From an uncultured Bacilli bacterium (GTDB lineage: Bacteria > Bacillota_I > Bacilli_A > RF39 > UBA660), in assembly GCA_947623925.1 (NCBI GenBank), contig CANQID010000012.1, positions 1-32,936 on the forward strand: 32,936 nucleotides of DNA. Direction: 5' to 3'. The position numbers were made by a program, and so were the translations under genes. Each line of letters begins with the position of its first letter. Positions within the stretch are counted from its first letter, which is position 1. The notes under the pieces are model-generated. The model searched no databases. It was not told the DNA's origin and saw only the letters and a program-made list of their open reading frames with translations. Below, piece after piece: positions 1 through 32,936 of the stretch.

Positions 1-42
1 TATTATAACAAAGAGGATTAATTCCTTAATCCCCCCTCTCAT
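1..42 (-). CDS. Start of an unidentified gene, cut by the window edge
   Basis: An ATG at 42-40 (minus strand) opens a frame of 14 codons to the window edge without a stop: MRGGIKELILFVII. An AGGA motif lies a few bases upstream at normal spacing. The hydrophobic run after the first seven residues would fit a signal or membrane segment. Too little is present to name a family. The same bases can form a hairpin (GGATTAA / TTAATCC), so this could instead be a structured non-coding stretch. Confidence 0.3.
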   Translation of the reverse strand, partial: MRGGIKELILFVII

Positions 43-104
43 TTTTTCCTTTTGTCTACTTTTTCTTGACTAATGCATGTGTAACATTAATAAATTCAAA
101 TACA

Positions 105-136
105 AATAAAAAGTTTAGAAAAACAATTCTAAACTT
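105..136 (-). terminator. Intrinsic terminator after valS
   Basis: A ten-base stem (AAGTTTAGAA at 111-120 with TTCTAAACTT at 127-136) with a six-base loop is followed on the minus strand by CTTTTTATTTG. It starts about seven bases past the valS stop codon. Confidence 0.85.
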
Positions 137-143
137 ATATATT

Positions 144-2666
144 TTATTTTAGTAAACTTTCTAATAAAACTTCCTCTTCTTTTAATTTTTGTTTTTCACT
201 TTCAACTAAATTTTTAGGTGCTTTGTTTATATATCCTTCATTAGATAAAAGTTTTTTTCTTCTTTCAATACTAGATTTTAAACTATCAATCTGTTTTTGT
301 TTTAATAATAAATCTTGTTCTGTAACTTCTTTTTCAAAATATATATCAACATCATATTTAGAATTAGTAACATTGTATTTATTTATATCAAGTTCTTTAT
401 CAGTAATATTAAGTTTAAGCATTTTTATAATCAATGTATAATCTTCATTATTATTTAATTTAACAAGTGCTGACTTATCAATATTGTTTTCTGCTTTAAT
501 ATTTCTATATTGTCTAATAAAATCTAACATTAATTCTATATTATTTGCAACTTCCTCAAATTCAAAATCTTTGTTATAAACAGGATATGAACTAAGTATT
601 ATATTTTCATCATGTATAGGCAACATACTATAAATTTCATCTGTTACGAAAGGCATAAAAGGATGAAGCATTTTTAATATACTTTCAATAACATAATGTA
701 GTGTTGATAAAGTTGCTTTATCATCTAAACTAAATTTAGAAAGTTCAATATATGAATCACAAAAATCATCCCATATAAATGAATAAAGAGTATTTCCTAC
801 ATTGTTAAATTCATATTTTTCCATATTAACAGTAACATCTTTTATAGTATTGTTTAATTTATATAATATCCATTTATCAATATCTTTTAAATTATCTAAT
901 TTATAATTTTCTTTAGTAAAATTTTCCATGTTCATTAAACAAAATCTAGAAGCATTCCATAATTTATTTATAAAGTTCCATGTTGATTTAACTTTTTCAC
1001 TATCATACCTTAAATCCATACCAGGTGATGTTGAAGTAGATAAAAAATATCTTAATGAATCACAACCATATTCATCAATAACATCCATAGGGTCTACTCC
1101 ATTACCTAAAGATTTTGACATTTTTCTTCCTTCTTTATCCCTTATTAAACCATGTATTAAACAATCTTTAAAAGGTCTTTTATCTGTAAACTCTAATCCT
1201 TGAAATGTCATTCTATTAACCCAGAATGGTATTATATCATAACCTGTTACTAATACATTATTAGGATAATATCTTTTTAAATCATCTGTTAATTTAGGGA
1301 ATCCCAAAGTAGAAAAAGGCCATAAAGCACTACTAAACCAAGTATCTAAAACATCATTATCTTGTACCCAACCTTCTTCTTTAGGTGCTTCATATCCAAC
1401 ATATATTTCATCACCTTTGTACCAAGCAGGTATTCTATGTCCCCACCATAATTGTCTTGAAATACACCAATCATATGTAATTTCCATCCAATGATTCATT
1501 ACTTTTTCAAATCTTTGAGGTACAAAATTTACTTTATTATCTTTATCTTTTTGATTTTCAAGTACTCTATCAGCAAGTGGTCTCATTTTAACAAACCATT
1601 GCTTTGATAAATATGGTTCAACAACAGCATCAGTTCTTTCACTATGACCTACACTGTGAACCATTTTTTCTATTTTAATAAGTAAATTTTTTTCTTTTAA
1701 ATCATTTACAAGTTTTTCTCTACATTCTTCTCTTGTTAAACCTTTATAAATACCTGCTTTTTCATTCATAGTAGCATCAGGATTCATAACAATTATTCTT
1801 TCTAGATTATGTCTATTTCCAACTTCAAAATCATTAGGGTCATGTGCAGGAGTTATTTTAACAACACCTGTTCCAAAGTCCATATCTGCGTGTTCATCTG
1901 CAATTATTGGAATTAATTTATTTACAATAGGTAATACAACATTTTTACCTATTAAATGTTTATATCTTTCATCATTAGGATTTACTGCAACTGCTGTATC
2001 ACCAAATAAAGTTTCAGGTCTAGTTGTTGCTACCTCAAGATAATCATTACTATTTTCTATTATATATTTTAAATGATAAAATGCACCTTCATCATCTTTA
2101 TATACAACTTCTTCATTTGAAAGAGCCGTCATAGCAACAGGGTCCCAATTTATTATTCTTTCTCCTCTATATATTAATCCTTTATTATATAAAGTTACAA
2201 AAACATGTTTTACTGCATCAGATAACCCTTCATCTAAAGTAAATCTTTCTTTAGAATAATCAAGTGCTAAACCCAACTTTGCCCATTGTTTATGTATATT
2301 AAGAGCATATTCATCTTTCCATTCCCATGCATATTTAAGCCAATTTTCTCTTGTTAAACTTCTTGGATTTATTCCTTGTTCTTTTAATTTTTTATCGACT
2401 TTTGCTTGTGTTGCGATTCCTGCATGGTCCATACCAGGAAGCCATAAACAATCATAACCACACATTTTTTTATATCTAATTATAATGTCTTGTAAAGTTG
2501 TATCCCATGCATGACCTAAATGTAGTTTACCTGTAACATTTGGGGGTGGAATAACTATACAAAATGGTTTCTTACTTAAATCTCCACTTGTAAAATATCC
2601 ATTTTTAACCCATTTATCATACTTATCTTTTTCTACTTCTAAATGATTGTATTTTTTATCTAACAT
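144..2666 (-). CDS. valS: Valine-tRNA ligase
   Basis: Class I aminoacyl-tRNA synthetase that charges tRNA-Val with valine in the cytoplasm. The 840-residue protein has the HIGH-type motif HLGH at residues 49-52 (after PPNVTGKL), the KMSKS loop ([11 protein letters not shown]) near residue 520, the CP1 editing domain between them ([13 protein letters not shown]), and the C-terminal coiled-coil arm ([12 protein letters not shown] ... ESLLK) typical of ValRS. A longer in-frame start at 2750 exists, but it would translate the T-box terminator. The ATG at 2666-2664 is chosen because AAGGAGAG precedes it at good spacing and the protein then begins [10 protein letters not shown]. Length is slightly under the roughly 880 residues usual for Bacilli. 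The gene is monocistronic between a T-box leader and a terminator; folC, often next to valS, is not seen here. Confidence 0.97.
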
Positions 2667-2699
2667 ATTTTTCTCTCCTTTTATTTTAAGACTATTCAT

Positions 2700-2924
2700 A
2701 AATAAAACGAGTAAATATCCTACAAAGGACGAATTTACTCGTGGTACCACCTTAATTCACAACAAAACGTTGTCTTTAAAGTCTTAATGCGACTAACAAT
2801 ATTTCTTACTATTTTTCAGAAATATGGCTTGCAAGCTACATTCAAATAAATAATTTATTAGTTTTCATCAACCACTAACTTTCTATAAAATTATTTTATT
2901 TTACTCCTCTTGTTCATTGCCTTT
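2700..2924 (-). promoter_or_regulatory. Valine T-box riboswitch (valS leader)
   Basis: The minus strand carries the T-box core GGTGGTACCACG at about 2742-2753. Its UGGU would pair with the ACCA end of uncharged tRNA-Val. It is followed by a terminator: ACGAGTAAAT (2733-2742) pairs with ATTTACTCGT (2707-2716), then TTTTATTT. Upstream are Stem I landmarks: AGGAGTA near 2904, AGTGGTTGATGAAAAC near 2870, and a specifier region GAATGTAGC in which GTA (2839-2837) is a valine codon. A TATAAT box at 2930-2935 would start the transcript near 2923; no good -35 box is visible. Expected behaviour is readthrough into valS when tRNA-Val is uncharged. Confidence 0.93.
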
Positions 2925-2959
2925 AAATAATTATAACATATTTTTTATTAAAATAAATA

Positions 2960-4525
2960 TTATTTCATCATTTCTTTTATTTCATCTATTGAAGTATTTA
3001 CATCAAGTCTTTCAAAAAGTGGAATTCCTTTTTCTATAACTTTTATATTTTCTGATTTTCCAAATGATGCACTTTCAAGTGTTCTATATTGTTCATTTAT
3101 ACCTAATTGATTTAAAATATTTTCTGATGTATCAGGCATAAATGGATTTATATATATAGCAAATATTCTTAAACTTTCAACTAAATGATACATTACACAA
3201 TTTAATTTATCTTTATTTTCTTCTGATTTAGCTAAAACCCATGGTTCTGTATCATCTATATATTTATTTGCTTTTGATATTATATTAAATAGTGATGACA
3301 AAGAATTACTTATTTGTAAATTATCAAAATTTGTTTTAAATTCTTCTATAGATGTTTCTATTATATTTTCAAGTCCATTATCAAATTGTGTAAATGAATA
3401 CTTGTTTTCTTTTATTTTTCCATCAAAATATTTATTTATCATAGCAATAGTTCTATTAAGTAAATTACCCAAATCATTACATAAATCAGAATTATATCTT
3501 TCTACAAAAGATTCAGGTGTAAATTCACTATCTGTTCCATAATTCATTATTTTAAGTAGAAAATATCTTACAGCATCAACACCATATTTTTCGGCTAAAG
3601 TATCAGGATATATCATATTACCTTTGCTTTTACTCATTTTTCCATCTTTCATTACTATAAAACCATGAGAATATAATTTTTTAGGTGCTTCTAATCCAAG
3701 CGACATTAAAAATATTGGCCAATATATAGCATGAAATCTAACTATATCTTTACCTATTATTTGTATATTAGCAGGCCAAAAAGTCTTAAACTCATTATCA
3801 TCTTCTGTTAAATATCCTAAAGCAGAAAGATAATTTGTAAGTGCATCTAACCATACATACATTACATGTTTAGAATCATTTGGAAGTTTTATTCCCCAAT
3901 CAAATGTAGTTCTTGATATACATAAATCTTCAAGTCCTGGTTTTATAAAGTTATTCATTATTTCTTCTTTTCTAAATAATGGTTCTAAAAAATCTGGATT
4001 TTTTTCATAAAACTCTACTATTTTATCTTGATATTTTTTCATATTGAAAAAGTAACATTCTTCTTCTGTTATACTTACTTCTCTACCACAATCTGGACAT
4101 TTTCCTAAAACTAAATCTTTTTCTGTAAAAAAAGTTTCACAAGGTACACAATACCAACCACTATAATGTCCTTTATAAATATCACCGTTTTCATACATTT
4201 TTTCATAGACTTTTAATAATGTTTTTTCATGTTTCTTATCAGTTGTTCTTATAAAATCATGTTCACTTATATTAAGTTTATCCCATAATTCTTTTGCTTG
4301 TTTTGCCATATCATCTACATATTGTTGTGGAGTCATTCCTTTTTCTTTTGCTTTATTTTGTATTTTTAGGCCATGTTCATCAAGACCAGTTAAAAACTTA
4401 ACATTATATCCTTGTAATCTTTTATAACGTGCTATTGCATCTGCAAGTATTGTAGAATAAGCAGTACCTATATGAAATCTTCCACTTGGATAATATATAG
4501 GTGTTGTTATATAAAAATTTTCCAT
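2960..4525 (-). CDS. metG: Methionine-tRNA ligase
   Basis: Class I synthetase that charges both initiator and elongator tRNA-Met. The 521-residue protein has the HIGH motif as HIGT at residues 18-21 (GRFHIGTAYS), a zinc knuckle of two CxxC pairs (CVPC ... CPDC) around residues 125-145, and the KMSKS loop (DGKMSKSKGN) near residue 300. The anticodon-binding helical bundle follows. The C-terminal OB-fold tRNA-binding domain found in longer Bacillus MetRS (about 650 residues) is absent, so this is the short form. The ATG at 4525 follows TAAGGAGGAAAAAGT, an excellent ribosome binding site. The gene has its own promoter and no T-box; valS lies downstream with its own leader. Confidence 0.97.
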   Translation of the reverse strand: MENFYITTPIYYPSGRFHIGTAYSTILADAIARYKRLQGYNVKFLTGLDEHGLKIQNKAKEKGMTPQQYVDDMAKQAKELWDKLNISEHDFIRTTDKKHEKTLLKVYEKMYENGDIYKGHYSGWYCVPCETFFTEKDLVLGKCPDCGREVSITEEECYFFNMKKYQDKIVEFYEKNPDFLEPLFRKEEIMNNFIKPGLEDLCISRTTFDWGIKLPNDSKHVMYVWLDALTNYLSALGYLTEDDNEFKTFWPANIQIIGKDIVRFHAIYWPIFLMSLGLEAPKKLYSHGFIVMKDGKMSKSKGNMIYPDTLAEKYGVDAVRYFLLKIMNYGTDSEFTPESFVERYNSDLCNDLGNLLNRTIAMINKYFDGKIKENKYSFTQFDNGLENIIETSIEEFKTNFDNLQISNSLSSLFNIISKANKYIDDTEPWVLAKSEENKDKLNCVMYHLVESLRIFAIYINPFMPDTSENILNQLGINEQYRTLESASFGKSENIKVIEKGIPLFERLDVNTSIDEIKEMMK

Positions 4526-4551
4526 ACTTTTTCCTCCTTAAACATATTAAC

Positions 4552-4581
4552 ATTATACTATAAATATCGAAAAAATACCAA
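4552..4581 (-). promoter_or_regulatory. Promoter of metG
   Basis: Minus-strand TTGGTA (4576-4581) and TATAAT (4552-4557) are separated by 18 bases, giving a 5' leader of only about 20 bases before the metG start. Confidence 0.6.
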
Positions 4582-4670
4582 AATTATGTTTATTTTTTAA
4601 GTTATTTTTTTGTTAAAATAACTTTTATTAGATATAATAAACTAATATGTTATTATAATAACACATATAT

Positions 4671-4700
4671 ACTAAAAATAATCAACATTAGTTGATTATT
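4671..4700 (-). terminator. Terminator of rplU-prp-rpmA
   Basis: A perfect ten-base stem (AATAATCAAC 4677-4686 with GTTGATTATT 4691-4700) with a four-base loop is followed on the minus strand by TTTTTA. It lies just after the rpmA stop. Confidence 0.85.
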
Positions 4701-4713
4701 AATACCATATTAA

Positions 4714-5004
4714 TTAAACAGTTGGATACACACTAACTTGTTTTCTATCTTTTCCTACACGTTCAAATTTTACATAACCATCTATTTTAGCGTATACCGT
4801 ATCATCAGACCCAATTCCAACATTTACACCTGGATATATTTTAGTACCACGCTGACGATATAATATTGATCCACCTGTTACAAATTCTCCATCACTTGCT
4901 TTCGCACCTAGTCTTTTTGATATAGAATCACGACCATTTTTAGTAGAACCTTGTCCTTTTTTATGTGCGAATAATTGAATATTTAATTCCATTAATTTTA
5001 ACAT
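4714..5004 (-). CDS. rpmA: Large ribosomal subunit protein bL27, with cleavable N-terminus
   Basis: Ribosomal protein L27, whose N-terminal tail reaches the peptidyl transferase centre. The core [14 protein letters not shown] ... [12 protein letters not shown] is diagnostic. Ahead of it is a 13-residue extension ending NIQLFA, the Firmicutes-type motif removed by the cysteine protease Prp between the LFA and HKKG segments. The gene is directly preceded, with a seven-base overlap, by prp itself. AGGAGGTGTTACC before the first ATG supports that start over the internal ATG four codons later. It is the third gene of rplU-prp-rpmA. Confidence 0.96.
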
Positions 5005-5315
5005 GGTAACACCTCCTTATTTATTTTTATATATTTACTATATTGTTTTTCTAACTGTTCTAATAAATCAATCATATTGTCTATTAAAATATCAGTAGTT
5101 TTAGAATGATCAATATAATCTATTACAACATTACCACAATCATATTTATATTTAATATTATTATCAATTCTTACAATTGAATTAATAGTTGTTGTAACTA
5201 TACTAGATACTGATGCACAGACAATATCCTTACCTATTTCATCATAACCAGAATGTCCTAAAATAGTTATATTAGATATCTTATTATTATTTTCTTTAAT
5301 ATTTATTTTTATCAT
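4998..5315 (-). CDS. prp: Ribosomal-processing cysteine protease Prp
   Basis: Small (105-residue) YsxB family protease that trims the N-terminal extension of L27. The catalytic pair is visible as H21 in [10 protein letters not shown] and C33 in DIVCASVS, the family signature. It lies between rplU (three bases away) and rpmA (overlap of seven bases), the conserved Firmicutes order. No Shine-Dalgarno site is obvious, so translation is probably coupled to rplU. The presence of a matching cleavage motif in the adjacent L27 confirms the assignment. Confidence 0.93.
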
Positions 5316-5318
5316 AAA

Positions 5319-5618
5319 TTATGCATTAACTGTTTTAATTTCTACTTTAGTGTATGGTTGGCGATGACCTTGAGTTCTATGGTAATTTTTCTTTTGATTA
5401 TATTTATATACCTTTATTTTTTTGTTTTTACCATGTTTAACAACATTACCCGTTACAGAAGCACCTTTTACATATGGTTTTCCTGCTTTACCATTAACCA
5501 TTAATACTTTATCAAATACGATATCTTTACCTGATTCAACATCTAATTTTTCAATATAAAGTATAGTACCTGGTTCTACATAATATTGTTTTCCACCTGT
5601 TTCAATAACTGCTTTCAT
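5319..5618 (-). CDS. rplU: Large ribosomal subunit protein bL21
   Basis: Ribosomal protein L21, a 23S rRNA-binding protein of the 50S subunit. The 99-residue protein begins [12 protein letters not shown] and includes [11 protein letters not shown] near the end, both hallmarks of the family. It has normal length and no extra domain. It follows AAAGGAGGTAAAAA and is the first gene of rplU-prp-rpmA. It is expressed from a strong promoter behind a structured leader. Confidence 0.96.
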
Positions 5619-5624
5619 TTTTTA

Positions 5625-5707
5625 CCTCCTTTATAATCTAAGACTCGCCTCTAAGGTAACATTTGTTTTAAACCTATTCAGTGCGGTTGTAGAGGAGCTC
5701 TACACAC
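5625..5707 (-). ncRNA. Structured leader of rplU (L21-leader type)
   Basis: The about 85-base untranslated leader contains a perfect hairpin (GTAGAG / CTCTAC with loop CTC) near its 5' end and a second paired segment around CCTTAGAGGCGAGTCTTAG just before the ribosome binding site. Position and shape match the L21 leader known in Bacillota, presumed to mediate ribosomal-protein autoregulation. The family assignment is from memory of the motif; a covariance-model search would decide it. Confidence 0.6.
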
Positions 5708-5713
5708 TTTAGA

Positions 5714-5742
5714 ATTTTATCATGAATGTTAATAAAAGTCAA
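5714..5742 (-). promoter_or_regulatory. Promoter of rplU-prp-rpmA, inside the end of spoIVFB
   Basis: TTGACT (5737-5742) and TAAAAT (5714-5719) are spaced by 17 bases on the minus strand. The -35 box overlaps the last codons of the spoIVFB-like gene, so ribosomal genes can be expressed independently of the upstream operon. Confidence 0.8.
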
Positions 5743-6469
5743 ACTTTTTCTTTAAAATATCACCTTCCGTATAGTACATTTTATTATTATAAAATATATT
5801 TTTATAATATTTAAACATTTTATTTATATTTAAACCTTTTATAGTTTTTATTTTTTTAAATTTAAAATTTTTATTTTTTCTTTCAAGTAAAAATTTTATA
5901 AACGTAATTTTTCTTAATTTTATTTCATTAAATACTTTAATACTTAAAAAAATTATAATTAAATAAATTACTAAATTTTTAAATAAGAAAAGTGGTATTA
6001 AAAAAACAATCGATAAAATAATAGATATTAAATTACTTAATTTATATGGAAAAAATAAATTTAAAATACTATTTAATATTTTAGAACCATCTAGTGGATA
6101 TATTGGTAAAAGATTAAATAATAATATCCCATAGTTTATAATAAATAAATTAGTAATATTAAAATTTTTTAAGAAAAAATAAAACATAAATTGAAATACA
6201 AAACCCATTATTGAAACAATAAACTCTTCTTTAAATGGCTTATTTATTGATGTATTAAAAATAGTTATTGCGCCATTTGGTAAAATAACTATTTTATCTA
6301 TATCCCATTTATAATGTATTCCTGATATTATATGGCCTAATTCATGAAATAATATTATAGAAGTAAATAAAATAAAATCTTTAAAATGTCCTGTTAATAC
6401 ACCAATAAAAATAAGTATGTAAAAAAATATGTGTATTTTAATTTTAGATATAATTTTTATAATCAACAA
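5729..6469 (-). CDS. spoIVFB: SpoIVFB-like site-2 metalloprotease
   Basis: Intramembrane zinc protease of the S2P/M50 family. In Bacillus, SpoIVFB cleaves pro-sigma-K in the mother cell. The 246-residue protein has several membrane segments, the zinc motif HELGH (H42, E43, H46) and the second motif LLPIYPLDG with D127, so the catalytic residues are intact. The C-terminus is lysine-rich. It overlaps the upstream spoIVFA-like gene by 26 bases and precedes rplU, exactly as in Bacillus, which strengthens orthology over other M50 proteases. The typical C-terminal CBS domain is not evident. Whether the organism sporulates cannot be told from this gene alone. Confidence 0.87.
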   Translation of the reverse strand: MLIIKIISKIKIHIFFYILIFIGVLTGHFKDFILFTSIILFHELGHIISGIHYKWDIDKIVILPNGAITIFNTSINKPFKEEFIVSIMGFVFQFMFYFFLKNFNITNLFIINYGILLFNLLPIYPLDGSKILNSILNLFFPYKLSNLISIILSIVFLIPLFLFKNLVIYLIIIFLSIKVFNEIKLRKITFIKFLLERKNKNFKFKKIKTIKGLNINKMFKYYKNIFYNNKMYYTEGDILKKKFDFY

Positions 6470-7052
6470 TATTTCCTTCTTTTTTAAATACTAAATACAT
6501 AAAGTCATCTTTATTTTCACCTATATAACTACCCTTTTTCACATAATCATATAGTTTAACTGATATACTTTTTAAATTTGAATACCATACTGTCGTTCCA
6601 TCTTGTTGTTCTATTATAACAGTATTTCCATATCCATCTTTTTCACCAACAAATACTACTAATCCTGTTTCTATAGATGGTATTAAATAATTTTGTCCAA
6701 CTACTATTTTAACACCATCTAAGTATTGTTCACTTTCTTTATATGTTAATTTTTCATTAAATACAGTTTCATTTTTATCTAAAAATGAAAATACATCTTT
6801 AAATGGTATAGAACTACCAAAGTATTTTTCATATAGTGAATTTATATAGGCAAAAGAAAAGTTATCTTCATATACTTTCTCATGAAAAGAAGGTTTTAAT
6901 TTTGGGTTAGCCTTTAATACTATAAGTGTTGTAATAGTTATTATAACTGTTATTAAAAATTTACTTGCAAAAACCTTTAAACCTTTAAATTCATAATGCT
7001 TGTCTTTTTTATGTATATCTTTTTTTATTTTTTTTAGATATTCATTATCCAT
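6444..7052 (-). CDS. spoIVFA: SpoIVFA-like membrane protein with degenerate LytM/M23 domain
   Basis: In Bacillus, SpoIVFA holds SpoIVFB in a complex and restrains it until forespore signalling proteases cut it. This 202-residue protein has a charged N-terminus, one membrane segment near residues 35-50 and a C-terminal LytM fold (GYGNTVIIEQQDGTTVWYSNL ... VKKGSYIG read in pieces). The metal-binding histidines of active M23 peptidases are replaced, as in SpoIVFA, so it is presumably non-catalytic. The ATG at 7052 is preferred over the GTG at 7061 because GGGTG lies six bases upstream of it. It sits between mreD and spoIVFB. Confidence 0.8.
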   Translation of the reverse strand: MDNEYLKKIKKDIHKKDKHYEFKGLKVFASKFLITVIITITTLIVLKANPKLKPSFHEKVYEDNFSFAYINSLYEKYFGSSIPFKDVFSFLDKNETVFNEKLTYKESEQYLDGVKIVVGQNYLIPSIETGLVVFVGEKDGYGNTVIIEQQDGTTVWYSNLKSISVKLYDYVKKGSYIGENKDDFMYLVFKKEGNIVDYKNYI

Positions 7053-7065
7053 ATAGTTCACCCAA

Positions 7066-7542
7066 TTAATTATATCGTTTTCTTTTCTTTTTATTACTAT
7101 TATTAAATATTTTTATAAATATAAAATACGCTATAGTTATATAAAATAAATTTATTAATATTGAACTATATATACTTTTAAATAATATAAACATATCAAA
7201 TCTTATTATATTTGAAATAGATAATACTATAAAACCAATTACTCGGTATAAAATTACATTAAGAACTGTTAAAACTAAACAATTGATTAAATTATAATCA
7301 ATTTTTTTAAAAATAAAAATAATAAATATAGAACATATATAATAGCTTATAAGATCAAGTAAAAATACATTTGTAAATATAATACCATAAATAAGTCCTG
7401 TTATAGTTGAATATATAAGAAAATTTTTTTTCTTTTTATAAATTATTATTAATGAAGACAGTGTAAATAATGGTACTAATAAATTTGAAAAACTTGATAA
7501 TAATCCATCTAAAATAAAAGAAATAATTATAAGTAGTATCAT
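7066..7542 (-). CDS. mreD: Rod shape-determining protein MreD
   Basis: Small polytopic membrane protein of the elongasome. The 158-residue sequence is almost entirely hydrophobic, with about five membrane helices and a basic KKKRKRYN tail. Sequence alone is weak because MreD is poorly conserved; the assignment rests on size, topology and position directly after mreC (four-base overlap) and before spoIVFA-spoIVFB. It would help anchor the peptidoglycan synthases of side-wall growth. Confidence 0.8.
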   Translation of the reverse strand: MILLIIISFILDGLLSSFSNLLVPLFTLSSLIIIYKKKKNFLIYSTITGLIYGIIFTNVFLLDLISYYICSIFIIFIFKKIDYNLINCLVLTVLNVILYRVIGFIVLSISNIIRFDMFILFKSIYSSILINLFYITIAYFIFIKIFNNSNKKKRKRYN

Positions 7543-8285
7543 TTTGAAACCACACTTACTAATGAAATTAAATTATAATCAATTTCTGGTTTAACCTTTA
7601 AAGTTTTAGCAAGATCAAAATTATCATTTGTAACCTCACTTACTTTACCTATATATATACCTTCTGGATAATTATTTCCAAGCCCTGCTGTTGTTACAAT
7701 AGAATCTACTTTTACATCTTCACTTATACTTTCAATTACAAAATAATTATTTTCATAATTAGATAAAAGTCCATATGTTGTTTTATCATCATATGTTATT
7801 TTTACAGATATTTTATTTTTCGTTTTTGATGTTAATAATTTTACTGTACTTGATTCATAATTGACACTTTCTATATAACCAATTAATCCTTTTTTAGTTA
7901 TTACAGCATCGTTTTCTTTTATACCATCATTTTTACCTTTATCTATTGTCAATGTATCATACCAATATCCTAGATTTCTATTTATAACTGTTGCATTAAT
8001 TTTATTATACTCACTTAATATTGTTTTTAAATTTAACATTTCTTTTAAGTTATTTATATCACTTTTCAACTGATTATTTTCTGCTTGTAATACTTCTATT
8101 TGTTCTACATTTTCACAATCATTTTTACACCCCATAATATTTGAAAAACCTTTCATAATAAAAGAAAAGCCATCTTTAATACCTTTTTCTATAAATGTTA
8201 ATTTTCTTGTATTACCAATTATTACGATAAGTACTACCGCAAAAATTATTCCAAATGTTATTAATATTTTTTTATTTTTTTTCAT
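7539..8285 (-). CDS. mreC: Rod shape-determining protein MreC
   Basis: Elongasome scaffold with an N-terminal membrane anchor (residues about 7-25), a coiled coil (QIEVLQAENNQLKSDINNLK near 63-82) and the extracytoplasmic beta domain (NRNLGYWYDTLTIDKGKNDG, then AVITKKGLIGYI and GLGNNYPEGIYIGKV). These are characteristic MreC blocks at normal length (248 residues). It begins eight bases after radC and overlaps mreD by four bases. mreB, which usually sits between radC and mreC, is absent from this position. Confidence 0.92.
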   Translation of the reverse strand: MKKNKKILITFGIIFAVVLIVIIGNTRKLTFIEKGIKDGFSFIMKGFSNIMGCKNDCENVEQIEVLQAENNQLKSDINNLKEMLNLKTILSEYNKINATVINRNLGYWYDTLTIDKGKNDGIKENDAVITKKGLIGYIESVNYESSTVKLLTSKTKNKISVKITYDDKTTYGLLSNYENNYFVIESISEDVKVDSIVTTAGLGNNYPEGIYIGKVSEVTNDNFDLAKTLKVKPEIDYNLISLVSVVSK

Positions 8286-8293
8286 ATTTCACC

Positions 8294-8977
8294 TCAAATA
8301 ATACCATTTTCTACAAAACTAAAATATCCTTGATTACTTATTATTATATGATCTACTATTTTTATTCCAAATAAATTTCCTATTTCACTTAAATTATTTG
8401 TAGTTGATATATCTTCTCTACTGGGTGTTAAATTACCACTTGGATGATTGTGAATAAGTATTATACCTGATGCGCTACACAAGTACGCATCTTTATATAT
8501 TTCTCTTGGATGTATTAGACTATGATTTATTGTTCCTATAAAATGTAATTTTTCTTGAATTATTTTTTTATCATTGTCCAAATATACTGCATAAAAATAT
8601 TCTTGTTTTTTATTTTCTAATTTAATTTTAAAATAATCATATATTATATTTGGACTAGTTACTTTTATATTGTAAAGTGTATCAATTTTTTTATTCATTC
8701 TTTTTGATAATTCTATACAAGCAATTATAGTTGATGCTTTTACTATACCAATTCCTTTTATTTGAGTTAATTTATTAAGAGTTACATTTTTTAAATTTCT
8801 TATTCCTCCTATATTGTTTAACAAAATAGAAGCAAGCATTTTAGAAGATGCTTCTTTACTTCCTGTTTTTAAAAGTATAGATATTAATTCTTCATCACTT
8901 ATATTTTCAGATCCATAAGTTATTAATCTTTCTATTGGTCTATCGTTAATTGGGATATCTTTAATTGCTACTTTCAT
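8294..8977 (-). CDS. radC: RadC / UPF0758 JAMM-domain protein
   Basis: The 227-residue protein has an N-terminal helix-hairpin-helix-like region (LTQIKGIGIVKASTI at about 70-84) and a C-terminal JAMM metalloprotease-like domain with HNHPSG (H176, H178) and D189 in TPSREDI. Despite the name, direct involvement in DNA repair is doubtful and the biochemical role is not settled. It overlaps the upstream SPOR-like gene by 17 bases and is followed by mreC, matching the conserved radC-mre neighbourhood of Bacillota. Confidence 0.93.
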   Translation of the reverse strand: MKVAIKDIPINDRPIERLITYGSENISDEELISILLKTGSKEASSKMLASILLNNIGGIRNLKNVTLNKLTQIKGIGIVKASTIIACIELSKRMNKKIDTLYNIKVTSPNIIYDYFKIKLENKKQEYFYAVYLDNDKKIIQEKLHFIGTINHSLIHPREIYKDAYLCSASGIILIHNHPSGNLTPSREDISTTNNLSEIGNLFGIKIVDHIIISNQGYFSFVENGII

Positions 8978-9428
8978 TTATTACCAACTCCTCATACTCA
9001 GCAAGTATTTGACTACATATACTACTTATTGTAGAATCATTACTAGCGGAAAGCAATTTATCATATTCTTCTAATACATCAATAAAATCAGTATTAGATA
9101 CTCCTATTTTCTCTACATTAGTACTATACCCTAAATTATCATAATATCCTTTTATTTTATTTGCATTTTCATAAGTAGTACTCATTCCTAAATATGTATA
9201 ATATTTTCCATTTTTAGTAGTATGTATATAATATGGAAATTTTGTCATTGCTTCTTGCATTTGTTCTAAACTATCATATTCTCCTTCATTTACAAAGTAT
9301 ATATCGGTTAAACCATTAGAAAAAACAGGTGTCAATTCTTCTGCATTTTTATATCCTCTTAACAAAGTCATTCCTAAATATAATCCTATCCCAATAGATA
9401 ATATAACGGGTATTATATATTTTTTCAT
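8961..9428 (-). CDS. Membrane-anchored SPOR-like protein (SpoIIB position)
   Basis: The 155-residue protein has a short cytoplasmic start, one membrane segment (YIIPVILSIGIGLYLGMTLL) and an exported domain whose pattern (DIYFVNEGEYDSLEQMQEAM, then YYTYLGMSTTYENANKIKGY and NLGYSTNVEKIGV) resembles a SPOR domain, which binds septal peptidoglycan stripped of stem peptides. In Bacillus the SPOR protein gene spoIIB lies just upstream of maf-radC-mreBCD, so this is a plausible positional counterpart. A longer frame to 9512 exists but would translate a terminator-like hairpin. The ATG at 9428 has GGTGAT just upstream. It is the first gene of the radC-mreCD-spoIVFAB operon. SPOR membership is my reading, not proven. 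Confidence 0.6.
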   Translation of the reverse strand: MKKYIIPVILSIGIGLYLGMTLLRGYKNAEELTPVFSNGLTDIYFVNEGEYDSLEQMQEAMTKFPYYIHTTKNGKYYTYLGMSTTYENANKIKGYYDNLGYSTNVEKIGVSNTDFIDVLEEYDKLLSASNDSTISSICSQILAEYEELVINESSN

Positions 9429-9470
9429 AATATCACCATATATATAATAAAATAATATTTCGTATTTTTT

Positions 9471-9510
9471 TGTCGAAAAAAAAAAGGAAACCGTAATCCT
9501 ACGAGTTTCC
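9471..9510 (-). terminator. Terminator-like hairpin in the leader of the SPOR-radC-mre operon
   Basis: On the minus strand GGAAAC ... GTTTCC (six-base stem, 13-base loop) is followed by ten consecutive T. A TATAAT box lies upstream (minus strand, about 9538-9543), and no minus-strand gene ends here. The hairpin therefore sits between a likely promoter and the first gene, as an attenuator would, or ends a short RNA of about 50 bases. Confidence 0.6.
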
Positions 9511-9566
9511 AATGTATTAAATTAATAATACACTACATTATATTAAATTTATTTTTAAATATTCAT

Positions 9567-9595
9567 TTGACTTTTATAAATTTTATGTATAAAAT
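9567..9595 (+). promoter_or_regulatory. Promoter of the CDP-alcohol phosphatidyltransferase gene
   Basis: TTGACT (9567-9572), a 17-base spacer and TAAAAT (9590-9595), 23 bases before the start codon. Confidence 0.8.
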
Positions 9596-9618
9596 ATATT
9601 GAAATTGGAGATGAGTGT

Positions 9619-10380
9619 ATGTTTAAGGAGTATAAAACTGAAATAAAAAACGCACTTAAAGATTTTAAAAATATTAAAACTGTCTATAAGCAAATTCCAA
9701 ATATGCTCACATTAACTAGGATTTTAGCGCCTTTTATAATAATACCTATTACTTTAACTAGTAATTTAATGGTTACTATAATAATCTCATCCATTATTGC
9801 TTCAACTGATTTTTTTGATGGACTTGTAGCAAGAAAATTTAATATAACTTCAAATTTAGGAAAAGATTTAGATGCATTAAGTGATAAAGTTTTTGCATCA
9901 ACATTAATTATTCCTCTTATATTACAAAATCCTTTATATATAACTAATATACTTTTAGAAATACTTATAGGTACAAGTAATTTAAGAGCAAAAATTAAAA
10001 ATAAAAAACCTAAAACTATTTTTGTTGGTAAAGTTAAAACTGCTTTACTCTCTGTTAATATTTTAATTGGTTATTTAAATATGATTTTTTCAATTAATCC
10101 TATTTTATTAAGTATTATATTTTCTTCTACGGTAGTTTTGCAAATTATAAGTGCTTATAAATATATTAAAATTAACAATAATAAAAATGATAATTCAAAT
10201 ACAATTAAAGAACATGATAAATTTGAAATTGAAGACAAAGATAATAATGAAAAAGTAAATGTATTAGAAAAACAAAATAATTATAAAAAAGAGATAGAAA
10301 AAACTATAACTTATAAAAATGATAAAACAATGGAAAGTAAAGTTAAAATTAAGAAATTAGAAAAAAAACTGAGAAAATAA
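9619..10380 (+). CDS. CDP-alcohol phosphatidyltransferase, PgsA-like, with charged C-terminal tail
   Basis: Integral membrane enzyme that transfers a phosphatidyl group from CDP-diacylglycerol to an alcohol, most likely glycerol 3-phosphate (phosphatidylglycerophosphate synthase). The family motif DxxDGxxAR(x8)GxxxDxxxD is complete: D64, D67-G68, A71-R72, G81, D85, D89. It is preceded by the PgsA-type block NMLTLTR. Several membrane helices follow to about residue 185. The last 65 residues are a hydrophilic Lys/Glu/Asn-rich tail (EIEDKDNNEKVNVLEKQ ... KKLEKKLRK) not part of the usual enzyme of about 180-200 residues. GGAG lies eight bases before ATG. It is one of only two plus-strand genes with a recognisable family here, with its own promoter and terminator. 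The substrate is inferred, not shown. Confidence 0.82.
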   Translation: MFKEYKTEIKNALKDFKNIKTVYKQIPNMLTLTRILAPFIIIPITLTSNLMVTIIISSIIASTDFFDGLVARKFNITSNLGKDLDALSDKVFASTLIIPLILQNPLYITNILLEILIGTSNLRAKIKNKKPKTIFVGKVKTALLSVNILIGYLNMIFSINPILLSIIFSSTVVLQIISAYKYIKINNNKNDNSNTIKEHDKFEIEDKDNNEKVNVLEKQNNYKKEIEKTITYKNDKTMESKVKIKKLEKKLRK

Positions 10381-10397
10381 ATTTCTCAGTTTTAATT
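10361..10397. terminator. Bidirectional terminator between convergent genes
   Basis: A twelve-base stem (AAAACTGAGAAA 10365-10376 with TTTCTCAGTTTT 10382-10393) has T-runs on both strands. It contains the stop codon of the upstream plus-strand gene (TAA 10378-10380, in the loop) and also serves the minus-strand gene ending at 10420. Confidence 0.9.
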
Positions 10398-10419
10398 TCA
10401 TTAAATTTAATATATATTA

Positions 10420-11022
10420 TTAAAATTCAGGGATCCCTTCTGAAATTACTGTTCCTTCTGTTCCTTTAGCATTATTTGTATCCGATGATATTTTCCTATA
10501 TGTATGATTGTTAATTTTAAATTCGTTATTTTCAAATGATAAATCAAGTTTTAAATTTTCTAATTCTTCAGGTGTATTTGTGCCTAACATAGTATTCATA
10601 TCATAAAAACTAAAATAAGCATCATAAATAATAAAATCATACATTCTAATATTTTTGTCATACAAACTATATTTACCTTTATGTACAAGATATACATCTC
10701 TAAATATTTCATTATCTTCCATAATAAATGTTCCATCTTCATATAATACAATATAGTTAGATACACTTTTTTGTGTATATCCCATATCCTCTGAAGATGA
10801 TATTGGAACATTTATATCAAATTCTTCTGATTTATAAACTCCTACTATTGAATCGCTATTTTGATTAAAGTTATTTTCACTTGTATTTGTATCATCTTTT
10901 TTGATAATTTTATCATATAATGTAAAACTTAATGACGCTATTAATAATACTGTAAGTATTACTATTACTACTGTTTTTATTGTATTTATACCGTTGTTTG
11001 TTTGATTATTTGTTTCATTCAT
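10420..11022 (-). CDS. Membrane-anchored extracytoplasmic protein of unknown function
   Basis: I do not recognise a family. The 200-residue protein has an Asn/Thr-rich cytoplasmic start, one membrane helix (TVVIVILTVLLIASLSFTLY, about residues 17-36), a polar linker and an exterior domain rich in beta-type segments (SIVGVYKSEEF, NYIVLYEDGTFIMED, HKGKYSLYDKNIRMYDF). These resemble lipocalin-like stability domains in which GxY..., DGTF and GKY blocks recur. The ATG at 11022 follows AGGGGAATTAAA; an upstream in-frame ATG lacks a good site. It may share a transcript with the 44-residue membrane protein upstream. Confidence 0.7.
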   Translation of the reverse strand: MNETNNQTNNGINTIKTVVIVILTVLLIASLSFTLYDKIIKKDDTNTSENNFNQNSDSIVGVYKSEEFDINVPISSSEDMGYTQKSVSNYIVLYEDGTFIMEDNEIFRDVYLVHKGKYSLYDKNIRMYDFIIYDAYFSFYDMNTMLGTNTPEELENLKLDLSFENNEFKINNHTYRKISSDTNNAKGTEGTVISEGIPEF

Positions 11023-11079
11023 TTTAATTCCCCTATTTATAATTGACAACATAGAAATTATCCCACAAAATACTTTAAA

Positions 11080-11214
11080 TTATAAAGTAAGTGATGAAAA
11101 AAGATCTCCTAGTAACCATCCTATAACAAAAAATGCAACTATTACTAATACTAATATTATTATTTTTACGATATTTGAATTGTTACTTTCTTTCTTTTTA
11201 GTTACTGTACTCAC
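11080..11214 (-). CDS. Small single-span membrane protein, 44 residues
   Basis: A GTG start at 11214 opens a 44-codon frame: a short Lys/Ser/Asn-rich head (STVTKKKESNNSNIV), a clean membrane helix (KIIILVLVIVAFFVIGWLL) and a short tail (GDLFSSLTL). TAGGAGGGAG lies upstream at slightly long spacing, and a TTGACA/TATAAA promoter lies 33 bases before the start. The stop codon sits in a small hairpin (ACTTTA / TAAAGT). Function unknown. It lies 57 bases upstream of the other membrane protein and may form an operon with it. Confidence 0.6.
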   Translation of the reverse strand: MSTVTKKKESNNSNIVKIIILVLVIVAFFVIGWLLGDLFSSLTL

Positions 11215-11246
11215 CCACAATCACTCCCTCCTACTTCTATTTTTAT

Positions 11247-11274
11247 TTTATACTTATACCAAATCTACTGTCAA
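11247..11274 (-). promoter_or_regulatory. Promoter of the small membrane protein gene
   Basis: Minus-strand TTGACA (11269-11274) and TATAAA (11247-11252), with a 16-base spacer. Confidence 0.7.
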
Positions 11275-11306
11275 GTATAAAATTATTTACTTTACATAAA
11301 CTTAAT

Positions 11307-11335
11307 ACAAAAAAACTTGAATTAAAATTCAAGTT
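11307..11335 (-). terminator. Terminator of infC-rpmI-rplT
   Basis: The self-complementary AACTTGAATT / AATTCAAGTT (11314-11335) is followed on the minus strand by TTTTTTTG. It lies eight bases past the rplT stop. Confidence 0.85.
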
Positions 11336-11342
11336 CACAATT

Positions 11343-11876
11343 TTATTTTAAAGCATCAATTAATTCTGCTTTTTTCATTGTAGAATAACCTTCTACATTT
11401 TTAGATTTAGCTAATTCTTTTAATTCAGCAACTGTTAATTTAGATAAATCTTTTGTTTCTTCTTTAACAGTTTTTTCTACTTTTGCAGTTTCTTTCTTTG
11501 TTTCAACTTTTTCTACCTTACCATTTAGTGCAGATGTTGCAATCTCAACTAAATCAGTAAAACTTTTTGGAGAATCAATTGCAATTTCAGATAACATTTT
11601 ACGATTAATAGTAACACCTGCTTTATTTAAACCATTTATGAATTTAGAATAACTAATTCCATTTTCACGACAAGCAGCATTAATTCTAGTAATCCAAAGT
11701 TTTCTAAAATCTCTTTTCTTTTGTCTTCTATCTCTATATGCATATTTTCCAGAATGCATTACTTGTTCTTTAGCAGTTTTATATAATCTATGTTTACTAC
11801 CAAAATAACCTTTAGCTTCATCTAATACTTTTTTACGACGAGCACGATGAATTGTGCTTCCTTTAACTCTTGGCAT
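11343..11876 (-). CDS. rplT: Large ribosomal subunit protein bL20 with extra C-terminal Rho_N/SAP-like domain
   Basis: L20 binds 23S rRNA early in 50S assembly and represses its own operon in Bacillus. Residues 1-118 are a normal L20 ([52 protein letters not shown]). The family is usually about 118 residues; this protein has 177. After a Lys/Glu/Thr-rich linker (about 119-142) comes a 35-residue module, [20 protein letters not shown] then [14 protein letters not shown]. It has the helix-extended-helix pattern of Rho_N or SAP/LEM domains that bind nucleic acid. The frame is continuous, with no sign of a sequencing frameshift. AGGAGGGATAAAAA precedes the start. It is the last gene of infC-rpmI-rplT. 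Confidence 0.94.
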
Positions 11877-11888
11877 TTTTTATCCCTC

Positions 11889-12083
11889 CTACATTATATC
11901 TTTTAATCTTTTCATATCACTTTTACTTAATAGTGATGCATTTCTACCACTTCTATTTGAAGCAGCATTTTTCTTACCAGTATTATGTCTAGTTCCTGGA
12001 TGTCCAATTTTTACAGTGCCACCAGGTCTAACATTACAAACTTTAGCAGTACCTTTGTGTGTTCTTTGTGTTTTTTTAGCCAT
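11889..12083 (-). CDS. rpmI: Large ribosomal subunit protein bL35 (divergent)
   Basis: The 64-residue basic protein has the L35 layout: THKGTAK near the start, a Gly/His/Arg-rich middle (GGTVKIGHPGTRHNTGKK) and the diagnostic end ASLLSKSDMKRLKDIM. The middle is unusually divergent from Bacillus L35. The ATG at 12083 is chosen because AGGAGG lies seven bases upstream; the in-frame ATG two codons earlier would be too close to that site. It lies between infC and rplT, the universal operon position. Confidence 0.93.
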   Translation of the reverse strand: MAKKTQRTHKGTAKVCNVRPGGTVKIGHPGTRHNTGKKNAASNRSGRNASLLSKSDMKRLKDIM

Positions 12084-12094
12084 ATTCATTCCTC

Positions 12095-12628
12095 CTATTT
12101 TTCTTTTTTAGGCATTAATATCATTGTCATAACTCTACCATCAATTGTTGGCTTTTGTTCTATAACTGATATTTCACTTAAAGCATCAGCAAAACGAAGT
12201 AAAACATCTTTTCCTAGTTCAGGATGGGCCATTTCTCTTCCTTTAAAACGAATTGAAACTTTTACTTTATGCCCTTTTTCTAAATATTTACTTGAATTAT
12301 TAACTCGTGTATTAAAATCATGAACATCTATAGTTACAGATAAACGATATTCTTTTAATTCTAAATTACTTTCTCTTTGTTTTTTCAAGTTTTCTTTTTG
12401 ACGTTTTTTATTTTCATATTTGAACTTATTGTAATCCATTATTTTACAAACAGGTGGATTACCATTTTGATTTATTAAAACTAAATCAAATCCTGCATAA
12501 CTACTTAAAGTTAATGCATCTTTTATAGGTTTTACCCCTAACTGTTCACCATTAGGACCTATAACCATTACTTCTTTTGCTCTGATTTGTTCATTTATAA
12601 ACAAATCTCTTTCCTTACTAGCGATAAT
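12095..12628 (-). CDS. infC: Translation initiation factor IF-3, probable AUU start
   Basis: IF-3 binds the 30S subunit and checks start codons. The N-domain block RDLFINEQIRAKEVMVIG and the C-domain block VKVSIRFKGREMAHPELG are diagnostic, as is MILMPKK at the end. An in-frame ATG at 12640 exists, but the Shine-Dalgarno sequence GGAGGTG lies immediately after it, inside its own reading frame. The site is correctly spaced for ATT (12628-12626) or the next codon ATC. IF-3 genes are well known for such rare starts, which let IF-3 limit its own synthesis. From ATT the protein has 177 residues, the normal size. First gene of infC-rpmI-rplT. Confidence 0.95.
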   Translation of the reverse strand: MIASKERDLFINEQIRAKEVMVIGPNGEQLGVKPIKDALTLSSYAGFDLVLINQNGNPPVCKIMDYNKFKYENKKRQKENLKKQRESNLELKEYRLSVTIDVHDFNTRVNNSSKYLEKGHKVKVSIRFKGREMAHPELGKDVLLRFADALSEISVIEQKPTIDGRVMTMILMPKKEK

Positions 12629-12640
12629 TGACACCTCCAT

Positions 12641-12766
12641 ATAAGCATTGCTTATAAAACAAAAAGTGAATACAAAGTATCCACTATTAAAACGCTAAAA
12701 CGGCATTTTACCCAGTGCTTATGCAATCGGGTGAGAAGTGGAACTTCTTCTTTCCTTTTTCATTTC
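12641..12766 (-). ncRNA. L20-type leader with attenuator ahead of infC-rpmI-rplT
   Basis: The minus strand between promoter and infC holds a structured leader: GTTCCACTTCTCACCCGATT, then GCATAAGCACTGGGTAAAATG, then CGTTTTAGCG, and finally an intrinsic terminator (AGTGGATAC 12685-12677 with GTATTCACT 12673-12665, then TTTTTGTTTT). The leader matches the L20 leader of Bacillota in sequence and place. There, excess L20 protein stabilises the terminator, giving feedback on infC, rpmI and rplT. The mechanism here is inferred. Confidence 0.8.
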
Positions 12767-12772
12767 TTATTA

Positions 12773-12801
12773 ATTGTACAAGAAAAAAAAGCATATGTCA
12801 A
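12773..12801 (-). promoter_or_regulatory. Promoter of infC-rpmI-rplT
   Basis: Minus-strand TTGACA (12796-12801), 17-base spacer, TACAAT (12773-12778). Confidence 0.85.
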
Positions 12802-12855
12802 GTATAATCTATGATATTGTTTTAATTTTATTCTTTTAAATTATTAAAATTTTTA

Positions 12856-12884
12856 TTGTATCTTATTTTAAGATATCGTATAAT
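12856..12884 (+). promoter_or_regulatory. Promoter of the putative type I toxin RNA
   Basis: TTGTAT (12856-12861), 17-base spacer and TATAAT (12879-12884). The predicted start, G at about 12891, is exactly the first base of the sequence that pairs with the 3' end of the RNA. Confidence 0.75.
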
Positions 12885-12964
12885 TATATTGAGATACATA
12901 AGATAGTTAGGTGTTTTACTCTATTCTACTTTTGCTTTATTGCAGTAGAATCGAGGTGATTTCT

Positions 12965-13054
12965 ATGATGATTAAAATTATAGAAAGGATAAATTCCTTT
13001 GGAATTAATAATTGCTTTTGCTTTTATTGTGCTTTGCACTATCGTAGTCCTTAA
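12965..13054 (+). CDS. Small frame with strong ribosome binding site (29 residues), possible leader peptide
   Basis: GAGGTG (12953-12958) lies six bases before ATG-ATG at 12965. The frame encodes MMIKIIERIN then SFGINNCFCFYCALHYRSP. The product is Cys-rich in its second half and not clearly a membrane helix. The frame overlaps the hydrophobic peptide frame by most of its length. It may be a leader whose translation opens the TTTCTAT/ATAGAAA hairpin and frees the second ribosome binding site, or the functional product itself. Confidence 0.35.
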   Translation: MMIKIIERINSFGINNCFCFYCALHYRSP

Positions 13055-13064
13055 AAAAGACTAA
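12999..13064 (+). CDS. Putative type I toxin peptide, 21 residues, hydrophobic
   Basis: From a TTG at 12999 (or ATT at 12993) this frame encodes MELIIAFAFIVLCTIVVLKKD. It is one uninterrupted membrane helix with a charged KKD end, the composition of Fst/Ldr/TxpA-class toxins. AAAGGA (12984-12989) lies nine bases before TTG. An in-frame stop lies just upstream (TAA 12990-12992), so no longer version exists unless there is a frameshift from the ATG frame at 12965. The non-ATG start and hairpins over the start region suggest tight translational control. Family identity is not established. Confidence 0.45.
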   Translation: MELIIAFAFIVLCTIVVLKKD

Positions 13065-13071
13065 CTTAAAT

Positions 13072-13187
13072 GAAAACACCGAATCAACTTTGAAACGGTG
13101 TTTTCAATAACCAAATAGATTAGAGAAGACACCTAACAAACCATATCAAGTGTATCTCTTTTTTATTGTATGTGATTTCTCACATCC
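13072..13187 (-). ncRNA. Putative antisense antitoxin RNA
   Basis: From the minus-strand promoter at 13194-13222 a transcript would start near 13187. It forms a tight hairpin (ATGTGA/TCACAT with loop GAAA), runs against the 3' part of the plus-strand RNA, and ends at a stem GAAAACACCG/CGGTGTTTTC (13072-13081 with 13096-13105). Overlap with the toxin RNA is about 90 bases at the 3' ends, as in txpA/RatA and bsrG/SR4. It would pair with the 3' arms that close the toxin RNA. The terminator is weak, since its U-run lies within the stem. Confidence 0.55.
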
Positions 13188-13193
13188 GTATAC

Positions 13194-13222
13194 ATTTTAT
13201 CATACTTTTTATTTTTAATCAA
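13194..13222 (-). promoter_or_regulatory. Promoter of the antisense RNA
   Basis: TTGATT (13217-13222), 17-base spacer and TAAAAT (13194-13199) on the minus strand, beginning one base after the clpC stop codon. Confidence 0.7.
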
Positions 13223-15532
13223 CTATGATACAACTAATTTTTTAATAGTTTTTATATTAACATTTTTCTTTTCATCAATTATAGAATTAATTATAATATT
13301 TTCTAAATTATCCTTTATTATTTTATCTATTTTCCTTGCTCCAAATTCATTATAATTGCATTCTTCTAATACTTCATTTACAACATTTTTATTTATACTT
13401 ATTTTTATTTTATCTTTATATTTATTTTTAATATCATTTATTTTTTTATTAATTAAATAAATTATATTATCTTTAGTTAAACTATTAAAAACGACAATAT
13501 TATCAATTCTATTTATAAAAGGAACACTAAAATTTTCTTTTAATTTTGTAATTATTTTATCTTTATTATTATTTGTAAAACCTACATTTATATCATGAAA
13601 ACCAATATTAGAAGTCATTACTATTGTAACACAATCAAACCTAACAATATTTCCAGCTGAATCTTTTATTTTACCTTCATCTAATATTTGAAATAATAAA
13701 TTAATTATGTTAGGATGTGCTTTTTCTATTTCATCTAATATTAAAACAGAATATGGTTTTCTTCTTACCTCATCTAGTATATTATTAGTATCCATATACC
13801 CTATATAACCCGGAGGTGCCCCTAAAAACTTACTTACAGTATGTGATTCACTAAATTCACTCATATCTAATTTAATAACATTTTCACCAACTAAACTTTT
13901 TGAAAATAATTTAGATAAATATGTCTTACCTACTCCACTTGGCCCTGTAAACATTATAGAATAACATTTACCTTCATCTTTAAATCCTAATTTTATTTTT
14001 TTAATTATATTTATAACTTCATTTACAGCATCATTTTGCCCAACTACTTTATTACTTATATCTTTATTTATTTTTTCAATAAATTTCTTATTTTCACTCA
14101 ATAATTCATATATAGGTATACCTGTTTTAGAATTTATTACTAAAGCAACATCTTCTTTTTTTACTTCTCTTATATCATTTTCATAAAAACTTAATTCTAA
14201 ATTATTTATTTTATGCATTAAATCGTTTTCTTTTGATTTATATTTAGAAGCTTTTTCAAAATCATTAGATAAAATTGCATTATTTTTTTCTTTTAATATG
14301 TTTTTTAATTCTTTATTTAATTCATTATATTTTTTCATTTTTGAAGTTTCTTTTAAACTAGTTTTACTACAAACTTCATCTAAAACATCTATACTTTTAT
14401 CTGGTTCATTTCTATCATAAATATATTTTTTAGTTAAATCTATTATTAAATCTATTATTTCTTCACTTATTTTAACATAATGAAATTTCTCATAAATACT
14501 TTTTAATTTCATAAGTATTTCTTTTACTGTTTCATTATTTGGTGTATCTACAATTACTGTTTGAAATCTTCTATCTAATGCTTTTTCTGGTTCTATATAT
14601 TTTTTATATTCTTCTATAGTAGTTGCACCTATACATTTTATTTTATTACGTGCTAAAGCTGGTTTAAATATATTTGATGCATCTATTGCGCCTTCAGCTC
14701 CACCTGCTCCTACTAATGTATGTATTTCATCTATAAAAAGTATTATGTCATCATTATCTTCTATTTCTTTTAATATTTTCCTTACTCTTTCTTCAAACTC
14801 ACCTCTATATTTTGTACCTGCAACAGCAGATGCCATATCTAAACTTATAATTCTTTTATTTTTGAGTGTTCTTGGAACATCACCTATACTTATCAATCTA
14901 CTAAGTTCTTCTATTATTGCAGTTTTACCTACTCCTGCTTTTCCTATTAATAATGGATTATTTTTAGTTCTTCTACATAATATTTCTAATATTCTTTTTA
15001 TTTCTTTATCTCTTCCTATTACAGGATCTATTTCATTATTTAGTGCTTTTTTATTTAAATCTACTCCTAATTCTTCTATTAATAATTTTTTGTTTTTTTT
15101 CTTTTTGTTTATTAATTTATAAGAGAAAGTGTTATACAAATCATCTAAATCAATATTCATTCCAAGCATAATTCTTATAGCAATGCCTTCTCCTTCTTCT
15201 AGTAAACTTGAAAATAAATGTTCAACTGTTACTTCCCCATTATTATTTTCTTTACTATCTAATATAGCATTTTCAATTATTCTTTTTAATAATGGTGTAT
15301 ATAAAAACCAATTATTTTCTTCTTTACCTATTCCAATTATATCGATTATTTCATTTTTAAATGTTTCATAAGTCAAATTATATTCTTGTAGTTTATTTGA
15401 AATAGTTTTACTATTTTTAAGTATTGAAAGAAAAAGGTGTTCACTTCCTACATATGGATGTTTTAATTCATACATTTCTTTCTTTGCATCTTTTATAACT
15501 TTTCTAGATTCTTCATTAAAATTTCCAAACAT
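13223..15532 (-). CDS. clpC: ATP-dependent unfoldase ClpC
   Basis: Hsp100 unfoldase that feeds substrates to ClpP. The 769-residue protein has a Clp N-domain (about 1-140; YVGSEHLFLSIL, VTVEHLFSSLLEEG), AAA-1 with Walker A GKAGVGKT at 197-204 and Walker B ILFIDEIHTLVGAG, a UVR-type middle segment (NDFEKASKYKSKENDLMHKI), AAA-2 with Walker A GPSGVGKT and the pore/arm block APPGYIGY, and a VGF tripeptide in the ClpP-docking loop region (NVGFTNNN). The UVR-type middle identifies ClpC rather than ClpB. It is shorter than the usual 810 or so residues. No ctsR or mcsAB neighbours precede it; the cse60-like gene lies upstream instead. No terminator separates it from the antisense RNA promoter downstream. 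Confidence 0.94.
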   Translation of the reverse strand: MFGNFNEESRKVIKDAKKEMYELKHPYVGSEHLFLSILKNSKTISNKLQEYNLTYETFKNEIIDIIGIGKEENNWFLYTPLLKRIIENAILDSKENNNGEVTVEHLFSSLLEEGEGIAIRIMLGMNIDLDDLYNTFSYKLINKKKKNKKLLIEELGVDLNKKALNNEIDPVIGRDKEIKRILEILCRRTKNNPLLIGKAGVGKTAIIEELSRLISIGDVPRTLKNKRIISLDMASAVAGTKYRGEFEERVRKILKEIEDNDDIILFIDEIHTLVGAGGAEGAIDASNIFKPALARNKIKCIGATTIEEYKKYIEPEKALDRRFQTVIVDTPNNETVKEILMKLKSIYEKFHYVKISEEIIDLIIDLTKKYIYDRNEPDKSIDVLDEVCSKTSLKETSKMKKYNELNKELKNILKEKNNAILSNDFEKASKYKSKENDLMHKINNLELSFYENDIREVKKEDVALVINSKTGIPIYELLSENKKFIEKINKDISNKVVGQNDAVNEVINIIKKIKLGFKDEGKCYSIMFTGPSGVGKTYLSKLFSKSLVGENVIKLDMSEFSESHTVSKFLGAPPGYIGYMDTNNILDEVRRKPYSVLILDEIEKAHPNIINLLFQILDEGKIKDSAGNIVRFDCVTIVMTSNIGFHDINVGFTNNNKDKIITKLKENFSVPFINRIDNIVVFNSLTKDNIIYLINKKINDIKNKYKDKIKISINKNVVNEVLEECNYNEFGARKIDKIIKDNLENIIINSIIDEKKNVNIKTIKKLVVS

Positions 15533-15586
15533 TGTAATCTTCCTCTCTTATATATTCTATGTTTATAATGATATTAAATTTTATTT

Positions 15587-15760
15587 TTAATCAAAATATA
15601 TAATCATTGCAGAAAAACAAAATATTTGCTCTTCTGAAAATACGCTTACTGATACTTGGTATTTTATATCTATAACTTCTCCATCTAATGTTTTTAAAAA
15701 ATCATTTACAGATTTTTCTAAGTCTGATTCATGTCCTTCATCAAATATTTTTACTTTCAT
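15587..15760 (-). CDS. Cse60-like small sporulation-family protein
   Basis: The 57-residue protein MKVKIFDEGHESDLEKSVND ... EVIDIKYQVSV ... EEQIFCFSAMIIY closely matches the short Spore_Cse60 family (IFDEGHE block, VIDI(K)Y block and the strongly conserved QI(F/Y)CFSAMI end). Its molecular role is unknown; the Bacillus relative is expressed in the mother cell early in sporulation. ATG at 15760 with GGTGATTAT upstream is preferred over an upstream ATG that lacks a site. It lies just upstream of clpC on the same strand and could be cotranscribed with it. Confidence 0.8.
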   Translation of the reverse strand: MKVKIFDEGHESDLEKSVNDFLKTLDGEVIDIKYQVSVSVFSEEQIFCFSAMIIYFD

Positions 15761-15872
15761 ATAATCACCAAATACACTATACATTTTTATAAAAAAAAAT
15801 AATGTCAATTTATAACTACATTTTTAATTTTTTTAAATATTAATTAAAAATAGTTTAAATGACATATTTTTA

Positions 15873-16283
15873 TTAAATTAATTTGACTGTTTCCATATTA
15901 TTAATTTTAGAAGTCAATTTTTTATAAGTTATATCATAAGCATAACTTTGAGGAGCAACAAAATTATATAATTTTCTTAACTCAGTTAAGGAAATCGGAT
16001 TTTTAAGTATATAAACACTTTTAATTTCATAAGCATATTTTGACATTTTACCTTCATTAAATTCTTTATTACCGTATCCATTTTTTAAAATTTTATTTGG
16101 AAACTCTATTATTTCTCCAAGTTCAATTATATATTTTAGTTCACAAGTTGGTACTGTTTCATAAACATATAATACATCTATTTTTTGTCTAGGATAATAA
16201 TTTCTAAATTCATAGTTTTTTTCTCCACTCTCAATTTTTCTTAAATATTTTGGTTTTATACTTATAAATATACCTTTTTTCAT
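15873..16283 (-). CDS. ASCH-domain protein (PUA-like)
   Basis: The 136-residue protein begins ISIKPKYLRKIESGEKNYEF and continues YYPRQKIDVLYVYETVPTCE then LKYIIELGEIIEF. This is the ASCH pattern: KP..., GEK..EFR, then a YxT(V)P-type strand. ASCH domains are PUA-like beta barrels thought to bind RNA or modified nucleotides; some are nucleases or amidohydrolases. The segment APQSYAYD near the end is also typical. AAGGTGAATTT precedes the ATG. A TATAAT box lies in the upstream region. Its cellular role is unknown. Confidence 0.75.
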   Translation of the reverse strand: MKKGIFISIKPKYLRKIESGEKNYEFRNYYPRQKIDVLYVYETVPTCELKYIIELGEIIEFPNKILKNGYGNKEFNEGKMSKYAYEIKSVYILKNPISLTELRKLYNFVAPQSYAYDITYKKLTSKINNMETVKLI

Positions 16284-16325
16284 AAATTCACCTTCTTAAT
16301 AATTATAATATAATTTTATCAATAT

Positions 16326-16355
16326 GAACAAAAAAATCCTCAAAAAGAGGATTTT
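16326..16355 (-). terminator. Terminator after the 50-residue protein gene
   Basis: AAAATCCTC (16333-16341) pairs with GAGGATTTT (16347-16355) around a five-base loop; the minus strand continues with T-rich sequence. It starts two bases past the stop codon. Confidence 0.8.
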
Positions 16356-16357
16356 CA

Positions 16358-16510
16358 CTACATCATATCATCTAATTTGGTGTCTACCTTATTAGCCATC
16401 TTATTGAATTTTTTCTTTACTGCTTTCATCATTGGTTTACTATATTTTTGATAAGCAAGAGTAGCACCTACTCCAAGTCCAATAAGTGCCATATTTTTAC
16501 CTAATTTCAT
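16358..16510 (-). CDS. Small YtxH-like membrane protein, 50 residues
   Basis: The frame encodes MKLGKNMALIGLGVGATLAY, then a basic amphipathic stretch QKYSKPMMKAVKKKFNKMAN and KVDTKLDDMM. One glycine-rich membrane segment followed by a charged tail resembles short YtxH/DUF-type envelope proteins. AAGGTGAAAT lies just before the ATG and a terminator follows directly, so it is a convincing gene. It is separate from recD2, which ends 65 bases upstream. Function unknown. Confidence 0.7.
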   Translation of the reverse strand: MKLGKNMALIGLGVGATLAYQKYSKPMMKAVKKKFNKMANKVDTKLDDMM

Positions 16511-16575
16511 ATTTCACCTTCTTAGCTATAATGTAATTGTATGCAATAACATACACTAATAGTTTTTCGTAATTT

Positions 16576-18792
16576 TTAAAAATTATTCATAGAAATTAGT
16601 TTTTCTTTTAATGTGGTTTTTCTTTTATATTCATTATTGTTTTCTATGCTTTTAATAAATGCATCTGTTTCTCCCAAAATTATTAATTTTTTCTTTGCTC
16701 TAGTAACAGCAGTATAAATAAGTTTTCTATAAAGCATTCTTCCATATGAATTAACGATTGGTAAAATAACAAGTTCAAATTCACTTCCTTGTGATTTATG
16801 AATACTTATAACAAATCCATGTTTTATTTTATTAAAATCTTTTGGTAAATATTTAACTATATTTCCATCATAATCAACATAAATTTCGTCTTTTTTACTT
16901 TTACTAGTATTTGCATATATTATATATTTTATTATACCTAAATCACCATTAAAAACATTTTCTTCTGGCATATTTACAAGTTGTAAAACTTTATCATTTT
17001 CTCTAAAAATAGTATCTAAATATTTTATTTCTCTTTTTTCTGGGTCTTTTTTATTAAATACATCTTGTAATTCTTTATTTAAATTATCTATTCCATTAAC
17101 TGTTGCATACATTGGTGCCATTATTTGTACTCTTTTATAGTCAAATCCTTTGTCTACTATAATTTTTGATAAATCTATAATGTTATTTTTTAATGAATAA
17201 CTAGAACATTTTAAAAAAGTATAATCTTCTCTTATATTTAAAAAATCTTCACTTAAATTATTTTCATTTATTTCTTTAGCTAAAATAGGTATATATGAGT
17301 TTTCATTTTGTCTATACAATAGTTTAAGTTCAATTACATCAACAACTTCACTTTCTATTATATCTTTTAATACTTGTCCAGGTCCAACACTCGGTAATTG
17401 ATTAAAATCTCCTACTAAAATCACTTTTATATTATCAGTTAAACCTTTAAATAAACTATCAAGTAAATTAATATCAATCATACTTACCTCATCTATTATT
17501 ATTAATTTACTATTATCTTTATTGTATTCATCTATTTTAAATTTATTTAATTCTTTATTCCAACCTAAAAATCTATGTATTGTTGTAGCTGGTAAATTTG
17601 TAGATTCACTTAATCTTTTACTTGCTCTTCCGGTTGGTGCGAGCAAAGCTATTTCATTAATTAATTCATCTTCACTTAAATCATTTAATAATTTATATAA
17701 TTCTACTATTGTTTTTATAATTGTAGTTTTACCTGTTCCTGGTCCTCCTGTTATTACAAGTAAATTATTTTCTAATGATTTTTTTATTGCTTTTATTTGT
17801 GTTTCATCGTATTTTATTTCATTTATTTTTTCTAGTTCTTCAATATAATTATCTATATTTTTATAGTTTGTATTTGGAATATTTAAAAGAATTTTTATTT
17901 TTTTTGCTACTCTATCTTCTGCATCATAAATATCTTTTAAATAATATTTTTCATCTTCTATAAATATTTTTTCTTCATCTAACAACTCACTTAAATAAGT
18001 CATGAATTCTACATCTTCTAAACTTATTTTTAAATAATTAAGTACTATATTATATATTTCATTAAAAGTTAAATAGACATCACCATTTTTATATACAAGT
18101 GTTTTCATCATATATAATATACATGCTTTAATTCTGTTTTCATCCATTTCATCAAAGTTTAATTTTTTACTTATTTCATCTACTTTTATAAATGATATAT
18201 CATCAATATCATCTATTATTTTAAATATATTATGTTCTATTTGAATGATTGTATTACTTTTATAATAATTATAAATATTAAGTGAATCTTTCATATTGAA
18301 ACCTAACTCAGTTAAATATACTATTGTTTTATGGCTTTCTTCATATTTCACTAATGTATCATAAATTAAATCTATTTTTTTCTTTGATAATTTTGGTACT
18401 AAATAAAGGTTTGATTTTTCTTCTAATATTTTATCAAGCGCATTTTCTCCTAGTACTTCTACTATTTTAGTAGCCATCTTTTCTCCAACTCCATTAAATA
18501 AATCGCTACTTAAAAAAGCAATTACTCCATCTTTATCACTAGGTTTTACTCTTTCATATTCTGTTACTTTGAATTGTTTACCATATTTTGGATGTTCAAC
18601 AAGTTCACCATAAAAAAAATAAATATCATCTTCATTTAAATCAAAAAAGTTACCTGTAAAAGTAATTGATTTATTTACAAATTCTAAAAGTTCTTCACTA
18701 TTAGTTTCCTTTACTTTAAAAATACCTATTGTATAACCATTTTCACCACTAAATATTATCCTTTTATAGTTACCTTTTATATATGTATTCAT
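16576..18792 (-). CDS. recD2: SF1B DNA helicase RecD2
   Basis: Stand-alone 5'-3' DNA helicase (YrrC in Bacillus), linked to fork protection and repair without RecBC. The 738-residue protein has an N-terminal OB-like domain, a helix-hairpin-helix region (FNGVGEKMATKIVEVLG about 99-115), Walker A GGPGTGKT at 349-356, Walker B IIDEVSM (D434-E435), motif III GDFNQLPSVGPGQ, motif V VISIHKSQGSEF and motif VI YTAVTRAKK. All SF1B motifs are intact. TTTAGGTGGTATA supplies a ribosome binding site. An extended -10 promoter lies upstream and it appears monocistronic. Confidence 0.95.
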   Translation of the reverse strand: MNTYIKGNYKRIIFSGENGYTIGIFKVKETNSEELLEFVNKSITFTGNFFDLNEDDIYFFYGELVEHPKYGKQFKVTEYERVKPSDKDGVIAFLSSDLFNGVGEKMATKIVEVLGENALDKILEEKSNLYLVPKLSKKKIDLIYDTLVKYEESHKTIVYLTELGFNMKDSLNIYNYYKSNTIIQIEHNIFKIIDDIDDISFIKVDEISKKLNFDEMDENRIKACILYMMKTLVYKNGDVYLTFNEIYNIVLNYLKISLEDVEFMTYLSELLDEEKIFIEDEKYYLKDIYDAEDRVAKKIKILLNIPNTNYKNIDNYIEELEKINEIKYDETQIKAIKKSLENNLLVITGGPGTGKTTIIKTIVELYKLLNDLSEDELINEIALLAPTGRASKRLSESTNLPATTIHRFLGWNKELNKFKIDEYNKDNSKLIIIDEVSMIDINLLDSLFKGLTDNIKVILVGDFNQLPSVGPGQVLKDIIESEVVDVIELKLLYRQNENSYIPILAKEINENNLSEDFLNIREDYTFLKCSSYSLKNNIIDLSKIIVDKGFDYKRVQIMAPMYATVNGIDNLNKELQDVFNKKDPEKREIKYLDTIFRENDKVLQLVNMPEENVFNGDLGIIKYIIYANTSKSKKDEIYVDYDGNIVKYLPKDFNKIKHGFVISIHKSQGSEFELVILPIVNSYGRMLYRKLIYTAVTRAKKKLIILGETDAFIKSIENNNEYKRKTTLKEKLISMNNF

Positions 18793-18808
18793 TATACCAC
18801 CTAAATAA

Positions 18809-18817
18809 ATTATAGCA
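18809..18817 (-). promoter_or_regulatory. Extended -10 promoter of recD2
   Basis: Minus-strand TGCTATAAT is a TGnTATAAT extended -10 element, 17 bases before the recD2 start; the -35 region is poor, as expected for this promoter class. Confidence 0.5.
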
Positions 18818-18833
18818 CAAATTGTCTAATAAA

Positions 18834-18859
18834 GAAAAAAACTGATACTCAGTCTTTTT
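18834..18859 (-). terminator. Terminator embedding a stop codon
   Basis: ACTGA (18841-18845) pairs with TCAGT (18849-18853), extended by A/T pairs, followed on the minus strand by TTTTTTTC. The stop codon of the gene ending at 18849 lies in the stem. Confidence 0.75.
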
Positions 18860-19073
18860 TGTTTTTATCAATATAAAGTTTTAATGCAGTTTCATATTCA
18901 GATACATCTTTTAAACCTTTAACAATCTCATTACCATTTTCTTTAATACTTTTTCTTATACAAAAATCCTTATCATTATTAATATTTAATAAATATAAAT
19001 AATTATTATCTAAATATTTTATTTCATCAACAATTACATATTCTAATCCATTTTCTAAAACAATACTTTCCAT
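18849..19073 (-). CDS. Small protein of unknown function, 74 residues
   Basis: The protein starts MESIVLENGLEYVIVDEI, then KYLDNNYLYLLNINNDKDFC and IRKSIKENGNEIVKGLKDVS, ending in a short helix. The pattern of two or three beta strands and a terminal helix resembles small DUF1292-like proteins, but I cannot assign a family. AGAGGAAAAGAT precedes the chosen ATG; a GTG at 19088 overlapping the upstream stop codon is an alternative. It forms a two-gene unit with the 208-residue protein upstream. Confidence 0.65.
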   Translation of the reverse strand: MESIVLENGLEYVIVDEIKYLDNNYLYLLNINNDKDFCIRKSIKENGNEIVKGLKDVSEYETALKLYIDKNKKD

Positions 19074-19087
19074 ATCTTTTCCTCTCA

Positions 19088-19714
19088 CTAAAGTTTTGAC
19101 CTTTTTTCTGCATTCATTTCTCTAGCAGTATCTTCAAGTTGTTTTCCATATTCTTCATAAGCAGAATATAATACTTTACCTTCTTGATCTACAAATCCTA
19201 ATTTTTTTAAGTATTCTTCCATATTATCATATGTAACAACATCTTTATAGTTTTCTGATGAATTAACTACTTTTTCAACTACATCAAATACAATATCTAC
19301 ATATTTAGAACCACCATTTTCATAAGCGGAATATACAGTTGCGCCATAGTTCATCTCATCTTTTGCGTTTATTAAATTATTAGAATCAAACGCTAAAGAA
19401 TTAATTTGTGTTCTACTTAATGTATTATAATCTGACTCTAAAATTGCCTCTGCTTGTTTAAGTGGAGATTGTGCCTGAGCAATTGATTGTGGAACTGCAA
19501 GTGACGCAACAATAACTAATCCGGCAGTCAAACCACCTATAATATACTTAACTTTTTCTGGAATAATACTTCTTTTTACAAATATGTTTTTTTCTTCTCC
19601 AACACTATTTTCAATAGAATTTTTAGCAATTACCCTTTGCTCCTCTTTACTCATTTTTCCATTCTCGACATTTCTTGAATTTAAAACTTCTCTTACATCA
19701 TCATAATTACTCAT
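19088..19714 (-). CDS. Single-span membrane protein of unknown function
   Basis: I do not recognise a family. The 208-residue protein has a charged cytoplasmic head (MSNYDDVREVLNSRN ... KEEQRVIAKNSIEN), one membrane helix at about residues 55-75 (IIGGLTAGLVIVASLAVPQ) and an Ala/Glu/Tyr-rich exterior domain, probably helical (SPLKQAEAILESDYNTLS ... LGFVDQEGKVLYSAYEEYG). GAGGTGTTGAT precedes the ATG, and a near-consensus promoter lies upstream. It is followed directly by the 74-residue gene. Confidence 0.65.
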   Translation of the reverse strand: MSNYDDVREVLNSRNVENGKMSKEEQRVIAKNSIENSVGEEKNIFVKRSIIPEKVKYIIGGLTAGLVIVASLAVPQSIAQAQSPLKQAEAILESDYNTLSRTQINSLAFDSNNLINAKDEMNYGATVYSAYENGGSKYVDIVFDVVEKVVNSSENYKDVVTYDNMEEYLKKLGFVDQEGKVLYSAYEEYGKQLEDTAREMNAEKRSKL

Positions 19715-19734
19715 ATCAACACCTCACTATAATA

Positions 19735-19763
19735 ATTTTATCATTTATACTAATAACTGTCAA
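19735..19763 (-). promoter_or_regulatory. Promoter of the two-gene unit 19088-19714 / 18849-19073
   Basis: TTGACA (19758-19763), 17-base spacer and TAAAAT (19735-19740) on the minus strand. Confidence 0.85.
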
Positions 19764-19783
19764 ATAAAAGCCCTTTATTTACC

Positions 19784-21082
19784 TTATATTTTACACTTAT
19801 CTACAATTTTAGATAAAGCATATGGATATTCTATACTATCAATTAATACATTTATTTCATCTTTTACAAATTCATTCTCACCTTTTGCTTTAATAAGTAA
19901 ATAATTGCCTGTATGTCCTATTAAATATCCATCTTTATATACTTCTGGAATAAAAGTCATATATTTTCCAATAAATTTACTCATATAATTTTTTTCTAAA
20001 TAAATAGAAAGTTGAAGTAATTCAGAAACACGTTTCTTTTTTATTTCATCACTTATTTGATTATCCATTTGCGCTGCTACTGTACCAGTTCTTTTTGAAT
20101 AAGGAAAAACATGTATTTTTGAAAATTCTATTTTTTTTATTGTATCTATAGTATCATTAAAATCTTGTTCTGTTTCATTAGGAAAACCCACAATAACATC
20201 TGTAGTTATTGAAATATTAGGTCTTATTTTTCTTATTTTTTCAACTTTATTTATAAAATAAGATACATCATATTTTCTATTCATAAGTTTTAAAATTTTA
20301 TTACTTCCAGATTGCAAAGGAATATGCATATGATCTACTAAAATATCATTATTTTCAAGTACATTTAATACTCTATCATTAAGTTCAGTAATTTCAATAG
20401 AAGAAATTCTAATTCTTGATAAACCTTCTATCTTAACAATATCATTAAGTAAATCTGCAAAGTCGTAATTATCAAACTCACTTCCATAATTTCCTGTATG
20501 AATACCTGTTAATACTATTTCTTTATGTCCACTAGAAACCAAAGAATTTATTTCATCTATAACATCTTTTCTGTTTTTGCTTCTAACATTCCCTCTAGTA
20601 TATGGAATTATACAATATGAGCAAAAATTATTACATCCATCTTGGATTTTAATGAAAGCACGTGTTTTATCAAAGTTATTAAGTTTCATTGTTTCAAATT
20701 TTGTATTACTTATATTATAAACATCTATAATTTTTTTATTTTCTCTAATATAATCATCAATATATTTACTTACATTAGATTTATTTTTATTTCCAATAAT
20801 TATATTTACTCCATCTATATCAACACTTTTAGTATTTGTTTGCGCTAAACAACCACAAACTACTATAATTGCATCTTTATTTTTTTTAATTGATTGCCTT
20901 ATAGCTTTAAGTGATTTATTATCTGCAGTATTTGTAACTGAACAAGTATTAATTATGTATATATCAGCAATTTCAGTTGGATCTTTAACTTCAACATACC
21001 CTGACTTTATTAAATTTTCTGACATTATACTGCTTTCATAACTATTCACTTTGCATCCTAAAGTATATATATAAAATTTCAT
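19784..21082 (-). CDS. mtaB: tRNA t6A37 methylthiotransferase MtaB
   Basis: Radical SAM enzyme that adds a methylthio group to t6A at position 37 of ANN-decoding tRNAs. Three cluster-binding cysteines of the N-terminal MTTase domain are visible (C10 in LGCKVNSYES, C48 in NTCSVT, C79 in CGCLAQ). The radical SAM motif CNNFCSYC is at C151, C155, C158, and a C-terminal TRAM-like region follows (FIPEVYKDGYLIGHTGNYLL). TLGCKVN and SVTNTAD favour MtaB over MiaB. The ATG at 21082 has GGGGG seven bases upstream; a longer start ten bases into that site is less likely. It is the last gene of the long operon starting at 26042. Confidence 0.93.
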   Translation of the reverse strand: MKFYIYTLGCKVNSYESSIMSENLIKSGYVEVKDPTEIADIYIINTCSVTNTADNKSLKAIRQSIKKNKDAIIVVCGCLAQTNTKSVDIDGVNIIIGNKNKSNVSKYIDDYIRENKKIIDVYNISNTKFETMKLNNFDKTRAFIKIQDGCNNFCSYCIIPYTRGNVRSKNRKDVIDEINSLVSSGHKEIVLTGIHTGNYGSEFDNYDFADLLNDIVKIEGLSRIRISSIEITELNDRVLNVLENNDILVDHMHIPLQSGSNKILKLMNRKYDVSYFINKVEKIRKIRPNISITTDVIVGFPNETEQDFNDTIDTIKKIEFSKIHVFPYSKRTGTVAAQMDNQISDEIKKKRVSELLQLSIYLEKNYMSKFIGKYMTFIPEVYKDGYLIGHTGNYLLIKAKGENEFVKDEINVLIDSIEYPYALSKIVDKCKI

Positions 21083-21106
21083 TTGAAATCCCCCTTTCAA
21101 AAAAAG

Positions 21107-22021
21107 CTATAGATTTTCTCTAAAAGCTTTTAACAATTTTAAAAATTCATCATCAGTTAAATCTGAAATTGATTTTTCTTTATTTTTAGATTCACTTGGT
21201 ATTTTTGGATAATCAAGTTTAGTTTCCATTATACCATAAATTGGAGATATGAATTCACTCATTTTAAATTTTTTCTTTTCTTTTGGAAGTTCAATTTGAA
21301 TATTTTCATTTTTACTATTTTCATTAATGTTACTTTTAAAATCATCAACTTTATTAGAGTAATTAAATTCTTGTTTTTCTGTATCGTCAAGTTCATCTAT
21401 TGTTATAATAGATAAATCTTTTGATGTATTAAATTCATTAATACTATATGAATTATTTGAAGATGAACTCATATTATCAACAAACTCATTTAAATTAAAA
21501 TTAGATCCAGTTGATTTATCAGTAACAGCTTTACCATTTGCTTTTAATAATTCTTGATAACTTATAATTGCGTTTTCTTCTTGTTCTTGTTCAAATTCAA
21601 GTATTTGTGCTTCATCTTTTTTAGTTAAATCCTGTTGCATTTTATTTAATATACTTTGCATAGAATTTTTTTCTTTTGATTCTACTTGATTTGATTTTAT
21701 ATCACTATTTATTTCAATATGTATAGGTTGTCCCTTTATAAATGTATTTTCAGTTTCAAAATTTTCAACAACAGGAGCCTCTACATTTTCATTTTGTTTT
21801 GCTTTTTCTTCTAGTTTATTTATTTCTTCTTCAAGCGTTGTAACGGAAGGTTCCTCATAATGATCATTTAATATTATTTCACTTGTATCTTTTAGTTTTT
21901 TTCTTTCTAACATTTTTTTAACTTTATTTACAATCAAAAATACAGTTAGAAAAACTAAAATACATATAAAAGCAAAAATTCCATAAAACAAAATTGGATT
22001 TGCTAATAACTTATCTAACAT
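21107..22021 (-). CDS. Single-span membrane protein with long disordered cytoplasmic tail
   Basis: The 304-residue protein has an N-terminal membrane helix (residues about 8-33; NPILFYGIFAFICILVFLTV) and then a long Glu/Asn/Ser/Lys-rich, probably disordered tail. A coiled-coil-like stretch (LEEEINKLEEKAKQ) lies early. Near the C-terminus is a compact block, KKFKMSEFISPIYGIMETK, and the tail ends in a short helix (LTDDEFLKLLKAFREN). Such a short hydrophobic block in a disordered tail is typical of docking motifs for division or envelope scaffolds. I do not recognise the family. The ATG at 22021 is preferred (GGAG eight bases upstream); GTG 22030 and ATG 22027 are alternatives overlapping the rsmE stop. 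Confidence 0.7.
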   Translation of the reverse strand: MLDKLLANPILFYGIFAFICILVFLTVFLIVNKVKKMLERKKLKDTSEIILNDHYEEPSVTTLEEEINKLEEKAKQNENVEAPVVENFETENTFIKGQPIHIEINSDIKSNQVESKEKNSMQSILNKMQQDLTKKDEAQILEFEQEQEENAIISYQELLKANGKAVTDKSTGSNFNLNEFVDNMSSSSNNSYSINEFNTSKDLSIITIDELDDTEKQEFNYSNKVDDFKSNINENSKNENIQIELPKEKKKFKMSEFISPIYGIMETKLDYPKIPSESKNKEKSISDLTDDEFLKLLKAFRENL

Positions 22022-22026
22022 ATACA

Positions 22027-22725
22027 TCACTCCATAGATATATAATTAAGAATACTCAATATAAAAATTGGAACTGTCTCTACTCTCATTATTCTATTTC
22101 CAAGTGTAATAGACTTAAATCCCATCTCATTTAATTTAAGTTCTTCCTCCATAGTTAATCCGCCTTCAGGGCCAACTACTATTGTAATTTTATCATATTT
22201 ATGTTGTGATTGCAAAAACATTTTCAAGTTTTCACTTTTTTCACATGTACTGCACACTAACTTTACGCCATCAATATTTAGTTCATTTAACCTTTTAATA
22301 TTTGTAATAACAGGGATAGTGTTACGCTTTGATTGTTCACTTGCTTCTTTACATATTCTTGACCATCTTACAATTTTTTTGTCTTCTTTTTCTTTTATAT
22401 TTGAAACTATACTTCTTGTAGCATAAAAAGGTATTATTTTACTTACACCTAATTCTGTTGCTTTTTGAAGAACAAAATCCATTTTTTGCTCTTTTAATAA
22501 TGGTATAACAAGATTTATTTCTATGTCCTCATCATATGACTTTATTTCTTCAATTATTTCAATACAATCAAAATTCTTTATTTCACATTTATATACTTTT
22601 TTGTTATATACAACTTCTATTAAATCACCAATGTTCATTCTCATTACATTTTTTATATGATGATAATCATCAGGATATAATATTATTTGATTATTTATTT
22701 TTTCTTTACAAAAATATCTTTGCAT
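22027..22725 (-). CDS. rsmE: 16S rRNA m3U1498 methyltransferase RsmE
   Basis: SPOUT-class methyltransferase that modifies U1498 of 16S rRNA with S-adenosylmethionine. The 232-residue protein begins MQRYFCKEKINNQI with the PUA-like N-domain (DDYHHIKNVMRMNIGDLIEV) and ends with the trefoil-knot motifs VVGPEGGLTMEEE and LGNRIMRVETVPIFILSILN. The usual LG.RILR.ETA is here LGNRIMRVETV. It follows the pilin-like gene without a gap and overlaps or abuts the next gene. Confidence 0.94.
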   Translation of the reverse strand: MQRYFCKEKINNQIILYPDDYHHIKNVMRMNIGDLIEVVYNKKVYKCEIKNFDCIEIIEEIKSYDEDIEINLVIPLLKEQKMDFVLQKATELGVSKIIPFYATRSIVSNIKEKEDKKIVRWSRICKEASEQSKRNTIPVITNIKRLNELNIDGVKLVCSTCEKSENLKMFLQSQHKYDKITIVVGPEGGLTMEEELKLNEMGFKSITLGNRIMRVETVPIFILSILNYISME

Positions 22726-23118
22726 CTATTCTCCATAATATGTAATATTATCTAAATTACATTCAACATCTATACAAACTGTATATGTAATATCTCCATT
22801 TTTATTTTCTACTATTATTGCAGTATCATCAGTAAAATCCTTTTTTGTTTCAGATTTAATTACACTTTCCTCTAAATATCCAAGTTCTTTTAATTTTCCA
22901 ATTGTGATTGCAAATCTATTTCCTTCATCTAAATCAAGTGAAAATAAATTTTCAGAAACAAAATTTTTTGCAGAACCTTCTATATTACTCTTTTGAACTT
23001 CATATAATTTTTCTTGATTTTCTTTTAATACATTTGTGACAACAGGAACTGTTATAGCAGCTAAAATACCAATTATTATTATTACCCCCATTACTTCAAT
23101 TAAAGTAAATCCTTTCAT
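22726..23118 (-). CDS. Type IV pilin-like prepilin
   Basis: The 130-residue protein begins MKGFTLIEVMGVIIIIGILA, a class III prepilin signal: cleavage after the glycine, N-methyl-Phe and Glu at +5, then the hydrophobic spine. A helix (LKENQEKLYEVQKSNIEGSA) and a small exterior domain follow, with two cysteines near the end (VCIDVEC) that could form a disulphide. No pilus ATPase, platform or prepilin peptidase is in the window. It lies between the rhomboid gene (14 bases) and rsmE (no gap). It resembles the second pilin-like protein at 25680-26042 in size and layout. Confidence 0.85.
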   Translation of the reverse strand: MKGFTLIEVMGVIIIIGILAAITVPVVTNVLKENQEKLYEVQKSNIEGSAKNFVSENLFSLDLDEGNRFAITIGKLKELGYLEESVIKSETKKDFTDDTAIIVENKNGDITYTVCIDVECNLDNITYYGE

Positions 23119-23132
23119 ATTTCCTCCTAAAA

Positions 23133-24278
23133 CTATTGCATAAAAAATCCAATATAAATTAAAAATGCTATAAATATTGTAAGTAAAATTGTTCCATTTA
23201 TTTGTTGTGATTTTTTTGATTTGTATTTTATACCTAAAGCCATTGTTATTAAAACACCACCTATTAATCCACCAATATGAGCTGCATTATTAACACCAGA
23301 TACAATAAATCCAAATAACAAATTAATTATAATAAGCGGTATTATTTGTGATTTTAAAACTGTTCCTAAATATACTCTATAATTATATCCAAAGTACAAC
23401 ATTGAACCAAGCAATCCAAATATTGCACCACTTGCTCCTGCACTTATACTTACTGGAAATAACATAGAAAGTAAACTTCCTGTTAAAGCACTTACTAAAT
23501 ATATAGTCAAAAATTTTATTTTACCTAAAAAACTTTCTAATTGCCTTCCTATTATATATAGTGCATAACAGTTAAATAATAAATGTAACATTCCAATATG
23601 AAGAAAAGCGGATGTAATTAAACGAAAATACTCTCCTTCTAAAATTAACTCTTTTTGAAATGCTCCAAATTTTATAAGCGTTGCTGCATCATTACTACCA
23701 TTTCCTAATACATACATTAAAATGAAAACTATTATATTTATTATAATTAATGATACAGTTACAATAGGTTTTTTCATTTTAAATGTTTCTTCAGCTTTTA
23801 TTCCCTCATCTTGATTTTTTTTATTTATATCACCAGTTAATTTTAAAAATAATTCAAATCCTTTTTCTTTAAAATTTGTTTCTTTTGTTATATCAGGAAA
23901 TACTTCCATAACAAATTTATATTTTTTTATATCTTCAAAATCTTTTAAATTGACTATATCTATATTTGAATATGTTTTATCTACATTAACATTTTCACCT
24001 AAATTAATAAATATACTTAATGTATTCATATTAAATGAAAAAGTTGTTTTTTTAATTTTATTAACTATCTTCTTTGTTTTAAATATATCAAAATCAAATT
24101 GTTCATTATTGTGGATATAATTACTAACAATTCTTACTATTTTATAATCTCCATTTAAATTTTCTAGCCATATTTCATCTTTGGCACCATGAAGAACTAT
24201 TGGATTATAACCTTTTTCAGTTATAAAATAATGAAGTAATTTCATTACTAATTCATCATTTTTAGATACCATATCCAT
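23133..24278 (-). CDS. gluP: Rhomboid intramembrane serine protease, GluP/YqgP-like
   Basis: The 381-residue protein has a 165-residue soluble N-domain followed by seven or so membrane helices. The rhomboid catalytic dyad is present: S283 in AGASGAIFG and H334 in NAAHIGGLIGG. The conserved HIGMLHLLFNCYAL block (H227, H232, N236) is also intact. The large N-domain and layout resemble Bacillus YqgP (GluP), which acts in membrane protein quality control and Mg/Mn transporter turnover. GGAGGAATAATAT precedes the ATG. The gene is three bases from rluD, inside the lspA-rluD operon. Confidence 0.9.
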   Translation of the reverse strand: MDMVSKNDELVMKLLHYFITEKGYNPIVLHGAKDEIWLENLNGDYKIVRIVSNYIHNNEQFDFDIFKTKKIVNKIKKTTFSFNMNTLSIFINLGENVNVDKTYSNIDIVNLKDFEDIKKYKFVMEVFPDITKETNFKEKGFELFLKLTGDINKKNQDEGIKAEETFKMKKPIVTVSLIIINIIVFILMYVLGNGSNDAATLIKFGAFQKELILEGEYFRLITSAFLHIGMLHLLFNCYALYIIGRQLESFLGKIKFLTIYLVSALTGSLLSMLFPVSISAGASGAIFGLLGSMLYFGYNYRVYLGTVLKSQIIPLIIINLLFGFIVSGVNNAAHIGGLIGGVLITMALGIKYKSKKSQQINGTILLTIFIAFLIYIGFFMQ

Positions 24279-24281
24279 ATA

Positions 24282-25181
24282 TTATTCCTCCTTAAAAATG
24301 TTTAAAATATTTACAAATTCATTTGGTAATTCAGAATCAAAACACATATACTTTTTAGTTGTAGGATGTATAAAACCTAATTCTTTTGCATGTAAACATT
24401 GGCCAGTATTATCAATTATTTTTCTTCCACCATACACTGGATCATTTACAATAGGGTATCCTATATAATTCATGTGAACTCTTATTTGATGTGTTCTACC
24501 TGTTTCTAATTGAAGTTCTATTAATGTTGCATTTTTATACCTTTCAAGTACTTTAAAATGAGTTATTGCATCTTTACTATTTTCACTTGTTACACTCATT
24601 TTTTTTCTATCTTTTTTATCTCTTCCTATAGGGGCATCTATAGTACCAGTATCATTTTTAATTACCCCCCAAACTAGCGCAACATATTTTCTATGAGTTG
24701 TTTTTTCTTCGAGTTGTTTTGCTAAAAATTCATGAGCATAATCATTTTTAGCAATTACTAATAAACCTGTTGTATAAGCATCTATTCTATGTACAATTCC
24801 AGGTCTAAACTCACCATTTACTTTACTTAAATTTTTAGAATGATACATAAGACCATTAACAAGAGTGCCACTTGGATTTCCAGGTGCTGGATGAACAACT
24901 AAACCATTTTGTTTATTAACAACTATTATGTCGTCATCTTCATATACTATATTTAAATCGATTTTTTCTGGGCTTGCAGTGATTTGTTTTTCTTCTATTT
25001 CATTAACTTCAATAATATCATTTTCTTTAATTATATAACTATTTTTAGTACTATGACTATTGACTAATATATTTTTACTTTTTATTAATTCTTGTACTTT
25101 TGTTCTACTCTTATTTAAAATTTTCATTAAGTAATTATCGATTCTTTCATCTTCTACTATATTATTTACTTTGTACTGCAT
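24282..25181 (-). CDS. rluD: Pseudouridine synthase, RluD family
   Basis: Makes pseudouridines in 23S rRNA (in RluD, positions 1911/1915/1917 of helix 69). The 299-residue protein has an S4 RNA-binding domain (RIDNYLMKILNKSRTKVQEL), then the catalytic domain with HRIDAYTTGLLV, where D134 is the catalytic aspartate, and ETGRTHQIRVHM. The motif reads HRID..TTG instead of the commoner HRLD..TSG, still within family variation. It overlaps lspA by 20 bases, the same lspA-rluD pairing as in Bacillus. Confidence 0.94.
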   Translation of the reverse strand: MQYKVNNIVEDERIDNYLMKILNKSRTKVQELIKSKNILVNSHSTKNSYIIKENDIIEVNEIEEKQITASPEKIDLNIVYEDDDIIVVNKQNGLVVHPAPGNPSGTLVNGLMYHSKNLSKVNGEFRPGIVHRIDAYTTGLLVIAKNDYAHEFLAKQLEEKTTHRKYVALVWGVIKNDTGTIDAPIGRDKKDRKKMSVTSENSKDAITHFKVLERYKNATLIELQLETGRTHQIRVHMNYIGYPIVNDPVYGGRKIIDNTGQCLHAKELGFIHPTTKKYMCFDSELPNEFVNILNIFKEE

Positions 25182-25629
25182 TTTTTTCCTCCTTGATATT
25201 TAGTATTAATAAAATAATAGCAGAAATTACTATACACATATCAGCAAAATTAAATACAGGAAAATTATAACCAAATAAATTGAAATCTATATAATCAACT
25301 ACATATTTTCTAAATATTCTATCTATTAAATTTCCAATAATTCCACCTATTAATAGTGAGTATAAATATATTTGTATTTTATTTAAATCTTTATTTTTTA
25401 TTAAAAAAAGATATATTAAAATAAGTGCGATGATAGAAATAGATGATAATAATAATATATTTCCACTTAATATACTAAAGGCAGCACCTATATTTTGAAC
25501 ATATGTAATACTTAAAAAATTTTTTATTATTTGTATACTTTCATATAGTCCCATATTACTAGTTACAATAATTTTTATAATTTGATCTACAATTACTATT
25601 AATAAACTAAATAATGCAATCCTTTTCAT
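25162..25629 (-). CDS. lspA: Lipoprotein signal peptidase (signal peptidase II)
   Basis: Aspartyl protease that removes signal peptides from diacylglyceryl-prolipoproteins. The 155-residue protein has four membrane helices and the conserved blocks VDQIIK, YVQNIGAAFS (N46), GNLIDRI (catalytic D103) and FNFADMCI (catalytic D130). ATG at 25629 is chosen because GGTGATTTG precedes it and the protein then begins MKRIALF with a normal length; an upstream ATG would add a second, improbable hydrophobic leader. It is followed by rluD with a 20-base overlap. Confidence 0.95.
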   Translation of the reverse strand: MKRIALFSLLIVIVDQIIKIIVTSNMGLYESIQIIKNFLSITYVQNIGAAFSILSGNILLLSSISIIALILIYLFLIKNKDLNKIQIYLYSLLIGGIIGNLIDRIFRKYVVDYIDFNLFGYNFPVFNFADMCIVISAIILLILNIKEEKNAVQSK

Positions 25630-25679
25630 CAAATCACCAAATATATTATATAACAAATAATAAAAAAAAACTAGGTACT

Positions 25680-26042
25680 TTAAGAGCACCCCTCTATTTC
25701 ATCTATAGAATATTTATAACCTGATATATTATCAGTTATTTTAATTGTTAAATTGCCATCAAATTTTTTATCTTCTTTTGGATTAACTAAATCTTTATCT
25801 ACATATCCTTTTTCTTGCAATTCACTTAATTTTATGCAATAAAATTCCTTATCACTAACAATATTCATATTGTCAATAACCCAAGCTTCAGCACCATCAT
25901 ATATTGCTTCTACTTGTGATTGATATAACCTATTTGTACTACCTTTTATTGCCCTATCAACAGTAATGAATGCAATTGAACTTATAACACCTATTATTGC
26001 TACAACAGCAAGTAACTCTATTAATGTAAATCCATTTTTCAT
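25680..26042 (-). CDS. Type IV pilin-like prepilin (second copy)
   Basis: The 120-residue protein starts MKNGFTLIELLAVVAIIGVI: prepilin cleavage site after glycine, Glu at +5, hydrophobic N-terminal helix. Then follow an amphipathic helix (STNRLYQSQVEAIYDGAEAW) and a small domain with two cysteines (YCIKL and EGCS at the end). It is the first gene of the eight-gene operon ending with mtaB and shares its overall plan with the pilin-like gene at 22726-23118. GGTGTTAT precedes the ATG. Confidence 0.85.
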   Translation of the reverse strand: MKNGFTLIELLAVVAIIGVISSIAFITVDRAIKGSTNRLYQSQVEAIYDGAEAWVIDNMNIVSDKEFYCIKLSELQEKGYVDKDLVNPKEDKKFDGNLTIKITDNISGYKYSIDEIEGCS

Positions 26043-26064
26043 ATAACACCTATCTTCTATAAGT

Positions 26065-26093
26065 ATTATAACATTAATAAATCAATATGTAAA
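26065..26093 (-). promoter_or_regulatory. Promoter of the pilin-lspA-rluD-gluP-pilin-rsmE-mtaB operon
   Basis: TTTACA (26088-26093), 17-base spacer and TATAAT (26065-26070) on the minus strand, back to back with the plus-strand promoter of the DUF853 gene. Confidence 0.75.
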
Positions 26094-26101
26094 TCTGTGT
26101 A

Positions 26102-26130
26102 TTGACTTTTTTACTTATTTTATATATATT
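26102..26130 (+). promoter_or_regulatory. Promoter of the HerA-like ATPase gene
   Basis: TTGACT (26102-26107), 17-base spacer and TATATT (26125-26130), 25 bases before the start codon. Confidence 0.75.
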
Positions 26131-26155
26131 GTGTATAGTAACAAAGGAGAATAAT

Positions 26156-27598
26156 ATGTTTATTAATAATAAAATTTTAATTGGAAAAAGTAAAGATAAT
26201 GATGTTTATTTATTACCGAAAATGGCTAACAGACATGGTATTATAAGTGGCGCAAGTGGAAGTGGGAAAACAATTACTTTAAAAGTTCTTGCTGAAAGTT
26301 TTTCTGCATGCGGTGTACCTGTTTTTTTAGTAGATGTTAAAGGTGATTTAGCTGGTACATGTTTAAGTGGAATTGAGAATGAAAATATTGATAAAAGAAT
26401 TAAGGATTTAAATTTAGAAGATTTTTATTTTAGTAGTTTTCCTACTACATTTTGGGATGTATATGGAGATTTTGGACACCCTATAAGAACAACAATTAAA
26501 AATATAGGACCTAAATTATTATCTCGTATGCTTAATTTAACTGATGCACAAGAAGGTGTTTTAACTATTGTTTTCAAGATTGCTGAAGATGAAAATCTTG
26601 ATATAATTGATTTAAAGGATTTAAAAGCTTTACTTACTTATGTTGGAGAAAAAAGAAAAGACTATACTTTACAATATGGTAATATTACTTCACAAAGTAT
26701 TGGTTCTATACAAAGAAATCTGCTTTCTTTAGAAGACGAAGGTGGCGATTATTTCTTTGGAAAACCTGATTTTGATATTAAAGATTTTATTAAGTTCGAT
26801 GTTAATAATGGATATGGATTTATTAATATATTACACGCTGTAACTTTATTTCAAAAACCAACTTTATATGCAACTTTCTTATTATGGTTGCTTACAAATC
26901 TTTATAATACTTTACCAGAAGTTGGTGATATAGATAAGCCAAAAATTGCATTTTTCTTTGATGAAGCACATTTACTCTTTTCTGAAATGCCAGATCATTT
27001 AATTAAACAGATTATTCAAATAGTTAAATTAATACGTTCTAAAGGTATAGGTCTTTATTTCATATCACAAAGTCCAAGTGACATACCTGATGAAATATTA
27101 TCTCAACTTGGAAATAGAATTCAACACGTACTTAGATATTATACAAAAAATGATGAAAAAGCTATTAAAACTGCTGCTAATTCTTTTAGAAGTAATTCTA
27201 GTTTTGATACTGAAGAAGCTATTAAAAGTTTAAAAACAGGTGAAGCTTTAATTTCTGTACAAAATGAAGAAGGAGAACCTACTATAGTAGAAAAAGTAAC
27301 AATACTTCCGCCACAAAGTTTAATGGGAACTATTGATGATATTAAAAGACAAGAAGTAATAAAAAATAGTCAATTTTATCAAAAATATGAAAATAGAATT
27401 GATGATAATTCTGCTTATGAAAAAATAAATGAATTATTAAAAAATGAGGAAGCCCCTGTTAAAGAAGTAAAAAAAGAAAAAACAGAAAAGAAAAAAACTA
27501 GTAAAATTGAAAAGGCAGCAACAAAATTAACTAATAGTACTCTTAATACCTTAGGAAGAAAAATAGGAAATTCTATATTTAAAAATTTATTCAAATAA
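26156..27598 (+). CDS. HerA/FtsK-like ATPase, DUF853 family
   Basis: P-loop ATPase of the HerA-FtsK superfamily. The 480-residue protein has Walker A GASGSGKT at residues 32-39, the block VFLVDVKGDLAGT, Walker B IAFFFDEAHLLF and the sensor segment GLYFISQSPSDIPDEILSQL followed by GNRIQHVLRYYT with a conserved arginine. This is the DUF853 pattern. Members are predicted DNA translocases or helicases, but their role is not known. The last 45 residues are Lys/Glu-rich, ending in an amphipathic helix (LGRKIGNSIFKNLFK). AAAGGAGAATAAT precedes the ATG at 26156, preferred over an upstream start. It stands alone with its own promoter and terminator. Confidence 0.88.
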   Translation: MFINNKILIGKSKDNDVYLLPKMANRHGIISGASGSGKTITLKVLAESFSACGVPVFLVDVKGDLAGTCLSGIENENIDKRIKDLNLEDFYFSSFPTTFWDVYGDFGHPIRTTIKNIGPKLLSRMLNLTDAQEGVLTIVFKIAEDENLDIIDLKDLKALLTYVGEKRKDYTLQYGNITSQSIGSIQRNLLSLEDEGGDYFFGKPDFDIKDFIKFDVNNGYGFINILHAVTLFQKPTLYATFLLWLLTNLYNTLPEVGDIDKPKIAFFFDEAHLLFSEMPDHLIKQIIQIVKLIRSKGIGLYFISQSPSDIPDEILSQLGNRIQHVLRYYTKNDEKAIKTAANSFRSNSSFDTEEAIKSLKTGEALISVQNEEGEPTIVEKVTILPPQSLMGTIDDIKRQEVIKNSQFYQKYENRIDDNSAYEKINELLKNEEAPVKEVKKEKTEKKKTSKIEKAATKLTNSTLNTLGRKIGNSIFKNLFK

Positions 27599-27624
27599 AT
27601 GTTCAATTTTGAACATTTTTTTAT
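27597..27624 (+). terminator. Terminator of the HerA-like gene
   Basis: AAATGTTCAA (27597-27606) and TTGAACATTT (27609-27618) form a stem followed by T-rich sequence. It overlaps the last base of the stop codon. Confidence 0.8.
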
Positions 27625-27745
27625 TATCTAAAAGATTTCTATAATTAGTATTTATCTTGTTAATAATTTTTTTCATATATGCTCCTACTATATTATTTTT
27701 AATATGACACTGTATATTTATCTTTTCAACCAATTAATAAACTTC

Positions 27746-27772
27746 GCATAAAAAAAGTCAATAACTGACTTT
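27746..27772 (-). terminator. Terminator of the orphan membrane protein gene
   Basis: AAAGTCA (27754-27760) pairs with TGACTTT (27766-27772); the minus strand continues TTTTATG. It lies 30 bases past the stop at 27802. Confidence 0.75.
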
Positions 27773-27801
27773 ATATATGCAAATCTATAATAATATTGAT
27801 C

Positions 27802-28140
27802 TTATCTACTTATTATTTTTTTATGGAATAAAATATATCCTAAATATTGCCCTAAAAATACAAAGCTATAATTTCCTAATAGATAAATTATTAAATTTTT
27901 TGAGGTATTAAATACTACTATAGGTAAAAGTAACAAGCACTGAAACAATGAAAACCTAATTGACAATTTCTTATTTTTATTTCCATAAATAACATTTAGG
28001 AAAAATACACAACATGGAACAAAAATAAGTAAAGTAACTATTTGTATCATTGAATCCTTAAAAAGATTCTCTAAAAATAGTATTATATACAATAATATAT
28101 AGACACATAATAAATTCTTTTCTTTGTACACAAACACCAC
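27802..28140 (-). CDS. Orphan polytopic membrane protein, 112 residues
   Basis: I do not recognise a family. The protein has about four membrane helices (LLCVYILLYIILFLENLF, IVTLLIFVPCCVFFLNVIY, FSLFQCLLLLPIVVF, LLGNYSFVFLGQYLGYILF) with short basic loops and ends KKIISR. No ATG lies near the start. GTG codons at 28140, 28137 and 28131 are possible; the last has the best distance from AGAGAGGG and would give 109 residues. A good promoter and a terminator bracket it. It sits next to an empty stretch and could be an accessory or degenerating gene. Confidence 0.55.
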   Translation of the reverse strand: MVFVYKEKNLLCVYILLYIILFLENLFKDSMIQIVTLLIFVPCCVFFLNVIYGNKNKKLSIRFSLFQCLLLLPIVVFNTSKNLIIYLLGNYSFVFLGQYLGYILFHKKIISR

Positions 28141-28181
28141 CCTCTCTTAAGTAATAATAAACTAGTACAACTTTCATGTAT

Positions 28182-28210
28182 AGTATAACACTATCTAAAT
28201 ATAAATTCAA
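28182..28210 (-). promoter_or_regulatory. Promoter of the orphan membrane protein gene
   Basis: TTGAAT (28205-28210), 17-base spacer and TATACT (28182-28187) on the minus strand. Confidence 0.65.
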
Positions 28211-28547
28211 TAATATTAGGCAATATAACACTTATACCACCATTTTTATTAATATGTATTGATATAACTATTCTTATTAAATTTCAAATATCTAATTAAA
28301 TTAAAAGGTATCTCTTGTTAATACAGAAGGTTATATGAGTTTTCTACTACTTGTAAATAGAATCATATTTTAAGTCAAATGCAAAGTTGTAATATTATAC
28401 TTTCAAAGATAAATTAAATGTTAGTGATAAAATTTATTACATCAAGTAAATGAAAAACATTTAATCAGAGTAATGATTAAATTACCATCCCTATTTTTAT
28501 TTGTAAAATTTTATATTTTTTAATAATTTTAAAATTTGTTACATAAA
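28211..28547. other. Gene-free stretch with one inverted repeat
   Basis: About 340 bases between the ftsW terminator and the promoter of the orphan membrane protein hold no frame with a plausible ribosome binding site and useful length. The one structural feature is TTTAATCA (28460-28467) / TGATTAAA (28474-28481), without a convincing T-run. Base composition is even more A/T-biased than the flanks. It may be a decayed gene; I see no recognisable remnant. Confidence 0.5.
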
Positions 28548-28570
28548 AAAATAACTATTAAAGTTATTTT
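28543..28570 (-). terminator. Terminator of the PBP-mraY-ftsW operon, embedding the ftsW stop
   Basis: AAAATAACT (28548-28556) pairs with AGTTATTTT (28562-28570); the minus strand continues TTTATG. The ftsW stop codon (28564-28566) lies inside the stem. Confidence 0.8.
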
Positions 28571-29655
28571 TCATATCTTGAAATATTAAGAACTATTCCA
28601 ATACTACATAAAGTTATGAGCAAACTAGAGCCACCATAAGAAAGAAAAGGAAGTGTTACTCCTGTTACAGGAATAAGACCTACTACAACCATTAAATTAA
28701 GTATAGCTTGGAAAGATAATTGAAACATTATTCCAAATGATAAATATTTTCCAAATATATCTTTACAATTTCTAGATATTTTAAATCCTGTGATAATTAT
28801 AGTTAAAAATAAAGCTGCAACTATAACTATTCCAAGAAATCCAAATTCTTCACTAATTATAGAAAAAATGAAATCTGTTTGTGGCTCTGGCAAATAAAAA
28901 TGTTTTTGCCTTGAATTTAAAAATCCAAATCCAAATAATCCACCAGGTCCTATTGCATATAATGATTGTATTATTTGAAATCCACTACCAAGTGGGTCAG
29001 ACCAAGGGTTTAAAAATGAAAGAATACGCGCTAAACGATAAGGAGCAACTATTATAAGACCTGTTATACCTAAAACTCCTATAATTCCAAGTCCTATAAA
29101 AAACTTCATATTTACTCCACCTACAAATAACAATCCTATTATTGAAACTACTATTATCATACCTGTTCCAAAGTCTGGCTGTAACATTATAAGTCCAAAT
29201 GTTAAAAATAAAACAGCTAGTATTGGTAAAACTCCTTTTTTTATATCTTTCATTCTTTTTTCATTATTCATTAAATATTTAGATGTAAATATTATTAAAG
29301 CAAGTTTAGTAAATTCACTAGGTTGAACTCCAAATGAACCAATACCAAACCAACTTCTACTACCATTTCTAACCATACCAACACCTGGAATTATTACTAA
29401 TACTAATAATATTAAACAACCAATTAAAATTATATTTGCTCTTTTTAAATAAATTTTATAATCTATTTTACTTACAAGAAACATTAAAATAATACCTATT
29501 ATAAAAAATAATGCTTGATTTTTTACATATTTAAGTGAATCATTATATTTAAATTCTGCCCAAATATATGATGCTGAATAAATCATTACAATACCAAATA
29601 TAGATATTAAAATAACTGAAATCACTAATAACATTTCTACATTTTTCTTTTTCAT
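28564..29655 (-). CDS. ftsW: SEDS peptidoglycan glycosyltransferase, FtsW/SpoVE type
   Basis: Polytopic membrane enzyme that polymerises lipid II into glycan strands together with a class B PBP. The 363-residue protein has about ten helices and the SEDS blocks YSASYIWA, GSRSWFGIGSFGVQPSEFTK, PDFGTGM, GSGFQIIQSLYAIGPGGLFG and LPFLSYGGSSLL. The catalytic-loop region (PEPQTDFIFSIISEEFG) is intact. It overlaps mraY by four bases. Because the upstream PBP may be SpoVD or the division PBP2B, this could be FtsW or the sporulation paralogue SpoVE; sequence alone does not decide. Confidence 0.92.
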   Translation of the reverse strand: MKKKNVEMLLVISVILISIFGIVMIYSASYIWAEFKYNDSLKYVKNQALFFIIGIILMFLVSKIDYKIYLKRANIILIGCLILLVLVIIPGVGMVRNGSRSWFGIGSFGVQPSEFTKLALIIFTSKYLMNNEKRMKDIKKGVLPILAVLFLTFGLIMLQPDFGTGMIIVVSIIGLLFVGGVNMKFFIGLGIIGVLGITGLIIVAPYRLARILSFLNPWSDPLGSGFQIIQSLYAIGPGGLFGFGFLNSRQKHFYLPEPQTDFIFSIISEEFGFLGIVIVAALFLTIIITGFKISRNCKDIFGKYLSFGIMFQLSFQAILNLMVVVGLIPVTGVTLPFLSYGGSSLLITLCSIGIVLNISRYEK

Positions 29656-30644
29656 AATAATACCCCAAAACTAAGTGATATCATAGAAGCAATTAACCCA
29701 ACTATCCAAAATAATTTAACTATGTTTTCTTCTTTCCAGCCCATTTTTTCAAAAGTATGATGTATTGGTGTCATAGGAAAAAGCCTTTTTTTAGTTAGTT
29801 TATAATAAAATCTTTGAATAACACAACTTAATGTTTCTATTACAAATACTATTCCTATTACGATTAATAATAATTCGTGTCTTGTAAGTATTGCATATGT
29901 TCCAAGTGTTGCACCAAGCGCAAGTGAACCTGTATCCCCCATAAATATTTTAGCAGGTTTTATATTGAAAACTAAAAATCCAAGTAAAGCGCCTGATAAA
30001 GCAAATCCAAAAAGAGCAATATCACTATATCCTTCTAGCCATCCTGTATTCCATGAAATAAGTGAAAAAGTTATAAAAGCAATTAAACTAAGACCGCCTG
30101 AAAGCCCATCAAGTCCATCTGTTATATTTACTGCATTACTACTTGCAACTAAAACAAGTAATATAAATACTCCATATAACCAACCAATATTTACTTTAAT
30201 ATTAAGTGTATGTATCCATATTAATGGTTCATTTCCACCTTTCATAAATATAAAGAAAAATATAACTGCTATTATTATTTGCATTACAAATTTTGAAGTT
30301 TCACTTAATCCTTTATTATTGTTTTTTTTAATTATCAAATAATCATCTATAAAACCTATTAAAGAATAACTTAAGAAAGTAAAAACTACTAAAATTAATG
30401 TATAATTTATTTTAATTTTACCTAATATTATCATCAATATTAAATAAATAATAACAGGTATTATAAATATTAATCCTCCCATAGTAGGAGTTCCTATCTT
30501 TTTTTTATGTCTTTCTTCTAAATATATACTTAAGGTCTGATTTACTTTTTTCTTTTTTAATATTGGAACTAGAAAAACACCAACTATTAATGAAAATATA
30601 AATCCTATCATCATTGAAAGTACTGATTTAATCATCATTATCAT
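29652..30644 (-). CDS. mraY: Phospho-N-acetylmuramoyl-pentapeptide-transferase MraY
   Basis: Forms lipid I from UDP-MurNAc-pentapeptide and undecaprenyl phosphate. The 330-residue protein has ten membrane helices and the diagnostic motifs GTPTMGGL, GFIDDYLI (catalytic Asp pair), NAVNITDGLDGLSGG, IFMGDTGSLALG and PIHHTFEKMGW. All catalytic residues are visible. It starts 11 bases after the PBP fragment, with AGGTGAAATT as ribosome binding site, and overlaps ftsW by four bases. murE/murD, which flank mraY in Bacillus, are absent here. Confidence 0.96.
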   Translation of the reverse strand: MIMMIKSVLSMMIGFIFSLIVGVFLVPILKKKKVNQTLSIYLEERHKKKIGTPTMGGLIFIIPVIIYLILMIILGKIKINYTLILVVFTFLSYSLIGFIDDYLIIKKNNNKGLSETSKFVMQIIIAVIFFFIFMKGGNEPLIWIHTLNIKVNIGWLYGVFILLVLVASSNAVNITDGLDGLSGGLSLIAFITFSLISWNTGWLEGYSDIALFGFALSGALLGFLVFNIKPAKIFMGDTGSLALGATLGTYAILTRHELLLIVIGIVFVIETLSCVIQRFYYKLTKKRLFPMTPIHHTFEKMGWKEENIVKLFWIVGLIASMISLSFGVLL

Positions 30645-30655
30645 AATTTCACCTT

Positions 30656-31330
30656 CTATTCTGTTAGTAATAATCTAATACTAGAACCTTCTAAAACTCT
30701 TGTATTTGCTTCTGGTGATTGATAACTTATTTTATCTCCTGTACCAGAAAATTCTAAATTAAATCCTTTTAATTCTTTTTTAACATCTGAAACTGAATAT
30801 CCAACTACATTAGGGACAGTCACATATTTTTTCTCACCATAGTTATATTTTTTTTCTGTTGTTGTGTTTCTTTTTTCAATACCTAAAATTTCTATAGAAT
30901 CAGTAAGTATGCTTTTTGCTATAGGGGCTGCTACTGTACCTCCATACTGTGTTACCCCTTTAGCATTATCTATCGCTACATATACAACAATTTGTGGGTC
31001 ATCGGCAGGTAAAAATCCAATAAATGATACGATATAATTTCCTACCATATATTTTCCATCTTTTACTTTTTGAGCAGTTCCTGTTTTTCCTCCTACTCTA
31101 TATCCTTCTATATATGCAGGTCTTCCTGTACCATTTGTTACTACACTTTCTAATGTTTCTCTTACTTTTTTACTTGTTTCTTCACTTATAACTGTTCTTA
31201 CTTTAGTTGGATGATTTTCTTGTATTACTGTATTTGTAACAGGTTCGTTTAAACTTTTTACAACATATGGTTTATATAATGTCCCTCCATTTATTGCTGC
31301 ACTTACTGCTGTTATTTGTTGTAACGGGGT
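30656..31330 (-). pseudogene. 3' fragment of a class B penicillin-binding protein gene (SpoVD/PBP2B-like, PASTA domain), interrupted by a recombinase element
   Basis: The 224-codon fragment reads TPLQQITAVSAAINGG, TLYKPYVVKSLNEP, then the KTG box in GYRVGGKTGTAQKV, the block NYIVSFIGFLPADDPQ and a single C-terminal PASTA domain (VTVPNVVGYSVSDVKKELKG to the end). This is the last third of a class B transpeptidase. The SxxK and SxN motifs and the N-terminal half are missing. Family consensus places a glycine-rich segment before TPLQQ; here the frame instead enters recombinase-side DNA and meets TAG at 31354-31352. The fragment itself has no frameshift or stop, so it is not decayed, consistent with recent or reversible interruption. 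One PASTA domain favours SpoVD or a clostridial-type FtsI. mraY and ftsW follow. Confidence 0.88.
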
Positions 31331-32921
31331 ATAATAAATGAAACTTTTTGCCTAAATTATCAGAAAGTGTATTTATACTTTCTCCTGTCTTAATAAAAAT
31401 ATCTAATTTTATCTGTTTATAATTTTGCTTATGAACTATTATTCTATCTATTATTTCATTAAATACATCACTATAACATTTATCATCTTCTAAACACTTT
31501 TCTAATATCTTTTTTATTTCATTAATTTTGTTTTCAATATAATTTTTGTCTTTCTTGTTACATTTTAATTCATTCATTTTACTTTGGTAAATAACTAAAT
31601 CTTCATTTATTAAATCTATCTGTTTTTTGTAATCATCTTTAGATAAGTATTCCTCCATAACAAGTTCTAGTAATTTATCTTTTTTATTATTTAAAACTGA
31701 TATTTTAGATTCAATATTTTTTATTTCAATATCATTATTATTTGTTTCTAAATAATTTTTACATTCATTTAATATTTCATCAAAAATAGTATTTCTCCTT
31801 TTAAATAATTTATTAAACATATCTTTAAAAATTTCATCTAGTTCTAGTTCAAATACTCTAGGATTAGAACAACCTTTTAAACTTTCTTTCCTATATACTT
31901 GACATTCCCATACAGGATTATTCTTTCTCTTACCAGCACTTGATCTATGATAAGTTAAGTTATGACATCCACAATATATTTTCCCTGAATAAGTATATCT
32001 ATTTTGAAATACGCACTTTTTAACTGCTCTATTTGTAAAACTATCTTGTCTTTGTTTTAATTTAGTATTTGCTCGTTCCCATAGTTCTTCAGATACTATT
32101 GGTGGAACATTATCATAATCTTTATAAACAATCCAATCAGATTCATTTAATCTTTTCTTTTGTTTTGTACGATAATCTAATACTTTTGATTTATGCCCAC
32201 AGTAATATCCTTTATATTTAGGATTTTCAATAATTCTTGTAAGGATTGTTGTATCAATTCTTTTGCCAGTCCTACTTTTATATCCTAAACTATAAAGATA
32301 CCTTGATACTTTAGATAAACCATCAGTAGTATTAGCATATCTATCAAATATTATTTTTATCATTTCTGCTTGAGCTTCATCAATTACTAATTTTCCTTTA
32401 TCTTTTACATAACCATAAATATTAGAACATCCTAGTACCACACCATTATCAATACTTCTTTTCATACCAAATGAAACTCTTTCGGAAAGTCTCCTTACTT
32501 CATCTTGAGCAATTGAAGACATCATTGTAAGCCTAAGTTCAGAATCAGGTAATATTGTATTAATATTATCATTTAAGAAATATACGCCAACACCATTAGA
32601 TAAAAGTTCTTGCGTATACATAATACTATCTAATGTACTTCTTGAAAATCTTGATATTTCTTTGGTTAATATCAAATCAAATTTATGTCGTTTAGCATCT
32701 TCAATCATTCTTAAAAATTCTTCACGTTTTTTAACCTGTGTTCCTGATATTCCTTCATCGATATATGAACCTATAAATTCCCAGTTAGGAACTTTACTAA
32801 TATAATCATTAAAGAAGGATATTTGACTTTGTAAAGAATGTAATTGTTCATCTTTATCAGTTGATACTCTTGCATAAAAACATACTCTTAAATTTAATTC
32901 TTGTAATGGAACACCTTTCAT
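31272..32921 (-). CDS. Large serine recombinase (site-specific integrase)
   Basis: Phage/ICE-type integrase. The 549-residue protein has an N-terminal resolvase domain (CFYARVSTDKDEQ with catalytic S20; EISRFSRS with R91/R94), a Recombinase domain (IYGYVKDKGKLVIDEAQAEM, then NPKYKGYYCGHK), a zinc-ribbon region (IYCGCHNLTYHRS ... WECQVY ... GCSNPRVFE) and a coiled coil (about 390-480). AGGAATAATATT precedes the ATG at 32921. The frame crosses the attachment junction near 31330 and stops 56 bases inside the PBP gene, so about the last 19 residues (YPVTTNNSSKCSNKWRDII) are read from host DNA in a different frame from the PBP. No other element gene is inside the window. No terminator separates it from mraY-ftsW. 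Confidence 0.95.
   Translation of the reverse strand: MKGVPLQELNLRVCFYARVSTDKDEQLHSLQSQISFFNDYISKVPNWEFIGSYIDEGISGTQVKKREEFLRMIEDAKRHKFDLILTKEISRFSRSTLDSIMYTQELLSNGVGVYFLNDNINTILPDSELRLTMMSSIAQDEVRRLSERVSFGMKRSIDNGVVLGCSNIYGYVKDKGKLVIDEAQAEMIKIIFDRYANTTDGLSKVSRYLYSLGYKSRTGKRIDTTILTRIIENPKYKGYYCGHKSKVLDYRTKQKKRLNESDWIVYKDYDNVPPIVSEELWERANTKLKQRQDSFTNRAVKKCVFQNRYTYSGKIYCGCHNLTYHRSSAGKRKNNPVWECQVYRKESLKGCSNPRVFELELDEIFKDMFNKLFKRRNTIFDEILNECKNYLETNNNDIEIKNIESKISVLNNKKDKLLELVMEEYLSKDDYKKQIDLINEDLVIYQSKMNELKCNKKDKNYIENKINEIKKILEKCLEDDKCYSDVFNEIIDRIIVHKQNYKQIKLDIFIKTGESINTLSDNLGKKFHLLYPVTTNNSSKCSNKWRDII
31325..31336. other. Probable attachment-site junction of the integrated element
   Basis: PBP similarity begins at ACC-CCG-TTA-CAA (minus strand, from 31330) and recombinase-specific sequence lies on the other side. 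The crossover must be within or next to this interval. The other attachment site is beyond the window, so the exact core dinucleotide cannot be fixed. Confidence 0.6.
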
Positions 32922-32936
32922 AATATTATTCCTAAC

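Follow-up and report, generated by a model that had tools for sequence, protein, structure and literature searches.

A serine recombinase element within the sporulation gene spoVD of an uncultured Bacilli bacterium, with related insertions at three codons across its order

Introduction

Sporulation genes interrupted by large serine recombinase (LSR) elements are described here for spoVD and compared with the closest known systems. spoVD encodes a transpeptidase that is used only in sporulation and makes the spore cortex. The best known of these systems is the skin element in sigK (B. subtilis, C. difficile). Like skin, the spoVD elements are LSR elements flanked by attachment (att) sites within a sporulation gene, and their excision would restore the frame. 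They differ from skin in that the target is a cortex transpeptidase rather than a sigma factor, that three alternative insertion codons and double insertions occur, and that the elements are small and carry cargo, whereas the skin type consists of defective prophages; excision from spoVD has also not been directly observed. The gin element in gerE of B. cereus ATCC10987 resembles the spoVD elements in being non-phage and gene-intervening and in having LSRs and variable cargo (PMC5595907). However, gin is 28.6 kb long with three LSRs (PMC5595907), while the spoVD elements measured here were 2.7-15.5 kb and one LSR was found in each. Sporulation genes are likewise interrupted, and restored by LSR excision, in the case of vfbin (spoVFB), SPbeta (spsM) and yin (yabG) (PMC10747680, PMC4191935), but each of these is reported from one gene at one place, whereas in spoVD three codons, three LSR clades and many genera are involved.

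As a naturally interrupted gene, spoVD is absent from the open literature searched, which names sigK, spsM, spoVFB, gerE and yabG. The first-pass annotation of this DNA, made by a model from the letters alone, had proposed a new target gene for skin-type interruption; judged from the open literature only, novelty is likely, not certain. spoVD figures there only as a secondary site into which ICEBs1 integrated in the laboratory, without detectable excision (PMC3715440), and a genome survey reports it as reduced or absent in the order RF39 (PMC10868615). Split spoVD genes that escaped annotation may explain the survey result, provided that the present genomes belong to RF39. Gene-intervening elements had so far been scattered oddities in five sporulation genes. 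In this uncultured order, a single such gene is targeted repeatedly, at three active-site codons independently and sometimes twice.

The interrupted gene and its element

The window, meaning the whole stretch of DNA analyzed (32,936 nucleotides), is contig C12 of the 1.23-Mb genome, in 49 contigs, of an uncultured gut bacterium. On the minus strand at the right end of this contig, an LSR gene runs without interruption into the 3' part of a class B penicillin-binding protein (PBP) gene, as the first-pass annotation had described; the open frame of the PBP spans 30656-31351, and the LSR stop lies at 31272. The PBP part proper (30656..31321, minus strand, codon 419 to stop) carries the KTG box and one PASTA domain, and was assigned to spoVD by its match to TIGR02214 (positions 409-635, 259 bits) and by the same frame in intact orthologues. 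Directly downstream on the minus strand is mraY (29652..30644), called from position and frame sequence, followed by a gene for a SpoVE/FtsW-type flippase (28564..29655; TIGR02615, 444 bits at a cutoff of 448.8; TIGR02614, 402 bits), a protein type that SpoVD usually works with.

The missing 5' part, expected from the annotation, was found on contig C25 of the same assembly as a 421-aa segment (TIGR02214 positions 3-413) ending in ...FGQGVSVTPI, with unrelated codons thereafter. When the halves were rejoined, a 638-aa SpoVD was obtained with the break at codon 419, and computed removal of the element restored the exact frame. The rejoined protein was 99% identical to the product of the uninterrupted gene in G002 and 85% to that in G001. 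Both genomes are of the same genus and have spoVD intact, not as a stable short PBP; the G002 orthologue scored 750 bits against TIGR02214, the NCBIfam SpoVD equivalog (cutoff 688). The genome of the window yielded no further copy of spoVD. The annotation had left the target as either the division PBP or SpoVD, and TIGR02214 settled this for SpoVD. A division PBP was ruled out as target because a separate 731-aa PBP2X/FtsI-type paralogue (PbpB), likely the division enzyme, is intact on C19.

The final 77 bp of the window (32860..32936) recur exactly at the start of C25 and are otherwise absent from the genome, as a k=77 assembly graph would produce. Joining C12 and C25 completed the element, which measures 6,174 bp from core to core and has eight small genes and one LSR. 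From the 5' side, the order is the spoVD N part, attL, an ASCH-like/cytidine deaminase fusion, a 64-aa ORF, a YfcE-like phosphoesterase, ORFs of 94 and 102 aa, a 109-aa helix-turn-helix protein, ORFs of 144 and 68 aa, the LSR, attR, the spoVD C part, mraY and the spoVE-like gene; the ASCH-like and YfcE-like labels are our own interpretation. In an independent rabbit-gut MAG (L053), the spoVD N part, an element, an LSR (90% identical) and the spoVD C part lie in this arrangement on a single contig, which rules out the assembly chimera at about 31330 that the annotation had named as a possible refutation.

No phage structural or lytic genes were found in the 6,174-bp element, none were recognized by eye in the other elements listed below, and no relatives of the LSR were found in viral contigs. 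A prophage or phage origin was rejected on these grounds. Conjugation machinery was not found in the 6.2-kb spoVD element, so it is not an ICE, and the element contained no known RNA family.

Attachment sites and recombinase

The LSR gene (31272..32936, minus strand) starts beyond the contig end, at an ATG at C25:92 with the ribosome-binding site AGGAGGTGTGATT, and its integrated form encodes 559 aa, the final codons being spoVD sequence beyond the crossover that is read in a different frame. Membership in the LSRs was accepted on three domains (Resolvase, PF00239; Recombinase, PF07508; Zn_ribbon_recom, PF13408) together with a predicted attP that has inverted arms around a dinucleotide.

To place the crossover, attL and attR were compared with attB of G002, GTAACTCCTATACAACAAATAAC; attL matches it up to TACA and attR from TACA onward, and only TACA is common to all three. 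The crossover dinucleotide was assigned to the CA of the coding strand (31320..31321, minus strand; counterpart at C25 4635-4636), replacing a first proposal of CC after the alignment to G002 attB. The predicted attP is CATTTATTA-(22 nt)-TAATAAATG, with perfect 9-bp inverted arms centered on the CA of TACA, the left arm at 31332..31340 (minus strand) and the right arm at C25:4616-4624. The second attachment site that had been anticipated thus exists beyond the window end, on C25. Removal of the element gives TPIQQ, as in the relatives. The 'TPLQQ' motif at which the annotation had placed the insertion was an accidental reading across attR, its TP coming from the element side, whereas the native motif in G001 and G002 is TPIQQ. 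As far as sequence comparison can decide, site-specific insertion into spoVD and its exact restorability are established with near certainty.

Recurrence across the order

The search covered a sample of 385 genomes from the order, and 80 with weak or fragmented matches were read in detail. Counting the cases already known, spoVD was split in at least 76 of the 385 (about a fifth), a lower bound because not all remaining weak-match genomes were read. The breaks fall on catalytic motifs at three fixed sites, namely TP-I|Q in the TPxQ segment (site A), SCN, the SxN motif (site B), and STFK, the SxxK motif (site C). Among the split genomes, 26 were interrupted at A only, 34 at B and 16 at C, three of the latter also at A. 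N parts ended at codons of about 299-314 (C), 352-372 (B) and 418-422 (A), the true break at B being after SCN, at about codon 350. At all three sites the frame was restored on computed removal of the element, and the conserved codons are good attachment sites. In the LSR tree, the A, B and C recombinases formed three clades with about 100/100 support, one site each; as tools for site-specific recombination these three families are new, and their targets are defined and conserved. For site A, the attL motif was detected in 36 genomes from 25 genera and the reversed pattern in one; in a few of the 36, the motif was outside spoVD.

Elements contained in single contigs were available for A (L053, 4.6 kb; L212, 7.9 kb; L213, 13.8 kb, cut at the fetched end; L219, 7.0 kb; L221, 10.4 kb; L222, 3.7 kb), B (L261, L262, L267, L272) and C (L268-L271, the smallest 2.7 kb). 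Double insertions (C and A) were present in at least three genomes; L217 and L223 run from the N part through a C element and a middle piece (295-421) to an A element, and L211 comprises a C-type LSR, the middle piece, an A element and the C part. The division paralogue PbpB has similar motifs and was unsplit at these codons in the genomes examined for split sites, so insertion seems to be tolerated only in the sporulation gene. LSR similarity did not track that of the host gene (L053, LSR 90% and SpoVD 79%; G003, LSR 52% and SpoVD 80%), which, together with the variable cargo, points to horizontal movement.

Cargo read by eye (L212-L222, L268-L270, L223) included AbiE toxin-antitoxin pairs, Fic-like proteins, ABC transporters, an RsgA copy, and sugar and nucleotide enzymes.

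Exchange of the recombinase tail

Just inside attL, the LSR frame continued through attP encodes CLINDTLIVTRGITSKYMKKYDVEFMYNCFVEI and a stop. The length of this tail (34 codons including the stop) was exact in 34 of 37 distinct versions, and pooled pN/pS was 0.32 in the LSR frame vs. 3.6 and 1.5 in the other two frames. A full-length LSR of 579 aa with the native tail was found in G371. From the reading frame through attP and from this full-length protein, attP of the A elements is inferred to lie within the LSR gene. In the circular form, the LSR would have its native tail; upon integration the tail would be lost and about 16 codons read from spoVD instead. Purifying selection on the tail indicates that the circular form matters, and the exchange of C-terminal tails could be a built-in state switch, although an effect on activity is only inferred. 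If functional, such an exchange would let an integrase sense by simple means whether it is integrated. By inspection, the second LSR of the genome, in an element within a carboxypeptidase gene (dac; see below), has the same in-frame tail design. A comparable arrangement is integration-dependent immunity of mycobacteriophage BPs (PMC4557955), where attP is also in a coding region and integration alters the C-terminus; there the altered protein is the phage repressor, whereas integration of the A elements and of the dac element alters their own serine recombinase.

Circular contigs with attP were sought in G371, G281 and G143, and none was circular. The LSR copies in G281 and G143 are decayed. 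Outside a normal attR, A-type LSR genes that are decayed or interrupted but have an intact tail (attP form) were seen at L206 (G281), L208 (G143) and L210 (G058), and these resemble tandem or relic copies.

Selection on the split gene

Compared with G002, the N part of the split gene has 22 synonymous and no nonsynonymous changes, and the C part has 12 and 2, respectively (34 vs. 2 in total), similar to mraY (19 synonymous, 1 nonsynonymous). Because the element may have entered this species recently, some of the selection on the species' own split gene may be older than the insertion; the wider set of split genes is therefore more telling. Among 77 distinct split N parts, no stop was found clearly before the break, five flagged stops being at or past the junction, and N-part dN/dS was 0.014-0.14 among same-genus genomes split at the same site. 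On these substitution patterns, split spoVD is inferred to be under purifying selection and not a pseudogene.

Sporulation capacity and control of excision

The host sporulation set includes SpoIVA (over cutoff), SigE-, SigG- and SigK-like factors, SpoIVFA/FB-type proteases and Cse60, and because of these genes the host is very probably a spore former. The SpoIVFA/FB-type genes (M23 at 6444-7061, M50 at 5729-6469) and Cse60 (15587-15808) are in the window, where the annotation had reported them. Across the order, spoIVA was kept in 74 of 76 split genomes vs. 273 of 309 others, which counts against simple loss of function. G071 and G135 (genus g40), both split at site A, had no SpoIVA match above noise and were the sole exceptions among the 76.

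Both junction states were found in one bin, G010, in which the first 77 bp of a contig starting at codon 393 match the spoVD N contig exactly and the two diverge at the crossover, one path leading to attL and the other to intact spoVD. These occupied and empty junctions support excision without proving it, as a mixture of two strains would look the same. The genome of the window itself showed no rejoined gene. Contigs ended 500 bp or less past the break in 25 of 77 split cases; contig ends near attL were considered as proof of attP and not accepted, since their distances (68-81 bp) agree only loosely with a 77-mer fork.

Nearly all LSRs read in A, B and C elements, and LSR2 of the dac element as well, have upstream of them a small ORF (about 40-80 aa) with weak similarity to SHOCT. 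From its position and the weak SHOCT matches only, this ORF is inferred to be the best candidate for a directionality factor. In A elements, the leader ahead of the 68-aa ORF has a much stronger fold than shuffled sequences (z -5.5), and the fold pairs its ribosome-binding site. The fold could keep the operon silent in read-through transcripts; the leader RNA showed little covariation, as the sequence hardly varies. In a promoter scan, no SigE, SigK or SigG consensus was found upstream of the A-element LSR operon. At L007 (300-430, minus strand), the leader is conserved and its ribosome-binding site pairs with the upstream UUUUGUCCUUU.

Excision and alternative explanations

The best explanation, in which we have fairly high confidence, is a gene-intervening element of the skin/gin type in spoVD that is excised at sporulation. 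The LSR would take a conserved stretch of active-site-motif codons in spoVD as attB, and the integrated element would leave the gene in two pieces, which should do vegetative cells no harm, since they have an intact division paralogue, PbpB. At sporulation, most likely in the mother cell, the LSR would excise the element and rebuild spoVD exactly, with the SHOCT-like protein encoded just upstream probably acting as directionality factor; elements of this kind would pass between species with variable cargo. Excision at sporulation, its timing and the directionality factor are inferences made without reads, expression or sporulation data. The system offers a testable case of cells tolerating, and perhaps exploiting, split genes that are needed only in a terminal or dormant cell. 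On a broader reading our judgement is evenly divided, namely that spoVD is order-wide a gene in DNA pieces, with LSR clades specialized by site, double carriers needing two excisions, and a tail swap at integration that could be a switch.

If the elements were plain mobile islands that attach at spoVD, the variable cargo would be accounted for, as would LSR similarity being independent of the host gene. Sporulation would then be disabled without programmed excision in carriers that are losing it, and such loss is common in related orders (PMC10868615). This we consider unlikely, given that the 77 split N parts showed no decay, that dN/dS was low within genera for genes split at one site, that SpoIVA was retained in all but two split genomes, and that the frame is restorable at three sites. 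The open frames in both halves would also be expected if the two pieces were expressed and worked as a split protein without DNA excision. However, the breaks interrupt the transpeptidase domain at its catalytic motifs, the 3' piece begins inside the LSR frame and lacks an obvious start or signal, unrelated codons close the N piece, and in at least three genomes the gene is in three pieces, so that this possibility is scarcely credible. That an LSR element was chimerically joined to spoVD in assembly or binning might be suspected from a window contig that ends inside the element and from nearly all named source genomes being MAGs, but with the same arrangement in single contigs of several genomes (A, B and C elements) and breakpoints recurring at three codons across many genera, such an artefact can practically be discounted. 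Programmed excision of a gene-intervening element remains the preferred explanation.

Stray gene pieces and a second split gene

Stray spoVD pieces (codons ~351-421) with an A-type attL were observed at L092 (4191-8001), L064 (67-6398) and L201 (1-606). The piece is preceded by a B-type LSR in L092 and L201; in L092 and L064 it is followed by A-type cargo, with intact spoVD directly downstream. An additional spoVD N part is present elsewhere in G018 (L122). The stray pieces may be traces of a repair in which an intact gene came in.

In the window's own genome, a D-alanyl-D-alanine carboxypeptidase (Peptidase S11) gene is split right after its SGN motif within one contig, its parts lying at C2:~148-620 and C2:39674-40490 (L282, L281, L196 8027-10490). 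The insertion is an ICE-like element of ~39 kb with its own LSR, and the carboxypeptidase gene is intact in G001.
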